From: a virus
Virus record (IMG/VR): IMGVR_UViG_3300036978_000319
Span: 1 to 64,000 of that record
Length of the DNA stretch: 64,000 bases
Strand: one strand, 5' to 3'
Part shown: positions 1 to 64,000 of the stretch, in pieces
How the letters are laid out: each line of letters begins with the position of its first letter
Position numbering within the stretch: position 1 is the stretch's first letter
Program-made: the position numbers and the translations under genes
The notes under the pieces: model-generated
What the model was told of the DNA's origin: nothing
The model's input: only the letters and a program-made list of their open reading frames with translations
Databases searched by the model: none

Positions 1-1
1 G

Positions 2-310
2 GCTAGAGAAAAGGCCGGCACCGATAATTTTGATGAATCGCTACGAGGTAAACGTAGGTCATTTTCATATAAAACCCCCACTGTTCTAACCCCAAGTGTT
101 ATGACTGAGCGGGAGCAACTTTTTAGAATCATACTCTGTAACTTAAGGGAAAACACTTATGAGGCTCGTAAGGAAGCGTTGCAAAGGATGCTAGATTTAG
201 GATACATTATTATAAGTAGTAATGGTCTTTATGAAATCCAGGGAGATGTTAGATGGGACGATGTATGGCCACATCCACAATTAGGAATAGTAATAAGGGG
301 AACTATCTAA
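2..310 (+). CDS. 3' end of an unidentified gene, truncated by the window edge
   Basis: The frame is open from base 2 to a TAA at 308-310, so the gene most likely starts left of the window. An internal ATG at 101 would give 69 residues. The visible part is about 102 residues. It begins with a basic stretch and continues as an amphipathic helix (residues after the ATG read TEREQLFRIILCNLRENTYEAR), followed by hydrophobic strands and a WDDVWPHPQLG turn. This layout would suit a small winged-helix or DNA-binding fold, but I do not recognise the family. It lies directly upstream of a class 1 promoter, so it ends the preceding operon. Confidence 0.6.
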   Translation, partial: AREKAGTDNFDESLRGKRRSFSYKTPTVLTPSVMTEREQLFRIILCNLRENTYEARKEALQRMLDLGYIIISSNGLYEIQGDVRWDDVWPHPQLGIVIRGTI

Positions 311-318
311 GCAGCATA

Positions 319-381
319 GATTTAACAATTCCTTAACATAGGGATGGTACCAGTCAGTAGAATTTAGTTATATTTAACTAT
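319..381 (+). promoter_or_regulatory. Class 1 (middle-type) promoter, copy 1
   Basis: This is one of six copies of a composite promoter. GATTTAACAATTCCTTAACA (319-338) contains two TTAACA half-sites 11 bp apart. GGTACC (346-351) stands where a -35 would be, an exact 17-bp spacer follows, and TATATT (369-374, within TTATATTTAACTAT) is the -10. The gene at 397 begins 16 bp further on, after an A-rich leader with no Shine-Dalgarno sequence. Confidence 0.8.
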
Positions 382-396
382 AGACAAAAGGCAAAA

Positions 397-729
397 ATGG
401 CAACAAGATCAAGAGTAGGTATCATCAATCCAGACCAAACCATTAGCAGCATATACTGCCATTGGGACGGCTCACTAGACACTATGCACCACACCCTTAA
501 CACTCACTATAATAGCCAAGATGAGGCTCAATCCCTAGTGGATATGGGTGATGCTAGTTACATACATGAAACGATTGCAGAGTCTAAGTTTTATCATCGC
601 GACAAGGGTGAGGATCTATGCATAGATACAGCTCCTAGCCTAGATAGCTATCTAGAGCTAGCCGAAAGTACAGGTGGCCAGTGGGCATATCTATGGAACG
701 GCCAATGGTGGTCATACTATAAGATATAA
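397..729 (+). CDS. Conserved small phage protein of the 'SIYCHWDG' type
   Basis: The 110-residue product opens with MATRSRVGIINPDQTISSIYC and has the CHWDGSLDTMHHTL motif. Small proteins of this type are frequent in tailed phages, where they begin MATRS and carry IYCHWDG; their function is not established. The C-terminus is rich in aromatics (GGQWAYLWNGQWWSYY), which suggests a compact beta-sheet domain. The ATG lies 16 bp after the class 1 promoter box, which fixes the start. It is the first gene of a short operon with the genes at 751 and 924. Confidence 0.75.
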   Translation: MATRSRVGIINPDQTISSIYCHWDGSLDTMHHTLNTHYNSQDEAQSLVDMGDASYIHETIAESKFYHRDKGEDLCIDTAPSLDSYLELAESTGGQWAYLWNGQWWSYYKI

Positions 730-750
730 GGGAACCTGATAATATACTAA

Positions 751-921
751 ATGGAATCCATCGGAAAGATAACCACCGGCCAACAGCTTAAATGGCACCG
801 CCAGCACCGGCGTATGGATGACTTGGCTAGCAACCCTACCGGATGGCCAGCAGTTGATAAGGTTCACAAGTCAGCTAGGGGGTATACACGAAAGACCAAA
901 CATAAAGGGAGAGATCATTAA
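751..921 (+). CDS. Small basic protein (56 aa)
   Basis: This is an ATG-started frame of 56 codons ending TAA, 2 bp before the next gene. The product is strongly basic. It starts with a helix (TTGQQLKWHRQHRRMDDLAS) and ends VHKSARGYTRKTKHKGRDH, a tail that would suit binding to nucleic acid or to a ribonucleoprotein. I recognise no domain. Tight spacing between the genes at 397 and 924, and the same coding style, support it as a real gene despite its length. Confidence 0.6.
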   Translation: MESIGKITTGQQLKWHRQHRRMDDLASNPTGWPAVDKVHKSARGYTRKTKHKGRDH

Positions 922-923
922 GT

Positions 924-1193
924 ATGACAAAGAGAGATAGGGATATCGGGCGAATAGTAGACCTAGCCACATTTGGCATCCTAACGGTCTGTGCCACGTT
1001 GGCCATTATATGGATTAGCGGTGGTATACTTACTCATACCAACGAGATAGCGATTGCCTGGGCGCTTAAGCCAGTATATAGGGTAGTAGCCTGCCTTGGG
1101 TTGGTATGGTTTGCCATATTTATAGCCGGCTGTCTCATCCAGTCCATTATGGCTAACCGGGACCGGGAGAACCTAACTAGAAGGGATCCATAA
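924..1193 (+). CDS. Small membrane protein with two transmembrane helices
   Basis: The 89-residue product has a charged N-terminus (TKRDRDIGR), a first hydrophobic helix at about residues 12-34, a short loop, and a second at about 51-73, then a charged tail ending ENLTRRDP. This is the topology of many phage inner-membrane accessory proteins, but no family is recognised. The DNA encoding its tail and stop (from 1170) is nearly identical to the tails of the two QV-repeat genes downstream. Its 3' end has therefore been part of a local duplication. The stop overlaps the next start as TAATG. Confidence 0.65.
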   Translation: MTKRDRDIGRIVDLATFGILTVCATLAIIWISGGILTHTNEIAIAWALKPVYRVVACLGLVWFAIFIAGCLIQSIMANRDRENLTRRDP

Positions 1194-1568
1194 TGAGGGA
1201 GATAGAGCAAGTCAGTGAGCAAGTCAATGAGCAAGTCAATAGGCAAGTCCATAGGCAAGTCAATTGGCAAGTCTATATGCAAGTCGATGGCCAAGTCTAT
1301 ATGCAAGTCCGTAGTCAAGTCCGTGGGCAAGTCAATGAGCAAGTCCATCGGCAAGTCTATAGTCAAGTCCAAAGTAACCTAACTAGAGGGAATCCATAAT
1401 GAGGGAGATAGAGCAAGTCCGTGATCAAGTCTATAGGCAAGTCCATACCCAAGTCTATAGGCAAGTCCATACCCAAGTCAATGAGCAAGTCTATTGGCAA
1501 GTCCATGGGCAAGTCTATAGGCAGGTCTATTGGCAAGTCAAAGAAAACCTAACTAGAGGGAATCTATA
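1170..1568 (+). repeat. Junction repeat (44 bp) and 12-bp CAAGTC arrays
   Basis: A 44-bp block occurs at 1170-1213 and 1376-1419 with two mismatches, and its first half recurs at 1546-1568. The block runs from the last codons of one gene through the TAATG overlap to the first codons of the next, so the duplicated unit is one gene long. Between the blocks the DNA is a 12-bp tandem repeat around CAAGTC. Confidence 0.85.
1193..1399 (+). CDS. Tetrapeptide (xxQV)n repeat protein, copy 1
   Basis: The 68-residue product is made almost wholly of a four-residue repeat in which the last two positions are nearly always Gln-Val and the first two vary among N, H, Y, W, R, S, E and G (for example NEQVNRQVHRQV). 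The N-terminus is MREIEQV and the tail NLTRGNP. The DNA is a 12-bp tandem repeat around CAAGTC. The start overlaps the previous stop (TAATG), implying translational coupling. A valine every fourth residue does not fit a canonical heptad coiled coil. The function is unknown, and the coding assignment rests on overlap, conserved ends and a second copy. Confidence 0.55.
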   Translation: MREIEQVSEQVNEQVNRQVHRQVNWQVYMQVDGQVYMQVRSQVRGQVNEQVHRQVYSQVQSNLTRGNP

Positions 1569-1569
1569 A
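1399..1569 (+). CDS. Tetrapeptide (xxQV)n repeat protein, copy 2
   Basis: This 56-residue paralogue of the preceding gene starts by TAATG overlap with its stop. It shares the N-terminus MREIEQV and the tail NLTRGN, with about ten xxQV units between. It is too short for usual gene-calling cut-offs, but the ends match the upstream copy at DNA level (1376-1419 against 1170-1213). The repeat numbers differ between copies, as expected when a 12-bp array slips or recombines. A 14-bp perfect palindrome follows the stop. Confidence 0.5.
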   Translation: MREIEQVRDQVYRQVHTQVYRQVHTQVNEQVYWQVHGQVYRQVYWQVKENLTRGNL

Positions 1570-1595
1570 CCAGACTCATACAGACTATAGTCTGG
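1570..1595. other. Perfect palindrome/alternative hairpin after the QV genes
   Basis: CAGACTATAGTCTG at 1581-1594 is a perfect 14-bp palindrome. The outer arm CCAGACT (1570-1576) can also pair with AGTCTGG (1589-1595), so two mutually exclusive hairpins are possible. No T-run follows, so it is not a classical terminator. It could be a transcript-end or processing signal. Confidence 0.5.
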
Positions 1596-1754
1596 ATTAG
1601 AATTACTAGTATAAAGTGACACTTGTGCCATGAAGGTCCCATTATAAGAAAGGTAGTATAGTATGGCTAGCCGGTCTTTTTCCTGGCATGCCCCGCAAGG
1701 GTGCATTGGTAGACATAGAGACCCTTTCCCTAGGCCGGGTGGCATAGTGGTTAC

Positions 1755-2690
1755 TGGGTCATATCTGGGTCACTATTTTAGGCCATATTTAGGCTATATC
1801 CGGGCCATTTGGTCACTATTTTAGGCTATTTAGTCACTATTTTAGGCCATATCTATGGCTAGCCGGGCTATATCTAGGCTATTTGGGCCATATTTAGGCC
1901 ATATCTATGGCTGGCAGGGCCAATTGGTCACTATTTTAGGCCATATCCGGGCTATTTAGGCCATATCCTGTCCATTTGGTCACTATTTTAGGCCATATCC
2001 GGGCTATTTGGTCCATATTTAGGCCATATCCGGGCTATATCTAGGCTATTTAGGCCATAACCTGTCCATTTGGTCACTATTTGGTCCATATCTAGGCTAT
2101 TTAGGCCATATTTAGGCCATAACCTGTCCATTTGGTCACTATTTGGTCCATATTTAGGCCATATCTATGGCTAGCCGGGCTATATCTAGGCTATTTAGGC
2201 CATATTTAGGCCATAGCCTGTCCATTTGGTCACTATTTAGGCCATATCCGGGCTATTTAGGCCATAGCCTGTCCATTTGGTCACTATTTGGCCCATAACC
2301 GGGCTATATCTAGGCTATTTAGGCCATATTTAGGCTATATCTAGGCTATTTAGGCCATATTTAGGCTATATCTAGGCTATTTAGGCCATATCTATGGCTA
2401 GCCGGGCTATTTAGGCCATATTTGGTCCATATCCGGGCTATTTAGGCCATAACCGGGCTATTTAGGCCATAACCGGGCTATATCCGGGCTATTTAGGCCA
2501 TAACCGGGCCATATCCGGGCTATATCTAGGCTATTTGGTCCATATCTATGGCTGGCAGGGCTATTAAGGCCATATTTAGGCCATAACCGGGCTATTTAGG
2601 CCATATCTATGGCTGGCAGGGCTATTAAGGCCATAACCGGGCTATTAAGGCCATAACCGGGCTATATCTATGGCTGGCAGGCCTGTGGCA
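1755..2690. repeat. Non-coding array of short GGCCAT/GGCTAT repeats (about 0.9 kb)
   Basis: Some 900 bp are built from units of 9 to 12 bp, chiefly GGCCATATTTA, GGCTATATCTA, GGCTATTTA, GGCCATAACC and GGTCACTATTT, reused in changing order. Longer words such as CCATTTGGTCACTATTT and TATGGCTGGCAGGGC recur several times. Unit lengths are not multiples of three and every frame has stops (TTTAG and TATAA contexts), so it is not protein-coding. No gene is visible from 1570 to 3435. The array could be an origin, a recombination tract or a structured RNA; the sequence does not decide. Confidence 0.8.
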
Positions 2691-2810
2691 GGTGTGGCGT
2701 GATGGCCATATACCGCTGGATCCTAGTGGCAGATGCAGAATATATGTACGTTCATATTTTACTCACTAGGCTAATAGAGGCCGGGTGAATGTCAATGTGA
2801 CTGGGCGGCC

Positions 2811-3190
2811 ATAAATTTCCAGACAATCCGGACCTCATCTGGAACAAGAGCATGAGATCTCCCAGGTACTAAAAAATTCCAGACTGGAAGGGACCTCATC
2901 CAGAACAAGAGCTGGGTATCTTCATAGATCTCCCTGGTATCAAAAATTCCAGACAATCCGGACCTCATCCGGAACAAGAGCTAGAGATCTTTGGAGACCT
3001 CCCGGTAACTAAAAAATTCCAGACAATCCAGAGCTCACTCCAAAACTCACTGGTAACTAAAAAATTCCAGACAACTCGGGCCCTACTCTGGAACTCACTC
3101 GTAACTAAAAAATTCCAGACTGGAAGAGAGCCTAGTAGGGAGAGGGGGCCCAGATCCTCAAATGTCTAGGCGACCTAAAAAATTCCGGAC
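2811..3190. repeat. Seven hairpin-forming AAAATTCCAGAC repeats
   Basis: The core (A)AAAATTCCAGAC recurs about every 50-70 bp, beginning near 2813, 2869, 2940, 3009, 3058, 3107 and, as TTCCGGAC, 3173. Several copies can fold locally: TTCCAGA (2817-2823) pairs with TCTGGAA (2838-2844), and two copies have the near-perfect palindrome TTCCAGACTGGAA. Unit ends share GGTAACTAA or GGTACTAA. The spacers between cores are related to each other rather than unique, so this is not a CRISPR array. From 3191 to 3435 I see purine-rich DNA without a gene. Confidence 0.7.
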
Positions 3191-3435
3191 ATATAGGGAG
3201 TGACCCTAATATCTCTCTAGTACTAAGAGGGGCGAGGAAGGGATGGGAGAGGGTCATAGAGCGCTCCGGTACTTATAGGGTTGGGAGTGGGCCTAGCGGC
3301 CTAGCATACCCTCTATGGGAGTAGGGAGTAGAGCGAGAGACTAAAATGTGTTTCATTCCTGTACACATAGTGTTACTATTAGTTTGGAGAGGGACATACT
3401 TGGGTATCCCTATAATCTATTAGAAACTTAAAGGG

Positions 3436-3648
3436 ATGAGAGACGAGGAAAGGGAGATAGGTACTAGGGTAAGCGAGGGTGTGAGGCATGTGAGGGCTAG
3501 CCTGGATAGGCTGGCGACACGTGGAGTGAGTGGGAGTGCCTTTGGGCATGTGTGGACTAGGGTGACACGTGGAGTATATGACCAGGTGGGTGCGAGGGTG
3601 TATGAGAGGGTGGATGACAGGATGTATAATCAGGTAATTAGAAAGTGA
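3436..3648 (+). CDS. Valine-periodic small protein, paralogue A
   Basis: The 70-residue product is rich in Val, Arg and Gly, with V or M at about every fourth position (RVYERVDDRMYNQV near the C-terminus), a looser form of the xxQV pattern at 1193. The N-terminus MRDEEREIGTRV recalls MREIEQV of those genes. Its stop overlaps the next start as TGATG. A related tail (YNQVIRK) ends the next gene as well. The function is unknown. Three head-to-tail copies with overlapping junctions argue for real translation. Confidence 0.55.
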   Translation: MRDEEREIGTRVSEGVRHVRASLDRLATRGVSGSAFGHVWTRVTRGVYDQVGARVYERVDDRMYNQVIRK

Positions 3649-3877
3649 TGAGGGATGTAGGAGGTATCATAAGTATTAGGGTAAGGGAGAGGGTGAAGAG
3701 GGGCATGATGTACCGGGTGAATGCTAGTGTGTATGACCGGGTGTGGAGAAGGGTGGATGATCAGGTAGAGAGCCGGGTGAGAGGACTGATAGTGTGGCAA
3801 GTGTGGAACCTAGTAGATGAGCAACTGTATAATCAGGTAATTAGAAAGTGATGAGGGATGTAGGTGGTATCATAAGT
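3623..3877 (+). repeat. 52-bp direct repeat at the paralogue junctions
   Basis: Positions 3623-3674 and 3826-3877 match at 51 of 52 bases. Each copy spans the end of one paralogue, the TGATG stop/start overlap and the beginning of the next. The 203-bp offset is one gene length. As in the QV pair at 1170, duplication boundaries lie at the junctions, so the family grows by one translationally coupled gene at a time. Confidence 0.85.
3648..3851 (+). CDS. Valine-periodic small protein, paralogue B
   Basis: The 67-residue product starts MRDVGGIISIRVRERV, with an in-frame GTG one codon earlier as an alternative. It is an Arg/Val-rich repeat with V at fourth positions (RVWRRVDDQVESRV) and ends YNQVIRK like paralogue A. 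ATG overlaps the preceding TGA and its own stop overlaps the next gene in the same TGATG arrangement. The function is unknown. It belongs with the genes at 1193, 1399, 3436 and 3851 as one locally amplified family. Confidence 0.55.
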   Translation: MRDVGGIISIRVRERVKRGMMYRVNASVYDRVWRRVDDQVESRVRGLIVWQVWNLVDEQLYNQVIRK

Positions 3878-4054
3878 GTTTATGCAAGAGAGCAAGTCTA
3901 TGATCAAGTAAGTAGGCAATTAGTTGTGAATGATCAGGTGAGTAGGCATGTGTGGGAGGTTGTGTCGCGTGGGATATATGTCCAGATAGGTGCGAGGGTG
4001 TATAACCAAGTGGATGGTAAGTCAGGTTGGAGACGTAGTGTGACTAGTCTATGA
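3851..4054 (+). CDS. Valine-periodic small protein, paralogue C
   Basis: The 67-residue product starts MRDVGGIISVYAREQVYDQV, close to paralogue B, and continues with QV/RV units such as YDQVSRQL and YNQVDG. The tail KSGWRRSVTSL differs from A and B. An in-frame GTG at 3848 is the alternative start. It is the last gene before the class 1 promoter at 4094. The function is unknown. Confidence 0.55.
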   Translation: MRDVGGIISVYAREQVYDQVSRQLVVNDQVSRHVWEVVSRGIYVQIGARVYNQVDGKSGWRRSVTSL

Positions 4055-4093
4055 CAATGAGCATGCTTAGGTCTCTAGATTCTCCTATGATAA

Positions 4094-4156
4094 GATTTAA
4101 CAATTCCTTAACATTGGGGCGGTACCAGCTCGCGTTTTATTGTTATATTTAACTAT
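4094..4156 (+). promoter_or_regulatory. Class 1 promoter, copy 2 (sigma factor gene)
   Basis: Phased TTAACA half-sites lie in 4094-4113, GGTACC at 4121-4126, a 17-bp spacer, and TATATT at 4144-4149. All inner distances equal those of copy 1. The leader continues ACTATCAACAAAC and is A/C-rich up to the ATG at 4195. Confidence 0.8.
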
Positions 4157-4194
4157 CAACAAACAAACTAACCAAAACTAACCAAACCAACATC

Positions 4195-4758
4195 ATGAAT
4201 ACTCTAACTTTCAAAACCATCGGCAAACTTAAGACCTCTACTAACCGGGTTGAGGCTAATATGAGACTCGTTGTCTCAATCGCCAAAAAGTACCAGGGAA
4301 TGGGCCTATCACTAGACGATCTTATTCAAGAGGGTGCTATCGGTCTTATCCAGGCTGACAAAAAGCATGATGAAAAGAAGGGTAAGTTTAGCTCCTATGC
4401 CTACCTATGGATTAAGGCTGTCATTACACGTGCTCTAAGCGAAAAGGGCAGAACGGTTCGGATCCCTTGCAGTCAAATCAAGAATACCGATGTTCATATT
4501 AAGACAAGTCAACTTGACTCAACGTATCAAGGAGTAGAGTCTCCGTCGGTCTACTCTGTACACGAGGACCAGGAACAAAAGAGAAAGATCCAAATGCTGC
4601 TTTCACGCCTTAAGCCGGCCCAGGTCTCAATCATTAAGCGTAAGTTTGGTATTGACTGCGAAGAGCAAGAGACCCGGGAAATTGCCGAGGACTTAGGTAT
4701 CACGGTTCAGGCTGTTAATAAGACGATCCGGGTAGCTATCGAAAAGATGTCAGCCTAG
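4195..4758 (+). CDS. Phage RNA polymerase sigma factor (sigma-70 family, gp55-like size)
   Basis: This 187-residue protein should redirect host RNA polymerase to phage promoters. Region 2 spans about residues 20-95: [14 protein letters not shown], then [14 protein letters not shown] (core-binding region 2.1/2.2), then [17 protein letters not shown] (region 2.3/2.4, -10 melting and recognition). Region 4 is at about 135-185, with a helix-turn-helix in [19 protein letters not shown]. Region 1 is absent and region 3 much reduced. T4 gp55 (185 residues) is of the same size but has no canonical region 4, so this protein could read a -35 as well. It is transcribed from a class 1 promoter and is the natural candidate reader of the GATATATAA boxes upstream of the virion genes. 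Confidence 0.9.
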
Positions 4759-4818
4759 TAAGAAGTCCCTATAATAGGAATCAGATTTAATAGTAAAACT
4801 TTAACTAATCATAAAAAT

Positions 4819-5070
4819 ATGAAAACAGAAATGAACATCAACAGATCACAAAAAGCCCAATCTCTATTAAGCGCTATTATGCAACGCTTGTGTATTCACT
4901 CAATGATAGTGTTGGCATGTTACCATATATGCAATACACTATTACTAAATGATGGATGGTTAGACATCGTATTTGCTATAGCCTGGAGTGGAAATGCCTT
5001 TTGGTTGCCTGACTACTTGGATTGGTTTGATGCACCGTGGGAAGGGAGTGAAAAGTGGAATTCAAAATAA
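4819..5070 (+). CDS. Small putative membrane-associated protein
   Basis: The 83-residue product has a polar N-terminus (about 22 residues), a hydrophobic stretch with several Cys at about 23-45, and a Trp-rich C-terminus (WLDIVFAIAWSGNAFWLPDYLDWF). One or two membrane passages are plausible. A second ATG, five codons in, is an alternative start. No family is recognised. It lies between sigma factor and the class 1 promoter at 5071 and is probably cotranscribed with the sigma gene. Confidence 0.6.
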   Translation: MKTEMNINRSQKAQSLLSAIMQRLCIHSMIVLACYHICNTLLLNDGWLDIVFAIAWSGNAFWLPDYLDWFDAPWEGSEKWNSK

Positions 5071-5133
5071 GATTTAACAATTCCTTAACATTGAGTGAGT
5101 ACCATTTCGTGTTTTATTGTTATATTTAACTAT
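5071..5133 (+). promoter_or_regulatory. Class 1 promoter, copy 3
   Basis: TTAACA half-sites lie in 5071-5090, AGTACC (a variant -35) at 5098-5103, then 17 bp and TATATT at 5121-5126. It abuts the stop of the preceding gene. The transcribed leader ACTATCAACTAACC matches that of copy 2. Confidence 0.8.
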
Positions 5134-5153
5134 CAACTAACCAACTAACCAAA

Positions 5154-5990
5154 ATGCAAAAACTAGTAAGAATCAACCAAGTATCGTATGACAAGGACCT
5201 ATTCAAAGCATGGCAGCTTGGGTCGGCTGTGGATCAAATGTTTTCTGTTGGTGGCGGTATACCAAGAGCTACAAACTGGATGGTGACAGGAGATCCCGGT
5301 GTAGGCAAGTCAACTGTTATGTGTGACATTCTTGCTGATGCTGCAAAGAACGGGTCTAAGGTACTTTTTATTAGTGGAGAGATGAACCAGGTTGACCTCT
5401 ATCTTTATGTAGAGCGCTATCCTAAATTTGGAGCTCTTGACATCTTCTTTCCACAAGATGTTGATGATTGCCCAATGGAAGCAATTAGAGAGGTACTCAA
5501 TCAGGGCTGGGATATCGTAATGCTTGACAGTTTTGTTGAAGTTCAAGAAATCATTAAGGAGGCAGGTGGTATGTCAACTAAGGCAAGCGAAAAGTGGATG
5601 CTTGACCTAATGGCTGACCATAACGCAGGCAAGAACACTGGTAAGCATTATACCAGCTTTCTAAACATACAACAAATGACCAAAGGAGGTACATTCGTTG
5701 GCAGCAATCGACTTAAGCACATGACGACTGGTATGATGGAGATCCGCTTTGTTGATGAAAATGAAGAGGACCGTTACATTGTCTTTTCAAAGAATCGTCG
5801 TGGGCATGTAGGCAAGAGACTCTACTTTGATCTCTCAAGCCCAGAAAATGTCATCTATGACCAAGAGAGGTTCAAAAAGACAGAGGAACTTCATATGCTC
5901 AAAAAGCGAGAACGTCTAGAGATTAAGAATGGCACTGCTATGTTTGACGAGCTATTTAAGCTTACAAGCGATGAGACCGATGAAAATTAA
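5154..5990 (+). CDS. RadA/DnaB-like RecA-fold ATPase
   Basis: This 278-residue protein has one RecA-type ATPase core. Walker A is GDPGVGKST (residues 46-54). LFISGEM (about 71-77) matches the SGEE-type strand of RadA/Sms. Walker B is the hydrophobic strand WDIVMLDSF. The segment NIQQMTKGGTFVGSNRLKHM corresponds to the RadA/DnaB region that senses nucleotide and contacts DNA (QvTKeG-x-aGp-x-lEHm in RadA). There is no N-terminal zinc finger and no C-terminal Lon-like domain, so it is a minimal core. Likely roles are branch migration in recombination or a replicative helicase; the match to RadA seems closer. Expression is from the class 1 promoter just upstream. Confidence 0.8.
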   Translation: MQKLVRINQVSYDKDLFKAWQLGSAVDQMFSVGGGIPRATNWMVTGDPGVGKSTVMCDILADAAKNGSKVLFISGEMNQVDLYLYVERYPKFGALDIFFPQDVDDCPMEAIREVLNQGWDIVMLDSFVEVQEIIKEAGGMSTKASEKWMLDLMADHNAGKNTGKHYTSFLNIQQMTKGGTFVGSNRLKHMTTGMMEIRFVDENEEDRYIVFSKNRRGHVGKRLYFDLSSPENVIYDQERFKKTEELHMLKKRERLEIKNGTAMFDELFKLTSDETDEN

Positions 5991-6002
5991 TCCTTTCTAA
6001 CG

Positions 6003-6040
6003 GTTTCATTCCACACTACTCTTGCTATATTTAGATAGAT
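6003..6040 (+). promoter_or_regulatory. Possible weak promoter with TATATTTA -10
   Basis: TATATTTA at 6026-6033 equals the class 1 -10, but neither the GGTACC -35 nor the TTAACA repeat is present upstream. The leader ATAACTAAACAACC before the ATG at 6068 resembles those of class 1 transcripts. Confidence 0.35.
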
Positions 6041-6067
6041 ATAACTAAACAACCAAAACTAAACAAC

Positions 6068-7210
6068 ATGCAATTTTTAAGTCAACAAGTTTTCAATGAA
6101 CGCGCACAAGTGGCCGCTACAACAACACCGATTCGTAAGAAGCTCACCTTCTCCGAACTATCAATCGTCGGTGCTGACCGAATCATGGTGGACGGTCAAT
6201 CAATTCAAATAACAGAGGCTGGGTTTAAGTCCCTTCTTGGACGTCTTAGAATCCCGCCGGCATTTGCCAAGAGATTTGGTGATGCCTGGGGTGAAGACGG
6301 ACTTAAGCAGCTACTTGAGATGGTGAAGGCCGGTCGTCTAGGTAAGACTGATCTTGAAGTGACCCTCTTGGCTGACCCAACTACCCGTAAAGTAGTTGAC
6401 TTCCTTCCCTCAACTGCAGCTCATATCTCAAATCAGAGCTTTGTTGAATTTGCTACTCGTATCATCGACCAATGGGGTCTTAACCCTACCCACTTTGGAA
6501 CAGACCCTCTCGGTGGAGTTCAGATCAATACTCTACATGATAGTCATGTGTTTAAGATCCCTGGTCTCACTGATGAAACCTTTAGAGCAGGCGTAAGTTT
6601 TTCTAACACGCCACAGCGTGGTCTTGAGGTGGTTCCCTTTACAGAACGTACTATCTGTGCAAATGGTATGATTATTCGTCTTGCTGATGATACGTTCCAA
6701 CTTAATCAGTTAACGCCTGATAAGATTAATGAGTTTAATGAAAGAATGTCTGATGCAGCCTATCTTGGCTTTCAGTCTCCCTCGCTGATTGAAAAGATCA
6801 GAAGAGCAAATGTCACCACTGCTAGTCTACTTGAGGTAAACCATGCAGCTATGACAATCCTTAATTCAAATAAGGGTATGAGCTGGGATCGCGTTAATCG
6901 TTACATCCCGGTTGACAGAATCAATCAGGCTTACTCAACGAGAGGAGTTGAGACTGAAGAGTTGTCAAAGGCACAAAAGCGAATTGCAAATAGTGGTATG
7001 ACAGTATGGGATGTTTGCAACGGTCTTACCAATTTTGCATCAAACGATCAGACTCAAATGACAGACTGGAGCCGCATGCAAGTTATGGGTGGTGCTGGCA
7101 ATCTTCTTAAGAAGGCTTTCTTTGATCGTGAAGCTGTTATTGGAGTAGATCCATTTGGAGGAGATCGTATACTTACAAATCGTCAAGCCGCAATTGCCCG
7201 CGGTGAATAA
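6068..7210 (+). CDS. DUF932-like phage protein
   Basis: The 380-residue product is soluble with no signal or membrane segment. The pattern GVSFSNTPQRGLEVVPFTERTICANGM (about residues 180-205) resembles the core of DUF932 phage/plasmid proteins, in which a conserved strand is followed by R-x-x-C-x-N-G. The C-terminal half is helical, with a conserved-looking MTVWDVCNGLTNFAS segment. DUF932 proteins are common in phages and plasmids and their biochemical role is not known. A strong terminator follows, so it ends its transcription unit. Confidence 0.6.
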   Translation: MQFLSQQVFNERAQVAATTTPIRKKLTFSELSIVGADRIMVDGQSIQITEAGFKSLLGRLRIPPAFAKRFGDAWGEDGLKQLLEMVKAGRLGKTDLEVTLLADPTTRKVVDFLPSTAAHISNQSFVEFATRIIDQWGLNPTHFGTDPLGGVQINTLHDSHVFKIPGLTDETFRAGVSFSNTPQRGLEVVPFTERTICANGMIIRLADDTFQLNQLTPDKINEFNERMSDAAYLGFQSPSLIEKIRRANVTTASLLEVNHAAMTILNSNKGMSWDRVNRYIPVDRINQAYSTRGVETEELSKAQKRIANSGMTVWDVCNGLTNFASNDQTQMTDWSRMQVMGGAGNLLKKAFFDREAVIGVDPFGGDRILTNRQAAIARGE

Positions 7211-7250
7211 GTGAAGGCAGGTTTGGTTGGTTATAGCTGGTTCGCCAGTG

Positions 7251-7284
7251 AGGCAGAAGGGGTGGTTCCCTTCTGCCTTTTTTG
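7251..7284 (+). terminator. Strong rho-independent terminator
   Basis: AGGCAGAAGGG (7251-7261) and CCCTTCTGCCT (7268-7278) form a perfect 11-bp stem with a 6-base loop. The tract TTTTTGTTTGTT follows. It lies 41 bp after the DUF932-like stop and insulates it from the AAA+ gene downstream. Confidence 0.93.
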
Positions 7285-7296
7285 TTTGTTGCTGAT

Positions 7297-7307
7297 GATA
7301 TATAAAT
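7297..7307 (+). promoter_or_regulatory. Late-type promoter box GATATATAAAT
   Basis: The box contains TATAAAT, close to the T4 late consensus TATAAATA, and lies 19 bp before the ATG at 7326 and just after a terminator. It belongs to the GATATATA/GATAAATA class listed before most virion genes here. Confidence 0.6.
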
Positions 7308-7325
7308 CAAATTAAAAAATAAAGA

Positions 7326-8666
7326 ATGAAACAAGTACTATCATTTAGCGAATGGGTTATGACGGAAGGCATGACCGCTGGCGCAACCGGGATTGTTGAT
7401 CATAAGCTTTCACAAGCAGCCGATGTCATTGCCTCGTTTATGAATCGTAAGACTGGTCTTGGCTTTGCACAGTTTCCCTTCATGGTTTATGTTGACGGTG
7501 TTGCTGGAATTATGTATTATAGTAGTAAATCTGACGCCGCGTTTAGAGTAGGCTCAGGCACTGCTGGTACACTCGTAGGCAGCCTAGATTGGTTGGATCA
7601 ATTTTGGCAAGACAGTAGCACATTCACAATCACAAGCGATGAGTTTTCAATTGTGCAGTTAGTGGGAGAGTTTGCTAGACTTGCTCTTGATAAGAAGGCA
7701 GTTGATGCTGCTTTACAAGAGAGTATACTTGTCGAGAGTAAGGATGGGCTTCTTACACCTGAAGAGATAAAGATCATCTCTCGCAAACTAGATAGCGGAG
7801 AAAGCGCTATGGCAATCAGTAAAAGTCTTGGGGTAAGCTACGGTCAAATTCTTAAGGTTAAAAAGGGTGTAAAGGTTAAAGAAGATCGCTCACCAGTAGA
7901 GCAAGAAAATGAAATGACTCTTGCTGATAAGGTCCTATGGATGGAAGAGACAATGGAAGATGTCTATGAAATTACACGCCGTGTTGCCGCAGGTGCTTTC
8001 AATAGTCTATTCATTAGCGGCAGAGCAGGTACAGGTAAGACATTTAGTGTTGAGCGTGCAATGCATGACGAAGGCCTAGATGAAGGCGAAGACTGGATTA
8101 AGGTTAGTGGCTCGGTTAGTACTATTATGATGTATAAAGCTCTATATGACTACCGTAATAAGACTCTTGTCTTTGATGATGCCGATGCAGTCTTCTCTAA
8201 TGAGGATGGCAGAAACATTCTTAAGGCAGCTCTTGATACTAAAAAGATTCGTAAGATCTCATATATGAAAAAACTTGGTATGCTATATGACCCGGTTGAC
8301 TTTAGAGACAACCCGGAAGGAGAATTCAATGCACTTGAGAGTGGCTTAATACCTAACCAATTTGAGTTTGCAGGTCGGGTTATCTTTATTTCAAACCTTT
8401 CTAAAGATAAGGCTGACCCTGATGGCGCAATTCGCAGCCGAAGCATTCTTATAGATGTTAACCCTGATGATGCAACCTTAATGGAGCGTATGCGTCTTTT
8501 GCTTCCACACCTTGAACCAAAGGAACTCCCAATTGCTGATAAGGAAGAGATCTATGAGTTTATGAAGCAGGCACGTGACATCAGTATGAGGACTTTCGTT
8601 AAGGCGGCTGGGTTTAAGCTGGCGGGTCTTCCTAATTGGAAGAGAATGGCTAGCAGGTATCTTTAA
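7326..8666 (+). CDS. AAA+ ATPase with HTH linker and capsid-targeting-like N-terminus
   Basis: The product has 446 residues. Residues 1-14 (MKQVLSFSEWVMTE) resemble the capsid-targeting peptides of T4 internal proteins. Residues 20-130 are an uncharacterised alpha/beta region. A helix-turn-helix-like segment at about 145-175 (ALESG-type AMAISKSLGVSYGQI) follows. The AAA+ module has Walker A GRAGTGKT (232-239), Walker B LVFDDADAVF (281-290), sensor 1 in VIFISN (N357) and arginines at 370 and 372. The ATPase could remodel a DNA or protein complex; the substrate is unknown. The late-type promoter fits a virion role. If the N-terminal reading is right, it may be packaged and delivered with the DNA. 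Confidence 0.8.
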   Translation: MKQVLSFSEWVMTEGMTAGATGIVDHKLSQAADVIASFMNRKTGLGFAQFPFMVYVDGVAGIMYYSSKSDAAFRVGSGTAGTLVGSLDWLDQFWQDSSTFTITSDEFSIVQLVGEFARLALDKKAVDAALQESILVESKDGLLTPEEIKIISRKLDSGESAMAISKSLGVSYGQILKVKKGVKVKEDRSPVEQENEMTLADKVLWMEETMEDVYEITRRVAAGAFNSLFISGRAGTGKTFSVERAMHDEGLDEGEDWIKVSGSVSTIMMYKALYDYRNKTLVFDDADAVFSNEDGRNILKAALDTKKIRKISYMKKLGMLYDPVDFRDNPEGEFNALESGLIPNQFEFAGRVIFISNLSKDKADPDGAIRSRSILIDVNPDDATLMERMRLLLPHLEPKELPIADKEEIYEFMKQARDISMRTFVKAAGFKLAGLPNWKRMASRYL

Positions 8667-8669
8667 GCC

Positions 8670-8762
8670 ATGCATACCGTTAAGTCATATGTATTAGCTA
8701 TCATACTTTACCTGGCATTGCTATGGCTTAAGATTAGAAGAAGTGAGTCAGATTCACAATAA
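8670..8762 (+). CDS. Single-pass membrane microprotein (30 aa)
   Basis: ATG at 8670 opens 30 codons between two clear genes, starting 3 bp after the AAA+ stop. The product is one hydrophobic helix (SYVLAIILYLALLWL) flanked by basic residues and a Ser/Asp-rich tail. Such small single-pass proteins are common in phages, but nothing beyond topology supports it. Confidence 0.4.
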   Translation: MHTVKSYVLAIILYLALLWLKIRRSESDSQ

Positions 8763-8776
8763 AATAAAATTAGATT

Positions 8777-9382
8777 ATGTACACAAGAGAACAAATTGAA
8801 GCTGCGGTAAAGGCTAAAGCATATGTTTGGTTTGATGACACCGCAAATAAAGGATACGACGTTAATATAGTTGGTGTCCGAAACAACTCACCGGAAGTAG
8901 GTGATAGAGTTACTAACTTATTTGACGACTATATGACAGTATCGTATAAGGTTGATGGAGTTTGGAAATTCGCTTCTTGGGCAATAACTACAGACCCAGG
9001 AACTAAAGCAGTTAAAGAGTATCACAATCCAAACGGAGTTGCTCGCGTTGTTCCTGGGCAATATAGAGGAATGTGGGCTGTTGGTTTACACCAAGGTAAA
9101 TACGAAGCAATGCGTCAGGTTAAACCAGTAAAAGTATATCGTGACAAGAACAAGGATATGACTTTTAATGAAACCGTTATAGAAGAAGGTATTTTTGGTA
9201 TTAATGGTCACCGATCAAATCCAACAACCGAATCTGCTTATGTAGAGAATTGGTCAGAAGGATGCCAGGTCTTTAAAAGAGTTAAAGACTTTAATGAATT
9301 TATGGCTATAATGAACAAATCAAAAGATATACATAGCAACTCTTTTACATATACCCTTTTAGAATCTACGGATATCAGATAA
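8777..9382 (+). CDS. L,D-transpeptidase-like cell-wall enzyme
   Basis: The 201-residue product has the hallmark of YkuD-type L,D-transpeptidases in the form used by phages and plasmids: a histidine in FGINGHR (H145) and SEGCQVF with the nucleophile C163, followed by DFNEFM. The region GIFGINGHRSNPTTES resembles the INIHR substrate loop. There is no signal peptide, so access to the wall would need a holin or lysis. It may cut or re-form peptidoglycan peptide bonds during lysis or entry. Its codons are more A+T-rich than those upstream, the same shift as in the three genes that follow, so it appears to belong to that cassette. Confidence 0.7.
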   Translation: MYTREQIEAAVKAKAYVWFDDTANKGYDVNIVGVRNNSPEVGDRVTNLFDDYMTVSYKVDGVWKFASWAITTDPGTKAVKEYHNPNGVARVVPGQYRGMWAVGLHQGKYEAMRQVKPVKVYRDKNKDMTFNETVIEEGIFGINGHRSNPTTESAYVENWSEGCQVFKRVKDFNEFMAIMNKSKDIHSNSFTYTLLESTDIR

Positions 9383-9436
9383 GAATAAAGATACTGATAT
9401 GAAATCCCGGTTTGAACTCAAAATTAAGTACTTACT

Positions 9437-11365
9437 ATGAGTCAGTCATACTCAGAAATTTTGAGCGGGGTTTTAGTACATCAATCATCTAATGAACTTT
9501 TTTATCAAGGAAACACCACTGTAGGCGCTAAATCAGTAACCAAAGAAGTTGTTGATACGATAGGTGCTGATCGTGCATCTATTTGGTTGTTTAACGAAGA
9601 CCGAAGTTCTATTATATTACAGCAGCTATATGTCAAAGCAGAAGATACTTTCTATCAAGACATTTCACTTCATAAGTCTGATTTTGAACCATACTTTATT
9701 GCATTGGAAGATGACCCAATCATTATCGCTAATGACGCTCAAACACATCCAGCTACTTCGTGTTTTCTTGAAGGATATCTCAAACCACTTGGTGTAAAGT
9801 CAATGCTCGATGTACCTGTTTGGTATAGAGGATCACTTATTGGTGTTATCTGTATTGAAAGTTTAACACTGCGTTCTTGGAGGACTGAAGAAGTTCATTT
9901 TACTCAAATACTTTCGTCTCTATATTCATTTGCTTATTCTGTTAAAGAATCCAACAAGTTATCGAGTCAAATGATAGAACAAGAAAAATTTCTCGATACA
10001 TCAGCAATCATTTCAATGGCTGATTCTAAAGGAAAGATAACTTATGTCAATCAAAAATTTACCGATGTCTCTGGTTATTCTTTAGACGAAGTTATAGGTA
10101 AAGATCATAATATAGTAAATTCTGGAACTCATTCACGAGAGTTTTGGACTGATATGTATAAGACAGTCGTTAAAGACAAACGTATTTGGAATGCTATATG
10201 TACTAATCGAGCAAAGGATGGATCTCTATATTATGTAGATACTTTCATTAAATGTGATTTTAATGAAACCGGAGAACTTCAAAGGTTTATGTCAATACGT
10301 CAGGATGTTACTGACATAAAGAGAAAGGAGATAGAGATATCCAACAGGATGAATGCTATTAATCGATCAAACGCTGTTATAGAATTTGATTTAGATGGCA
10401 ATATAAAATTCGCAAACGATCTTTTCTTGAGTACGATGGGATATTCTTTACATGAGGAACTTGTCGGTAAACATCATAGCATATTTGTTGAGGAAGGAGT
10501 AAAGGAGACTGAAGAATATGCAAACTTTTGGAATACATTAAGAGAAGGGCAGTTCTATATGGGTGAAATTACCCGAAAGAAGAAAGACGGTTCTTTAATC
10601 TATTTACAGGCAACTTACAACCCTATCATAGGAGCTGATGGAAAACCTTATAGAGTAATGAAAATTGCTACTGACGTTACTCAAAGCTACAATCAACAGA
10701 GGGAGATTGAAAAGAAGAACACCTATCTTGAGCACGCCGCAAAGATTCTTCGTCATGATATGCATAGCGGAATTAACACGTATATGCCTAGAGGATTGAG
10801 TTCATTAGAACGAAGACTATCTGATGAACAGGCAAAGGAACTTAAGATTGATGCTCCTCTAAGAATGATTAAGGAAGGTCTAAGACATACACAAAAAGTT
10901 TACAAAGGAGTTTATGAATTTACAAATCTCGTAAAGAAGGATGTAGTTCTTAACAGAGAAGACCTAAATCTTAAGGACATACTCATAGACTATTTGTCCG
11001 CGACCGCTTATCGTCCACAGGTTGATATATCAGACATTGGTGAATATAGTGTTAATGAAGCACTCTTTTGCACTTCAATAGATAATCTTATTCGTAATGG
11101 TTTAAAGTATAATGATAGTTCAACAAAAAAGATAAAAATATATCGTATAGATGATATACTTTATGTTGAAGATAATGGTAGAGGATTAAGCCAAGAAGAG
11201 TTTGATTACTTATCTAAGCCATATACTCGTAAAGAAGGACAGCAAGAATCAGGAACTGGACTTGGGCTTAATATATGTATTGCAATTCTTGAAGAACATG
11301 GCTTCTTAATAACATGTAGCAAACTTTCCGAGGGTGGTACCCAAATGAAAATAAAACTAAAATAA
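9437..11365 (+). CDS. Soluble hybrid sensor histidine kinase (GAF-PAS-PAS-HisKA-HATPase)
   Basis: The product has 642 residues. GAF domain at about 25-170. PAS 1 at about 185-297, ending with a PAC-like FMSIRQDVTDIKRKE. PAS 2 at about 305-420, ending MKIATDVTQSY. Dimerisation/phosphoacceptor helix with H440 in LRHDMHSG. HATPase_c with N-box SIDNLIRNGLKYND (N554), G1 VEDNGRGL (D579) and G2 GTGLGLNI (606-613). All catalytic boxes are present, so it should be active. There is no transmembrane helix, so it senses a cytoplasmic signal; the ligand is unknown. The receiver gene starts 12 bp downstream. Composition is visibly A+T-richer than the phage backbone, which suggests acquisition from a bacterium. 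Phage-borne complete two-component systems are rare. Confidence 0.92.
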   Translation: MSQSYSEILSGVLVHQSSNELFYQGNTTVGAKSVTKEVVDTIGADRASIWLFNEDRSSIILQQLYVKAEDTFYQDISLHKSDFEPYFIALEDDPIIIANDAQTHPATSCFLEGYLKPLGVKSMLDVPVWYRGSLIGVICIESLTLRSWRTEEVHFTQILSSLYSFAYSVKESNKLSSQMIEQEKFLDTSAIISMADSKGKITYVNQKFTDVSGYSLDEVIGKDHNIVNSGTHSREFWTDMYKTVVKDKRIWNAICTNRAKDGSLYYVDTFIKCDFNETGELQRFMSIRQDVTDIKRKEIEISNRMNAINRSNAVIEFDLDGNIKFANDLFLSTMGYSLHEELVGKHHSIFVEEGVKETEEYANFWNTLREGQFYMGEITRKKKDGSLIYLQATYNPIIGADGKPYRVMKIATDVTQSYNQQREIEKKNTYLEHAAKILRHDMHSGINTYMPRGLSSLERRLSDEQAKELKIDAPLRMIKEGLRHTQKVYKGVYEFTNLVKKDVVLNREDLNLKDILIDYLSATAYRPQVDISDIGEYSVNEALFCTSIDNLIRNGLKYNDSSTKKIKIYRIDDILYVEDNGRGLSQEEFDYLSKPYTRKEGQQESGTGLGLNICIAILEEHGFLITCSKLSEGGTQMKIKLK

Positions 11366-11376
11366 AGATAATTTGA

Positions 11377-11808
11377 ATGATTGATTCAATTTTACTCGTA
11401 GACGATGAGAGTTTATTTCACTTAGTATTTGAAGACGCATGCAGTCTTCTTGACATCTCGCTTTCTCTTGAAAGTATTGATAGCTCAGATGAAGCTGCTA
11501 AACTTTTTGAAGGTTGGCAACAGGATAATGACGGAAAGCCAGAATGTGTTTTTGTAGATCTTAACATAATTGGTTCTTCATATGACGGAATTGAATTAAT
11601 ACGTAAGATAAATTTTGAGTACGGTAACAATGTGGTTATTGGAATCATATCATCATCTAATGAATCAGAAGAACAGGCAAAAGCAGTTAAAGCAGGAGCT
11701 CAGTTTTGGATAATCAAATCGGATGATATTGAACCAAGATTAGAAGACTTCAAAAAAGACTTTGCAGGTTACAAAAACAGAACTGCTTCGTTTAAGATTT
11801 ATAGATAA
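11377..11808 (+). CDS. Single-domain response regulator (receiver only)
   Basis: The 143-residue CheY-type receiver has an acidic pair D9-D10 in LLVDDE, phosphoacceptor D61 in VFVDLN, a Ser in the Thr/Ser switch position (S92) and K114 in WIIKSDD. All residues needed for phosphotransfer from the adjacent kinase are present. No DNA-binding or enzymatic output follows the receiver, only about 25 basic residues. The output is therefore by protein contact, perhaps with the membrane protein encoded next (its ATG overlaps this stop as TAATG). Confidence 0.9.
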   Translation: MIDSILLVDDESLFHLVFEDACSLLDISLSLESIDSSDEAAKLFEGWQQDNDGKPECVFVDLNIIGSSYDGIELIRKINFEYGNNVVIGIISSSNESEEQAKAVKAGAQFWIIKSDDIEPRLEDFKKDFAGYKNRTASFKIYR

Positions 11809-12386
11809 TGAAAGTAACTAAAGAGGTTAGAGATTTTTTACTCAAGGTTCAAAAAACTAAAAGAGTTGCTATTGAAGGTAATCTTTTAAAAGTTATAGAA
11901 CCAGAAGAAGGTGATACTGAATTTGCCACCTACATTTCGACTGCTTTAGAAAAAGATAAAGATGGCAGAAAAAAGCGTCTAGAAGTTACTAAACAGGTGC
12001 AAGAAAGAAATCGAGAATTATTAGAATCTGAAGATAAAAATCTTCGCGTAAACGAAGATCTTAAAATTGCTCTTCAAGAAGCAGAAAAATCTAAAACAGA
12101 AGCATTAGCTGCAAAGGATATGGCTCTGAATGATTTGGATATCATTCAAAAAAAATCACAAACCGAGCTTATAAGTACAATAGTGAAAGTTGCTTTGCTT
12201 GTGATTCTTAGTGTTGGGGCTATAACTACTTTAATGTATGCAATCGCAATGATTACTAATAAAGATACCCAGATAATTGGATCTACTTGGTCTAATATGT
12301 TTGGCATCCTTTTAACCAATGCATTTTCTATTGTAGGAACTATTATGGGTGTAAAATACGCATCTGAAAATAAAAATAACGATTAG
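11808..12386 (+). CDS. Coiled-coil membrane protein, third gene of the two-component cassette
   Basis: The 192-residue product has a soluble N-terminal part, a long charged coiled coil at about residues 55-120 (KKRLEVTKQVQERN onward), then two transmembrane helices at about 125-148 and 162-182, and a short polar tail. The topology is N-in with a hairpin in the membrane. It could anchor or transduce the phosphorelay signal, or act as a holin-like or membrane-remodelling effector. No family is recognised. The start codon overlaps the receiver stop (TAATG), which argues for stoichiometric, coupled expression. Confidence 0.75.
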   Translation: MKVTKEVRDFLLKVQKTKRVAIEGNLLKVIEPEEGDTEFATYISTALEKDKDGRKKRLEVTKQVQERNRELLESEDKNLRVNEDLKIALQEAEKSKTEALAAKDMALNDLDIIQKKSQTELISTIVKVALLVILSVGAITTLMYAIAMITNKDTQIIGSTWSNMFGILLTNAFSIVGTIMGVKYASENKNND

Positions 12387-12424
12387 ACAAATCGAGTCAG
12401 ATGCACGATAATTAGAGTGCTTGT

Positions 12425-12445
12425 CTATGTTTCATTTTAACATAG
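12425..12445 (+). terminator. Possible weak terminator hairpin
   Basis: CTATGTT (12425-12431) pairs with AACATAG (12439-12445) around a 7-base loop. The downstream TGTTGTTACCTTTTCT is only moderately T-rich. Its position just after the A+T-rich cassette is suitable. Confidence 0.4.
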
Positions 12446-12463
12446 TGTTGTTACCTTTTCTGT

Positions 12464-12637
12464 ATGGATCCTATTTACACGGCAGCATATATCTTGACTG
12501 GCATCCTAGTTAGTCTGTTTATTGATGCGATCTTGTGGGCAGGTAAACTAACGCCGCTCACTAATTGGCAAAAGTCTTTTGCTATTCTGCTTTGGCCAAT
12601 AATACTCTTAAATTTGTATCTCAATGACAACGATTGA
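12464..12637 (+). CDS. Small membrane protein (57 aa, two TM helices)
   Basis: ATG at 12464 opens 57 codons: a first hydrophobic helix (AAYILTGILVSLFIDAILW), a short polar loop with KLTPLTNWQK, and a second helix (SFAILLWPIILLNLYL). It overlaps the next gene by 14 bp, the same overlap length seen at three other junctions in this window. Topology alone would allow a holin or anti-holin, with no further support. Confidence 0.55.
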   Translation: MDPIYTAAYILTGILVSLFIDAILWAGKLTPLTNWQKSFAILLWPIILLNLYLNDND

Positions 12638-13031
12638 AGTTGGCAGATGCGGTGAGTATAGTAAAGATGAGTGCTACACAATAGAACTATCAGACTTCAC
12701 TCAACCTAAGTTTGGTCATATCCGCACTCTTATCACAATAGCCGCATACCATCTAGGTGATAGTGTACTTAGAGGATCTATAGGACATCCTCATGCAGAC
12801 TGCACCGATGAAGACTACTTAAGCATGCCATGTGATAGTGAGACACCCTTTACAATCTCTAATGTGCATATGGGGCCTGGGAGCAAGTGCTGGGGGACTG
12901 TTAGGTTTACCGATACACCAGTTGGTAAAAGAGCAAGACTGATTTACATGCAGGGTGGCAGGTTTAGTGTTAGGTCGGTTGATAGAGGCAGCGCGGTTGA
13001 AATAGTAACATGGGACCTAGTTGAGAGGTGA
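12624..13031 (+). CDS. Unidentified 135-aa protein
   Basis: The product is soluble, with mixed alpha/beta character and several Cys and His (YSKDECY, HPHADCTDED, GPGSKCWGTV). The C-terminal half reads as short beta strands. No known motif is evident. The start lies inside the previous gene by 14 bp. A TATATTTA promoter element follows immediately after the stop, so this gene ends its transcription unit. Confidence 0.6.
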   Translation: MTTIEVGRCGEYSKDECYTIELSDFTQPKFGHIRTLITIAAYHLGDSVLRGSIGHPHADCTDEDYLSMPCDSETPFTISNVHMGPGSKCWGTVRFTDTPVGKRARLIYMQGGRFSVRSVDRGSAVEIVTWDLVER

Positions 13032-13034
13032 TGA

Positions 13035-13048
13035 TTATATTTAACTAT
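13035..13048 (+). promoter_or_regulatory. Partial class 1 promoter (-10 and leader only)
   Basis: TTATATTTAACTAT and the leader CAATAAAC match the class 1 promoters exactly, but the phased TTAACA repeat is missing. At the -35 position 17 bp upstream stands GGACCT, a loose match to GGTACC. It would be an activator-independent variant driving the gene at 13063. Confidence 0.55.
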
Positions 13049-13062
13049 CAATAAACAAAAGA

Positions 13063-13533
13063 ATGCAAAAAGATACTGTCATCTTTGACCTAGACGGAAC
13101 ACTTGCTCTGATTGATGTACGTAGAGCACTTTCAACTAAGCCTAATGGTAAGATCAATTGGGGTATATTCTTTGACCCATCTAACATCACGCTAGATAGG
13201 CCAAACGATCCTGTCATTACTACGGCTAACATCCTTAAGACGGCCGGGTATAAAATCGTCATTTTTTCCGGTCGTAGCCAAGCCACTCAAGATGCCACTC
13301 AGGACTGGCTTGCCCTACACGGAGTGGTGTATGATCAACTTGTTATGAGACCTACCACCGCCGGCCTGGCTCATATGCCTGACAACGATCTTAAGCAGAT
13401 GTGGCTTGACGAGTACTTTCCTGGAGATCAAAGGAACCGCATCATGTGTATCTATGATGATCGTGATCAAGTTGTAAAGATGTGGAGAGACAATGGTCTT
13501 ACATGTATGCAAGTTGCACCGGGGAATTTTTAG
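13063..13533 (+). CDS. PseT-like HAD polynucleotide 3'-phosphatase
   Basis: The 156-residue HAD-superfamily domain has motif I FDLDGTLA (D9, D11), motif II IVIFSGRS, and the C-terminal IYDDRDQVVKMWRDNGL followed by CMQVAPGNF. This last block closely parallels the end of the phosphatase domain of T4 polynucleotide kinase (DDR-x-QVVEMWR, CWQVA-x-GDF). The kinase half is absent, so it is a stand-alone phosphatase expected to remove 3' phosphates from DNA or RNA ends. It would fit repair with the DNA ligase at 20859. Only the partial class 1 promoter precedes it. Confidence 0.82.
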   Translation: MQKDTVIFDLDGTLALIDVRRALSTKPNGKINWGIFFDPSNITLDRPNDPVITTANILKTAGYKIVIFSGRSQATQDATQDWLALHGVVYDQLVMRPTTAGLAHMPDNDLKQMWLDEYFPGDQRNRIMCIYDDRDQVVKMWRDNGLTCMQVAPGNF

Positions 13534-13557
13534 GAATAAATAGAATAGATAATAATT

Positions 13558-13701
13558 ATGGCTAAGAATACAGTTAAGAGAATCCGCGCTCATCAGTTGG
13601 ACAGGATAGATGATGCCGAGACTATTCGGTTTAAGAAACCTAAAAAAACTCGTCCTAAGATTGAGAGACCTCATAAAGAGTGGGATGACGACGAGGAATG
13701 A
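13558..13701 (+). CDS. Highly charged small protein (47 aa)
   Basis: ATG at 13558, preceded by an A-rich leader with GAATAAATA, opens 47 codons ending TGA inside the start of the next promoter. The product has a basic N-terminal and central part (NTVKRIRAHQLDR, KKPKKTRPK) and an acidic end (EWDDDEE). No family is recognised. Such peptides could bind host nucleoprotein complexes. Confidence 0.5.
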   Translation: MAKNTVKRIRAHQLDRIDDAETIRFKKPKKTRPKIERPHKEWDDDEE

Positions 13702-13762
13702 TTTAACAATTCCTTAACACTGGGGTGGTACCAGCTGAGAAACATTGTTTATATTTAACTAT
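13700..13762 (+). promoter_or_regulatory. Class 1 promoter, copy 4
   Basis: Phased TTAACA half-sites lie in 13700-13719, GGTACC at 13727-13732, then 17 bp and TATATT at 13750-13755. It drives the gene at 13780 and overlaps the preceding stop codon. Confidence 0.8.
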
Positions 13763-13779
13763 AGATAGACCAGTCGTAA

Positions 13780-14427
13780 ATGAGTATCAATAACATTGAA
13801 CAGGTAAAGACACTCCTTAGGTTTGACAGTCCTGATGACTTTTATCACCTGCAGATTCTTAAGCGTAAGAAAGAGAATCCTGAACTAGGCTCAAACTCAC
13901 GTGTCATTAAGACCTACTATGTCTCATCACCCGAGTATCTTGAGGCACGCATGCCGGAGATTATTAGCTTGTGTGACTTTTCAAATGCGCGGGCATGTAT
14001 TAATCTTAACCGCCGCTCATTTGAAAAGATGGCCTATCATACCCTAAAGAAGATCACTGATCAAATTATGAACCGTGACTTTGCCTCCGTGCGTAAGGCT
14101 TATGAAAGTGCATGCGGATCCCAGATGAATGAGTCTGACAAAAGGTGGGTCCTTGATGTTGACTGGGTTGACTGGGGTCTTAGTGATGGCTGGGATGTTG
14201 GTCAAAACACATTGAAGATAAAAAGAGATCAATTAATCAATAAGATCATCAAAGATGTTCAGACATGCGTTGCTGATACAGGTCGTGATGACACGGTTTG
14301 GACTCTGCCTACTAAGAACGGTATGCATATCATTACCCGGCCTTTTAATCCAACAGCCTTTTTTGGTAATGTTTGGCACAAGGTGGTCATTCAAAAGAAC
14401 AACCCAACAATACTCTACATACCATAA
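13780..14427 (+). CDS. Unidentified 215-aa protein with primase/polymerase-like motifs
   Basis: The product is soluble. Residues about 125-135 read RWVLDVDWVDW, an h-h-D-h-D pattern, and near 180 is PTKNGMHIITRPFN, a G-x-H pattern. Motifs I and II of archaeo-eukaryotic primase (AEP/PrimPol) folds look like this (DxD and sGxH). The third acidic motif is not evident and the protein is short for a full AEP, so the assignment is tentative. The N-terminal half is helical and charged. It is under a class 1 promoter among DNA-metabolism genes. Confidence 0.6.
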   Translation: MSINNIEQVKTLLRFDSPDDFYHLQILKRKKENPELGSNSRVIKTYYVSSPEYLEARMPEIISLCDFSNARACINLNRRSFEKMAYHTLKKITDQIMNRDFASVRKAYESACGSQMNESDKRWVLDVDWVDWGLSDGWDVGQNTLKIKRDQLINKIIKDVQTCVADTGRDDTVWTLPTKNGMHIITRPFNPTAFFGNVWHKVVIQKNNPTILYIP

Positions 14428-14460
14428 GTACATACATTTAATCTTATCGAGTATTCACTT

Positions 14461-14470
14461 AATATATAAG
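14461..14470 (+). promoter_or_regulatory. Possible late-type box AATATATAAG
   Basis: The box resembles the GATATATAAG elements but lacks the leading G and lies only about 3 bp before the ATG at 14474. The leader would be almost absent, so this is a weak candidate. Confidence 0.3.
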
Positions 14471-14473
14471 TAT

Positions 14474-14986
14474 ATGATAAAGAAAATTATTGTTGCCGTT
14501 GCAGTGTTTCTTGCCGTGCTATTAATCACAAACACGGTATCGGAATCTTCGGTTAGAGAATACCCAGATCTATGTATTGATGACTCTGATGTTGTACTAA
14601 GGGTAAGGAAGAACGGCAGAATTGATAGTCTTGATGAACTTATTGCTGCACTAATTCAGGTTGAGAGCTCCGGGCGAAATGATGTGATTGGAGACAGTCA
14701 TATGGGTGCGCCTTCAGTAGGATGCCTGCAGATTAGACCAATTATGCTAAGGGAGGTTAATAACATCCTGGCTAAAAAGAGTGGTGGAGTAGGGTATGCA
14801 ATGAAAGACCGCACTAACCGTAATAAGTCAATCTCAATGTTTCGGACATGGGCTGCTAAACATCATAAGTCAGACTCGTTTGAAAAGATTGCTCGTAACT
14901 GGAATGGAGGGCCTTTAGGCTATACAAAAACTAGTACTGAACCATATTGGGAGCGTGTCCAAACCTATGCAAAGAAAAGGTTATAG
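14474..14986 (+). CDS. Lytic transglycosylase/lysozyme-like endolysin with N-terminal membrane anchor
   Basis: The 170-residue product begins with MIKKIIVAVAVFLAVLLI, a signal or signal-anchor helix. The catalytic domain follows: ALIQVESSGRND with the probable catalytic E64, SVGCLQIRP (the GxxQI motif of SLT/goose-type enzymes) and IARNWNGGPLG. It should cleave glycan strands of peptidoglycan and reach the periplasm by its own signal, so it is the best endolysin candidate in the window. The start at 14474 is chosen because it places the hydrophobic helix at the N-terminus; the longer upstream frame overlaps the preceding gene. It is convergent with the minus-strand genes that follow. Confidence 0.8.
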   Translation: MIKKIIVAVAVFLAVLLITNTVSESSVREYPDLCIDDSDVVLRVRKNGRIDSLDELIAALIQVESSGRNDVIGDSHMGAPSVGCLQIRPIMLREVNNILAKKSGGVGYAMKDRTNRNKSISMFRTWAAKHHKSDSFEKIARNWNGGPLGYTKTSTEPYWERVQTYAKKRL

Positions 14987-14990
14987 GATC

Positions 14991-15455
14991 TTATCTAAAG
15001 TCACTAAACTTTGGTAAGCCAGCGTTCTGCTTCTCCAACTCATTTCTAAGATAGTGTTTAGCAGTTACCATGTACTCTTTAGCAAGAACTATCTTTGACT
15101 GCCACCAGTGTGGGAAGTCAATCTCTTGACCAGACTGTTCCAATTGTGATAACATTTGCTCAAGATCAGCTGCATATCTTGAGATGGTCATAAGATCACT
15201 TGCCATCATACCAGCTTCATCATCAGTATGACCAAGATCTAGGTCTTGCCCTTCGGCCACACTTGGCTTAAGTTTATCCCAATGAGGACTACCAACTGAT
15301 TTACGAGTTGGATAAACGTCATAGCCTTGTCTTTCAGGCGAATCGTATGCATTAGAATTCCCGCCTGCCTGGCTGTCCCAGAAACTTTTGAAGTCACTGA
15401 TGGTACCCATATAGTAGCGAATTCGCTCCAGCTCTTCTCCCTGTTGTGTTGTCAT
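14991..15455 (-). CDS. Virion-type accessory protein (154 aa), minus strand
   Basis: This is the last of three minus-strand genes. Its start overlaps the stop of the upstream gene (ATGA). The central part is helical (MMASDLMTISRYAADLEQML) and is followed by HWWQSKIVLAKEYMVTAKHYL. The pattern W-x-Q-x-K-I-x-x-A-x-x-Y-x-x-x-x-x-YL recurs in small head-associated proteins of marine T4-like phages. The function is unknown, and a structural or internal-head role is an inference from the two neighbours. Confidence 0.65.
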   Translation of the reverse strand: MTTQQGEELERIRYYMGTISDFKSFWDSQAGGNSNAYDSPERQGYDVYPTRKSVGSPHWDKLKPSVAEGQDLDLGHTDDEAGMMASDLMTISRYAADLEQMLSQLEQSGQEIDFPHWWQSKIVLAKEYMVTAKHYLRNELEKQNAGLPKFSDFR

Positions 15456-15703
15456 TTCTTAAACTTTTCTCTTAACCTATGCAGTTCAACCCTAATCTTA
15501 AGACGCTCTTCATCAAGCTTGTCCAGCCTCATTAGGAATTCATATCTCTTAATTGCATAATTGTCACCTCTTGTCTGGGCATCTTTATATCGCCTTAAGT
15601 TGGTTTGAATCCTGTCACTAAGTCTCTTGCTAGTTTCGCCTGGACTAAACTCATACTTGCCGGCTTCATACAAATGAAACTCATTAAAATTAAGTATCTC
15701 CAT
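15452..15703 (-). CDS. Small helical protein with capsid-targeting-like N-terminus, minus strand
   Basis: With the start at 15703 the 83-residue product begins MEILNFNEFHLYEAG. This fits the F-x-E-F-(x)-h-x-E pattern of T4-type capsid-targeting peptides, with a plausible prohead-protease site after L-Y-E. The rest is a charged helix (RRYKDAQTRGDNYAIKRYEF onward). Longer starts at 15709 and 15727 are possible. The chosen start gives a 14-bp overlap with the upstream gene, the overlap length recurring in this genome. Confidence 0.6.
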   Translation of the reverse strand: MEILNFNEFHLYEAGKYEFSPGETSKRLSDRIQTNLRRYKDAQTRGDNYAIKRYEFLMRLDKLDEERLKIRVELHRLREKFKK

Positions 15704-16022
15704 TTGCATTGCCTTTATGCCTTTCATCTATCTTACTACAAACAGCCTTTTTGGCCTCTTCTATGTAGTCATCACCCTTATGAGTAGGGTCGTCATCACC
15801 CTCATACAGTTTGGCTTCTCTAGCCGCAATTGTACTAATCTGGTCCATGTGATATGCCATTGGCTTCATGCTATACCCGGTAGTTGGGATTGATCCGGCT
15901 GCCATGTTAGGTATTTGCACGGCAGGACCAAACCCAGCAAGCATAAGCTCCTCGGTAAGAAAGTCATTAAATGAAGGTATATTGGCAGTTGCACCAGTCT
16001 TTTTATTTAGGCTATGTTTCAT
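15690..16022 (-). CDS. Putative internal head protein, minus strand
   Basis: The 110-residue product has IPSFNDFLTE at residues 15-24, again the F-x-(E/D)-F-h-x-E pattern of capsid-targeting peptides. It is followed by a Gly/Pro/Met-rich region and a helical C-terminus (YHMDQISTIAAREAKLYEGD, then DDYIEEAKKAVCSKID). That C-terminal style is typical of small virion proteins of T4-like marine phages. It is the first gene of the minus-strand operon, with a GATATATA box about 31 bp upstream of its ATG on the minus strand. Confidence 0.6.
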   Translation of the reverse strand: MKHSLNKKTGATANIPSFNDFLTEELMLAGFGPAVQIPNMAAGSIPTTGYSMKPMAYHMDQISTIAAREAKLYEGDDDPTHKGDDYIEEAKKAVCSKIDERHKGNANGDT

Positions 16023-16038
16023 ATGAGTCTTACTTATG

Positions 16039-16048
16039 TTATATTTCT
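16039..16048 (+). promoter_or_regulatory. Possible plus-strand -10 (TTATATTTCT)
   Basis: TTATATTTCT resembles the class 1 -10 (TTATATTTAA), 30 bp before the ATG at 16078. No GGTACC or TTAACA elements lie upstream. Together with the minus-strand box it makes 16023-16077 a divergent promoter region. Confidence 0.35.
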
Positions 16049-16052
16049 AAAA

Positions 16053-16060
16053 TATATATC
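16053..16060 (-). promoter_or_regulatory. Late-type promoter box GATATATA, minus strand
   Basis: Read on the minus strand the sequence is GATATATATTTTAG, 31 bp before the ATG at 16022. It is the only visible promoter for the three minus-strand genes and equals the boxes before plus-strand virion genes. Confidence 0.55.
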
Positions 16061-16077
16061 ATAGATCATCATACATC

Positions 16078-16293
16078 ATGTCAGACTATTATCGCTCGGC
16101 CTCATTTAAGAAGTTTATTGAGGGCGATATGCCTAAAATTGCAGAGGCTCTTGTTCGTATTTCAAAGCAGTTAGAACTTCTTAATGAACGGGAAGAACGC
16201 CGGTTTAAGTTAGATGAAAGGCTAACCATTACTAAAATTAAGTCACAAGTAAAAGAACTAAATGAAAGCAAAAGAACTGCACAAGATAGCTAA
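16078..16293 (+). CDS. Small coiled-coil protein (71 aa)
   Basis: The product is almost entirely helical and highly charged (FKKFIEGDMPKIAEALVRIS followed by KQLELLNEREERRFKLDERL), as expected for a dimeric coiled coil. No family is recognised. It is the first gene of a tightly overlapping plus-strand operon running to the BCS1-like gene at 18083. Confidence 0.6.
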   Translation: MSDYYRSASFKKFIEGDMPKIAEALVRISKQLELLNEREERRFKLDERLTITKIKSQVKELNESKRTAQDS

Positions 16294-16531
16294 GTCAGAG
16301 TTTATTGAACTCCTTTGCTCAGGTGCTATGGTTTATGCTAAGAAGGATAGGTCCTGGCAAAAGCAGCATCTTACGGTAGATAATGCTAAGGATCCGTGGT
16401 TCTTTACGTGGACAGCCGACGGCAACAAAGCCACGGCCAAGTCTACTATTGGGATCATTATTAAAACCCAGCTTGAGAGTTGGTGTATAGCAAGAGAAAA
16501 CGAAGGTTGTTCATTTTATAAGACGGCATGA
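16262..16531 (+). CDS. Unidentified 89-aa protein
   Basis: The start overlaps the preceding gene by 32 bp and the stop overlaps the next start (ATGA). The product has an N-terminal helix (KAKELHKIAKSEFIELL) and a likely small beta-sheet with many Trp (RSWQKQHL, PWFFTWTADG). It could be a small nucleic-acid or protein-binding domain, but there is no recognisable motif. Confidence 0.6.
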   Translation: MKAKELHKIAKSEFIELLCSGAMVYAKKDRSWQKQHLTVDNAKDPWFFTWTADGNKATAKSTIGIIIKTQLESWCIARENEGCSFYKTA

Positions 16532-16872
16532 ACTCTTTTGGCTATACATGGCTATTCCTGCTGCTTGCACAGGTTTTAGTCTGGTTACAACTCAATGGTC
16601 AGTTTGTGTGGCCTTGGTTTAAGAACAACACAACTCTAACTGCAGTTCTGTTTGCCATTCCAATCTCACTTTTGTTTACTCACTATCAAAAGCATGCATA
16701 TGTAATTTTTGGCCAGTCTCTTTGGTCGATTCGGCTCTTTGGGTTTGGTATTGGTATGATCATCTTTTTTATAATGACTCTTATCTTTAGAGAGGAAAGT
16801 CTTAACCTAAAGAATGCACTCTGCATTGGCCTATCAGCCGGAATTGTTCTTATTCAAGTATTTGTAAAATGA
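16528..16872 (+). CDS. Integral membrane protein with four TM helices
   Basis: The product has 114 residues, of which most are in hydrophobic helices at about 3-22, 36-52, 67-88 and 95-113. The loops are short, with few charges (WFKNNTTL, FREESLNLKN). Small polytopic proteins of this size occur in T4-like and cyanophage genomes near metabolism genes, with unknown roles. The start overlaps the previous stop and its stop overlaps the DnaJ start (ATGA), so translation is coupled. Confidence 0.65.
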   Translation: MNSFGYTWLFLLLAQVLVWLQLNGQFVWPWFKNNTTLTAVLFAIPISLLFTHYQKHAYVIFGQSLWSIRLFGFGIGMIIFFIMTLIFREESLNLKNALCIGLSAGIVLIQVFVK

Positions 16873-17690
16873 AAAATCCCTATAGTGTTTTAGGTGTTGA
16901 GCGCAATGCTACTGATGAAGAGCTTAAGAAGGCGTACCGCAAGCTTGCTATTCAACATCATCCTGATAAGCCGGGCGGAGACGAGGCTAAGTTTAAGGAG
17001 ATTGCCGATGCATATGATCAACTAACTAACCCAAAGAGAAAGCAGACCAGTGATCCGTTCGGTGGAGGCTTTGACTTTGGTTCATACTCTAGTGTCTTTG
17101 AACAAATGATGCAGGATCGAGGTTGGTCAAATCAGTTCAATCAGCAGTTCGGTAATACAAAGGGGCGTGACGTACAGGCAGCGATTAACATACCTATTAG
17201 TGATGCCTATCATGGCATAAAGAAACAGATTAACATTGGTCTTAAGTCAGTAGAGATCTCAATCCCGGCTGGGGTTAAGACAGGACAGAGACTAAGAATT
17301 AAGGGTCATGGACAGCGAGGCTATGGTTCAGAAGACACTAACGGTGATCTTATCGTTGAGGTGACCGTTACTGACAGCACAAACTTCTTCCTTGACAATG
17401 CAGGTCTTCATACCATAGCCCAGCTTGATGCTCTTGACATGATGCTGGGCACTGAGACGCAGGTCAAGGTCTTTGACAAGTCATACCGCTTTACCGTGCC
17501 GCCGGGAACACAAAACGGACAACACCTTAGAATGAAGGGAAAGGGTTGGCCGGTGATGGGTAATACGGAAGAAAGAAGTGATCTCTACGTGACAACTTTA
17601 GTTAAGATTCCTAGTGACTTAACAGACGAAGAGATACGCGCGCTAGGAAAGGTAAGAGATCATATAAATGAAAGACGAGGGCAGCGATAA
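16869..17690 (+). CDS. dnaJ-like: DnaJ/CbpA-type Hsp40 co-chaperone
   Basis: The 273-residue product has an N-terminal J domain (residues 4-60) with the HPD motif at 31-33, needed to stimulate Hsp70 ATPase, a short Gly/Phe region (DPFGGGFDFGS), and two C-terminal beta-sandwich substrate-binding domains (GLKSVEISIPAGVKTGQRLR, then YRFTVPPGTQNGQHLRMKG). There is no CxxCxGxG zinc finger, so it is the CbpA rather than DnaJ type. A phage Hsp40 presumably recruits host DnaK to replication complexes or virion assembly. It lies in a tightly overlapped operon. Confidence 0.93.
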   Translation: MKNPYSVLGVERNATDEELKKAYRKLAIQHHPDKPGGDEAKFKEIADAYDQLTNPKRKQTSDPFGGGFDFGSYSSVFEQMMQDRGWSNQFNQQFGNTKGRDVQAAINIPISDAYHGIKKQINIGLKSVEISIPAGVKTGQRLRIKGHGQRGYGSEDTNGDLIVEVTVTDSTNFFLDNAGLHTIAQLDALDMMLGTETQVKVFDKSYRFTVPPGTQNGQHLRMKGKGWPVMGNTEERSDLYVTTLVKIPSDLTDEEIRALGKVRDHINERRGQR

Positions 17691-17910
17691 GATACATAGG
17701 ATGTTGGATGAAATCCAGCGGAGAAACTTTTCATACTACATGGATATGTGTTATGAGTCAATGATCTCTTATCCTGAACAGGTAATTGGACTTAACCTAC
17801 CGCTTGAGTCTAAATTAGCAACTATGGACCGGATCATTCAGCACTTTGCTGACCGTGATGAATTTGAAAAGTGTAATGAACTAAACAAGATAAAAGTAGA
17901 GATCAAATGA
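17668..17910 (+). CDS. Small helical protein with UVR-like motif
   Basis: The 80-residue product overlaps the DnaJ gene by 23 bp. The C-terminal segment MDRIIQHFADRDEFEKCNEL, followed by NKIKVEI, resembles the UVR motif, a helical hairpin that mediates UvrB-UvrC contact and occurs in other protein-protein interaction settings. The N-terminal half is helical and Tyr/Met-rich. Similar short proteins are scattered in phages, with unknown role. Confidence 0.6.
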   Translation: MKDEGSDKIHRMLDEIQRRNFSYYMDMCYESMISYPEQVIGLNLPLESKLATMDRIIQHFADRDEFEKCNELNKIKVEIK

Positions 17911-18086
17911 AAGAAGTACTTGAATTTATATTTAGCAGCTGGGTACACTATCTAGGCACTCTCGTTATGCTGCTTGTGATAAGCAAATGGCGCCTAGTGA
18001 AGATTGTTAACCAGGGAGATGATGGAATCATTGATAAGCTGGCCGCAATCGGAAGGGCTAAGCAGAGTGACTCTCCGTCTGAATGA
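17907..18086 (+). CDS. Small single-pass membrane protein (59 aa)
   Basis: ATG at 17907 overlaps the previous stop (ATGA). The product has a hydrophobic helix (SWVHYLGTLVMLLVISKW), a basic stretch and a soluble tail ending RAKQSDSPSE. The last 30 bases of this gene recur at 19296-19326, downstream of the BCS1-like gene. This gene once lay directly before the class 1 promoter at 19324, until the ATPase gene was inserted behind it. Confidence 0.6.
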   Translation: MKEVLEFIFSSWVHYLGTLVMLLVISKWRLVKIVNQGDDGIIDKLAAIGRAKQSDSPSE

Positions 18087-18087
18087 T
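18057..18087 (+). repeat. 31-bp direct repeat, left copy
   Basis: The repeat begins GCTAAGCAGAGTGACTCTCC and ends GAATGAT. It covers the last codons of the 59-aa gene and the ATG of the BCS1-like gene. The right copy is at 19296-19326, matching at 29 of 31 bases. Confidence 0.9.
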
Positions 18088-19300
18088 ACTACAAGACATC
18101 CTACCACATCTCAAAGAAGCCCTACATACCAATCAGTTCCTGGAGGGTGGCGCCATTCTTGGTGCCTTGGCTGCTATTGCTCATGGGATAAAGAGTCTGA
18201 TCGTCTTCCTGGTCAATCGTGTTATGCGGGTCATCACCTATCATTCGGTCTTCCAGGAGCACTCATTTACCTTCAATGCAGTCTCTCACATGATTGCAAC
18301 TAAATATAGCGATAAGCCAAGGAGTGTTGAGGTGCAAAGCAGGAAGAGCGATAAGGGCCGCTACAATACGATGATGCCGGTTGATGATTCATTTGTCATT
18401 TGGCATGGCATAGTGCCAATCATAGTGCAGTCGAGCACTCGCCAGATGGAGAATGCTGGCTCTGATGGCAAGCCACTCCACCGGACAATCTCACTTACCA
18501 CATGGTTTTTTAGAGCTCGTCTACATGCCTTAGTTGAGGATGCAGCCAATGCATGGCAACTCTCATGTGATGCAGAGGATTTGGGTTGGATTTGGATCTC
18601 AAACGATCGAGGCTGGACGAGAGCGAGCACAGTGCCTAATCGGCCTATCTCAACCGTCATTGGGCCTGCGGCTACTAAAGCATATTCGGACCTATACGAG
18701 TTTATTCAACAGCGTGAGTGGTATGGGAAGAAGGGATTGGCCTATAAGCGTGGCTATCTCCTTTGGGGACCACCTGGCACTGGTAAGACCAGTCTCTGTA
18801 AGGCCTTGGCTAGTGAGTTTGGTCTTGACATTTGTGTACTCAACCTGGCCTCTCTAACTGATGAAAGCGCAGTGAGTGTTATGAGTGAACTGGGTCAGAT
18901 TGGTAGCCAAAGGCCTAAGATCCTTTTAATCGAAGATATTGACTCCTATGTTGATGGTCGGACTGTCAAGAAGAAGGACTTGCGCTTCTCAACACTGCTT
19001 AATATCTTTGATGGGATCAGTTCTCAAGATGGCACCATTCTCATCATCACCACCAATCACTACCAAAACTTGGACCCTGCTCTGATTAGGCCGGGTCGTG
19101 TAGACCTGCAATTGGAGGTTGGTCTGCCGGAATCAGCCGAGATCAAAGCCTATTTAGAACTATTTTATGGCCATCCAATTGAGGGGGTTGATTTTAGTGG
19201 AGTCTCAATGTCAATGGTACAAGAGACGTGTGTCAGCAATAAACATAACGCAACCGAATGCATACAATCACTTAAAGAGCACTGCAATCAAAAGAGCTAA
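18083..19300 (+). CDS. BCS1-like AAA+ ATPase with N-terminal membrane helix
   Basis: The product has 405 residues. A hydrophobic helix at about 22-48 is followed by a BCS1-like region (about 55-190) and a AAA+ module: RGYLLWGPPGTGKTS with Walker A at 229-236, Walker B LLIEDID (E284, D285), sensor 1 in IITTN (N325) and arginine fingers in LIRPGRVD (R336, R339). This is the layout of mitochondrial BCS1, a membrane-anchored translocase of folded protein. Bacterial and phage relatives have unknown substrates. The flanking 31-bp repeats show the gene was inserted as a 1239-bp unit. Unlike its neighbours it uses few overlaps at its 3' side. Confidence 0.88.
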   Translation: MILQDILPHLKEALHTNQFLEGGAILGALAAIAHGIKSLIVFLVNRVMRVITYHSVFQEHSFTFNAVSHMIATKYSDKPRSVEVQSRKSDKGRYNTMMPVDDSFVIWHGIVPIIVQSSTRQMENAGSDGKPLHRTISLTTWFFRARLHALVEDAANAWQLSCDAEDLGWIWISNDRGWTRASTVPNRPISTVIGPAATKAYSDLYEFIQQREWYGKKGLAYKRGYLLWGPPGTGKTSLCKALASEFGLDICVLNLASLTDESAVSVMSELGQIGSQRPKILLIEDIDSYVDGRTVKKKDLRFSTLLNIFDGISSQDGTILIITTNHYQNLDPALIRPGRVDLQLEVGLPESAEIKAYLELFYGHPIEGVDFSGVSMSMVQETCVSNKHNATECIQSLKEHCNQKS

Positions 19301-19326
19301 GCAGAGTGACTCTCCATTTGAATGAT
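19296..19326 (+). repeat. 31-bp direct repeat, right copy
   Basis: This copy spans the stop codon of the BCS1-like gene and ends at the first bases of the class 1 promoter at 19324. It differs from the left copy (18057-18087) at two positions. Confidence 0.9.
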
Positions 19327-19386
19327 TTAACAATTCCTTAACATTGAGGCGGTACTGGTTAGAAAATTTTAGTTATATTTAACTAT
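19324..19386 (+). promoter_or_regulatory. Class 1 promoter, copy 5
   Basis: TTAACA half-sites lie in 19324-19343, GGTACT at 19351-19356, then 17 bp and TATATT at 19374-19379, then the leader ACTATCAACAAACTAAACC. It drives the genes at 19409, 19909 and 20256. Confidence 0.8.
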
Positions 19387-19408
19387 CAACAAACTAAACC
19401 ATACCACC

Positions 19409-19912
19409 ATGAATGTAACACTTCTTAAAATCAAGGAAATTATACGCGAGAACAAAGGCTCATCTTATGCGAGTCAATTTGAAATGATCTCCTATCTTAT
19501 TGAGCTTGATAAAGATAGTCCTACCAACCGATTTACGCTTGCCGATGACATTCATCCATACCACAGTTTCTCAACCAATACTCGCATTGCAGCTTATGTA
19601 GGCGGGTTTCTGACTAATGCAGAGATCTGTGGACAAGGTGATCCCTATAATCCGCTGTACCGCATCTATGAACTTGCCACTCGTGTTCGGCTATTCTCTG
19701 CCCTCCATTCAGGTGGGGTTATCCTGGAGCAGCTAGTTAACCTGGATCATAGGGATGCTCCTGACTATGTGGATGCCTATTTTATGAAGGGAAAGTTTGT
19801 ATTGGAGCCTGGGTTAACTCGCACACTATTAGAGGAAGAGTTGGAGTTTATTCATCGTGAGGCACCAGAACTCATCAATATGTGGGTTAACGAATCTGTC
19901 GTTGCAGCATGA
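19409..19912 (+). CDS. Unidentified 167-aa protein
   Basis: The product is soluble and largely helical, with an acidic C-terminus (TRTLLEEELEFIHREAPELI). The N-terminal helix (VTLLKIKEIIRENKG) and the internal YRIYELATRVRLFSAL suggest a compact helical domain. No motif is recognised. The stop overlaps the start of the SWIM-domain gene (ATGA), so the two products are made together and may act together. Confidence 0.6.
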   Translation: MNVTLLKIKEIIRENKGSSYASQFEMISYLIELDKDSPTNRFTLADDIHPYHSFSTNTRIAAYVGGFLTNAEICGQGDPYNPLYRIYELATRVRLFSALHSGGVILEQLVNLDHRDAPDYVDAYFMKGKFVLEPGLTRTLLEEELEFIHREAPELINMWVNESVVAA

Positions 19913-20259
19913 TCACACGAGAAACCCTAGGAGAAATTCCACTGCATAAGAGTCTTCTTCACCCAAGTATCCTAGCCCTGCCAACTGGGAGATGGGCCGT
20001 TTATCCAGGAGGAGGTTGGTATCTTATTTCATGTGATGTGACAGTTGGTGACATAGAGTCAAGATGGAATAGGTGGCAGCCTAGCGAGAGTGCTGGGCCA
20101 AAGGTAAAGGACGGTAAGACCTGGCAGGTGCTTGGTAGTAAGGGATCTTCTTATCAGGTGAGTGTAAGCTCCAATAGGTGGAGTTGCACGTGTGCTGGCT
20201 TTGGCTTTAGACGAAAGTGTACTCATATAGATAGGATTAAATTAGAGATCTCTAAATGA
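19909..20259 (+). CDS. SWIM-type zinc-binding protein
   Basis: The 116-residue product ends in a SWIM zinc finger: WSCTCAGFGFRRKCTHIDRIK supplies CxC and CxH ligands with the usual spacing after a strand of form YQVSVSSNRW. SWIM domains bind DNA or proteins, for example in Swi2/Snf2 and MuDR relatives. The N-terminal 75 residues form a beta-rich region (RWAVYPGGGWYLISCDV). It is translationally coupled to the 167-aa gene before it and to the 53-aa gene after it (ATGA overlaps). Confidence 0.75.
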   Translation: MITRETLGEIPLHKSLLHPSILALPTGRWAVYPGGGWYLISCDVTVGDIESRWNRWQPSESAGPKVKDGKTWQVLGSKGSSYQVSVSSNRWSCTCAGFGFRRKCTHIDRIKLEISK

Positions 20260-20417
20260 ACCTTTACATAGAGTATCTTACTTGGCTTTGTGAGAGTGGA
20301 GAAATGTGGGACGCTGTTTGTGATAGTATAGCTTTAGTCATGGACGCAATTAAGGCGGGTGGGATTATCTCCTACAATAGCATAATGTTAAACAATGAGT
20401 TTGGTGACACTGAGTGA
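20256..20417 (+). CDS. Small acidic helical protein (53 aa)
   Basis: ATG at 20256 overlaps the SWIM-gene stop (ATGA), and 53 codons follow. The product is acidic and helical (YLTWLCESGEMWDAVCDSIA), with two Cys. No family is recognised. The overlap and its position before a class 1 promoter support it as a gene. Confidence 0.5.
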   Translation: MNLYIEYLTWLCESGEMWDAVCDSIALVMDAIKAGGIISYNSIMLNNEFGDTE

Positions 20418-20435
20418 TGTTGTGCCTACCTGAAT

Positions 20436-20498
20436 GATTTAACAATTCCTTAACATTGATGCGGTACTGGTTAAGAAATTTTGGTTATATTTACTGGT
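20436..20498 (+). promoter_or_regulatory. Class 1 promoter, copy 6 (variant leader)
   Basis: TTAACA half-sites lie in 20436-20455, GGTACT at 20463-20468, then 17 bp and TATATT at 20486-20491. Downstream the usual TAACTAT is replaced by TACTGGTAACC. All upstream distances are kept. Confidence 0.78.
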
Positions 20499-20517
20499 AA
20501 CCATCAAACAAACCATT

Positions 20518-20856
20518 ATGACAAACAAAGAGATTAAACAGGCACTTCTCATACCAGGTACACAATTCACAGTTGACCGTACTGCAACTAGCCACGGAGG
20601 AAAAAGCATTTTTGAAATGAGCAGGTACACTGAAGACCGAATGCGGCCGGGTGATGGCATGAGTGTTGATGATAAGAGCAGGTACTGCTCAAATGCCAAT
20701 GTTGACAAGATCACTGCATCGTCAATTAGCTTTTATATGTACTCGCCATTTGGTACTTGCCTGATAGACAAGATTAAGTTTTCAGAGATTGAGATTATTA
20801 GAGTAGGCAAAGTAAATCCTATACCAACAGACATTCAACTATCAACAAACCAATAA
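20518..20856 (+). CDS. Unidentified 112-aa protein
   Basis: The product is soluble, probably all-beta with an N-terminal helix (TNKEIKQALLIPGTQFTVDR). The segment GKSIFEMSRYTEDRMRPGDG is not a P-loop. No family is recognised. It is the first gene behind class 1 promoter copy 6 and lies 2 bp before the DNA ligase gene, so it probably belongs to the replication and repair set. Confidence 0.6.
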   Translation: MTNKEIKQALLIPGTQFTVDRTATSHGGKSIFEMSRYTEDRMRPGDGMSVDDKSRYCSNANVDKITASSISFYMYSPFGTCLIDKIKFSEIEIIRVGKVNPIPTDIQLSTNQ

Positions 20857-20858
20857 AC

Positions 20859-22169
20859 ATGATTGCACAAGAACACTCTGAAGGCCTAAGCCGCCTGGCT
20901 GCATTCACTTCCATAATGGCAGGATCAAGTTCCAGCCTTAAGAAAAAGCAGATCCTTTTAGATCACTCTAGGGATGCCTTTATTATTAAGGCAATGGAAT
21001 ATACATACAATCCATATAAGAAGTTTGGAGTTCATAAAAAGACGGCCGATAAGAATCCTAGCCTATCAATTGATCTCTATTCAGATCTGTGGGGTATGTT
21101 GGACGATCTAAATGAACGCCGCATTACTGGTCACGATGCCATTGCAGCCGTCAATGGTTTCACCGCTCAACTGGGTTCAGCCGAAAGAGATATGGTCTTT
21201 GCTATCCTGGATGGTGATCTAAAGATGAGAGCATCAGGAACCCTAATCAATGATGTTATTCCAGGTACAATCCCTTCGTTTTCGGTTGCACTAGCTCAAA
21301 AGTATGAGCCTAAATATGCTGATTTTGAACGTGAGGTATTTTACGGTTCGCGAAAGCTAGACGGCGTAAGGTGCATTTGCCGAAAGGAAGGCAATAGTGT
21401 TACCTTCTATTCTCGTGCTGGGCATGAGTTCATGACACTTAGCAGAGCTGCTGATGAAGTGCGCAAGATCCCTGGCAACTTTGTTTTGGACGGCGAGGTT
21501 TGCCTAGTTGATAAGAACGGCACTGAGGATTTTCAGGGTGTTATGAAGCAGATTAAAAAGAAGGACTTCACAATGCCTAATCCAATGTATCTTCTCTTTG
21601 ATATGCTAACTCTTGACGAGTTTGACTCTGAAGGCATTCTTTGTGAAACACCTCTCTCTGATAGACTTAATCGTATCACAGAGGCTCTAAACTCGCCTGG
21701 GGTAAACGGTGGCATTCTTAAGAAGGTTAACCAGGTTCAAATGAACGATGAAACCTTTGGTGAACTAACTGCACAAGCCGCAAGTTTAGGATGGGAAGGC
21801 ATTATGATTCGTCGTGATGTAGCCTATGTAGGTAAGAGAAGCTCTGATCTATTAAAAGTTAAAAAGTTCTATGACGATGAATATATTGTCCTAGAGGCTC
21901 ATATGGGCCCTATTCGCTGGGTTGAGGGTGGTGTTGAAGTTGAACGAGACTGCTTAAGTTATGTTGTAATAGAGCATAAGGGTCACCGGGTTAGAGTAGG
22001 TTCAGGTTTTTCCAAAGAGCAGCGTGACAACTACTATAAGAACCCTGCCAACATCATAGGTAAGACTGTGTGTGTAAAGTACTTTGAAGAGACCCACAAT
22101 CAGTTAGGCGGTATTAGTCTTAGGTTCCCAACCATTAAGCATATCTATGAGGGATCGCGGGATGTTTAG
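20859..22169 (+). CDS. ATP-dependent DNA ligase
   Basis: The 436-residue product has the nucleotidyltransferase signature. Motif I is SRKLDGVR (K166 the adenylated lysine, KxDG), motif III FVLDGEV, motif IV EGIMIRR and motif V LLKVKKF, followed by an OB-fold domain (about 335-430; SYVVIEHKGHRVRVGSGFS). The N-terminal helical domain (1-140) matches T4 gp30-type enzymes, which are of similar length (487). It seals nicks in DNA during replication and recombination. The 3' end overlaps the next small gene by 8 bp. Confidence 0.93.
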   Translation: MIAQEHSEGLSRLAAFTSIMAGSSSSLKKKQILLDHSRDAFIIKAMEYTYNPYKKFGVHKKTADKNPSLSIDLYSDLWGMLDDLNERRITGHDAIAAVNGFTAQLGSAERDMVFAILDGDLKMRASGTLINDVIPGTIPSFSVALAQKYEPKYADFEREVFYGSRKLDGVRCICRKEGNSVTFYSRAGHEFMTLSRAADEVRKIPGNFVLDGEVCLVDKNGTEDFQGVMKQIKKKDFTMPNPMYLLFDMLTLDEFDSEGILCETPLSDRLNRITEALNSPGVNGGILKKVNQVQMNDETFGELTAQAASLGWEGIMIRRDVAYVGKRSSDLLKVKKFYDDEYIVLEAHMGPIRWVEGGVEVERDCLSYVVIEHKGHRVRVGSGFSKEQRDNYYKNPANIIGKTVCVKYFEETHNQLGGISLRFPTIKHIYEGSRDV

Positions 22170-22356
22170 AAGCGCCAGTGCACGCATTGAACATGGTGCG
22201 CTAGGGCTAAAACAGAATCTCTTCCTGGAGTGTCATATCCTACTCTCATATCATGAAAGAGTTCAAGAACGCGGAAGATTCTCAAGATACTTTGGTCAGC
22301 GGATCACGTCTATCGTAATTAGAGTCAGTGACGCAATATATAGTGAGATGGCATGA
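22162..22356 (+). CDS. Small basic protein (64 aa)
   Basis: The start ATG overlaps the ligase stop by 8 bp and the stop overlaps the dCMP deaminase start (ATGA). An upstream ATG at 22147 would extend it by five residues. The product is basic and helical (RVQERGRFSRYFGQRITSIV). No family is recognised. Confidence 0.5.
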   Translation: MFRSASARIEHGALGLKQNLFLECHILLSYHERVQERGRFSRYFGQRITSIVIRVSDAIYSEMA

Positions 22357-22790
22357 ATGAAGGTTTTTTTATAAGAGTCCTGGCCGAGCTTAAACGCGAG
22401 TCTAAGTGTGTCTCTCGGCAGGTGTCTGCTCTGATTGTCAAGGACGGTCGCATTATTTCAACTGGCTACAACGGTACTCTTAAGGGAGCTCCTAACTGCT
22501 GTGATGTTCATAACCCAGATTCATTTGACCGCGAGGAGCATCATGCATGGTCTCTTATGAATGAGATCCATGCCGAGCAGAATGCAATTGCAGTTGCCGC
22601 TAAGACAGGAATAGGCCTAGGAGGGTGCGTATGTTATTGCAGCCTACAACCGTGTAACACGTGTCTCTTGCTTCTTATCCAGGCTGGAATTAGGGAGATT
22701 GTCTATGTTGATGCATATGATAAGTGCAATTGGTCACCTGGTCTTATGCGCACAGTTAGAGATCTTGGCATAGTCATTAGACAAGTTTAA
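22353..22790 (+). CDS. Deoxycytidylate (dCMP) deaminase
   Basis: The 145-residue zinc-dependent cytidine deaminase fold has HAE (H73, E75) and SLQPCNTC (C101, C104) supplying the zinc ligands and the proton shuttle. The N-terminal region with VKDGRIISTGYNGT is characteristic of the dCMP deaminase subgroup. The extra C49-C50 and H53 (APNCCDVH) lie where T4 dCMP deaminase binds a second, structural zinc. It converts dCMP to dUMP to feed dTTP synthesis during phage DNA replication. Confidence 0.92.
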   Translation: MNEGFFIRVLAELKRESKCVSRQVSALIVKDGRIISTGYNGTLKGAPNCCDVHNPDSFDREEHHAWSLMNEIHAEQNAIAVAAKTGIGLGGCVCYCSLQPCNTCLLLLIQAGIREIVYVDAYDKCNWSPGLMRTVRDLGIVIRQV

Positions 22791-22815
22791 CACAGTGTTA
22801 GTTATTAGACCTGGC

Positions 22816-22824
22816 GATATATAG
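22816..22824 (+). promoter_or_regulatory. Late-type promoter box GATATATAG
   Basis: The box lies 15 bp before the ATG at 22840 and follows a small TAACAC/GTGTTA palindrome at 22788-22800. It starts the late region ahead of the fibre gene. Confidence 0.5.
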
Positions 22825-22839
22825 CAAAAAGCAGGTCCA

Positions 22840-23418
22840 ATGATCATAGAGGCTCTTACATTTAAGTTAGCTCTCGACTTTACAAAATACTTACGTAAGA
22901 ATCGTATCTACCTGGCCGATGTCAAGCTAGACTTTTTTGACCGGTCAAGACATGAATATAGTGACTTCCTAGATTTGGCTGCCATGCAGGCATACTATGA
23001 TCAAAACTATGTTCCTCTTGACAACTGCCTGTTAGGCTCTCTTGTTGGCATTCAGTTCTTTAGGTCAACAAGTGATACCTATGATTTCCCAACTTCATAT
23101 AAGGCTGTTGACGTTTTAGGCAATGTGACAGTAAGCCCAGGCGCAGGCTTTGACCTACAGCGGAACGATCAGCGGACAGTCCTAAAGGATAGACAGCTTA
23201 CACTCCTACGTAACACAATTGGAGAGTACCTTAAGTTCTATAATGAGCTTAAATTCATCTATGTGACTGGTATATATTCACCCTGCTATGCAGAACCAGG
23301 TTGGTCAGAGAATACATGGTGGCTTAGGTCATTGAGAGAAACCCTAGTTAGCAGTAATAATCAGTCAAGCTTCCCGTATACAAACACCGTTGTACAGACA
23401 AAACCACCAGTCTCCTAA
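22840..23418 (+). CDS. Unidentified virion-associated protein (192 aa)
   Basis: The product is soluble. The N-terminal helix (EALTFKLALDFTKYLRKNRI) is followed by an aromatic-rich core (YDQNYVPLDNCLLGSLVGIQFF) and a Ser/Thr/Asn-rich end typical of virion proteins. A late-type box precedes it and it sits directly before the giant fibre gene. A role in fibre attachment or assembly is an inference from position only. Confidence 0.6.
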   Translation: MIIEALTFKLALDFTKYLRKNRIYLADVKLDFFDRSRHEYSDFLDLAAMQAYYDQNYVPLDNCLLGSLVGIQFFRSTSDTYDFPTSYKAVDVLGNVTVSPGAGFDLQRNDQRTVLKDRQLTLLRNTIGEYLKFYNELKFIYVTGIYSPCYAEPGWSENTWWLRSLRETLVSSNNQSSFPYTNTVVQTKPPVS

Positions 23419-23428
23419 TATATAAACC
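23416..23428 (+). promoter_or_regulatory. Late-type promoter box TAATATATAAACC
   Basis: The box overlaps the preceding stop and lies 34 bp before the fibre ATG. It resembles GATATATAAACC before the gene at 51889. Confidence 0.5.
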
Positions 23429-23461
23429 AAGGTCACGAACCAAAAAGATAAGATATGTGTA

Positions 23462-26400
23462 ATGTTTAACCTTAGAGAATACATCCTATTTAGATTAGAG
23501 GAAAAGAGAGAGCTCTTTAACGGTGAAGTTGACACTAATTTTAGGATGGTGTCAAACCCATGGGTTGCACGCCGAGTCTATGAAGAGGGTAACATTGTCT
23601 ATCACCCGGTTGAGGTTGAGCCAATAACAGGTACCAATACAGGACCGCCTGAACAGCATCTTGCCTGGTGGAGAGCGAATAAGAGAACTACACAAGGTGT
23701 ATTCCTATTAGGTGAATGGGATCTCATTGGAGGCATTGGGACAGGCGACATTACTGTTCAAGGCGCCGATTCATTTGGCAAGTTCCTAGTCAATAGCACG
23801 GTCCCGGCTGTTTTTAATAGCGGATCGGATGCCCTAATAGAGGCACAAAACCCAAACGACACTCTTAAACTTGTGGCAGGCACTGGTGTTGCACTGCTAC
23901 ATGACGTCTCAACAAATAGCATTAGGATTGACAATCTAGGCGCACAAGGCGAGGTTAATCATGGCATTAACATTGGTCTGGGTCCACACGAAGATGTGTA
24001 TGCCGGACTAAGTGGCACTAATCTAAGATTTAAGGGATTCACTGCAGCAAACAGCGGTGGTACTATTCTAACAGTAAGTACGACTGGGCTAGACAACATT
24101 GAGTATGCTCTAAATGAGGGAGCCATTGACCTGGCTGCTCTTAATGGAGGCAGTCCTACTATGGATCTCCTAAGTGATGTTAGCTACACCGGACTAGCAA
24201 ACGGAGACCTACTTCAATGGTCAACAGGTCTGGGTACATGGGTGCCTATTGCAAGTGGTTCGGTTGGCAGCAGTCTGTTTGACCAGGACAGTGGAGTAGG
24301 TTCAACTCATAGGATAGGAACCAATCCTCCGGCAGTAGGCAACTATTCAACAATCAGCGGTGGGCAGAATAATCAAACTATTGGTAATTGGTCAACGGTG
24401 AGTGGTGGACAATATAATACCGCATCAGGCGATCGTTCAACTGTAGGTGGAGGTGTAAATAATACTGCGTCAAGCTGTTGTTCAACCGTAGGCGGGGGCA
24501 GATGTAATGTTGCGTTAGGTGATCGTTCAACCATAGGGGGTGGCAGTGGTAATACCGTATCAGATTGTTATTCGGTCATAGGTGGAGGTGTAAATAATAC
24601 TGCATCGTGTGGTGGTTCAACGGTAAGCGGAGGTAGCACTAACGATGCATTAGGTTGTCTTTCGGTTATAGGTGGTGGTGCATGTAATACTGCACTATGT
24701 GATTTTTCGGTCATAGGCGGGGGCTTCTGTAATACTTCGGTAGGCAATTGTTCAACCGTAAGTGGAGGAGCAATTAATATAGCATCATGCCTTTTGTCGA
24801 CAGTAGGTGGGGGCTTCAGTAATACTTCAGCAGGAGATTTTTCAACTGTAGGCGGGGGCAGATCTAATATAGCATCAGGCAGTTGCTCAACAGTAGGCGG
24901 TGGTTTGTGTAACACTGCATTAGGCTGTCAATCAACCGTAGGTGGTGGCAGACTTAATACTACATTGGGCTTAAGCGCAACGGTAGGTGGCGGGACTGCC
25001 AATGTGGCATCATGCACTTACTCAACGGTAGGGGGTGGTTTTTGTAGTATATCGACAGAGTGTTTTTCAACTGTGGGGGGTGGTGTGTTTAATACATCAT
25101 CAGGCTGTACTTCAACTGTTGGGGGTGGTGTGTGCAACACAGCATCATGTGCTGGTTCAACTGTGAGTGGTGGTAAAAATAGTTTAGCATCAGGTAATTG
25201 TTCAACTGTAGGTGGTGGTCTGTTTAACACTGCATCAGGTGATCGTTCAGCTGTAGGTGGTGGCACTTTAAATACTGCATCATGTGTTTTTTCAACCGTA
25301 GGTGGTGGCAACAGTAATGCTGCAGTAGATTATTCAACCGTAAGTGGCGGCAGTAGCAATACTGCATCATGTAGTTTTTCAACTGTTGGTGGTGGCGGAT
25401 GTAATACATCATTATGTTGTTTTTCAACAATAGGTGGTGGTTTACGCAATACATCGTCAGGCATTCTGTCATCGGTAGGTGGAGGGTTTTGTAATACAGT
25501 GTTAGGTTGTGTTTCAACGGTAGGTGGTGGTGTGTGTAATACTTCAGTAGGGTGTGCTTCGACAATAGGTGGTGGTTTTCTTAATATAGCATCAGGCTGT
25601 TTTTCAACTGTAGGTGGAGGCTTCTGTAATACCGCATCAGGCTGTCAGTCAACTGTAGGTGGGGGCTTCTGTAATACTTCGGTAGCCAATTATTCAACTG
25701 TAGGTGGGGGCGTACTTAATATAGCATTATGTAATTATTCAACAGTGGGTGGGGGCGAATGTAATAGCGCATTAGGCAATTGTTCAACTGTAGGCGGTGG
25801 CACTGTTAATACTGCATTAGGCTGTCAGTCAACAGTAGGTGGTGGTGCATGTAATACTTCAATAGGCTGTCAGTCAACAGTAGGCGGTGGCTTATGTAAT
25901 ACTTCAGTATGCTTACGCTCAACGGTAAGTGGCGGTTTTTGCAACACCGCATGCGGGGATTTTTCAACAGTAGGTAGTGGCGCATGTAATGACGCATTAG
26001 GTTGTTTGTCAACGGTAGGCGGTGGTTTATGTAATATAGCATCAGGCATTGGTTCAACCGTAGGCGGTGGTGCATGTAATACTGCATTGAGTGATCGCTC
26101 AACCATAAGCGGTGGTGCATGTAATACTGCATCAGAGTGTGGTTCCTTTATTGGTGGAGGGACGGTTAACCTGGCATCTGGGCTATGCGCAGTTATCGGT
26201 GGAGGTTCCACTAACACTGCATGCGGAGGATGTTCAACGGTAAGCGGCGGTTGCGCAAATGATGCAATAGGGGTGCTAGCCACTATAAGCGGTGGTTGTG
26301 CAAATACCGCATTAGGTAGTCGTTCAATTGTAGGTGGTGGTGAACTAAATATAGCATGCTGCAATTATTCAACTGTAAGCGGGGGCCGATGTAACACTGC

Positions 26401-28858
26401 ATCGGGCAATTGTTCAACAGTAGGCGGTGGCATTTGTAATACAGTGTCAGACAATTGTTCAGTCATAGGCGGTGGCGTACTTAATATAGCATCATGTGTT
26501 TTTTCAACTATAAGCGGCGGTAATAGTAATACCACATCGGGTTGTTTTTCGGTCATAGGTGGGGGCGCGCTTAATATAGCATCATGTGTTTATTCAACTA
26601 TTAGTGGTGGTGTGTGTAATACTGCATCGAATTGTCATTCAACTGTAAGTGGCGGCTGCCGTAATATCGCATCAGACGAATTTTCAACTGTAGGCGGTGG
26701 CACACTTAATACCGCATCAGGTTGTCACTCAACTGTAGGTGGGGGCGTACTTAATACTTCAGTATGCTTACGCTCAACGGTAAGTGGCGGTTTTTGCAAT
26801 ATCGCATGCGGGGATTTGTCAGCCGTAGGTGGTGGCGCATGTCATGACGCATTAGGTTGTTTGTCAACGATAGGGGGCGGTTTATCCAATACTGCATCAG
26901 GTGATAGTTCAATAATAGGCGGAGGCAGAAGTAATACTGCGTTATGCTGTGGTTCAACAGTAGGCGGTGGCATATTTAATACTACATCAGGTTGTCAATC
27001 AACCGTAGGCGGAGGTTTATGTAATATAGCATCATGTGATCGTTCAACTGTAAGTGGTGGAATTCGTAATACTGCATCATGCACTGCTTCCACGGTAAGT
27101 GGTGGTTATTGTAACATATCATCAGAAATTGCTTCCTTTATTGGTGGAGGGACGCTTAACCTGGCATCTGGGCTATGTGCAGTTGTTGGGGGAGGTTCTA
27201 ATAACACTGCGTGCGGAGGATGTTCAACGGTAAGTGGGGGTTGCGCGAATGATGCCTTAGGGTTTGTAGCCACTATAAGCGGTGGTTGTGCAAATACCGC
27301 ATTAGGTACTTTGTCAGCAGTAGGTGGTGGTCAGCTGAATACCACATCAGGCTGTCAGTCAACAGTAGGCGGTGGCAGATGTAATACTGTATTCGGCTGT
27401 TGTTCAACTATAGGCGGTGGTCGCACTAACATTATAGATAGCAGCGATGCAACAATTGCAGGTGGTGCATGTAACTTGATAGAAGAAATCACTGGGCTGC
27501 TTGCAACAGGTTCCTTTATTGGAGGTGGTGTGAGTAATACGGTATCATGCTATTATTCAACTATAAGTGGGGGTAATTTTAATACAGCATCAGGCGCAGG
27601 TTCAACTATAGGTGGTGGCGTGTTCAATGCCGCATCAGACGCAGTTTCAACTATAAGTGGTGGTGCGTGCAATGCGGCATCAGGACCTGTGTCAACGGTA
27701 GGTGGCGGTTTTTGTAATATCGCATCTGGTAATGCTTCATTTATTGGAGGTGGCGATTGTAATAGAGCATTAGGTTGTAGGTCAACTGTGGGGGGTGGCG
27801 ATTGTAATAGAGCATTAGGTGATTGTTCAGCTGTGGGGGGTGGGTGCCGTAATACTGCATCATGTTCATATTCAACTATAGGCGGGGGTATGTGTAATAT
27901 CGCAAAAGGTGATTGTTCAACCGTAGGTGGCGGTGTTTCTAATACTGCATTATGTTTATATTCAACTGTAGGCGGTGGCCAACGTAATACCGCATGCTGT
28001 ATCTCTTCAACTATAAGTGGTGGCCAATGTAATACCATATTAAGAGAATGCGGAACTATTGGGGGTGGGTGCTGTAATACGATAATAAATGTATGTTACT
28101 CAACGATTGGAGGTGGCATATGTAATACTATAAGTTGTGGTAAAGCTGGATCTGTGATAGGTGGTGGTGGCAAGAATACCGTATCAGAGGGTTTTGCAAC
28201 AATAAGCGGAGGCGCGCTTAATATAGCATCAGGTAGTGTATCAACCATAAGTGGTGGCCAACGTAATACCGCATGCGGGACTTCTTCCACCGTGGGTGGT
28301 GGGGAAATTAACCTTGCATGTGGTGGGTTTTCAACAGTAGGTGGTGGTGTGTGTAATACCGCATCGGGTGCTAGTTCGGTAATAGGTGGTGGCCAGTGTA
28401 ATACTGCATGCGCGTGTAATCTTCCAACTATAGGTGGTGGTTTTCGTAATATCGTATCAAGTGATTGGGGAACAATAGGCGGTGGTTGTAGTAACATTGT
28501 AGATAGCGATTACGCAGTCATTGCAGGTGGCCAATTAAATATGATAGAAGACATTACTGGATGTCCTGCAACAGGTTCCTTTATTGGCGGAGGGTCATGT
28601 AATACCGCATGTGCATGCTATTCAAGTATTTTGGGTGGCCGAAATAATACAGCATGCCATAATAGCTCTCACATCGTTGGGGAGTGCATCACAACTAGGT
28701 ATAGCTGCACAACTCATATTAACTGTCTAAACTTTAAGTGTATTGTGTCACATTGCGGTAATGCATGTGCAGTGGCTGCAGGACTACCAGTCGGTCAAGT
28801 TTACCTAAGTACAGAATGCGCAGGATTCCCTGCATTTTTAACCATTGTTGTACCTTGA
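23462..28858 (+). CDS. Giant cysteine-rich repeat tail fibre/adhesin
   Basis: The product has 1798 residues. Residues 1 to about 290 are a non-repetitive attachment part with phage-fibre features (GDLLQWSTGLGTWVPIA). Residues about 293-1735 are roughly 90 copies of a 16-residue repeat, consensus STVGGGxCNTASGCxx. This is the pattern of the YadA-head left-handed beta-roll of trimeric adhesins, where each unit forms one coil. The last 60 residues form a non-repetitive cap. Cysteine occurs once or more in most repeats, which is exceptional for a phage fibre. Adjacent coils would stack the Cys into ladders able to form disulfides or bind metal. Blocks are duplicated inside the gene. It is probably a receptor-binding or decoration fibre. 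Confidence 0.85.
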   Translation: MFNLREYILFRLEEKRELFNGEVDTNFRMVSNPWVARRVYEEGNIVYHPVEVEPITGTNTGPPEQHLAWWRANKRTTQGVFLLGEWDLIGGIGTGDITVQGADSFGKFLVNSTVPAVFNSGSDALIEAQNPNDTLKLVAGTGVALLHDVSTNSIRIDNLGAQGEVNHGINIGLGPHEDVYAGLSGTNLRFKGFTAANSGGTILTVSTTGLDNIEYALNEGAIDLAALNGGSPTMDLLSDVSYTGLANGDLLQWSTGLGTWVPIASGSVGSSLFDQDSGVGSTHRIGTNPPAVGNYSTISGGQNNQTIGNWSTVSGGQYNTASGDRSTVGGGVNNTASSCCSTVGGGRCNVALGDRSTIGGGSGNTVSDCYSVIGGGVNNTASCGGSTVSGGSTNDALGCLSVIGGGACNTALCDFSVIGGGFCNTSVGNCSTVSGGAINIASCLLSTVGGGFSNTSAGDFSTVGGGRSNIASGSCSTVGGGLCNTALGCQSTVGGGRLNTTLGLSATVGGGTANVASCTYSTVGGGFCSISTECFSTVGGGVFNTSSGCTSTVGGGVCNTASCAGSTVSGGKNSLASGNCSTVGGGLFNTASGDRSAVGGGTLNTASCVFSTVGGGNSNAAVDYSTVSGGSSNTASCSFSTVGGGGCNTSLCCFSTIGGGLRNTSSGILSSVGGGFCNTVLGCVSTVGGGVCNTSVGCASTIGGGFLNIASGCFSTVGGGFCNTASGCQSTVGGGFCNTSVANYSTVGGGVLNIALCNYSTVGGGECNSALGNCSTVGGGTVNTALGCQSTVGGGACNTSIGCQSTVGGGLCNTSVCLRSTVSGGFCNTACGDFSTVGSGACNDALGCLSTVGGGLCNIASGIGSTVGGGACNTALSDRSTISGGACNTASECGSFIGGGTVNLASGLCAVIGGGSTNTACGGCSTVSGGCANDAIGVLATISGGCANTALGSRSIVGGGELNIACCNYSTVSGGRCNTASGNCSTVGGGICNTVSDNCSVIGGGVLNIASCVFSTISGGNSNTTSGCFSVIGGGALNIASCVYSTISGGVCNTASNCHSTVSGGCRNIASDEFSTVGGGTLNTASGCHSTVGGGVLNTSVCLRSTVSGGFCNIACGDLSAVGGGACHDALGCLSTIGGGLSNTASGDSSIIGGGRSNTALCCGSTVGGGIFNTTSGCQSTVGGGLCNIASCDRSTVSGGIRNTASCTASTVSGGYCNISSEIASFIGGGTLNLASGLCAVVGGGSNNTACGGCSTVSGGCANDALGFVATISGGCANTALGTLSAVGGGQLNTTSGCQSTVGGGRCNTVFGCCSTIGGGRTNIIDSSDATIAGGACNLIEEITGLLATGSFIGGGVSNTVSCYYSTISGGNFNTASGAGSTIGGGVFNAASDAVSTISGGACNAASGPVSTVGGGFCNIASGNASFIGGGDCNRALGCRSTVGGGDCNRALGDCSAVGGGCRNTASCSYSTIGGGMCNIAKGDCSTVGGGVSNTALCLYSTVGGGQRNTACCISSTISGGQCNTILRECGTIGGGCCNTIINVCYSTIGGGICNTISCGKAGSVIGGGGKNTVSEGFATISGGALNIASGSVSTISGGQRNTACGTSSTVGGGEINLACGGFSTVGGGVCNTASGASSVIGGGQCNTACACNLPTIGGGFRNIVSSDWGTIGGGCSNIVDSDYAVIAGGQLNMIEDITGCPATGSFIGGGSCNTACACYSSILGGRNNTACHNSSHIVGECITTRYSCTTHINCLNFKCIVSHCGNACAVAAGLPVGQVYLSTECAGFPAFLTIVVP
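24341..28680 (+). repeat. About 90 tandem 48-bp coding repeats in the fibre gene
   Basis: The unit encodes S-T-V/I-G/S-G-G-x-x-N-x-A-S/L-G-x-x. Most units are 48 bp, some 45 or longer where a loop is inserted (near 27480 and 28550). Larger blocks are duplicated: sequence at 25911 recurs at 26766, and that at 26141 at 27131, with high identity. The two offsets (855 and 990 bp) differ, so units were gained or lost after duplication. Confidence 0.9.
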
Positions 28859-28865
28859 TAAATAT
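28857..28865 (+). promoter_or_regulatory. Late-type promoter box GATAAATAT
   Basis: The box overlaps the fibre stop codon and lies 64 bp before the glycosyltransferase ATG. GATAAATA is the closest variant here to the T4 late TATAAATA. Confidence 0.45.
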
Positions 28866-28929
28866 ACTACAATGCGGTTAAACTAAACTAGTTGGCCTAA
28901 CTTGGGTATAATTTCTAAACAGTTCAATT

Positions 28930-29817
28930 ATGGATTCTTATGCTATCTTCCACATTGAGGGAGGACTCGGTAAACACGTTGCAGCAACTGCAGTTGCAAA
29001 GGCAATTAAGTCAAACAATCCTCACCGCAAACTTATAGTAGTCTGTGCATGGCCTGAAGTCTTTCTTAACCTACCTTATGTTGACCGAGTGTACCGCATT
29101 GGTAGCACTCCCTATTTTTATAGGGACTTTATCAATGGACAAGACAGCATCATCTTTAAGCATGAACCCTATTTTACAACCTCACATATTCATAAGCAAA
29201 AGAGCCTAATCCAAAACTGGATAGAGCTCTATGGCATGCCTTACAACGGAGAGTTGCCTGACCTTAAGTTCAACTATCGCCAAGATCAGTTTGGCTTTAA
29301 TAAGTGGAACCGGAATATGCCAGTCCTAGTTCTTCATACCAACGGTGGACCGCTTCAGGGGCAAGCATATCCCTATACATGGACTCGTGATATGCCACCA
29401 CATATCTCTCGTGGATTGGTTGAAATGTTTAGGGACAGGTTTCATATTATTCAGATCTGCCGCGAAGAAGGCCAAGTCATTCCGGGTGTAGGCGAGGCTC
29501 ATTGGCAGTCTATGTCAAACATGGAACTCTTTTATCTAATGAAGATGAGCAATGCTCGCATTCTTATTGACTCTAGTCTTCAGCATGCTGCGGCTGCATT
29601 AGGAATGCCCTCAACTGTTCTCTGGGTTGGTACAAGCCCGGTTGTGTTTGGCTATGACATGCACACAAACATTGCGGCTGATTTAGGAGATGAGGTTCTC
29701 CTACCTGATAGCTATCTCTTTGACTATAGTTTTAATGGAGTACTCCATGAATGTCCAATGATAGACACTTTACGAATGTTTAACCTGCCGCAAATCGCTG
29801 CATCAATACCCTCATAA
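28930..29817 (+). CDS. Family 9 glycosyltransferase (heptosyltransferase-like)
   Basis: The 295-residue GT-B fold resembles ADP-heptose:LPS heptosyltransferases. The N-terminal IFHIEGGLGKHVAATAVAKA provides the nucleotide-sugar-fold glycine loop. LPYVDRVYRIG is typical of the first domain. The C-terminal RILIDSSLQHAAAALGMPS, followed by TVLWVGTSP, is the donor-binding signature of the family (D-S-x-x-x-H-x-A-A-A-x-G). It lies between the giant fibre and a sulfotransferase with coupled translation (TAATG overlap). The pair could decorate the fibre or another virion protein, or alter host surface sugars. Confidence 0.8.
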   Translation: MDSYAIFHIEGGLGKHVAATAVAKAIKSNNPHRKLIVVCAWPEVFLNLPYVDRVYRIGSTPYFYRDFINGQDSIIFKHEPYFTTSHIHKQKSLIQNWIELYGMPYNGELPDLKFNYRQDQFGFNKWNRNMPVLVLHTNGGPLQGQAYPYTWTRDMPPHISRGLVEMFRDRFHIIQICREEGQVIPGVGEAHWQSMSNMELFYLMKMSNARILIDSSLQHAAAALGMPSTVLWVGTSPVVFGYDMHTNIAADLGDEVLLPDSYLFDYSFNGVLHECPMIDTLRMFNLPQIAASIPS

Positions 29818-30635
29818 TGCCAGATCAAATCTTCTTTCAAAGTTCACTGCCTCGTAGCGGTTCAACTCTGCTGCAAAACATACTTGCACAAAATCCCAGT
29901 ATGTATGCAACTCCTACATCAGGTGTTCTTGAGCTTCTGTATGCAGCCCGGGCAAACTACAGTTCATCACCAGAGTTTAGAGCACAAGATAGCGATCTTA
30001 TGAAGCAGGGTTGGCTATCGTTCTGTAAGCAGGGCATGGAGGGATTTTATGAGGGAGTGACCGATAAGCGGTATGTAATTGATAAGAGCCGTGGCTGGGG
30101 AGTTCACTACGGCTTTCTTAATTCATTCTACCCTAACCCAAAGATTGTCTGTATGGTCAGAGACCTTAGGTCGGTCTTTTCTTCAATGGAGAAAAACTTC
30201 CGCAAGAACCCAGAACTAGACAGTGGAATTGTGAATCATCAAGCCATGACAGGTACTACCACCGAAAAGAGAATTGATGTGTGGGCCAGTGGACAACCTG
30301 TTGGTTTGGCTGTTGAGAGGCTACGACAAGTCTACACCGAAGGCAATAACAAGAATATGCACTTTGTTAGGTTTGAGGATCTTACGCAGAACCCACAACA
30401 CGAAATGAATAAGATCTATGACTTCTTTGGAATAGACAGGTACTCGCATGACTTTAATAATGTAGAGCAGGTAACTCAGGAAGATGACCAAGTATATGGC
30501 ATTTACGGAGATCATCAGATTAGAACACAAGTTAAACCAGTTGAAAATGACTTTCATAAGATTCTTGGACCGCATGCAAGTAATTGGATCAAAGATAACT
30601 ATGCCTGGTTTTTTAAGGAATTCAACTACTATTAA
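29817..30635 (+). CDS. PAPS-dependent sulfotransferase
   Basis: The 272-residue product has the 5'-phosphosulfate-binding loop at the N-terminus (SSLPRSGSTLLQNIL, residues 9-23) and the 3'-phosphate-binding region in PKIVCMVRDLRSVFSSMEKN. The conserved VIDKSRGWG and FVRFEDLTQNP complete the family features. It transfers sulfate from PAPS to a hydroxyl or amine, here perhaps on sugars added by the adjacent glycosyltransferase. Sulfotransferases occur in several marine T4-like phages. The start overlaps the previous stop. Confidence 0.85.
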   Translation: MPDQIFFQSSLPRSGSTLLQNILAQNPSMYATPTSGVLELLYAARANYSSSPEFRAQDSDLMKQGWLSFCKQGMEGFYEGVTDKRYVIDKSRGWGVHYGFLNSFYPNPKIVCMVRDLRSVFSSMEKNFRKNPELDSGIVNHQAMTGTTTEKRIDVWASGQPVGLAVERLRQVYTEGNNKNMHFVRFEDLTQNPQHEMNKIYDFFGIDRYSHDFNNVEQVTQEDDQVYGIYGDHQIRTQVKPVENDFHKILGPHASNWIKDNYAWFFKEFNYY

Positions 30636-30657
30636 GACAGAACTAAAGCCGGAAAGT

Positions 30658-31167
30658 ATGACACAGGAACATGATGCACCCGCCGTTAAAAAGAGATCTC
30701 TGCAATGGGTTAAGGGAGATAAGATAGGTATGGTTGAGACCATAAAGAGTGATGATGGGCAATGGCTTACCTTTGATAGTGGAGGCCGCATTTCAAAATC
30801 CATTGCCGGAGAGTTTATGCTGGATGTTGCCGAGGGAACACTATCGTCCGATGAACTAAAACTAAACTCAAGTGCTCATGTGGCAGCCGTGCCAGTAAAG
30901 TCTGCCGTATCAGTTGAGAGTGTACATAAGCAAAGGTCACCCGTTGCAGTTCTCCTAGAGCGATCACAACAGCATGATGACATTGAGCTTACGGTTAAGA
31001 TTAGGGTTAAGACACCAACTGCTCTGCTTATGACAGTCCTACGAGACTCATTTGGAGAAGAGGCTGATTCCGAGGTTGAGGAGTTTGTCATGGCACAAGT
31101 TAATGCGGATAACCTAATTGCATCCGCACGTGAAGAACTAAAGCAGTGCATGAATTCACTAGGATAA
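30658..31167 (+). CDS. Unidentified 169-aa protein
   Basis: The start at 30658 (MTQEHDAPAVKKRSLQW) is chosen because longer frames run into the sulfotransferase gene, and it leaves a normal 22-bp gap. The N-terminal part reads as a small beta-barrel (WVKGDKIGMVETIKSDDGQW). The C-terminal half is helical and acidic (FGEEADSEVEEFVMAQVNAD). No family is recognised. The last codons contain the late box GATAAATA for the next gene. Confidence 0.6.
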   Translation: MTQEHDAPAVKKRSLQWVKGDKIGMVETIKSDDGQWLTFDSGGRISKSIAGEFMLDVAEGTLSSDELKLNSSAHVAAVPVKSAVSVESVHKQRSPVAVLLERSQQHDDIELTVKIRVKTPTALLMTVLRDSFGEEADSEVEEFVMAQVNADNLIASAREELKQCMNSLG

Positions 31168-31170
31168 ATA
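31163..31170 (+). promoter_or_regulatory. Late-type promoter box GATAAATA
   Basis: The box overlaps the preceding stop codon and lies 18 bp before the ATG at 31189. It has a single mismatch to T4 late TATAAATA. Confidence 0.5.
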
Positions 31171-31188
31171 CTACATAAAACTACTAAA

Positions 31189-31557
31189 ATGAACAGAATC
31201 GCAAACAGAAAGCAGAGAAGAGAAGCCATGAAAGGTCAAGGCATTCTTGGAATGATTGGCCAATTATCTTACACAAAACGCGCCGAGATTAGGCAAGCCA
31301 ATTTGGCCAGAGGCCGTGAAGCACACACAGCCATGACTGACCATGTTGACAAAGACAGGTGGGCACGTCTTGAGTCTAAGGAAATTGAGATGATGAAAAC
31401 TTGGAAGGAGATTGGCTATAACGATGAAGAGATTTCACTACTACGTGAAGCATGGTCAATTAATGTAGTAGGTGGCGCAAGTCGCGAGGACATTAAAAAG
31501 AGTGCAGATTTGGTTAAGAGTGCAGATGAGTCTCTTCATAACAGACTAGGATCATAA
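31189..31557 (+). CDS. Unidentified helical protein (122 aa)
   Basis: The basic N-terminus (NRIANRKQRREAMKGQG) precedes a predominantly helical protein, with WKEIGYNDEEISLLREAW resembling a helical hairpin. It is A-rich before the ATG and has a late-type box. No motif is recognised. It heads a run of four small genes that leads into the baseplate locus. Confidence 0.6.
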   Translation: MNRIANRKQRREAMKGQGILGMIGQLSYTKRAEIRQANLARGREAHTAMTDHVDKDRWARLESKEIEMMKTWKEIGYNDEEISLLREAWSINVVGGASREDIKKSADLVKSADESLHNRLGS

Positions 31558-31560
31558 CCT

Positions 31561-31896
31561 ATGGTTGAGATTACTCTAGAGCCAGCGCGGAATGGTGTCA
31601 TCAAAAAGATCCGTGACACAAATCATGGCGGAAGCAGTTCCCAAATGACAGTCACTGATGTATATGAAATCGACACCGACCAAGAGGATTCGCATGAAAC
31701 CTTAGTGAGATTCATTTATGAAATTTGTGAAGACTTAGGTTTGGATGTTGGCAATAAGTTTTCGTCGCAAGTAATGAAGATCCAGTTTTCATGGGGTTCT
31801 CACTATGAACCTCACACAGAGGAAATCTCAAGCAGGATAGCTGAATTGGAGGCTGAACTTGAGATACTTAAAGTGTATCAGAATGATCATATTTAA
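31561..31896 (+). CDS. Unidentified 111-aa protein with C-terminal coiled coil
   Basis: The N-terminal half is a likely beta-sheet (VEITLEPARNGVIKKIRDTN, MTVTDVYEIDTD). The C-terminus is a short acidic coiled coil (ISSRIAELEAELEILKVYQN). The gene overlaps the next by 14 bp. No family is recognised. Confidence 0.6.
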   Translation: MVEITLEPARNGVIKKIRDTNHGGSSSQMTVTDVYEIDTDQEDSHETLVRFIYEICEDLGLDVGNKFSSQVMKIQFSWGSHYEPHTEEISSRIAELEAELEILKVYQNDHI

Positions 31897-32272
31897 CTTT
31901 GTGTGCTTGCGTGATGCAGTACTAACCAAAAGGTTTCTTGATAAGCTGCCTAAGGGAGTTGAATGTATTGACTATATTGCCGTCTCAAATAAGTTGGCTA
32001 AGAATGATTATGCTGGCCAAGAACCCTCTGACGATGTGATTGCATCTCATCTAATTAAACTGTTGCATGCAGCTGTCAATAGCCGAAATAGGGGAGAAAT
32101 TTATTATGTTATTAGCAGTACTGACAGCAATATCATGGAGAGTATTAAAGCCTTTCTAACGGATGCTACACAAGCCGAAATAAGTTATACACTGGTCTGT
32201 ACACCTGCTATTGCAAACAAGACAGTGTCGAGTGTACCTACTCAAATTCACATTGTACATGAAACGGCATAG
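31883..32272 (+). CDS. Unidentified 129-aa protein
   Basis: The ATG at 31883 (MIIFNFVCLRDAVLTKRFL) overlaps the previous gene by 14 bp; a start 24 bp upstream is possible. Alternating strands and helices (IYYVISSTDSNIMESIKAFL) suggest an alpha/beta fold, perhaps Rossmann-like. No catalytic motif is evident. It overlaps the next gene by 14 bp as well. Confidence 0.55.
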   Translation: MIIFNFVCLRDAVLTKRFLDKLPKGVECIDYIAVSNKLAKNDYAGQEPSDDVIASHLIKLLHAAVNSRNRGEIYYVISSTDSNIMESIKAFLTDATQAEISYTLVCTPAIANKTVSSVPTQIHIVHETA

Positions 32273-32822
32273 GATCTTTAACAAGGGCGAAACTATCTAC
32301 TGCCTACTCTCTTCACAAAGTCACCCTGACATACTTCTTCCAGTAAAGGGCTTTATAGTTGACACTAAATGGGACAGGGTCAATCCAAAATATAAGATAA
32401 AGATACTTAAGTTCTACGATAGTATTCAGATGCTGAAGAAGTACTATTTTGAGATGAGGTTTTCATGCGAGTTTGATGTTAAGTCACTGCCTATTATGTT
32501 AAAGGCGGATGACTATAACAGTGTCCCTAATCTTGAACAGAGAATACACGGTGACGGTGAAGCCAGGTACTACGTGATAGTGGATTCTATCATGTGCGTT
32601 AAAACTCTACAGCAAGCTAGAGAGCTCTTCAGTCGGATTCAGTTTTATATCATATCGAAAAAATATAAGGAAATTAGAGAAGCATCAGCCAGAAAATTTG
32701 GCAAGGGAGCATTCACAGTTGACAGTCTTGCCGAGTGGGATGCTAGGTTTATTACTGCGTGGGGTGATAAATTATTGGAGGGTGGAATTAAGCCGGAAAA
32801 GTATATTGTAAGTCTTAACTAG
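32259..32822 (+). CDS. Unidentified 187-aa protein
   Basis: The start at 32259 (MKRHRIFNKGETIYCLLSS) gives the recurring 14-bp overlap with the preceding gene. The first half looks like an SH3- or KOW-like barrel (GETIYCLLSSQSHPDILLPV). The second is helical and basic (ARELFSRIQFYIISKKYKEI). It ends just before the late box that opens the baseplate locus. No family is recognised. Confidence 0.6.
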   Translation: MKRHRIFNKGETIYCLLSSQSHPDILLPVKGFIVDTKWDRVNPKYKIKILKFYDSIQMLKKYYFEMRFSCEFDVKSLPIMLKADDYNSVPNLEQRIHGDGEARYYVIVDSIMCVKTLQQARELFSRIQFYIISKKYKEIREASARKFGKGAFTVDSLAEWDARFITAWGDKLLEGGIKPEKYIVSLN

Positions 32823-32826
32823 GAGA

Positions 32827-32835
32827 GATATATAC
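32827..32835 (+). promoter_or_regulatory. Late-type promoter box GATATATAC
   Basis: The box lies 31 bp before the ATG at 32867 and is the visible promoter for the gp53/hub/spike operon that runs to 39691. Confidence 0.55.
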
Positions 32836-32866
32836 TCTATCGTTATGCAAATAATACTCTACCTCT

Positions 32867-34699
32867 ATGGCTATATTTGATCCCGGCGGCATAAATAACA
32901 TTAGTGACTATCTCTACCCAGACACGTCGGCTGGAGCCGGGAGGCTGCCTGTCTTTGGCGGAGAATCATTTGGGTTTGCAAGAGGTGTAACTGAGGAGTA
33001 CGCTAAAAACTTTTATGGTAATGGGGCAAAGCCTGCGCCTTTATCCGTACCAAGAGGATCTACCGGAGAATTGCCTAGATCAACATTTAACAAGTTTGCA
33101 CTCTTTAACTATAGCGGTTTTTATGGAAACGCAGCAATCGATAACTCAGCTGGCTATCGCGACGATAACCCGGCATCTAGATCGTTTTCAGGTAAGAGCG
33201 TAGGTTCACAAACCCCAACAATACCTAAAATTATTGAGTTCTATAACACGAACTACCCTGATATTGGCTATAAGGCTCAGGACTTTCTATATAGTAAGTG
33301 GTATCGTAAAATACCTCTTAACCATATTGTCACTCTTAGAAGGTTTCCAATGCCATGTGAGGACAACATCTTTAACTACAAGATTGCTGTGTCTGAGGTT
33401 ACGGGTGGAAAGACACCTCTTAATGTTAATGGCAGTGGTGATGTAGCTGATGCAACACAAGTGGCAGGAGTCACGGCGGTCACTTATATGGGAGAAACTG
33501 CTGGCAATAAACTTAGTGAGCTCATGAGCATGACCTATGGGCTTAAGTGGAAAGAACTTGAGTCAAAGATGAATGAGGTTGAGTCCGGTGGTGGCTATAC
33601 GAGTCAGCCAACTTCAAAGACGTTTGGTGGACTTGCTGCAGCTACAGCTGATGTGGCAAAGGGTGTTTCACCGGGTAGAAAGTATGCTCTTGAGAATGCA
33701 TCAACGGCTGATAAGCTTGCCACAACATATGCTGATTTTGTCATAGGACCTGTTAATGTGATTGACCGGACCATGATCCGGGATAGAGGTTTAACATTTG
33801 AGCAGGATATGAAGCTTATCTTCGAATATGAACTTAAGTCACTAAGCTATGTTAACCCTAAGGTGGCCATGATTGACATCATATCAAACATGCTTACCAT
33901 GACCACTAATAATGCAACCTTTTGGGGTGGAGGGCAGCGCTACTACGGTGCGGCTGGTTTTGTGGCGAGTCAGTTTGGTGATGTTAATCTCTTAAAGCAA
34001 GGCAACTTTGCCGGCTATACAAAGTCTCTAACTAATGATGTTACGGCTGGCTTAAAGAACATATTTGGCAATAGTAGCGGTGGTGTTGACTTCGGGTCTA
34101 TAGTCAAAGGCGGGGTAAACATAGGCAAGCAGTTTTTAGGTAATAAGCTAGGAGAGCTGCTAGGTTCTATTGCAGGCGATGTAGGGTCAACGGCCGCACA
34201 AAGAACCTTCATTAGTGCAGAGCCTACAGGTAACTGGCATGTGACAATCGGTAACCCTCTCAATCCAATTGCAACTATGGGAAATATGTATTGTGATAGC
34301 ACAATTATGACTCTAGGAGATGGTTTAGGATATGATGACTTTCCGTTAGAGGTTAAGTTTGAAATTAGTCTTAAACACGGTAAGCCACGAGACAAGGGAG
34401 ATATTGAAAACATGTTTAATGCTGGGCGTGGCAGGATATATGTATCTGCTGCTAATGAAAAAGACATACTTAATCTTGCTGGTGGAGATGAGCAGACTTT
34501 TGGTAGCAAAAAAGACGGTAACAATAACTTTCAGTCTACGCAGTCTTCACAGACCGGTACAACCGGAATCTCCGCAGCTGCCTCATCAGCCAGTGATAAT
34601 GAAATCAATAACATAGACAAGATTAGGCAAAGTAAAGGCGGTATTACAAAGTCAGGTGAATACATCTCTAACCTAGTTAGCCTAATGATAGATTCTTAA
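32867..34699 (+). CDS. Virion protein, possible tail-tube/baseplate junction component (610 aa)
   Basis: The Gly/Ser-rich, signal-less product is typical of a structural protein. The C-terminal third contains GNWHVTIGNPLNPIATMGNM, then FPLEVKFEISLKHGKPRDKG and FNAGRGRIYV. This style is shared with tail-tube cap proteins (gp48/gp54 group) of contractile phages, but I cannot assign it firmly. A helical region (FEQDMKLIFEYELKSLSY, about residue 308) precedes it. It is the first gene of an operon encoding gp53-, gp27- and gp5-like proteins, so a central baseplate position is likely. Confidence 0.65.
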   Translation: MAIFDPGGINNISDYLYPDTSAGAGRLPVFGGESFGFARGVTEEYAKNFYGNGAKPAPLSVPRGSTGELPRSTFNKFALFNYSGFYGNAAIDNSAGYRDDNPASRSFSGKSVGSQTPTIPKIIEFYNTNYPDIGYKAQDFLYSKWYRKIPLNHIVTLRRFPMPCEDNIFNYKIAVSEVTGGKTPLNVNGSGDVADATQVAGVTAVTYMGETAGNKLSELMSMTYGLKWKELESKMNEVESGGGYTSQPTSKTFGGLAAATADVAKGVSPGRKYALENASTADKLATTYADFVIGPVNVIDRTMIRDRGLTFEQDMKLIFEYELKSLSYVNPKVAMIDIISNMLTMTTNNATFWGGGQRYYGAAGFVASQFGDVNLLKQGNFAGYTKSLTNDVTAGLKNIFGNSSGGVDFGSIVKGGVNIGKQFLGNKLGELLGSIAGDVGSTAAQRTFISAEPTGNWHVTIGNPLNPIATMGNMYCDSTIMTLGDGLGYDDFPLEVKFEISLKHGKPRDKGDIENMFNAGRGRIYVSAANEKDILNLAGGDEQTFGSKKDGNNNFQSTQSSQTGTTGISAAASSASDNEINNIDKIRQSKGGITKSGEYISNLVSLMIDS

Positions 34700-34706
34700 A
34701 CTTACA

Positions 34707-35240
34707 ATGGATATAAGATCACTTGCTCTTAAGAACAGGCTCATTGACCAAAACACTGGTGAAGAGTACTTTGACCTAACTGCCCCCTCGTTTGAATACC
34801 AATCGGAGTTTGGCATTAAGGCTCTTCACTATGTGACTAGTGACCAGGCAGGTCGAATAGACCTAGTCTCAGAGACCTACTTTGGTAACGGCCGATACAT
34901 TGATGCAATCTGCATACTTAACGGTATCACTAATCCGTTTAGTGTTAGTGAAGGCGACATTTTATTCATACCTAACCTTCTTAGAAATGAAGACCAGGCC
35001 TATTTTAGACCTCAGACCGCGTCCAGGCCAACTCAAGTTCAGTCACAGTACATTGACACTGATAGACTTAGCAAGAAGGATAAGTCTAGGATTGATAGAC
35101 TTGCTGAAAAGGGTAAAGGCAGACCTAGTGGAGTAGATACACCGCTACCGCCCAATGTCCTACAGCAGGGAGCAGCTGGCAAGACTATTGGTGGCGGCGT
35201 AGTTAGACTTGGTACTAATCTACCAGCAAGAAGATCATAA
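34707..35240 (+). CDS. 53: Baseplate wedge protein gp53-like, LysM-type domain
   Basis: The 177-residue product is close to T4 gp53 (196). The central region is LysM-like: HYVTSDQAGRIDLVSETYFG, ALNILNG-type CILNGITNPFSVSEGDILFI, then PNL. In T4, gp53 joins the wedges around the hub at the last step of wedge assembly and contains such a LysM-like fold. The N-terminus holds a YFDL-containing extension and the C-terminal 60 residues are basic and flexible. The stop overlaps the gp27-like start (TAATG). Confidence 0.75.
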   Translation: MDIRSLALKNRLIDQNTGEEYFDLTAPSFEYQSEFGIKALHYVTSDQAGRIDLVSETYFGNGRYIDAICILNGITNPFSVSEGDILFIPNLLRNEDQAYFRPQTASRPTQVQSQYIDTDRLSKKDKSRIDRLAEKGKGRPSGVDTPLPPNVLQQGAAGKTIGGGVVRLGTNLPARRS

Positions 35241-36700
35241 TGGCAAGTAACCTAGAGAGAAGCATACTCACAATCATAGAACCTACGATTGTTCTTGACG
35301 AGTTAGTGATTGCCGATACAGAGAGTGCTACACCAGACTCAATGACTCCTAATACACAGATTAAAAACTCTAAGATCTATAACGTAACCCCATTAGTTAG
35401 GATCAATCAATATGAAGTCAACCCTGACAACTTAATAAGCTTTAGACTTAGCAACACCGGATTCTATCCTACTCTCAAGGTTATCTTTAATGATATTGAT
35501 ACCAGTTTTACGGCTAGGTTTTTCCCAAAAGACGGTGATGTTGCGCAACTTTACATTAGATCGCAGGGTGATGAGGAAACATTTAAGCCCATCCGAATTG
35601 ACTTTACAATCATAGATGTCTATCCTATTGCAGGCAGTGGTGACAAGGTGACTAGGATTGCAGTGGAAGGTAGAATGTTTGTACCTGACCTGTTCACGGA
35701 GCGAGTTGAATACCACGAAGGAACAAGTTGGAATGCTCTTCTTGACATTGCAGAAAGCCTAACTCTAGGCTATGCAAGCAATGTTGAAGACACTAGCGAT
35801 ACCATGACCTGGATCAATCCTAACGATACGGTTGATAAGTATATCCAAGACATCGTAGCAAACAGTTACTTTGATGATGATCACTTTTTCACGGCTTACA
35901 TTGATCCCTACTATTACCTCACATTCATTGATGTTAACCGTCTCTTCTCACAAGAGGGTGCGCCTGATGTCACGCAGGGCTTTACACTTAACTCAATGGA
36001 TAGTTATGGCAATGGTGAGGGTAAGGTTGACAATTTTCCCTATTTCCTAACAAATGATGTTAAGTTTCAGGGATCAGCCAACTATATGCGAAAGCATCAG
36101 ATGGTGAATGAAACTGGATTCATTACTAAGAACAACGGCTATAAGCGATACGCACAGTTCTGGGAGCAGGGTGAGAGAGAATTTATAAGTGAATTTGTTG
36201 ATCCTATTGTGGATGAAGTTGAGGGACAAGTGTCGGCTACTAAGGGAAGACTTGTTGAGGGAGAGGTTGAAGGTCCACGAGACAACCAGGTTAGGTTTAA
36301 GTATCTTGGACAGCAGAGTCAAAATGTACATGATCAGTTTATGTATAGTGTTGTTCTCAACTATCAGAACCTATCGGAAATCACTAAGATGGGAATGGTC
36401 GCTGAACTTGACACGGTTAACCCTGCTCTTCTTAGATACACCAGGATCTTTTGTCAGGTGTTTGAATATGCAACTCCAGTTAAGCAGCAGCTAACCGCAT
36501 CGACTGAGGATGATGCAGAACCACCTGCTAATGCAGTAAAAAGAGACCCTGCTTCTAATGAAGAAGCAGATGGAGGTATCATTAATGAGTTCCTCTCTGG
36601 ATTTTATGTCATTAATGGAATTGACTGGGTTCAAATAATGCCTGGTCCAATGAAGATGAAGGTCTATCTGCAGAGAAGAGTATTTAAGCCGACTTCATAG
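35240..36700 (+). CDS. Baseplate hub protein, gp27/gpD-like
   Basis: The 486-residue product is rich in beta structure. It has the hub-type pattern of two tube-like barrels separated by an insertion: VEGRMFVPDLFTERVEYHEG followed by TSWNALLDIAESLTLGYA, and FTAYIDPYYYLTFIDVNRLF. The C-terminal part YVINGIDWVQIMPGPMKMKV resembles the end of phage late-control gpD/VgrG hub proteins. The trimeric hub adapts the sixfold tube to the threefold spike. Its location between gp53-like and gp5-like genes supports this. It is longer than T4 gp27 (391). Confidence 0.7.
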   Translation: MASNLERSILTIIEPTIVLDELVIADTESATPDSMTPNTQIKNSKIYNVTPLVRINQYEVNPDNLISFRLSNTGFYPTLKVIFNDIDTSFTARFFPKDGDVAQLYIRSQGDEETFKPIRIDFTIIDVYPIAGSGDKVTRIAVEGRMFVPDLFTERVEYHEGTSWNALLDIAESLTLGYASNVEDTSDTMTWINPNDTVDKYIQDIVANSYFDDDHFFTAYIDPYYYLTFIDVNRLFSQEGAPDVTQGFTLNSMDSYGNGEGKVDNFPYFLTNDVKFQGSANYMRKHQMVNETGFITKNNGYKRYAQFWEQGEREFISEFVDPIVDEVEGQVSATKGRLVEGEVEGPRDNQVRFKYLGQQSQNVHDQFMYSVVLNYQNLSEITKMGMVAELDTVNPALLRYTRIFCQVFEYATPVKQQLTASTEDDAEPPANAVKRDPASNEEADGGIINEFLSGFYVINGIDWVQIMPGPMKMKVYLQRRVFKPTS

Positions 36701-36726
36701 AATAGATAGAAAAAGAGAGTAGAGAA

Positions 36727-38115
36727 ATGCCACTAACGGATTTAGCAGGTAGCTTTGGTGATAATCTGGGACAAATACCTGGAGTTAATGCAGTGGGACC
36801 TAAACCTAATGTACCTTCTGATTGGCAAACGATCCGAAAGAGGTTCATTAATGTCAATAAAAAAGCGTCCACATCAGGAAACGGTCTCACTGACATTGAT
36901 GATCCAACATATCTGGGTTTCACTCTTGTCTTTGACATTACAAGTCCCTTATTTAATGGAGCTACCCAGAATACGTCTGACCTATCCGTTTCTGGCAATT
37001 CAGTAGCGCAGCAGTCAGCCATAGGTTACCTAATAAAGGTAGGTGAAAATGCTCGTGCCGACTACTTAAGGGCATTTATCCAAGGCATCCAAGATATCAA
37101 TACAAGACGTCCCTATTATTGGCAAACTGTAGCTGGCGTAGACGAGGCATGGAAGTCACTGACGGCTATGGGGCCAGACCCCTATGTTGGATCTAAGGAG
37201 GGAGAGGGCATCACGATTGCATGTCTTGAGGCAATTGATCTCAAGATCACAGCCCTTTTTACTCTTTATAAGATGGCGGTGTATGACTCGGCATATAAAA
37301 GATTTGTTGTGCCACAAAACCTAAGGTATTTTGATGTTGACTTAAAGGTAGGAGAGATTAGACAGTTTAAGAGGACACTAAACCTACTAGGGTTAATTGA
37401 TCGAGGTAATCTTCTTCAAAACAATGATAATACAGCAGACGTTGTTGGTAGTAATGCATCGTTTGTCACATTTAGGTTCACTGATTGTTTATGGATACCT
37501 GAAGAGTGTGGTAAGGCGTTTGACTCGGTCTCAAACGTTGGAGGCGAAGTGGTAAGTACCTCGGTCAAATGGACATACTCAAATGTCATTATTGATGCCC
37601 AATTTGCAGGGTATGACAAAACTCTATTGGACAGCAGACAGCAGATCCCAAGCTCACTTAACTTTGCTGCACAGGCACTGCAGTTTGCAAAAGAACAGGC
37701 TGCGCAAGTTGCTCAACAGGCATTATTGGCTGCAAAAAATGCAGCTCAAAGAGCTGTCTTATCACTGGCACAAGGTCTACTCTTTGGTAATGTTCATGGA
37801 GGTTTTCAAAACTCTATTGCAAATATACTACAAAATCCTGGGGGATCTCTTGTCAATGCAACCGCTGGTGCGATTGGTGCAGCTATTCAGCAGAATGGTT
37901 CACGTGCCGATAGTGCTCCAATTGCACTGTCTGATAACATAATGCCCGAACCGCCGCCACTAGCTCGTTCTCTGCCAACCGACCGCATACAGCCAGCAGG
38001 TCGACAGCCAACCAATCGCGACGGCAGTGAGGTTAAGCAATTGTCTCCAACTAGAGCATTTGATGCGTCACCATCTGGACCACCTCCCCTACAACCTACT
38101 AAAGTACACGGATGA
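36727..38115 (+). CDS. Virion protein with tail-tube initiator-like region (462 aa)
   Basis: Residues about 150-215 include LKITALFTLYKMAVYDSAYK and VPQNLRYFDVDLKVGEIRQF, a helix-strand arrangement seen in baseplate/tube-cap proteins of large myoviruses. A long Ala/Gln-rich helix at about 315-350 (AQALQFAKEQAAQVAQQALL) could form a coiled coil. The C-terminus is Pro-rich and probably disordered. The start is 26 bp after the hub stop and the stop overlaps the spike start (ATGA). The gp54/gp48-like role is an inference from context. Confidence 0.65.
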   Translation: MPLTDLAGSFGDNLGQIPGVNAVGPKPNVPSDWQTIRKRFINVNKKASTSGNGLTDIDDPTYLGFTLVFDITSPLFNGATQNTSDLSVSGNSVAQQSAIGYLIKVGENARADYLRAFIQGIQDINTRRPYYWQTVAGVDEAWKSLTAMGPDPYVGSKEGEGITIACLEAIDLKITALFTLYKMAVYDSAYKRFVVPQNLRYFDVDLKVGEIRQFKRTLNLLGLIDRGNLLQNNDNTADVVGSNASFVTFRFTDCLWIPEECGKAFDSVSNVGGEVVSTSVKWTYSNVIIDAQFAGYDKTLLDSRQQIPSSLNFAAQALQFAKEQAAQVAQQALLAAKNAAQRAVLSLAQGLLFGNVHGGFQNSIANILQNPGGSLVNATAGAIGAAIQQNGSRADSAPIALSDNIMPEPPPLARSLPTDRIQPAGRQPTNRDGSEVKQLSPTRAFDASPSGPPPLQPTKVHG

Positions 38116-39122
38116 AGATAACCGCAAAGGAGTTTCAGCAGGACAATTTGACTGGCACACAGTGGGTTGGCAGTGTTGAAGACAATCAGGACCCTCTCTT
38201 TGAGGGAAGATGTCGTATCCGTGTATACGGCAAAATGGACCAGCGGGTTAACATAGAGGACCCTAGCAGTGCCTTTGTACTACCTACTGATAAACTGCCG
38301 TGGGCAACCCAAGCCACGGCTATGACTGGCGGTAGTGATAGCGGTGGAGGATCATTTAGCCCTCCTAAGCTAGGTGCAGTTGTTGAGGTGACCTTTGACA
38401 ACGGTAACCTATACTCTCCAGTCTATCATCACTCCCTTTACATATCCGATGATGTTAAGAGCGAGGTCCAAGACTCATATGAGAATGCACATGTTCTTGT
38501 CTATGACACTTCATTTGGCCAGTCGATTGACAGTAATGGACAAGTAAGCAATGATAGAGAGGGCGAAGGCATCAAGGTTTTCTTTACAGAGAGTAAGGGA
38601 TTTGTGATTGACTATGCAACTGGTGACGGGTCAACTGTCTTTATCCTTAAGCCGGACAATGCAGTTGAGATCACTAACCCTAATGGCGACAGTGTGGTCA
38701 TGTCTAATGATGGTACCATTAAGTTTACTCACTCAGGCACAGTGACCATTGATGCAGGAGCTGATGTTGAGATTAATTGTGTAAATGCAAAGATCACGGC
38801 TAGTGCTGATGTTGAAGTTAGTTGTGTCAATGCAAAGATCGCGGCTGATGCTGATGTTGATGTTAGCTGTGCTAATGCAAAGATCACTGCCGATGCCAAC
38901 GTTGATGTCAACTGCGCCAATGCAAAGATCACTGCCAATGCCGAGGCTCAAATAGACTCTCCTAAGATTAAATTAGGTAAGACTGCGGCTGAGGCCGTCA
39001 TTAAGGGTGATACATTTAAAGAGCTCTACAACAATCATATTCACCCAACACCGGTTGGTCCAACTGAAAAGCCAGCAGTTCCAATGGATGCTGCTCTTAG
39101 CCAGGTAAGCTCAACTGACTAA
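38112..39122 (+). CDS. 5: Tail spike/needle gp5-like, OB fold plus beta-helix, no lysozyme domain
   Basis: The product has 336 residues. The N-terminal OB fold (about 15-115: WVGSVEDNQDPLFEGRCRIR, then LGAVVEVTFDNGN) matches gp5/gpV/VgrG spikes. A triple-stranded beta-helix follows, with four 15-residue repeats (ADVEINCVNAKITAS and relatives, about 217-277). Near the end is NNHIHPTPVGPT, the HxH metal-binding tip motif of phage spikes. T4 gp5 carries a lysozyme between OB and helix; here it is absent, and wall digestion must come from another protein, for example that at 14474 or 8777. One Cys per repeat lines up along the needle. Confidence 0.85.
   Translation: MKITAKEFQQDNLTGTQWVGSVEDNQDPLFEGRCRIRVYGKMDQRVNIEDPSSAFVLPTDKLPWATQATAMTGGSDSGGGSFSPPKLGAVVEVTFDNGNLYSPVYHHSLYISDDVKSEVQDSYENAHVLVYDTSFGQSIDSNGQVSNDREGEGIKVFFTESKGFVIDYATGDGSTVFILKPDNAVEITNPNGDSVVMSNDGTIKFTHSGTVTIDAGADVEINCVNAKITASADVEVSCVNAKIAADADVDVSCANAKITADANVDVNCANAKITANAEAQIDSPKIKLGKTAAEAVIKGDTFKELYNNHIHPTPVGPTEKPAVPMDAALSQVSSTD
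38760..38943 (+). repeat. Four 45-bp repeats in the spike beta-helix
   Basis: The unit encodes A-D/N-V-D/E-h-x-C-x-N-A-K-I-T/A-A-x. Four complete units are followed by a diverged fifth. Each contributes one Cys at the same position. Confidence 0.85.
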
Positions 39123-39691
39123 TGGCCTGGGGACCGCTATTTCAGCCAGCTGTCATTGCCTTTTTAGAGGTAGGTGCATCAGAAAGCCTGACCGTTACCT
39201 CACAAGCCATTGCGGCTGCATATCACCTAAATGCACAGCTTGTTATGCCTACACTGATTCCAGGCAGTCTGCCTCTAACCCTACCTGGTCCAGTAGGCAT
39301 TGGTGTTGGTCTTGAGGCATCATTTAAGTTGGCACAAGCAATAAGTTCAGGGCCACCGCCATCATCAGTATGGCTTCCGGCTGCGAGTGCAGTCATTGCA
39401 TACTGGACCGGAGCACAATTCTCGCCGCTGCCTCCACCGCCAGGTGGCTTGTTAGGCATTAATAATACAGTCCTCTTTCCTGGCATACCTAATACCCTGG
39501 CAGAAGACATAGGAGCTGCATTTAAGGCTGGTCAGCCTGCACAGTCTGCACAGGAGGGAGCTGTCCTTGTGGCATCGGCTCTTAGCTCTGCATTTCAAAA
39601 GCATCTATTGACCGTCAGTGGATTATGGACAGGGACTGCACCTGGACTTCCACCAATACCTTTTGCCTTTCCCTGGATTGGTCTTACATAA
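39122..39691 (+). CDS. Ala/Pro-rich virion protein after the spike gene (189 aa)
   Basis: The start overlaps the spike stop (TAATG). The product is rich in Ala, Gly and Pro, with hydrophobic helices (EGAVLVASALSSAFQKHLL) and Pro runs (SPLPPPPGG). It has no charged clusters. Small proteins of this style follow spike genes in several large myoviruses and may cap or chaperone the spike or tape-measure complex. No firm family is recognised. Confidence 0.6.
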   Translation: MAWGPLFQPAVIAFLEVGASESLTVTSQAIAAAYHLNAQLVMPTLIPGSLPLTLPGPVGIGVGLEASFKLAQAISSGPPPSSVWLPAASAVIAYWTGAQFSPLPPPPGGLLGINNTVLFPGIPNTLAEDIGAAFKAGQPAQSAQEGAVLVASALSSAFQKHLLTVSGLWTGTAPGLPPIPFAFPWIGLT

Positions 39692-39720
39692 GATCATGTA
39701 AATAAACTCCAATCAACTTT

Positions 39721-39730
39721 GGATATATAA
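39721..39730 (+). promoter_or_regulatory. Late-type promoter box GGATATATAA
   Basis: The box lies 24 bp before the ATG at 39755 and after a short TCCAA/TTGGA hairpin. It is a clear member of the class. Confidence 0.6.
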
Positions 39731-39754
39731 TACATAATCTGTAAAACTAAAAAA

Positions 39755-40891
39755 ATGATTGAACAAGAGATCCGGGTTCGCCTAAACGAAGAAGACCCAT
39801 TTGAAACCACCCAAATTAAGGTTAGTGTACCTAAGGGCACTAAGATTATGTCGACCGAACCCTATGCAGTTCAAATGTTAAAACTGTATGGCTTAATGAA
39901 TTCTGAACTTGTCGTTACGAAGGCTCAGGAAAATCGTAAAGGCAACATTGGGAGTGGTGTTATTGTAAACATTACTGGAGATACTGCTCTAATTGACATT
40001 GGTGGTAAGTACACTACATACTGCCAGCTTAATAGTGAGCGTAAAGAGATCAGAGACCAGATTGTTCCTGGTATGCAGGTTGACGTTAAGTATAAAAGAC
40101 AAGGTGAAGGCCAGATCATTGCGTCAATCTCCGATGCAGTTAATGATATGAAAGAGCAGGAGCTGATTAGTGCAATTGGTAGTAAGTCAGTCGCATTCAC
40201 AGGCCGGGTAAAGGAGCTCATTCATGGAGGTTATTGGATTGACATTAGTGGAGTAACCTGCTTTATGCCAGGCTCTCTTGCTGGTATGAATAAGCTTTGG
40301 GACTTTGAGTCACTTGTAGGTCGTGAACTTATCTTTATGCCTATCAATTATGCACAGGACAAACAGACGGTAGTCGTATCACATCGCGAATACTTGCAGA
40401 CAATACTTCCAACTAAGGTAGCCGAAAGACGGGCTAATCTTAAAGAGAGGATCACAGGTCATGTGACAGGAACTACTAAGTTTGGTGTCTTTGCTGAATT
40501 TGACTCTTGCCTAACTGGTATGATTCCTAAAGAAGAACTTGCCGAGTCGCTGTCACAATATGAAGGCCGTGAGATTAAACCAGGCGATGAAATTTCGTTT
40601 TGGGTAAAGGAGATCATTAATGACAATAAGATCACACTTACGCAGACCGGTTCAGTAGAGACTCCATGGGAAGGGGCGGAAGAGCGATACTCTCCAATGA
40701 GTTCACACGCAGGCATTGTGACTAAGATGACAAAATATGGTGCATTTGTTGAACTTGAGCCAGGCATAGTTGGTCTAATTCATAGCAGCAGTCTAAAAGA
40801 CATCATCTTTGCTAAAGGCGACAGTGTCAATGTTAGGATCCGTAGCATACTGCCTCTTGAGCAGAGGGTAAGTCTAGCCCTAGTTTCATAG
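39755..40891 (+). CDS. Protein with four S1 RNA-binding domains (ribosomal protein S1-like)
   Basis: The 378-residue product has four OB-fold S1 repeats at about 63-128, 145-212, 229-298 and 316-377. The last two have the canonical G-x-V-T-x-x-x-x-FG-F/A-F-V pattern (ITGHVTGTTKFGVFAEFDSC and HAGIVTKMTKYGAFVELEPG). The first two are more diverged. A 60-residue N-terminal extension has no clear domain. Bacterial S1 brings mRNA to the 30S subunit, and in hosts with little Shine-Dalgarno use this step is critical. A phage copy could favour phage mRNA, or compete with host S1. A late box drives it, and it sits inside the virion operon. Confidence 0.85.
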   Translation: MIEQEIRVRLNEEDPFETTQIKVSVPKGTKIMSTEPYAVQMLKLYGLMNSELVVTKAQENRKGNIGSGVIVNITGDTALIDIGGKYTTYCQLNSERKEIRDQIVPGMQVDVKYKRQGEGQIIASISDAVNDMKEQELISAIGSKSVAFTGRVKELIHGGYWIDISGVTCFMPGSLAGMNKLWDFESLVGRELIFMPINYAQDKQTVVVSHREYLQTILPTKVAERRANLKERITGHVTGTTKFGVFAEFDSCLTGMIPKEELAESLSQYEGREIKPGDEISFWVKEIINDNKITLTQTGSVETPWEGAEERYSPMSSHAGIVTKMTKYGAFVELEPGIVGLIHSSSLKDIIFAKGDSVNVRIRSILPLEQRVSLALVS

Positions 40892-40913
40892 CATTAGTTT
40901 GTGTGCTTGCCTA

Positions 40914-40923
40914 GATATATAAG
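40914..40923 (+). promoter_or_regulatory. Late-type promoter box GATATATAAG
   Basis: The box lies 15 bp before the ATG of the amidoligase gene at 40939. Confidence 0.6.
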
Positions 40924-40938
40924 AAAAACGGTAGGCAC

Positions 40939-42237
40939 ATGCACTCTGACGAGCTTCTTAATGCAATTCATATGTCAAAGGTTGGATTTGAGTTTGAGTT
41001 CTATTCAAAGTCAGATCTAACCAAGACAAAGGATAGCTTAACAAGAGCCTTAGGTAAAAAGATCCGCATCGAGGATAAGGCTCATAGTGACTTTTCTCCG
41101 TCGGCAGATGTCTTTAAGATGGAACCCGACAATTCAGGCGGGACAGGTATGATTGAGCTTGTCACAGGGCCAATGCAGTACCCTGAGGCTAAAGTGATCC
41201 TAGTTAAAGTCCTAAATTGGATTAAAGAGAACGGCAGTACTAATGACCGTTCATCAATACATGTTAATCTTGCGTTTGATCTTGAAAAGATGGGAGCCAA
41301 GTTTGACATGACAAAGCTTGATGTTGGTAAGTTTGTCCTAAGCTTTGATGAAGACCTAGTGTATAAGACATTTCCTAACCGAGAGGGATCTGTCTATGCA
41401 AAGTCAATTAAGTTTGCAATGCCAATCAACGGCATGACACAGCGCTCACCTGGCAAACTGGACTGGAAGAACTATCAGTTTGTGAATGAAAAGTATTATG
41501 GAGTAAACTTCACAAAGATACCTAAAGGCTATATTGAGTTTAGGTACCTAGGTGGTGCAGGCTATGAGAGCAAGTATACACAGATCCTAAAAATGATGGA
41601 TCACTTCATAGTCTCTCTCTATCAGACCCTTGACAATCCTACATATACAGAGCAGGAAGAGCGTGAATTAGACAGTCTACTTGCAAGACATAGGGATGTT
41701 ATTAAGGCATACCGCTCATACGATGACTTTGCCCAGCTCTACCCCAACATTAGGTTGATGGTTGATCTCAAAACGGCAACCCAACTAATTAAGATGTACT
41801 ATCCGCAAATGAGAGAGCGGCTATTTGGTCTTCTCACTAAGGCTGATATGAAAGAGGGTTTTATCAACTATGACTCTGATCAAGGTAAGATGCAGGTAAA
41901 AGGCGCAAAGTTACACCGATGTTTTTTGGTGGAAGACCTTGATTTTGTTGAGTGTGAGTTAAAGGGAAACATTCTATCATGTGACATATTTGACTGCGAA
42001 GTAGAGAGTTCATCACTTATCACATGTAACATATTTGGACGTAGCGTGATTAAGGGCAGCAAGGTTGAAAACTGCTATACTAGCAGAAATGTTGAGGTTG
42101 ATGACTGCTATGTGTTTGGTCAGAATACTGTCTTTAGTGGACAGATGAAGGACGGCATATTTAGACAAGGTCGTGCAACTAAACACGCCAAGTTTGATGG
42201 CACCGAAGTGATAGAGATTGAAAAAATTAAGCAATAA
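40939..42237 (+). CDS. Amidoligase-like enzyme fused to a C-terminal beta-helix
   Basis: The product has 432 residues. The first about 300 residues match the putative amidoligase family (glutamine-synthetase-like fold): GFEFEFYS (16-23) with the metal/ATP glutamates, GMIELVTGP (E73), SSIHVNL (H108) and GYIEFRYLGGAGYE (near 205). Such enzymes are proposed to form amide bonds between carboxylates and amines, including on peptides or cell-wall components. Residues about 330-415 form a short right-handed beta-helix with repeated strands (CFLVEDLDFVECELKGNIL, LITCNIFG), a virion-like attachment or binding module. The substrate is unknown. It is placed between the S1-like gene and the neck/wedge genes under its own late box. 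Confidence 0.75.
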   Translation: MHSDELLNAIHMSKVGFEFEFYSKSDLTKTKDSLTRALGKKIRIEDKAHSDFSPSADVFKMEPDNSGGTGMIELVTGPMQYPEAKVILVKVLNWIKENGSTNDRSSIHVNLAFDLEKMGAKFDMTKLDVGKFVLSFDEDLVYKTFPNREGSVYAKSIKFAMPINGMTQRSPGKLDWKNYQFVNEKYYGVNFTKIPKGYIEFRYLGGAGYESKYTQILKMMDHFIVSLYQTLDNPTYTEQEERELDSLLARHRDVIKAYRSYDDFAQLYPNIRLMVDLKTATQLIKMYYPQMRERLFGLLTKADMKEGFINYDSDQGKMQVKGAKLHRCFLVEDLDFVECELKGNILSCDIFDCEVESSSLITCNIFGRSVIKGSKVENCYTSRNVEVDDCYVFGQNTVFSGQMKDGIFRQGRATKHAKFDGTEVIEIEKIKQ

Positions 42238-42240
42238 AAG

Positions 42241-43083
42241 ATGTCATTAGTCGATTGCACAGATCCTGCTTCACAGGCATGTCTTGATTCTCTAGTTAAA
42301 GAAATCAATGATGAGTTAAGTATTGCTTGCCAAATTCCATTCACAGTTCCTAAGAAGGCTCTTGTACGTATGATTAATCGTGCTAAGGAGTACTTTTACA
42401 AGATCTATGAAGATAGTGTTGAGGAAATGTTTATTGCTCTGCCAGCGGGTAGCTTTGCTAAGGATAGCTTTAGAAAGGGAATTGGCACGCCAGGCGAAGT
42501 GTTAAGCCAGGTTAATATAGAGAACAGCAGAGGCATCATAGCAATGCCGCCTCGCGTCTGGGCTGTCAATAATGTGTTTGAGATAGGCGGGTTCCAAGGA
42601 GAAGACGGTGGCTTTGGAAGTCGCAGTTTCTCGGCAGGAGATCCTGACTTTGCAATTGATAAGTTCATCTACTCCAATACATTTGGAGCAGGCATTGGTT
42701 CGGAGAACCTAATGTATTATGTCATCAATGAAATGTTTATTGACAATGCTAGGCAGATCTTGCAGCAGCAAATTTCATATTCATACAATCGCCTAACTAA
42801 TAAGTTTCGCTTTCAGGGAGAACTTCCTAAAAGAGCAGTGATCTTTCAAATTTATGCAACGGTACCTGACTGTGCTCTCTACAGTGATGAAGCCTTTATT
42901 AGGTACTGTATTGCTCAGGCTAAGATTCAGTTAGCCAGGATCCTAGGTACATTTAACTATACTCTACCAGGCAACATTACTATCAACTATGATATGATTA
43001 AGAGCGAAGGTAAAGAGGAGTTGGACGCAATCGTACAAGAAATTAAAGATGACGAGGGAGTAGACTTCCTGTACACAGGGTAA
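42241..43083 (+). CDS. Neck/adaptor-like structural protein (280 aa)
   Basis: The N-terminal helices (ALVRMINRAKEYFYKIYEDS) are followed by a Gly/Phe-rich middle (GGFQGEDGGFGSRSF). The C-terminal segment has FIRYCIAQAKIQLARILGTF, then NYTLPGNITINYDMIKSEGK. Neck (head-completion) and adaptor proteins of large myoviruses show this pattern of a helix, an L-P-G-x-x-x-x-N-x-x-x-x loop and a terminal acidic helix. It starts 4 bp after the amidoligase. The gp13/gp14-like assignment is tentative. Confidence 0.6.
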   Translation: MSLVDCTDPASQACLDSLVKEINDELSIACQIPFTVPKKALVRMINRAKEYFYKIYEDSVEEMFIALPAGSFAKDSFRKGIGTPGEVLSQVNIENSRGIIAMPPRVWAVNNVFEIGGFQGEDGGFGSRSFSAGDPDFAIDKFIYSNTFGAGIGSENLMYYVINEMFIDNARQILQQQISYSYNRLTNKFRFQGELPKRAVIFQIYATVPDCALYSDEAFIRYCIAQAKIQLARILGTFNYTLPGNITINYDMIKSEGKEELDAIVQEIKDDEGVDFLYTG

Positions 43084-43108
43084 CCTAAATATCATAGTAA
43101 TTGAATGG

Positions 43109-43117
43109 GATATATAG
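43109..43117 (+). promoter_or_regulatory. Late-type promoter box GATATATAG
   Basis: The box lies 17 bp before the gp25-like ATG and opens the wedge operon (gp25, gp6, gp7). Confidence 0.6.
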
Positions 43118-43134
43118 ACTAAACTACACTTCCC

Positions 43135-43497
43135 ATGTTGATGGACATCTATAATAGAGACCCGGGCTCAACTAATTACGATCCTACTAGGTTGGAGGTT
43201 AATGATGATCTATCAGAACTCATTCTTAAGATTGAAAACACGCTATTCACGCGCAGAACAGAGGTATTAGGAGCTCCTAATTTTGGCGCTAATCTTGATG
43301 ACCTAATCTTTTCTTTGGTCCTAAATGAGTCTCTTCTTGCAAATGAGATCAATGATCAAATCAACTCATACTGTGTGCCTGGTTATAGTAAGTACCGGGT
43401 AGAGACCAGGGTAAGTTTTTACAGTACGATTGAACGCGACGGCGCACTAATTGACATTTTTATTAATGATCAAAGAGTTATAGGTGCACTATTCTAA
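43135..43497 (+). CDS. 25: Baseplate wedge protein gp25-like
   Basis: The 120-residue product has the GPW/gp25 fold, compared with 132 in T4. The characteristic region is LEVNDDLSELILKIENTLFT followed by RRTEVLGAPNFGANLDDLIF (the R-x-G-E-x-x-x-x-P-x-x-G-x-x-x-x-x-x-x-F pattern). The C-terminal strand pair (VSFYSTIERDGALIDIFIND) completes it. gp25 is the conserved wedge core that joins gp6 to the sheath in all contractile machines. The following gene is gp6-like, as in T4. Confidence 0.88.
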   Translation: MLMDIYNRDPGSTNYDPTRLEVNDDLSELILKIENTLFTRRTEVLGAPNFGANLDDLIFSLVLNESLLANEINDQINSYCVPGYSKYRVETRVSFYSTIERDGALIDIFINDQRVIGALF

Positions 43498-43511
43498 AAA
43501 CATCAAGGTAA

Positions 43512-45344
43512 ATGTCATTTTTTAGCAAAACGAGAATAAGAGCAACTGAACTCTATCAAGATGCCTTCGTCTTCCTCCAGGAAAAGTATGAGCAGGGAAC
43601 TGAGGTCTTTACACCTGCATCTCCATTTGGACAGCTCTTAACCGTGACAGCTAACCTAGGAGAACTTATCTTCTATTATATTGAGGCTACTATAACAGAG
43701 CTTAACATTTTTAGGGCTCGTAACATTGAGTCGATTTATGGCCTATCCAGACTGACTGGCCATGATCCAACTAGAGGCATTTCCGCTAGAGGTATTATTG
43801 GACTTAGGCCTAACACAAGTGCATCTACTCAAGTTACAGGCAACTTTATTCAGATTAATCGCCTATCTAAGGTTAAGATCATTGATAACGGGCTAGACTA
43901 CTTCATTAACTTTAATAGTGACTATATTCGTCTACAGAAAAACACACGTGAGTTTGTTAATGTTGAACTTATCCAGGGTGAAATTGAAACCCAGCAGTTC
44001 TCAGGCACCGGCGGAGCGCTACAAAGCTTTAACGTTGTGACACGTGAGTCTACTGATAATGATCTTGTTAAAGTGACAGTTGATGGTGAACTGTACGAAA
44101 CTATTGATTCACTATACGATATGGCAAAAGGTCAGCGAGCTGTCTTAACTAAGAGCAGTGTTAGTGGTGGTCTTAGCATCTTCTTTGGTAATCTGCAATT
44201 TGGCTATCCGCCGCCATTAGGATCAACTATAATTGTTGAGTATGTTAAGACTAGAGGTGCGGCTGGTAACATCGGCGGCAAGGCAATAAGCTTTAAGTTT
44301 ATTGACCCAGGCACAAATCAGAGTGGAGAAGAGATTGATCTTAATGAAATGCTCTCAGTCAATGTGGTTCGTAACCCAAACTTTGGAAGTGACACCGAGG
44401 ATCCTGCATTCACTCGCCTAATTGCGCCGCGTGCTAGTCGTTCATTTGTTCTTGCTAACCCAAACAATTACATATACTATCTTAGCAAGTATGACTTCTT
44501 TTCCTTTATTGATGCCTACAATACAAAGGATGACCAATACCTGGACGATGACAATATCATCTATCTCTTTCTCATACCTGACATTAAAAAGAAGCTAACA
44601 ACTAACACAGACTATTTTAATGTTCCGGTTGGTGAGTTTGTACTGACCGAGGGAGAGAAAGAGCAGGTGATTGACATTCTAAACCAAAGCGGTCGCCAAG
44701 TTGTGACAGCTGAGGTTAGGATTAAGGATGTCATCCTTGAAAAGTATGTTCTTAATATAGTTCTTAGGTACTATGACAATGTTGATAAGGGAGAGATCTC
44801 AAATCAGATAAGAAAGAGACTTAATGACTATTTCCTAAATGTTAATAGACGTGACAGGATACCTAGGTCAGACCTTGTGGCAATCATTGAGGGAATCACT
44901 GGGGTGGACAGTGTTAGTGTCTTTTACATATCAGAAGAAAACGAGGCGGCTATTCGCAATGGGTATTATTTTGTCCCTGTATATGGCACCGACCCGGCCA
45001 CAGATCAGCAGGTCCTAATTGAGAATAAGAAGATTATGCTGACCGAAGGCCAAGATCCGCAATTAGGTCTTGATGAATTTGGAGATGTTGTGATTGGCAT
45101 TGATGAACTTGCCATAATTAGAGGTGGCTGGGAAGACAGGAATGGTAACTTCTATGAAGAGGTTCCAGCTGACAATATGCTATGTTCATTAAACATATTC
45201 TTCAAGGAGGCTATTCAGGACAACCTGTACAACAGGACACAGCAAACCAAGTTTGATAATCTAAAGAGAACTCCAGGCACTACAATTGCAACTGGAAGAC
45301 TAGCCGCTGGTTCTGCGACTACACCAAAAACACTAGCAGGATAG
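43512..45344 (+). CDS. 6: Baseplate wedge protein gp6-like (BaseplateJ family)
   Basis: The 610-residue product is close to T4 gp6 (660). The N-terminal helical part (AFVFLQEKYEQGTEVFTPAS) with IFRARNIESIYGLSRLTGHD is the typical start. The central beta region has the BaseplateJ pattern and GAAGNIGGKAISF. In the C-terminal region, VLEKYVLNIVLRYYDNVDKG and INQIR-type SNQIRKRLNDYFLN, then IIEGITGVDSV, form the conserved dimerisation and gp25/gp53-binding part. It forms the inner iris ring that opens at contraction. Confidence 0.88.
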   Translation: MSFFSKTRIRATELYQDAFVFLQEKYEQGTEVFTPASPFGQLLTVTANLGELIFYYIEATITELNIFRARNIESIYGLSRLTGHDPTRGISARGIIGLRPNTSASTQVTGNFIQINRLSKVKIIDNGLDYFINFNSDYIRLQKNTREFVNVELIQGEIETQQFSGTGGALQSFNVVTRESTDNDLVKVTVDGELYETIDSLYDMAKGQRAVLTKSSVSGGLSIFFGNLQFGYPPPLGSTIIVEYVKTRGAAGNIGGKAISFKFIDPGTNQSGEEIDLNEMLSVNVVRNPNFGSDTEDPAFTRLIAPRASRSFVLANPNNYIYYLSKYDFFSFIDAYNTKDDQYLDDDNIIYLFLIPDIKKKLTTNTDYFNVPVGEFVLTEGEKEQVIDILNQSGRQVVTAEVRIKDVILEKYVLNIVLRYYDNVDKGEISNQIRKRLNDYFLNVNRRDRIPRSDLVAIIEGITGVDSVSVFYISEENEAAIRNGYYFVPVYGTDPATDQQVLIENKKIMLTEGQDPQLGLDEFGDVVIGIDELAIIRGGWEDRNGNFYEEVPADNMLCSLNIFFKEAIQDNLYNRTQQTKFDNLKRTPGTTIATGRLAAGSATTPKTLAG

Positions 45345-45345
45345 C

Positions 45346-45615
45346 ATGCCAAGCATACAGGATAGAAGAGTTGGGTTTCCAAGCCCATACCGTAAGACAT
45401 ATGAACAAGGCTGGGAACTTAAGAACCTAGGCTATGACTACGGAGAAACCTTAATGAAGAGAACACTCTCTAGTTATATGTTTAGGAATCCAAATGTGGC
45501 TGAGTTTTTAACCAATCATCTACAGCCTATCATGGTTGCATATATCAATGCGGTTAAATATATCAGAGTGTACTATAACTTTGCCGTGCCAAAATGGTAC
45601 CAAAAAATTAACTAG
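45346..45615 (+). CDS. Small wedge-operon protein (89 aa)
   Basis: It fits exactly between gp6-like and gp7-like genes, with 1- and 3-bp gaps. The product is aromatic-rich and helical (GETLMKRTLSSYMFRNPNVA; FLTNHLQPIMVAYINAVKYI). It has no known motif. The tight spacing implies coupled expression and a possible wedge or chaperone role. Confidence 0.65.
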   Translation: MPSIQDRRVGFPSPYRKTYEQGWELKNLGYDYGETLMKRTLSSYMFRNPNVAEFLTNHLQPIMVAYINAVKYIRVYYNFAVPKWYQKIN

Positions 45616-45618
45616 GAA

Positions 45619-48600
45619 ATGTCAAGATGGAGATACCTACATTTCTTTGATAAGAACGGTAAGAACTATAACTTTGATTATGATGCCGGGCAAGACATGT
45701 GGACTGGTACGGTCTACCTACCGGAGGTCTCTACCCTGCTGTTTGAAGTAGGTCAGCTTTTCATTCTTCAAGAGTTCATTAATGCCGCGACTGGTACAAG
45801 AGTATTTGGCTATCCGCATTCACCAGAAGGTAGCAATACAACACCTGGCACAGGAGGCTGTGGTTGGTTAGCACAATGGCAGACAACTGATCCAACCGAG
45901 ATCTTTCTCTTTACCTTTAACCGTAACTACGTAAGTGGCATTCAGTCTGCTCTCGTTAGAGAACCTGATGGTCCGCCTCTTGAGGTCTTTGATGAAATTG
46001 AGTATGTTCTTGATAGCGATGCAGGTGACATACTAAGTACCGATGGGTTAGTGACAACTTCACTAGTGACAAGCGCTGCACTGCAGGTTGACTTTGCAAT
46101 CAGCTCTAAGGACGAGAACACGTATAAGAGAACACTCATCATCCGTGACACTTGCACTAATACAATTGTGGCCGAGTTTGTTATTGTTGGGGAGACGATT
46201 GGAGAGGATGAACGTCTCCGTGTTATGACAGAGAACTTGGGCTACAGTGTATTGTCTAATGACAGCCTTGTCTTCCGTGATACCGACGTTAATGAACTCC
46301 TACCTGACTGGCTTGAGGTTAATACCAAGAGAAAGGAAATGATGTTGGAGGGTCATAACATCTACACTTTCATTGGTTCATATAAGGGTCTTGTTAATGC
46401 GATTAAGTTCTTTGGTTATGATAACCTACAGATAAAAGAGTTTTGGAAGAACGTAGATGCAACTAGTCCAAACTATGGTAAGTATATTCAGAGCAATCCA
46501 ATAAGTGCGTTTGACCCTGCTCTAGTGAATTGGAACGGTGATAAAATTACACTTCCTAATAAGAAGTACCGCAAGACCAGTATGTTTAGTCTTATCTATA
46601 AGATTAACCAAATCCGGGAAGGCGAGTATGATATTGATGACCTACCTCTAACCGAAGAGACAAGCGACTTTACTCTGGAAGAAGTCTTAATTAAACTCTT
46701 TGGGCTAAAGAGAAAGCTAGAGAAAGAGTTCCTGCCTCTCAATGCTCATATCAAGGACATTGTTGGTGAAGCCGACTTCTTTGGCTTAAATGAATTGACT
46801 AACACCATAAGCAGAAATGACACTGCAACGATTGTGGCAGGCATGGATGTTGACTTTAGATCAATTCCAGGTGAGTGCATACAGATACAAGACCTGCGAA
46901 ACATTCAGCAGCTGATTGAGAAATCAACTGGGTTTCCTGGCCAAAACATGGCAATCGGACCGTATACAACCAGTAGTGTTCCGCCACTCCCTCCTATTGG
47001 ACCAGATCCCTTTGGTGTGCTAGGCGATATCATAGATGGTGGTGACTTTACAGTTGGACAGCTTGCCGACTTTTATCTTGCCTACTTTAGCCAGTTTGCT
47101 CCTAACATTAACACTCTTGAATACATTCCAGGTCGTTCATCAAACCGGCTACCGGACCAACCTGGCATTCCTGTTGGAGCTCCAGTTGTCTTGGAGAACA
47201 CTTCGTTTGGTCAGGTTACATGGGACGACATTGACTCAACATGGGCAGCATTAAGTGGCGGAGGTGTCTACTATAACATTGACTTTGAGCCAGTTGCACC
47301 ACAGGCAGGAGATGTATTTACTCTTACCGACCCTGCCACTGGAACTGGTGCAATTTATACAGCTGTCCTTGGTGATACGGCCATCACGGTACGAAATGCA
47401 ATCTTTTCACAAGTGCAGTCACTTAGGACAAGCTTTGTTAGCCCGTGGTTTACATGGAACATTTCAACCGAGTCAACCCTCTCAGGCCCGGTCATTAGAA
47501 TCAATGGAGAGACGCCAAACCGTCTTATTGCAAATGTTAGTAAGGCAAACAATACAAGTACAGCACAATTTAGGGAAGAGGTGTTACCAGGCTCAATTCT
47601 TTACACTTGGGATAGCATCTTTAGAGGCAACTTCCAGGAGATTGAGTGGACCGTCTATAAGGAAGCAACCACAGAATCACCAGAGTTCTATTACACAATA
47701 AGAGGACCTCTTACTGACTTGGATGTCCTACCTATTGTCCTACCCTATATTGGGAACTATTCGGTTGAGATCAAACTGTTTGACCTGTACAATAACATTT
47801 CATCTAAGGTTAAGAGAGACTACATTTGCGTAGAGCCAAGAGAGGTTGAGTACTCAGGCTGGTACCAGGCTCGTAAACTTAACTACACATGGAGCAGTGA
47901 GGGTGTGTATAAGTGGAATGACTACGGTTCATTTTGGGATCTGCCAATTGAGCCAAGTGTTACGTGGGAAGAAGAGACACCTAGCCTATACGAGTCTCTT
48001 GACATGGTAAATGCTATCCTAAACAATTTTGGAGTAGGCGCAACGCCTGACTTTACTCTTATGAACTTTCAGAGCAGTGGGGCAATTAGCTTTAGTGGCC
48101 CCTATTTTTGGAATAACCTGGATAAGGGAGATTGGAATGACACCTATCACTTTTGGTGGGACATGACATGCCTAAGCGGAGACACTCCTGCCTTCTTTCA
48201 GTTTGCAGAGGTCATACCTAACACATACCTACAGATCATTGATGTGAACGGTACGGTTGGACGTCACTTCTTTGGCCTAAGCCCTCTTACACTTCGGCAG
48301 GCCGTGAATGAGCTTAACCTAAGTCGCGAGCCTATCATTAGTAAGTACATTTATAACCTAGTGCTTAATGCAGTTGACCAACAAATCTACATTCAAGCCG
48401 TTGCACGCTATACGGGACGCTATGGTGACTTCCAGGATGTTGACATAGTTGATGTTAATGGTAACCGTATCTGTGCAGGGCAGTTCACTGGAAACACGAC
48501 TGGAGGCTATGTGGCGCCTGGTTATATAACACCCGGCTACTTTGTCAATGATGGAGGTTCAACCAGCGACTCAACTGGAACTGGGTGTGACTCGATCATC

Positions 48601-48909
48601 TTTAGACAGGGACAGCATATAAGTTGTAATCCTACATGGAACACGGCAAAGTTTATTAATGATGGCAAGGTACTGCCTAGAATGACATGGGCAATGTTCG
48701 TATACGACAAATGTCAAATTGCAGGAAAGGGAAAGGCCAAGTGGAGAATTAGAAATACATCTGACCCTAATGCGGGTGATATATACTTTGAAAGCAAATA
48801 CTTGACTTATCTGTTCAGAGATCTGGGAAATTATGAAATTGCACTTGAGTTGGTAGACTCAAACGGCAATCGCTATTTTAAGGAGAGGAACATATTAGTC
48901 ATCGTCTAA
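45619..48909 (+). CDS. 7: Baseplate wedge protein gp7-like
   Basis: The 1096-residue product is close in size to T4 gp7 (1032) and lies in the T4 order after gp6. A diagnostic stretch near residues 200-290 (RLRVMTENLGYSVLSNDSLV, MMLEGHNIYTFIGSYKGLVN and IKFFGYDNLQIKEFW) resembles the region of gp7-type and tail protein I-type wedge proteins that wraps the gp6 dimer. The rest is beta-rich, with immunoglobulin-like parts (VYKEATTESPEFYYTIRGPL; YEIALELVDSNGNRYFKERN). It has no signal and no transmembrane segment. Confidence 0.8.
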   Translation: MSRWRYLHFFDKNGKNYNFDYDAGQDMWTGTVYLPEVSTLLFEVGQLFILQEFINAATGTRVFGYPHSPEGSNTTPGTGGCGWLAQWQTTDPTEIFLFTFNRNYVSGIQSALVREPDGPPLEVFDEIEYVLDSDAGDILSTDGLVTTSLVTSAALQVDFAISSKDENTYKRTLIIRDTCTNTIVAEFVIVGETIGEDERLRVMTENLGYSVLSNDSLVFRDTDVNELLPDWLEVNTKRKEMMLEGHNIYTFIGSYKGLVNAIKFFGYDNLQIKEFWKNVDATSPNYGKYIQSNPISAFDPALVNWNGDKITLPNKKYRKTSMFSLIYKINQIREGEYDIDDLPLTEETSDFTLEEVLIKLFGLKRKLEKEFLPLNAHIKDIVGEADFFGLNELTNTISRNDTATIVAGMDVDFRSIPGECIQIQDLRNIQQLIEKSTGFPGQNMAIGPYTTSSVPPLPPIGPDPFGVLGDIIDGGDFTVGQLADFYLAYFSQFAPNINTLEYIPGRSSNRLPDQPGIPVGAPVVLENTSFGQVTWDDIDSTWAALSGGGVYYNIDFEPVAPQAGDVFTLTDPATGTGAIYTAVLGDTAITVRNAIFSQVQSLRTSFVSPWFTWNISTESTLSGPVIRINGETPNRLIANVSKANNTSTAQFREEVLPGSILYTWDSIFRGNFQEIEWTVYKEATTESPEFYYTIRGPLTDLDVLPIVLPYIGNYSVEIKLFDLYNNISSKVKRDYICVEPREVEYSGWYQARKLNYTWSSEGVYKWNDYGSFWDLPIEPSVTWEEETPSLYESLDMVNAILNNFGVGATPDFTLMNFQSSGAISFSGPYFWNNLDKGDWNDTYHFWWDMTCLSGDTPAFFQFAEVIPNTYLQIIDVNGTVGRHFFGLSPLTLRQAVNELNLSREPIISKYIYNLVLNAVDQQIYIQAVARYTGRYGDFQDVDIVDVNGNRICAGQFTGNTTGGYVAPGYITPGYFVNDGGSTSDSTGTGCDSIIFRQGQHISCNPTWNTAKFINDGKVLPRMTWAMFVYDKCQIAGKGKAKWRIRNTSDPNAGDIYFESKYLTYLFRDLGNYEIALELVDSNGNRYFKERNILVIV

Positions 48910-48929
48910 TGATAAAAACAAACTAAACA

Positions 48930-49571
48930 ATGCCAATTTCAGTTACACAAATTCTTGGTACCGATTCACTGTCTGGATCTAGACTCGTGATCAATGACAA
49001 CTTTAACATCCTGGCGAGTGAAATCAATGCAATTGAGAACTACTTTAACCCGGTCGCAGGTACAATCACTAACCTAAATGATGTTAGGACTGAAAGCCTT
49101 CGTGTTGGACTTAGTACTGTTTTGCTTGACATTAATGGTGCAACATTTGACATCCTAGCTCCAGTTAACATCAGTAACAGCAATCTTCGTATAAACAATG
49201 GAGGTCTTATTAGAAATGATATTGACCCAGTTGTTCTAAATGATGTTAACATTGTATCTCCCTTTGGTGTAGGTAACACAGGAGCACCGCCACCCTATAC
49301 AATTGAAAGAGTTGGTAATGCTAGTCTTGTTACAATTACGCTGGAGCTGTTTGAAGGGCTGATTGGTCAAGAGATCTTCTTTATGTATTCACAGGCTACA
49401 ACTGGTGATGTTAACATCATTGGCGAAAGCGGTAACCCGCTCATTCTATCAGGAGGAAGCACGCTTACTCTTAACGGGCAGGGACAGACTGCTCACCTAC
49501 TCTGCATAGATGATGGTACGGGCAATGGCGATTGGTACCTAATTGGAGGAGTAGGTTACACCATATCATAA
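48930..49571 (+). CDS. Short fibre/baseplate accessory protein (213 aa)
   Basis: The N-terminus MPISVTQILGTDSLSG, followed by NDNFNILASEINAIENYF, matches that of the long fibre at 61164 (MPITIREILASDTISG, FNFDQLL). This makes a shared baseplate-attachment domain likely. A beta-rich body (SNSNLRINNGGLIRNDIDP) and C-terminal strands follow. It is probably a short fibre or adaptor exposed on the baseplate. The start is 20 bp after the gp7-like stop, with an A-rich leader. Confidence 0.65.
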   Translation: MPISVTQILGTDSLSGSRLVINDNFNILASEINAIENYFNPVAGTITNLNDVRTESLRVGLSTVLLDINGATFDILAPVNISNSNLRINNGGLIRNDIDPVVLNDVNIVSPFGVGNTGAPPPYTIERVGNASLVTITLELFEGLIGQEIFFMYSQATTGDVNIIGESGNPLILSGGSTLTLNGQGQTAHLLCIDDGTGNGDWYLIGGVGYTIS

Positions 49572-49583
49572 AGTGCATCAAGT

Positions 49584-49670
49584 ACAGAATCGCGGACAAT
49601 TTGTTCTTGACAAAACATTTTTAGTGGATAAATCGTATCGCGGACAGAATCGCGGACAATTTGTACTTGA
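49584..49670 (+). repeat. 27-bp direct repeat with ATCGCGGACA cores
   Basis: Positions 49584-49610 and 49644-49670 match at 26 of 27 bases (ACAGAATCGCGGACAATTTG, then TNCTTGA). A third core, TATCGCGGACAG, lies directly before the second copy. The repeat is upstream of a late box, in the only intergenic gap above 100 bp in the wedge region, and could be a regulatory or recombination site. Confidence 0.8.
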
Positions 49671-49678
49671 TATATGAG
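49669..49678 (+). promoter_or_regulatory. Late-type promoter box GATATATGAG (variant)
   Basis: The box lies 41 bp before the ATG at 49720. GATAAATCG at 49627-49635 between the repeats is a second weaker match. Confidence 0.45.
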
Positions 49679-49719
49679 ATTAAAGAATATGTGTAAACTA
49701 GCATGATAAACATAAATAG

Positions 49720-51834
49720 ATGGCAACCACACCACTCATAAGAACACCTCAAGCTGACGGAGGAACCTTTTACACATTCTCGTCCGCTGCTAGAGATCTG
49801 TCCAGGACTCTTAGCAACGAGAACCTACGACTAGTCTTCTCTAAGTTTGTGCTGCTTGATCTGCCTGACTTTGACCGCCTAGACTTTAATACGTTTAGTA
49901 GCCGGCAAAACTTTATGCAGCTTGATACAATCGATGGCGCTATCGTTGAGGGAGGCTTACCGGCTGACCGCAATGTTATTTTTACCGAGAGTTTGCAAAA
50001 CTATGCTCTCAACATTGAAGAGCTGCTTATTAGCGATGCTGCTTATGACAACACAACCAATCGTTCAGTTGCCGAGCGGGTGTTCTTTAAGTGGCTAAAG
50101 GAGACTGGCGCAATCAGATTCCGCCCAGCTACTAATCTTGAACGAGCGGGTACCGTTACTCGCCCTCTCTTTACCGAGGAGAATAATGCGCCTATTGGTA
50201 ATGTTCAGTATCGTCGTGTTGTCAAGTACATCGGTGACATTGACATTGTGAACAACGTTGACCTAGCCGGAGAGGCTTATACCGAGGTGTACATTAATGT
50301 ACCTACTGAAGTTGGCGGCACTCCTACTGTTCTATTTGATACCATTGCTGACACAAACTATCAGCCTGGTCTAAAGATTAAGGGTGACAACGAATACATA
50401 CTGGGCAGGAACAGTTCATCAATTCATCCACAAGGTCTAAATATGAAGGCCTTTTATGATTATGATAATGAACTACAAGGGTCAGGTCCGGCAGGTTACA
50501 CTGACCCGGATGCAAACTGGATGAATGAGTCAACTCCACCGTCCACAACTAATGCATACTTTACCGAGCCGGTAACATTTACTGATGCCACTAGTGTTAA
50601 CATTCAGAAGTACCCGGCCGACTATGATAACCCTCCAGGATTTTCTCCGGTTGCATACATAAGAAACCGCCTGGATGGTATCTCGCTTGACTTTAACGCA
50701 AGTGACTATCAACAGATTGTACAAGATCCAAGTATTAGCACAATTGCGCAGTACAATGGCACTGACCTAGCTAGCAATTTTGAGTTCAATGCAGTCCTGG
50801 TGTACTATGACATGGTTGATATGAGTAACCAGTCTAATACTGTCACTAATCTATATGGCATTCTACTCCTGGATAACATCACGCCGACTAATGATGGTGG
50901 GTACATTCAGCGATATCCTAAGTTTAAGCCTAATAAGATCACAGGACAGAACGGTAACTCTTTTGGGTTTAAGCTCAACCTAAGATTTGATGCTTCTCCT
51001 GGCACAGCCGGGATTGACACTATTGTGAATGACTATAACACATTCTCAATGGGTCTCTTTTCTGATGCAACTGCGCAGCTGCAAGAATCAGCTAGGATCT
51101 TTCAGAGACAGCAGCTTGAGCTATCAGAGCTTACACAAAGAGTACAAGGCCTGGAAAATGCAATTAGCGCAGTTAGTCAGACAGTATTCCTACAAGAGCA
51201 GATCAATAGTCTACAGACACAGCTTAATCAGGCAAACCTTGCCTTTGCAGATGGTGCTACCCTGCTTGACCTGATTGCACGAAATGCTGATGAGATACAG
51301 GCTCTTGCAAATGGCCAGGTTTCAACAACCTTACAGTACAACACTGATGTGGTAAGACAGGGAACAGGCATTGTTGTTGATAAGACGGTTCCTAACCAGA
51401 TCACACTCTCACTGGGCGTGCAAGAGTACTCCTTTATGAGTGCATTTGACCTAAACGGTATTGAGATCACTGTTAATAATCCTCTTAACCTAAGTGTGGC
51501 TACACCACAAGCATACACCGAACTCTTATCTTACACTAATATGTTAAGGCTTGACACGGTTAACCAGGCTGGTGGAGATCTTAGAATCTATATTGATGAC
51601 ACTGACATCCAATGGAAGAAGGGCCAAACTATTAGGCTTGCATTCACAGGCGGTATTAATATGGGTAGTCGTAACATTAGAGTGTTTACCGATGCGCCTG
51701 GGCGACTAAACTCAGGTTCATACGGAGTACAAGCTGCGCTTATCAGCAATGCAGAGATAAGCACAAACCCAATTATTGAAATCATCTGTACCGAACAAGG
51801 TATATTGAGCTTTGTATATGATGTGATAAAATAG
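49720..51834 (+). CDS. Conserved virion structural protein with central coiled coil (704 aa)
   Basis: The N-terminus TPLIRTPQADGGTFYTFSSA with ARDLSRTLSNENLRLVFSKF is a style I associate with large structural proteins of marine T4-like phages near gp7/gp8. A coiled coil lies at about 450-505 (QLELSELTQRVQGLENAISA). The C-terminal 200 residues are beta-rich, ending FTDAPGRLNSGSYGVQAALI. It may be the functional counterpart of gp8 or a fibre-attachment protein. This is inferred from position; no direct match to gp8 is seen. Confidence 0.65.
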   Translation: MATTPLIRTPQADGGTFYTFSSAARDLSRTLSNENLRLVFSKFVLLDLPDFDRLDFNTFSSRQNFMQLDTIDGAIVEGGLPADRNVIFTESLQNYALNIEELLISDAAYDNTTNRSVAERVFFKWLKETGAIRFRPATNLERAGTVTRPLFTEENNAPIGNVQYRRVVKYIGDIDIVNNVDLAGEAYTEVYINVPTEVGGTPTVLFDTIADTNYQPGLKIKGDNEYILGRNSSSIHPQGLNMKAFYDYDNELQGSGPAGYTDPDANWMNESTPPSTTNAYFTEPVTFTDATSVNIQKYPADYDNPPGFSPVAYIRNRLDGISLDFNASDYQQIVQDPSISTIAQYNGTDLASNFEFNAVLVYYDMVDMSNQSNTVTNLYGILLLDNITPTNDGGYIQRYPKFKPNKITGQNGNSFGFKLNLRFDASPGTAGIDTIVNDYNTFSMGLFSDATAQLQESARIFQRQQLELSELTQRVQGLENAISAVSQTVFLQEQINSLQTQLNQANLAFADGATLLDLIARNADEIQALANGQVSTTLQYNTDVVRQGTGIVVDKTVPNQITLSLGVQEYSFMSAFDLNGIEITVNNPLNLSVATPQAYTELLSYTNMLRLDTVNQAGGDLRIYIDDTDIQWKKGQTIRLAFTGGINMGSRNIRVFTDAPGRLNSGSYGVQAALISNAEISTNPIIEIICTEQGILSFVYDVIK

Positions 51835-51840
51835 GCGGGT

Positions 51841-51869
51841 GATATATAAACCACAGTATTACACTGTGG
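51841..51869 (+). promoter_or_regulatory. Late-type promoter box with leader stem-loop
   Basis: GATATATAAA (51841-51850) is directly followed by CCACAGT-ATTAC-ACTGTGG (51851-51869), a perfect 7-bp stem with a 5-base loop. The hairpin would be at the very 5' end of the transcript of the 51889 gene, where it could stabilise the mRNA or affect initiation. Confidence 0.6.
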
Positions 51870-51888
51870 TGCTGACTAAACATATCAA

Positions 51889-54800
51889 ATGGCCCAACAA
51901 AACTCAATTTCTACACTACTTCCTGAGCTATTAAGGCTATTTAACAATTCGTTAGAGAGCTTTGAAAAGGTTAACCAGGCAATCACATCTAACCGTGACT
52001 CGGTTACGGTTGACATTCAAAATAGTGATGGGACTATCTCCAAGGTCACTGTGCCAAGCTTTGGCTTTCTTAAGAACCAAATTGACACGCTACAGAGTAA
52101 TGTCAACACAATCACAAATGTAACAGGTGCCGGCAGTTCTATCCGCCTTAGCGATGGAACATTTCGTAAGCTGGTACTGGCAAAGTTGCCGGCCGAGGCA
52201 CAGGATCTAACGAGCCTAAACTCGGTTAATCAGTTTGGCTTTAAGAGTAACTGGTTCTTTGAGAGCCTAATTAATCCTCTCCTATATGTAACATTTGACG
52301 TTACTGGACAAGTTCCAATTGACACCGAACGAGCTATCATTAAGAGGTACATACTTGACCTAAACACGCAGAGTAAAGTTAACTTCTTTAGCTCAAGTTA
52401 TAAAGGCCGAAGCGATGTTAACTATGACAAGTTCCTACAAGACATTGTTGAGCGCAATATCTCATATGTACTTGATGAAGCCGTCACAGATCTGCCACCG
52501 CGCGAAAAGCGATTTAGCGGACGTTTTAGCGTCACTCGTATCTCGACTGTTGATTTTACACAGACGGTTAATGGAGTGACTCAGACCACACAGAAAAAGC
52601 TCTATAAGCTAAATAAACTCTTTTACTCAGATACCGAAGCTGGATTCCCAGATACACTGCAACTTAAGGTAGGCGATAGTCTTGAGGTCGTATCAAATCC
52701 AGTTGACACTCGCTATCAAGTGCTCCAAGTTGACAGCAGCACTAACTCGGTTATTCTTGACCTTGTTGAGGGAGTGAAGGCAATTGGTATTGGAGCCGAT
52801 GTCATAAAGATTGGCAGTTCATTAAATGATCAGGTTAGCATTGAGGCAACAGTTGGCTTTAGTGAGTACTGCATGATCTTCATTAAGCCGATTGACCCAG
52901 ACTCTAAGATGCCGGCCGTCAATTGGTCTCCGGGTGTTGCGTTCTATACAAATGAGCTAACAACAATTGATCAGTTTGGTACTGAGCAAACCTTAGCTGA
53001 CTTTTATCAGAACCAGGCAATTGACTTTGGTCGCTTCCTCTTGTCGTTTGCGCAAGATAAACTGCCAACATCAAAGGAGGGTGTGACACCTAATCCGCCT
53101 TCTCTATCGGCAGCTGACTTTGCCGTTAAGCTTATCAATCAGCAGGTTACAAGCAGCGATGCAATTGTTCAACTACAGGACTTAAATAATCAAAAGAACA
53201 GTCTCGAGGCACGTCTTAAGGAACTTGATACGGCTATCTCTCAAAAGAGGACTCGTATTCAGACAACAAATTATGCAACACAAGTTGAGCGTGATGCAGA
53301 TAAGAATGAACTACAGGGACTAATCACAGACAGGTCTTCACAGGCTGAACTGTATGCATCAGTTGTAAAGGAGATTGCTGCAAAGGGAGCCGATAATGCG
53401 GTCTCTTCAATATCTCCTAAGCATCGTGTCAGAGGATTCTTTCCGATGCCAGAAGAGAAGTCAACTCCGTCCACCGGAGTACAGGACATTGTTAAGTTTA
53501 TGATCCGCTATCGCTATCTGTCACAGGACGGAGCAGCAAACCCAGTGGATCAGTTTTCATTCACCGATGGCACTGGAGAGTCGCAGGGAGCATTTGCAAA
53601 CTGGGAGATTGTAGAGAGCATAATCAGACCTCGAGTAAAGAACACTCTAACTGGACAGTTTGAATGGGCAACAATTAATAATGATAATGCTGATGAGGTC
53701 AACATTAATCAGGTTGACATTGCAATTAGAAAGGGAGAGATTGTAGAGATCCAGGCTAAGTCAGTGTCAGAGGCAGGTTGGCCTGGTAACCCACTTATGA
53801 GCGACTGGTCAAATGCAGTCCGGGTTGCATTTCCAGCTGACTTAAGCAGCGACAGTGCAGTAGATGCAATTCTTGAACAAAATCGCGAGGACCTGGCTAG
53901 AGTAACTCTTGAGCAGGACCTTAACGCAAAGGGCATTAATGAGCACCTAGCAAGTTCATTTATTGCAAATGAAAACTATTTTGCTCATACTGCGGCTGTT
54001 ATTGCGTCAGGCTTCCTATCTGACAATCAGACTCCAATTGACCTATTCACTAAGCTCAATCAGATACAAAATCAGTTGGACCTATTTAATGAGATCCTAC
54101 GTAGAGCACAAGGTAATCTTAAAGTATCCCTAGTCGATGGGCAAGGTAACGTGATCAACCTTGTTAAAGATACTCTTAACACTGTCTTTGCTGGCTACTA
54201 TCGCCAAGAAGTGTCTACTCTTGATGATCCGCGCGGTGCAATTGTGACAAAGACATTCTTCATTAATTTGGAGGACACTGAGCAGACCACACTTCAGCTC
54301 ATATCAAGAGTGTCTGGTAGTCGTGCTCGTATGGTTAAGCAGTCGGAGGATCCTGGGTTTGTCCAAGCCACTGCAATAAACGGCACTACTATATTACCGG
54401 CGGTGTATCCGTGGCTTGATAATAGTGAAGCTAATCAATCCGACGGAAGGCCTACATATTCAGCTAATGATAGTGACTATAACGTACAGCGCCGATACGA
54501 CATTGCTCCAATCGTCTTGACAAATCCAGCCGTTGTATTAACTAACAAATATGGGCAGATTAAGTCTCTTCCTCCATATCAGTCATCACAGAATAAGAAT
54601 CAGTTCATTTATAGCCGCTATAAGGATGTTTCATCAGAGGAGGTCTTCTACAATTATGTCAGTCCAAATGATAGGTTTGTTATTAACCTAGATGAGGCTG
54701 AAAATTCATATAACGTTTCTTATAATGCAGCATCAATGCTAAACCAATTTATTTGGGGTGGTGGCTTTATAGGACAGACTACTCCTACAACAACGTTGTC

Positions 54801-55713
54801 ATTTACAGGTAACGATATAGGTGTACATATTGAGCACCCAGTCTTAGGTAGCCTGGCTGCATATGAAGCTGAATACCGGGCAAAGACAGGCGATCTTATT
54901 ACACCAATTTCACTTGGTACTGACTTAACTGATACTGCGAAGATCATATTCAGACAGTCTAAGTTTGCACCTCTTGCATCAGATGCTACTAAAGGTAAGC
55001 AGCAAAACATATACCTAAATGAAAACATTGTTGAGTTATTAAACTTACCTCCTGTCCCTTCTCCTGCTTGGCCTATTCCACTAAATACTCCACTGAGCCC
55101 TCCGCCTACAGCTAACCCACCGACGCAGAATTTTGAAATTAGCCCAACACTATTAGCAATATCCGACCTTACTACGGCAGTGTATAGCCGTAATGCCAAG
55201 ACAAGCTTTGAAGCAAACGATCAGTACCTATTAGGCAAACCGTCCTGTGGTTCATATCTCTTCATAGCATCAGATGATCACGTTAACATCCAAGTGGACG
55301 GCGATGCAACTACATCGTTTAAGCCAATCCAGTTTGGTAGCACAAATGCTCTAACAGTGCCTCTTGTCTTTCAATACCGAATGACGGACTATTGGGGTTC
55401 AGGTAGCGGTACACAAGGTGGCTTAGGTAACATTGGTGGTGATACGACTGGTGCTATTACCAATCTAACATATGCTAAGAGAATAGGATTTGACATCTAT
55501 CCAAATAGTGTAAGTGTGTACCAATATGACATTGAGGTGTTTGCTAAGTATAGACCTGATGGATTAAGTACTGACATATTCCCAACAGCCACCATTGCGA
55601 GAGGGTTAAATGACCTGGAGCGTGTGATAAGCAGTCTATCGCCATCAATCACAGAAACCAGTGTTAATCAGCAGGTTAGAGGAGAGCAGGGCTTCACGCA
55701 GCTAAGTACATAA
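51889..55713 (+). CDS. Large virion protein (1274 aa) with coiled coil
   Basis: The signal-less structural protein has an N-terminal helix (LLPELLRLFNNSLESFEKVN), a beta-rich region, a coiled coil at about 425-490 (QLQDLNNQKNSLEARLKELD) and further beta-rich parts. A Pro-rich linker (about 1050-1085: PVPSPAWPIPLNTPLSPPPT) separates the last domain. The C-terminal domain has a jelly-roll-like composition (SYLFIASDDHVNIQVDGDAT). It could be a baseplate periphery or fibre-network protein. No specific homologue is recognised. Confidence 0.65.
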   Translation: MAQQNSISTLLPELLRLFNNSLESFEKVNQAITSNRDSVTVDIQNSDGTISKVTVPSFGFLKNQIDTLQSNVNTITNVTGAGSSIRLSDGTFRKLVLAKLPAEAQDLTSLNSVNQFGFKSNWFFESLINPLLYVTFDVTGQVPIDTERAIIKRYILDLNTQSKVNFFSSSYKGRSDVNYDKFLQDIVERNISYVLDEAVTDLPPREKRFSGRFSVTRISTVDFTQTVNGVTQTTQKKLYKLNKLFYSDTEAGFPDTLQLKVGDSLEVVSNPVDTRYQVLQVDSSTNSVILDLVEGVKAIGIGADVIKIGSSLNDQVSIEATVGFSEYCMIFIKPIDPDSKMPAVNWSPGVAFYTNELTTIDQFGTEQTLADFYQNQAIDFGRFLLSFAQDKLPTSKEGVTPNPPSLSAADFAVKLINQQVTSSDAIVQLQDLNNQKNSLEARLKELDTAISQKRTRIQTTNYATQVERDADKNELQGLITDRSSQAELYASVVKEIAAKGADNAVSSISPKHRVRGFFPMPEEKSTPSTGVQDIVKFMIRYRYLSQDGAANPVDQFSFTDGTGESQGAFANWEIVESIIRPRVKNTLTGQFEWATINNDNADEVNINQVDIAIRKGEIVEIQAKSVSEAGWPGNPLMSDWSNAVRVAFPADLSSDSAVDAILEQNREDLARVTLEQDLNAKGINEHLASSFIANENYFAHTAAVIASGFLSDNQTPIDLFTKLNQIQNQLDLFNEILRRAQGNLKVSLVDGQGNVINLVKDTLNTVFAGYYRQEVSTLDDPRGAIVTKTFFINLEDTEQTTLQLISRVSGSRARMVKQSEDPGFVQATAINGTTILPAVYPWLDNSEANQSDGRPTYSANDSDYNVQRRYDIAPIVLTNPAVVLTNKYGQIKSLPPYQSSQNKNQFIYSRYKDVSSEEVFYNYVSPNDRFVINLDEAENSYNVSYNAASMLNQFIWGGGFIGQTTPTTTLSFTGNDIGVHIEHPVLGSLAAYEAEYRAKTGDLITPISLGTDLTDTAKIIFRQSKFAPLASDATKGKQQNIYLNENIVELLNLPPVPSPAWPIPLNTPLSPPPTANPPTQNFEISPTLLAISDLTTAVYSRNAKTSFEANDQYLLGKPSCGSYLFIASDDHVNIQVDGDATTSFKPIQFGSTNALTVPLVFQYRMTDYWGSGSGTQGGLGNIGGDTTGAITNLTYAKRIGFDIYPNSVSVYQYDIEVFAKYRPDGLSTDIFPTATIARGLNDLERVISSLSPSITETSVNQQVRGEQGFTQLST

Positions 55714-55730
55714 CATGCTTCATTGACATT

Positions 55731-55740
55731 GATATATAAT
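55731..55740 (+). promoter_or_regulatory. Late-type promoter box GATATATAAT
   Basis: The box lies 35 bp before the ATG at 55776. An A-rich run (nine A) lies just before the start codon. Confidence 0.6.
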
Positions 55741-55775
55741 TAAGAAGACATTAGGTCTCAAAAAAAAAACATATA

Positions 55776-56456
55776 ATGAAACATATTAAACTCTTTGAAG
55801 AATTCATTTCAGAACAAGATGTCATTTGTGAAGCCACTGTTATGATGGACGCGCTAGACCCTAATTCACGAGATCTGAAAAAGCTGCTTAAAAAGCATAA
55901 TGTAGAGATGGAAATAGGTGCGGGCACTGATGCGGGCACTGAAGTCACACTCACTGGTAAAAGAAGTGATCTCGAAAAGGTGCTTGCTGACCCTATGGGC
56001 TGGGACGATCCAGACTTGGCCGAATATATCGAAGAGTCTAAGTCTCTCAATGAAAGTTTTTTGGTCACTGCAGCTGCAGCCGCAGCCGGTGTAGCTGGTC
56101 TTATGGTTCTTGTTAAAACCGCCCCTTTCTTTCGTGCAGTAGCTGGTGAAGCTAGCCAAATGTTAGGATCTGCTGTTTTGAGGAAACTAGAAAAAGACAG
56201 ACTTGATAAGTACACTGCTATAATCGATGGCATTGTGGCTAAGTTTGAGGGTGATGAAGTTCTCAAAACCATGTACACAGAGCTGCCAGCTTATTCAGAT
56301 CGTGCAAGAGATAAAGCCAGTAATGTTGCTAGAACTAAGCAGCTTAAGGTTATCGGTGAATATATTAAAACCAAACTGTCTGAAGACGAACTTAAATACT
56401 TTGTTGACATTTCAAAATCTTTAAGAGGACTGGCTGAAATTTCTGAGTCTTACTGA
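55776..56456 (+). CDS. Putative internal head protein with capsid-targeting N-terminus
   Basis: The 226-residue product starts MKHIKLFEEFISEQD, the clearest match in the window to the T4 capsid-targeting peptide (MKTYQEFIAE in T4 internal proteins), with a predicted prohead-protease cut after I-S-E. Residues 30-90 are a mixed charged domain. A second LxE site lies in SKSLNESF (about 86-93), just before a hydrophobic Ala/Gly-rich helix at about 94-115 (AAAAAAGVAGLMVLVKTAPF). The C-terminal half is helical. The hydrophobic helix could insert into the host membrane during DNA injection. It has its own late box. Confidence 0.7.
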   Translation: MKHIKLFEEFISEQDVICEATVMMDALDPNSRDLKKLLKKHNVEMEIGAGTDAGTEVTLTGKRSDLEKVLADPMGWDDPDLAEYIEESKSLNESFLVTAAAAAAGVAGLMVLVKTAPFFRAVAGEASQMLGSAVLRKLEKDRLDKYTAIIDGIVAKFEGDEVLKTMYTELPAYSDRARDKASNVARTKQLKVIGEYIKTKLSEDELKYFVDISKSLRGLAEISESY

Positions 56457-56519
56457 ACATAAGGCCTCTTTAATAGCTGCCACATTGGTTTAAGGCAAGA
56501 GTCTCCATTAGCCAATGGT

Positions 56520-56530
56520 GATAAATAAAG
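56520..56530 (+). promoter_or_regulatory. Late-type promoter box GATAAATAAAG
   Basis: The box lies 13 bp before the ATG at 56544. An imperfect inverted repeat (ACATTGGTT, 56482 region; AGCCAATGGT, 56510 region) lies upstream and may terminate the preceding transcript. Confidence 0.5.
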
Positions 56531-56543
56531 AAAAGAAGAACCA

Positions 56544-59500
56544 ATGGCAGAGAGACTGCTGGACAAAGCATCATACGGTCTGGTCAGGACAAACCCTAAG
56601 CTTACAACTAACATAAAGGTTGTTACTAATGGGAATGACATCTACCTGGAGTCGTTCAGTGCTAACACAGAGCTGTCTTCATCTCGCTTTAAGGCATTTA
56701 AGGTTGATGCCGGTTCTACTTATGATCAGGATCTCTATCGCTTCTATCAGAACGGCAGCTTCCCAACTGACATTGCATACCAGGTCTATCAGCAATTCCA
56801 AGACACTGCGGTGCTGTCTTCATACGACAGCCAATATGAAATGTTTTATAGTGCAGGAGCACAATCAATTAATTCAGAATCATACATAGAAGATCTAGGC
56901 ATACTAGCACCACTTTGGCTAAATGAGCAGATTCCTAACTATTTTGTTGTCTTTAGGCTTGACAATCCAGCCGCGGTCAATAATCTAAATGCATTAAGTG
57001 CAAGTAGTGGAGAGACTGATGCTCAAACTGCAGCTAAGTTTAGCGAGTTTGTGCTAGAGAACTGCACGGCAATAAAAACATTTGACCTAACCAGTAACAC
57101 TGGGCTAGGTCGTTACATTAGGAACTATCGCTCACAAAAAGACTTTCCTATTGCGCCTATTACGGCCACGTGGAGAAGAGATGAACCCTTTCAGTGGAAT
57201 GGCATTTCTCTAACAAAGGGAGGTTTCTCCAGCGGAGGAAGCTTTTCTTATGAGGACCTCGTATCCCGGGATGCCACTATTATGCAGAATGAGTACTTCT
57301 TTACACAAGGCTTTCAGCGTAATGGTATTGTTTTGGCTAATTTGCTTAATATGCAGTTTCTATTCAGTGATGAATATGCGCCAGAGTACTCTCTTAATAG
57401 GTACTTTGGTCTATATGTCAATGATGTAGCTGAGGGTAACTTTGATCTATCGGGAGAAGCTTTCTATAAAGGTATTGAGTCCATGCAGACTCCGCGTATC
57501 ACAACAGTGACACAAGTATCGGATGAGCTAAATAGTGAACTCTTCTTAAGTAACCCTCGCGGTGTTCTTATCTATGTTGACCCAGCTACTGTTGAAACAC
57601 AGACTGGTTTGCCGACACCAGCTCGTGTTAACGAAGTTGAGTCCATCTTTTATGTAAAGGATAAGAAGGGTGTATTTCATACCGTGAAAAGAGGAAGTCG
57701 CTGGGGGGTAAACCAGATAAGGCTCTTTGATAAGAAGATTGACATTTCCCTACTTACCGGCTATAAGCAGCCTGACTCTTTCGCAAGTGCACAAGTTGTA
57801 CCAGGGCTATCTCGCGCTGCATCCAGTCTTACCATACTTGATGAAGTGACTCCGGGCGTGACTATAACATTCTTTGACAGTGGAATACAAGTAGGACAGG
57901 TTGCAGCCGAAGTGACCCTAACGGCTGGACCTGGGACAAATAATGGTGCCTTTTTTAATCCTACGGGAACTCTGCCGGAGATTGCAAAGGCTCTTGCCAC
58001 TGCTATCAATCAAGGCATACCTAAAGACAACAGATACTTTGAGGCTACATATAGTGATGACACTGTTTATGTAAGAAGCCTTTTTGGTGGTAGCCGTTTC
58101 AATCGAATAAGTTTTGCGATTGACTGGGTGTCATATCCCAGTGCACAATTATCATCATACCCAGAAACCAGCCTAGCTAATCCAAGTGCAAACTTTGTAG
58201 GTGGTGGTGACTTTATGGGAGGGCAGCTTAAAGTGGCTATTGGTGACCAGGCTAGGTTTAAGCCGGGCAACTTTGTTAAGACTAAGGGAGGATTTGCTAA
58301 GATAGGTCCCTATATACCCTATCTTGAGCTACCTATTAGAGATGCATTAGGCAGGATCATTGGCTATCGTGAGGTTGATGAATTTGTGATTGTGACAGTT
58401 GAGACCGACCAGGTTCTCCTAACAGGATCCAGCCAGGCCGCTCTTTACAGCAACTTTAAGCCAGAGTTTGGTCGATTCTCATTCTTTCCAGTAAGAGACT
58501 TTGATTATGACTTTTATAGTGACCTGTATAGCCAGGATGGAGAGCTCCTATATGAAATTGCATACTATAATGCGGTAAGTGCGCCTGGTCAATACATTGG
58601 TGTTGCAGCTAATCCTGACATACGAGACTTTTATGATGAGGGTGGATTTGCCACTCTAATTGGACTACTACGAGAGTCAAATCCTGACTTTGATTTTGAC
58701 ACTATTATTGCGAGTGAGTATTCTCGTCTTGAGGAAAACTATCTAAAGGAGCAGGCTGTTGCATCAAGAGTGATACCTTACATTAATAAGTGGGGCTATT
58801 TCAAAGATGGTCGTGATACACGGAATCATCCATATCGCCTTGACCTAAGTGAAGCATTTACACTTAACAACTTTGCACCATCCCGATATGATGCCAAGCA
58901 AAGTCCCTTTGGCTTTTCGCATGAATGGTCTTACCTATGTGAGTTCCCACCCTATTTTGGACAAGATGCCATTGAGGATAGTTGGAGCTATTTTGATACT
59001 GCACCTACTGATTCAGTTGAACCTAATCCCTTTACTGGATCTCCCTACATACCAGGTACATTTCAATCGGTAGTCAACAACTATTTTGATGAGTACTTTA
59101 TTGCTGATAAGTTCACTACAGGCAATCAGATCACTCTAATTGATAGGCAGCTTAGATACGGCCGATTTAGAGGTGGTGACCGTGATAACTTTGCCGAGGC
59201 ATTCTTACGCGGGGTCAGAGTCATTGCCAAGCCTAAAGCCTTGAATAGTCAAAGACAAAACTTTAATGCAGCCAGGCTAAGTTATGTTAGGAACAGCAGT
59301 TTTAATGACTATAAGTTTTCGTGTATGTTGGTTCCAAATGCGCCAGATAAGCCAAAGTCGCAGATAAAATTTGTTAAAAATGATAAATGGAAGACGGTTA
59401 CAATGCTTATCTTTGCCAGTCTTGATGAAGAGTGCATTAATGATGGACGCCAATACATTGACCGCACTAGCCTATATGCTCTATCAAACAGCTATGTATA

Positions 59501-61157
59501 TGACCCGCTAACATGCCAGCCCGTTATCACAACAGATGGCTCATACGAGTATAAGAATGGTATTATGCAAGGTGCAATCAGTCTGCAGAGTTCCAGCTCC
59601 AGCGGCGGATCATATCAAATCATAGGGCAGACTGACATTAATGGAGTTTCTACTAAGTTTACAAGAGATGTCACTATTGGACTAGATGGGCAGTACACGC
59701 CAATCCAATTCCAAATTGCCGGTGATACATATGTGATTTCACAGATCTCTCAGGTCATTAATGACTTTACTTTGATTGCTGGTGATGTTACACGAAATGG
59801 CAGTACTATAGCACTGCCTGATCCTGGAGCATCTACGATTGCACTCAAGCAGGCAACGTATGTTACTATAGGTGGAGGTGCTGGCACGTTTACAAGGGTA
59901 TTAGATAGTGTTTCTTTTGCCGAGATTGCGAACCAGGTGAATGTAGGCAGCCCTGACATCATATATGAAACAATCCAAGAGAATGGAGAACCTGTAAGAA
60001 ATCAGGACGGTACACTATCACAAACATTCTCAATTGAGCTACGAGCACAGGATGACATTATTAAGTCAGTTTACTTAGGTGTTCTGCCTGACCCAAATAA
60101 GCCGACTATCTTTAACCTAGTCAATGTGATTGGGTATGATCTTAGCCTACAGACTTCGCCACGTATCACTCCAATTGCTCGTCACTCCAACTATTATGAG
60201 CCTTATGCAAAAGACCTGTTCTTCTTTAGAGATCCCTATTTAGGGATTGACTTTAATAGTCCTACTGGCAGCACTGCGACAGACAGCACTGGTGGAGGCA
60301 TACCTGATGAAGACTATAAGTTAAGGGTACTTGCACTTATGCGCTATAAAAACACACAGTTCTATAGTGCTCACATTGGCTTTGGCCAGATAGAGAGAAT
60401 GTTCTATCATAAGGTAAATGTTGAAGATGCATCAAGTGTATTGGAACTCTCACAAGACAGTGCATTTCTTAGCCTATACCCTCTTATTAATGAGGTTGGT
60501 ATCGCATATCGTGACTTTTATGCCTTCTCTTCCAACTGGGAGCCTGGCTATTTTAGAAAGAGTATTGATAAGACACAGGTACAAAGTGTGATTGGGACAA
60601 GGTCAATGCTTGAAAAGAAGTCATTCTTTGGCAGTAAGTACTTAAAGGTACCTAGTGAAATCATATTAGAAACATTCATACCTAGCCCTTTTAGCGAAGA
60701 TGCAATTACCGACCCATCTCTCGTACCAGGAAACTTTATGTATGTTGAGAACCAGTCAACAGTGCAGTTCTATCTGTTCATTCAAAAGAGACTAATACAG
60801 GAGCTTGCACCCAACATAAAGGCAACACTGCAGCAGTATGTTAATCCGCTATATGGGTTTGGCAGTGAAGAAACTATTGATGATGATGTTTCACAGTACA
60901 TTATTCAAAACCTATTACAGCTCTATAAGGTTGACCGGATTGAGCTGTTTGTTAAGCAGTCTAGACTGGAACAACCTAATGACTATACAACCGCCGCACT
61001 CTCCAATGAAGAAAAGGCAATAGCAGGTCTTAGACTTACTGATGCATTCTCATCTAGACTCTTAAACACAAATCAGTTTGATACAAGGCTAATATATAAC
61101 AGGAGGCTAGGTTTCTCAGAATCCTTTGGGTTTAATATAGTCATAGTTAAAAAGTAA
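56544..61157 (+). CDS. Very large virion protein (1537 aa)
   Basis: The product has no signal or membrane helix and a Tyr/Phe/Asn-rich, beta-dominated composition. The N-terminal region (KASYGLVRTNPKLTTNIKVV; VDAGSTYDQDLYRFYQNG) and FKVDAG-type strands are seen in large peripheral tail proteins of marine phages. Multiple small domains with DFYSDLY and FSHEWSYLCEFPP segments follow. A low-complexity Ser/Gly patch is near 1015-1025 (SSSSSGGSY). It is probably part of the baseplate periphery or a fibre base. No specific family is recognised. The next gene starts 7 bp downstream. Confidence 0.65.
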   Translation: MAERLLDKASYGLVRTNPKLTTNIKVVTNGNDIYLESFSANTELSSSRFKAFKVDAGSTYDQDLYRFYQNGSFPTDIAYQVYQQFQDTAVLSSYDSQYEMFYSAGAQSINSESYIEDLGILAPLWLNEQIPNYFVVFRLDNPAAVNNLNALSASSGETDAQTAAKFSEFVLENCTAIKTFDLTSNTGLGRYIRNYRSQKDFPIAPITATWRRDEPFQWNGISLTKGGFSSGGSFSYEDLVSRDATIMQNEYFFTQGFQRNGIVLANLLNMQFLFSDEYAPEYSLNRYFGLYVNDVAEGNFDLSGEAFYKGIESMQTPRITTVTQVSDELNSELFLSNPRGVLIYVDPATVETQTGLPTPARVNEVESIFYVKDKKGVFHTVKRGSRWGVNQIRLFDKKIDISLLTGYKQPDSFASAQVVPGLSRAASSLTILDEVTPGVTITFFDSGIQVGQVAAEVTLTAGPGTNNGAFFNPTGTLPEIAKALATAINQGIPKDNRYFEATYSDDTVYVRSLFGGSRFNRISFAIDWVSYPSAQLSSYPETSLANPSANFVGGGDFMGGQLKVAIGDQARFKPGNFVKTKGGFAKIGPYIPYLELPIRDALGRIIGYREVDEFVIVTVETDQVLLTGSSQAALYSNFKPEFGRFSFFPVRDFDYDFYSDLYSQDGELLYEIAYYNAVSAPGQYIGVAANPDIRDFYDEGGFATLIGLLRESNPDFDFDTIIASEYSRLEENYLKEQAVASRVIPYINKWGYFKDGRDTRNHPYRLDLSEAFTLNNFAPSRYDAKQSPFGFSHEWSYLCEFPPYFGQDAIEDSWSYFDTAPTDSVEPNPFTGSPYIPGTFQSVVNNYFDEYFIADKFTTGNQITLIDRQLRYGRFRGGDRDNFAEAFLRGVRVIAKPKALNSQRQNFNAARLSYVRNSSFNDYKFSCMLVPNAPDKPKSQIKFVKNDKWKTVTMLIFASLDEECINDGRQYIDRTSLYALSNSYVYDPLTCQPVITTDGSYEYKNGIMQGAISLQSSSSSGGSYQIIGQTDINGVSTKFTRDVTIGLDGQYTPIQFQIAGDTYVISQISQVINDFTLIAGDVTRNGSTIALPDPGASTIALKQATYVTIGGGAGTFTRVLDSVSFAEIANQVNVGSPDIIYETIQENGEPVRNQDGTLSQTFSIELRAQDDIIKSVYLGVLPDPNKPTIFNLVNVIGYDLSLQTSPRITPIARHSNYYEPYAKDLFFFRDPYLGIDFNSPTGSTATDSTGGGIPDEDYKLRVLALMRYKNTQFYSAHIGFGQIERMFYHKVNVEDASSVLELSQDSAFLSLYPLINEVGIAYRDFYAFSSNWEPGYFRKSIDKTQVQSVIGTRSMLEKKSFFGSKYLKVPSEIILETFIPSPFSEDAITDPSLVPGNFMYVENQSTVQFYLFIQKRLIQELAPNIKATLQQYVNPLYGFGSEETIDDDVSQYIIQNLLQLYKVDRIELFVKQSRLEQPNDYTTAALSNEEKAIAGLRLTDAFSSRLLNTNQFDTRLIYNRRLGFSESFGFNIVIVKK

Positions 61158-61163
61158 GTAGAG

Positions 61164-64000
61164 ATGCCAATTACAATTAGAGAAATACTTGCATCTGATA
61201 CCATATCAGGTGCAGCCGATAAGATCAATTTTAATTTTGATCAGCTCCTTCTCAATGGAGGAGGGCCCCCAGGACCTCCAGGACCTCCAGGACCGATAGG
61301 TCCTATTGGAGGCAGAGGCATTCGTGGAAGTGTATGGTACGAAGGGTTAGGTGATCCTAATTTAGTGCCACCTACTTTGACCCCAGAGGATGAAGATAAC
61401 TATCTACGAGGAGACGGTGATGTGTGGACATATAATGGTAGTACCTGGGTCAACACTGGTATTAGCCTGATTGGCCCTGTTGGCCCTGCTGGTGCTAGCG
61501 GTAAGTTTGCCGAATACCAGGGGCAGCCGGGAACATATTCAACGGCAGGTGATACTACCCTCTACCCGAATCTGATGACCCCTCCTCCGAGTGGAACATC
61601 CGGTAATGCAATCAATAAATTTATTAAGGCGGTGGTAATTGGGGGTCTGCCTGGCAATCTTCCAGGAGTTATTAACCCTAATCCTGTACCTGGACCGGAG
61701 GTGATAGATTCATCTCTTGCCGTACAAATAGTACAGCCTGACATTTCTCTCTTTGTACACCAATTTAACTCCTCAGGCGGAGGCATTAAGTTTCATGGTG
61801 GTGATGCCATTGTTGACAATTTTACCAACATTTTAGGTGAGTTGGCTGAAATTCGCCTGCTACGGGATGATAAACTCTCCATCAATGTCCCTAAGGCCGC
61901 GACTGCCCCAAGTAGTGTAACTGATGTGGATGGCCTAAGTGTGACTACTCCGCTTAGAGGTCAGCTTTATCAGTCTGGCAAGAGAATTCAGTTTCAAACA
62001 GGAGTTAGTACATCTGGCTATTCTTCAGGTGACACTAATGATTTTATTGTTGATGCGGCAAGATACGGCAGTGGTAGTAATCCTACCATTCAGCTAAATG
62101 TTCTTAGCAATACAAGTGCACCTACAGCCGCATTTCGCCTAGGCAACACTGGTACGTCTCCCTTACCACCGCAAACTGGAGATGCTCGCCTTGATGCTGG
62201 CCTAATCACACTAAGTGGAGCACAACAGACCAACATTTATGCAGGTACTACCTTACCTGCAGGTGCAACTGGACAGGTTACCATAGGTGCAAGTTCACAG
62301 ATTGTGATGAGAACTATTAACAGTGCTAGCACTGGGGCTATTAGTATAAGCACAGGCAATTCGACTACAGGTAGTATTTCTCTCTCAACTGGGACTACTT
62401 CAACAGGTAACATTGGGATTAGCACAAGTCCTGGTGCAGGCCGGGTTGACATCACCAGTGGTGCGACCAATACCGGTGGCTTCGGGGCAATTAACATGTT
62501 TACTGATGCAGCTAGCTTAGGTGATATCCAACTTAGAACAGGGAACATTTCATCAGGTAACATTACAATTAGTACATCATCAGGCTTCGGGCTGGTTAAC
62601 ATCAGAAGTAGAGCTGCAAATAGCGGTTCATTAGGAGCAATTAACATAGCCACAGATCCAACTAGTGCTGGTGACATTCTAGTTAGCACAAGTCTTGGTA
62701 CAGGCAGGGTTAACATTAACAGTGGTGCAATTAACTCAGGTGGTCTCGGCGCAATTAACCTAGTCACAGATTCGTCCAGTACAGGTAACATTGAGATTAG
62801 CACATCAGCAGGCACAGGTGATATCAATCTGACTTCCGGTGATGACGTCAATGTCGTGGCAACTGATGCCATTTTAATTGCAACTGACACTGGATCTGCT
62901 GGTAACATCACACTTACTACTGCAGCAGGCACAGGTGATATCATTGTTGTGGCAAATGATGCCATTGCAATTGCAACTGACACTGGATCTGCTGGTAACA
63001 TCACACTTACTACTGCAGCAGGCACAGGTGATATCAATCTGACATCCGGCGATGACGTCAATATCGTGGCAACTGATGCCATTGCAATTGCAACTGACAC
63101 TGGATCTGCTGGTAACATCACACTTACTACTCTTGGGACTGGAGATATCAATCTGACTTCCGGTGATGACGTCAGTGTCTTGGCATATAATGCCATTACG
63201 CTTAGTAATATAGGAGGTGTAGGAGGTGATATTGAATTATTAGCATTTGATGCTCTTAAGTTAAGGGCAGCCGATGATGTTGTAATCAATCATGGGAGTG
63301 GTGACCAAGTTACAATTCAACCTATCAGTGGAAATAGTGATGCCATTATAGAAATAAAGCCAGCTGGCACCAATACACGGTCTGATATTAACCTATTTGG
63401 CGATGCACTCGGTACAAAAAATCTACAGCTAAGATCAGATGGTGTTGCTGATGAGGGTCAAATTGGAGTATCGAATGGCATGAGCCTACGCTTATTCGGT
63501 GGAAATACTTTAGGCGATCAGGCCATAATTACAGCATATCGTAGTGGCAGTGATCTTACATCTGCACAGGATCCCTCTTTTAGGGTAAATGCTAATATCC
63601 ATTACAGCGGTGCCGGTGGCGGTGGTACAAAAGCCTTTGCTCGTGATGAATACCTATTTGCCAGTGGACGGTACACTCAATCTGGTGTTGGATTTTCAAT
63701 GGAAGTGCTCTGGCAAAAGGTAGGGAATGTGGTTAATATGAACGGTACCATAGTCAGGCCGTTGGCAAGTGCAACTGCGCGCACTGGATTTTTGTTACCG
63801 GTATTGGCAGATGGTCCATATAATGGTTATAGATTAAAGGGAAGTGCCCAGAGCAATGATATTAGTGCCTTAACTATTGATGACCGCATAACAAACATAC
63901 AATTGACAAGTTCAGGTGGATCACCTCAGTTTGAGTTTTCTGGGTCACCAGTGTCAGGACCATTCGGTGATACCTGGTCATTTACTGGAAGCTATTTATT
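61164..64000 (+). CDS. Long tail fibre with collagen-like and beta-repeat regions, 3' end outside window
   Basis: The frame is open from ATG 61164 to the window end, at least 945 codons. The N-terminal MPITIREILASDTISG and INFNFDQLL match the attachment domain of the 213-aa protein at 48930. A collagen-like stretch follows (GPPGPPGPPGPIGP, about 34-50) and a second short GPVGPAG later. From about residue 365 to 710 runs a beta-solenoid of units such as SAGNITLTTAAGTGDI and DDVNVVATDAIAIATD. The last part seen has an aromatic domain (GGGTKAFARDEYLFASGRYT) that may start the receptor-binding tip. Confidence 0.85.
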   Translation, partial: MPITIREILASDTISGAADKINFNFDQLLLNGGGPPGPPGPPGPIGPIGGRGIRGSVWYEGLGDPNLVPPTLTPEDEDNYLRGDGDVWTYNGSTWVNTGISLIGPVGPAGASGKFAEYQGQPGTYSTAGDTTLYPNLMTPPPSGTSGNAINKFIKAVVIGGLPGNLPGVINPNPVPGPEVIDSSLAVQIVQPDISLFVHQFNSSGGGIKFHGGDAIVDNFTNILGELAEIRLLRDDKLSINVPKAATAPSSVTDVDGLSVTTPLRGQLYQSGKRIQFQTGVSTSGYSSGDTNDFIVDAARYGSGSNPTIQLNVLSNTSAPTAAFRLGNTGTSPLPPQTGDARLDAGLITLSGAQQTNIYAGTTLPAGATGQVTIGASSQIVMRTINSASTGAISISTGNSTTGSISLSTGTTSTGNIGISTSPGAGRVDITSGATNTGGFGAINMFTDAASLGDIQLRTGNISSGNITISTSSGFGLVNIRSRAANSGSLGAINIATDPTSAGDILVSTSLGTGRVNINSGAINSGGLGAINLVTDSSSTGNIEISTSAGTGDINLTSGDDVNVVATDAILIATDTGSAGNITLTTAAGTGDIIVVANDAIAIATDTGSAGNITLTTAAGTGDINLTSGDDVNIVATDAIAIATDTGSAGNITLTTLGTGDINLTSGDDVSVLAYNAITLSNIGGVGGDIELLAFDALKLRAADDVVINHGSGDQVTIQPISGNSDAIIEIKPAGTNTRSDINLFGDALGTKNLQLRSDGVADEGQIGVSNGMSLRLFGGNTLGDQAIITAYRSGSDLTSAQDPSFRVNANIHYSGAGGGGTKAFARDEYLFASGRYTQSGVGFSMEVLWQKVGNVVNMNGTIVRPLASATARTGFLLPVLADGPYNGYRLKGSAQSNDISALTIDDRITNIQLTSSGGSPQFEFSGSPVSGPFGDTWSFTGSYL
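62815..63165 (+). repeat. Near-identical DNA repeats in the long fibre gene
   Basis: A word of about 40 bp beginning ACTGACACTGGATCTGCTGG occurs three times (near 62882, 62970 and 63089), and blocks beginning GGTGATATCAATCTGAC and running through GATGACGTCAATNTCGTGG three times (near 62817, 63029, 63143). Their near-identity shows recent duplication in the beta-solenoid region. Confidence 0.85.

Follow-up and report, generated by a model that had tools for sequence, protein, structure and literature searches.

TibC glycosylates beta-helical autotransporter repeats, enzymes of the GT9/TibC type modify serine, and the BAHT enzymes are defined by a four-cysteine iron finger and an N-terminal beta-barrel of ~97 residues (PMC4358343). 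The viral locus described here shares with the TibC/AAH systems and their substrates TibA/AIDA-I an arrangement in which a repetitive beta-solenoid adhesin has its own GT9-like enzyme encoded next to it; their acceptor is serine, whereas we propose cysteine for the phage system, to which a sulfotransferase is added. For the shaft itself, the comparison is with the UspA1 head of Moraxella catarrhalis (PDB 3PR7), which has the same 15-residue, GG-containing layer and the fold predicted for the phage fibre. Layers of the UspA1 type comprise ~15 residues with a conserved glycine at layer position 8 and an extra glycine at 9, and beta-roll layers are 4.8 Å apart (PMC9543794). The fibre differs from UspA1 in being a phage gene product with no autotransporter anchor found, ~95 layers and 122 cysteines in its array. 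Protein S-glycosylation is known from few cases (PMC9877059). The S-glycosylated glycocins (sublancin, pallidocin) resemble what we propose in that a sugar is carried on a cysteine of a gene-encoded product with an adjacent S-glycosyltransferase, but they are small secreted bacteriocins, whereas here the product would be a 1798-residue virion fibre. Glycocin S-glycosyltransferases are of the GT2/GT-A type, unlike the GT-B enzyme of the phage, and we know of no GT9 enzyme that modifies cysteine.

We analyzed a window of 64,000 bases (bases 1-64000 of a 78,531-base IMG/VR virus contig) that includes myovirus baseplate genes and a long cysteine-studded fibre gene followed by genes for a glycosyltransferase (GT) and a sulfotransferase (ST). 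We are highly confident that the fibre is a beta-roll of the UspA1 type and belongs to a transferable fibre-GT-ST module. We lean towards the exposed cysteines being the acceptors of the GT (S-glycosylation), with the sugars then sulfated by the ST, while our confidence is evenly divided on the fuller proposal of a mobile phage module (cysteine-studded beta-solenoid shaft, GT9-like enzyme and ST) through which tail fibres would acquire S-linked, sulfated glycans along their length. The parts of the fibre gene and the baseplate genes are as follows.

23462..28858, + strand: cysteine-studded fibre gene, 1798 aa, 130 Cys
23462..24346, + strand: fibre N-terminal part (residues 1-295), 0 Cys, presumed virion-attachment module
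24347..28621, + strand: array of 15-residue repeats (residues 296-1720), ~95 copies, predicted UspA1-type left-handed parallel beta-roll, 122 Cys
28622..28855, + strand: fibre C-terminal cap (residues 1721-1798), 8 Cys, terminus ...AAGLPVGQVYLSTE...LTIVVP
38112-39122: gp5-like hub/spike, myovirus baseplate gene
43512: gp6-like wedge, myovirus baseplate gene

Elsewhere in the window, positions 9437-11365 encode a putative phage sensor histidine kinase of 642 aa, which has PAS domains, a C-terminus like that of histidine kinases and many matches to sensor kinases (NCBIfam sensory_box, 1.4e-30). A long imperfect tandem repeat tract with units of 11-94 bases (e.g., TTTAGGCCATATC) lies at 1200-2700 within a stretch poor in ORFs that runs from ~1.4 kb to ~4.2 kb.

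A cysteine-studded fibre with a predicted UspA1-type fold

The first-pass annotation had read the 23462-28858 reading frame as a 1798-residue fibre, four fifths of it repeats, and both points were confirmed (the array is 79% of the protein), whereas its 16-residue period is in fact 15 (87 of 93 spacings) and its count of about 90 repeats becomes ~95 copies. The repeat consensus is S-T-V-G-G-G-x-x-N-T-A-S-G-x-x. The enrichment in cysteine that had been pointed out is strong, at 7.2% of residues against a mean of 0.70% in the other genes of the window, and, as had also been claimed, most repeats hold one to three cysteines (74 of 87 in-register 15-mers). No Pfam family was detected in the whole fibre protein (E 0.01), nor any membrane anchor or other autotransporter domain, and no similarity to the array at the DNA level was found in the phage collection searched.

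The N-terminus is common to other phage fibres, including that of the huge phage LR756500 (38% identity over 159 aa). In the closest relative (contig L004), the N-terminus is identical at 300 of 310 residues (97%) and the last 120 residues at 100 of 120, with ~36 repeats in the array between them as against ~95 in the window.

Sequence and structure comparisons agreed on the fold, supporting the earlier suggestion of a YadA-head-like roll in its 15-residue, UspA1-type form. The fibre matched UspA1 3PR7 by phmmer (1.2e-24), and an AF2 monomer model of a cysteine-rich, 210-residue array segment, built with 40 in-register relatives, reached a mean pLDDT of 96.4 and had the UspA1 head 3PR7 as its best Foldseek match in the PDB (E 7.6e-8, TM 0.82), followed by CbpF and BpaC. 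Repeat position 5 is glycine in 86/87 15-mers and position 6 in 87/87, a pair that corresponds, in the published layer scheme, to G@8 and to G@9, the latter being specific to UspA1 (PMC9543794). With this layer glycine pair and the beta-roll fold of the monomer model, the array is predicted to be a 15-residue, UspA1-type left-handed parallel beta-roll.

Cysteines in the regular 15-mers were confined to repeat positions 7 (8%), 8 (39%), 12 (9%), 13 (24%), 14 (28%) and 15 (17%), with none at positions 1-6 or 9-11. Mapping the register onto the same scheme, which assigns orientation by correspondence and not by measured geometry, places positions 1, 3, 9 and 11 in the chain interior, 2 and 4 at the trimer axis, and 7, 8, 10 and 12-15 in solvent (PMC9543794). 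On this mapping, cysteine is therefore restricted to solvent-exposed sites.

The downstream glycosyltransferase and sulfotransferase

Two enzyme genes follow the fibre, and conserved genes bound the cassette on either side.

28930..29817, + strand: GT9/heptosyltransferase-like GT-B glycosyltransferase (GT), 295 aa, presumed fibre-modifying enzyme
29817..30635, + strand: PAPS sulfotransferase (ST), Sulfotransfer_3, 272 aa, presumed to sulfate the transferred sugar
22840..23418, + strand: conserved gene just upstream of the fibre, left cassette boundary, kept in contigs L351-L354 and LR756500
30484..31167, + strand: conserved gene just downstream of the ST, right cassette boundary, directly following a cysteine-free fibre in sister phages (as listed, this ORF overlaps the ST; its true start is further downstream)

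The window GT scored 13.7 bits against Pfam Glyco_transf_9 (cutoff 22), with a weak match in 10 of 24 homologs (best E 4.8e-5), and had no sequence match in the PDB and none in plasmids. Its AF2 model (pLDDT 87.7) opens with a GT-B strand beginning at residue 3, and Foldseek returned GT9 3TOV (2.9e-12), WaaF (1.4e-10), WaaC (~1e-8) and TibC 4RAP (~1e-7), so that by its model the enzyme is a GT-B fold nearest GT9 structures. The LPS heptosyltransferases WaaF and WaaC and GT9 3TOV are thus the closest solved structures (E 2.9e-12 to 1e-8), although at 12-14% identity and with the GT9 Pfam score of the window enzyme under the cutoff; the context of WaaF and WaaC is LPS synthesis, whereas that of the phage GT is a fibre. 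As a dedicated GT for a beta-helical adhesin, TibC/BAHT is the closest working parallel, though two BAHT-defining features are missing: no cysteine is invariant among the 24 GT homologs, which removes the four-cysteine iron finger, and the 295-aa protein, opening directly with the GT-B strand, has no N-terminal beta-barrel domain.

The ST was assigned by Pfam (Sulfotransfer_3, 88.1 bits against a cutoff of 27). Its PDB matches are tyrosylprotein sulfotransferases and StaL, and it also resembles NoeE; the likeness to tyrosylprotein sulfotransferase covers the PAPS-binding part only. Given this likeness, tyrosine sulfation is possible elsewhere, though tyrosine is rare in the window array.

Cysteine studding tracks the glycosyltransferase

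A scan with a repeat pattern blind to cysteine recovered 91 viral arrays (1147 15-mers) with 0.50 Cys per repeat, of which nearly every one occupied an exposed position. The 36 arrays of bacterial or archaeal origin (315 15-mers) had 0.05 Cys per repeat and none at positions 7, 8, 10 or 12-14. Bacterial arrays of the UspA1 class thus have almost no cysteine, and none at most of the exposed turn positions, unlike the window fibre. The viral arrays themselves split into cysteine-free and cysteine-rich ones, and cysteine studding characterises a subset of the viral arrays and not the beta-roll fold as such.

Among 48 contigs with 15-mer arrays picked without regard to cysteine, every GT-bearing contig was cysteine-rich (22/22), whereas those without the GT comprised 12 cysteine-rich and 14 cysteine-poor ones (fewer than 0.2 Cys per repeat; Fisher p=2e-5), and contigs of at least 20 kb behaved alike (18 cysteine-rich and 0 cysteine-poor with the GT, 6 and 8 without it; p=2.9e-4). 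The same relation held on a second scaffold, a 17-residue repeat (NNFIGxxAGxxNTTGxx): 26 such arrays in GT loci had 0.5-1.75 Cys per repeat (one had 0.13), nearly all at turn positions, and five from loci without the GT had 0.00. In a separate cysteine-blind scan of 17-mers, the GT was present in 5 of 8 cysteine-rich contigs and in 0 of 36 cysteine-free contigs (p=5e-5), and in one of the five (L465) a highly diverged GT directly follows an independently cysteine-bearing array of a 17-mer subtype that is otherwise cysteine-free. Pooled, and with contigs treated as independent, 27/27 GT-bearing contigs had cysteine-studded arrays against 15/65 of those without the GT (p=7e-13). Composition does not explain the association, since the other ORFs of the loci had 1.0-1.2% cysteine in all classes. 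A point against our reading is that GT-bearing loci were more AT-rich (GC 0.36 against 0.47).

The association with the ST was looser than that with the GT. Three GT-bearing contigs (L147, L172, L200) have 0.78-1.25 Cys per repeat with no ST, and two cysteine-free contigs (L195, L215) have an ST-like gene and no GT. Phylogeny was partly controlled, by two lineage-matched contrasts, the contigs themselves being fragments. In sister phages (L351-L354) that share flanking genes with the window and have a 51-52% identical fibre N-terminus, the distal shaft is collagen-like (GxT/GPQG) with 0 Cys, and neither GT nor ST lies between the fibre and the next gene; distal shafts are thus exchanged wholesale on the same N-terminal domain. 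Contigs L471 and L030, with an N-terminal domain 81% identical and syntenic tail genes, differ in that L030 has a cysteine array, GT and ST, whereas the 17-mer array of L471 is cysteine-free and both enzyme genes are absent from this 50-kb contig. Two phage lineages thus exchange the cassette whole, and in both swaps cysteine goes with the GT. The cysteine-rich contigs lacking an ST and the ST-bearing contigs lacking a GT indicate that it does so rather than with the ST. The first-pass annotation had offered attachment points for sugars or sulfate as one use of the cysteines, and the comparative evidence of two scaffolds and two swaps strongly favours it.

We also weighed a reading in which both enzymes act on non-cysteine residues, be it of the fibre or of a different target (the host surface, for instance), with cysteine correlated by lineage and serving a different role. 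The modification of serine by GT9/TibC-type enzymes (PMC4358343), the resemblance of the ST to tyrosylprotein sulfotransferase and NoeE, and the lack of cysteine arrays at some GT loci all speak for such an acceptor. Yet when the 20 residues were compared at exposed positions, cysteine best separated arrays with the GT from those without it (0.092 against 0.033, p=5e-5), while serine, threonine, tyrosine and asparagine did not differ between the two, and the association spans both scaffolds and both lineage-matched swaps. We consider a non-cysteine acceptor unlikely.

Stacking, pairing and codon variation of the cysteines

The cysteines had further been pictured as continuous ladders along the rod, either locked by disulfides after release or binding metal. 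We compared same-position cysteines in adjacent repeats with a permutation expectation across 202 distinct viral arrays (3616 repeats), and stacking was at the level of chance (262 observed, 245 expected, z=1.3). The window fibre gave 34 against 29.5 expected, its longest same-position run being 7 repeats at position 8. No positive association between cysteines within a layer stood out in the 202 arrays, in which cross-turn pairs were at expectation. With stacking and pairing no higher than chance, and cysteines scattered over several exposed turn positions, the ladder picture is unsupported. By comparison, the claim that the gp5-like spike shows one cysteine per repeat held: in its C-terminal repeats, Cys 223, 238, 253 and 268 are exactly 15 residues apart, a strict periodicity that the fibre does not have.

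Disulfides formed by oxidation of exposed cysteines after lysis, linking neighbouring layers or subunits and locking the rod, therefore find no stacking or pairing signal in these arrays. Geometry would allow them, as the 4.8 Å stacking of layers puts stacked cysteines near one another (PMC9543794) and the published layer description has turn A close to turn B of the neighbouring subunit, and in the window the pair 8/14 occurs slightly more often than expected (15 against 10.7). Odd and isolated cysteines are common, however, with exactly one cysteine in 41 of the 87 window repeats, and disulfides would leave the GT association unexplained; we regard such locking as improbable. The same link is left unexplained by binding of metal ions along the rod, which the first reading had suggested and for which the dense exposed thiols speak. 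With no recurrent multi-cysteine or cysteine/histidine geometry, placement random among turn sites and just 13 histidines in 1798 residues, metal binding seems to us very improbable.

Codon usage within the window array (24347-28621) bears on whether the cysteines have any dedicated function. The first and second bases of codons at repeat positions 7, 8, 14 and 15 are near-random, while TCA, GCA and other framework codons hardly vary and the third base is conserved as T (NNT) at positions 8, 14 and 15. The near-random turn codons can be read as diversifying selection on exposed residues. The NNT codons had also suggested DGR-like targeted mutagenesis, an idea that we rejected because the GCA and TCA codons of the same repeats lack the variation that adenine mutagenesis would require and because the fixed-T pattern is absent from other viral arrays. 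In a protein assembled in a reducing cytoplasm, cysteine could also be no more than one among the many residues that diversified exposed sites tolerate, as the pattern of near-random first and second bases with a conserved third base, and the avoidance of cysteine by secreted bacterial arrays, would allow. At 39%, however, cysteine at window position 8 is ~six-fold above uniform NNT codons, and in the same kind of cytoplasm 14 of 48 contigs with 15-mers are cysteine-poor and 36 of 46 tested contigs with 17-mers are cysteine-free, all of these without the GT. We hold it to be highly unlikely that the cysteines have no dedicated function.

Spread of the module in viral contigs

Dozens of diverse viral contigs have a homologous GT-ST pair flanking a cysteine-studded fibre, commonly starting 4-430 bases downstream of the array gene. 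When viral contigs were searched for the GT, at least 588 stretches encoding it emerged; among the matches listed, an ST was present in 42 of 51 distinct GT loci. Thirty distinct GT loci had 6 kb or more of upstream sequence, and 24 of these have a cysteine-studded array. Clustering by sequence sorted the N-terminal domains of 71 array proteins adjacent to a GT into 24 groups, from which it follows that the module has been combined with many fibres.

In the other six of those 30 loci, no cysteine-studded 15- or 17-mer array was found. Three of the six (L367, L371, L429) have other cysteine-rich ORFs, and a fourth (L428) has Kelch-like repeats (GACSNGTRGVFGGG) at 956-1942 and 7151-8005, each repeat with one cysteine and the GT in the same locus, possibly a third cysteine-bearing scaffold. 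In the annotated phage collection, the GT occurs once, in the single-cell marine virus AG-345-L05, with no cysteine array nearby. Conversely, 15 cysteine-rich arrays occur in contigs without this GT, which are fragments or have other enzymes; near two of them (L128, L208) is an HtrL_YibB-like gene, with a GlcNAc-transferase-like gene (PF11397) in L128 as well. The neighbours of the ST were also examined in the cyanophage isolates S-SKS1, S-SRM01 and S-SCSM1, whose ST is more distant (~30-35% identity); no GT or fibre is annotated beside it in S-SKS1 and S-SCSM1, and S-SRM01 has a glycan-gene cluster there.

A proposed route to a sulfated fibre, and what it would mean

Under our preferred reading, S-glycosylation of the exposed cysteines, the protein would be a modular myovirus tail or baseplate fibre whose conserved N-terminus attaches it to the virion and whose rod ends in a C-terminal cap. 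The rod would consist of ~95 stacked left-handed beta-roll layers, ~46 nm long at a rise of 4.8 Å per layer, with a conserved layer framework and diversified turn positions at which cysteine is unusually frequent. The GT9-like enzyme encoded immediately downstream would S-glycosylate the exposed, unpaired cysteines, and the PAPS sulfotransferase would sulfate the transferred sugar, yielding a long polyanionic, glycan-coated fibre. Computation establishes the ORF, its repeat, where the cysteines sit, the predicted fold, the families of the two enzymes, and the link of GT with cysteine on two scaffolds and in two matched lineages. We infer the action of GT and ST on the fibre, cysteine as the acceptor, the identity of the sugar, and the benefit, which may be adhesion, receptor mimicry, protection or solubility.

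In our literature searches, neither S-glycosylated phage fibres nor this GT-ST gene pair came up. To our knowledge, there is little documentation of virion fibres being glycosylated by enzymes that the phage encodes in linkage with the fibre, and cysteine-anchored sulfated sugars are a decoration not known on any virus. If the proposal is true, virions would be modified in a new way and enzymes of the GT9 type would have a new acceptor, both of them common among uncultured phages, and the repeat scaffold with its enzymes would become available for site-dense glycan display. The extreme cysteine content of a phage fibre could then be read as a signal for modification instead of for disulfides. 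Hundreds of environmental phages, counted from those at least 588 GT-encoding stretches, would coat their adhesion rods with sulfated sugars through cysteine, and the host recognition of such phages would be read differently from their sequence.
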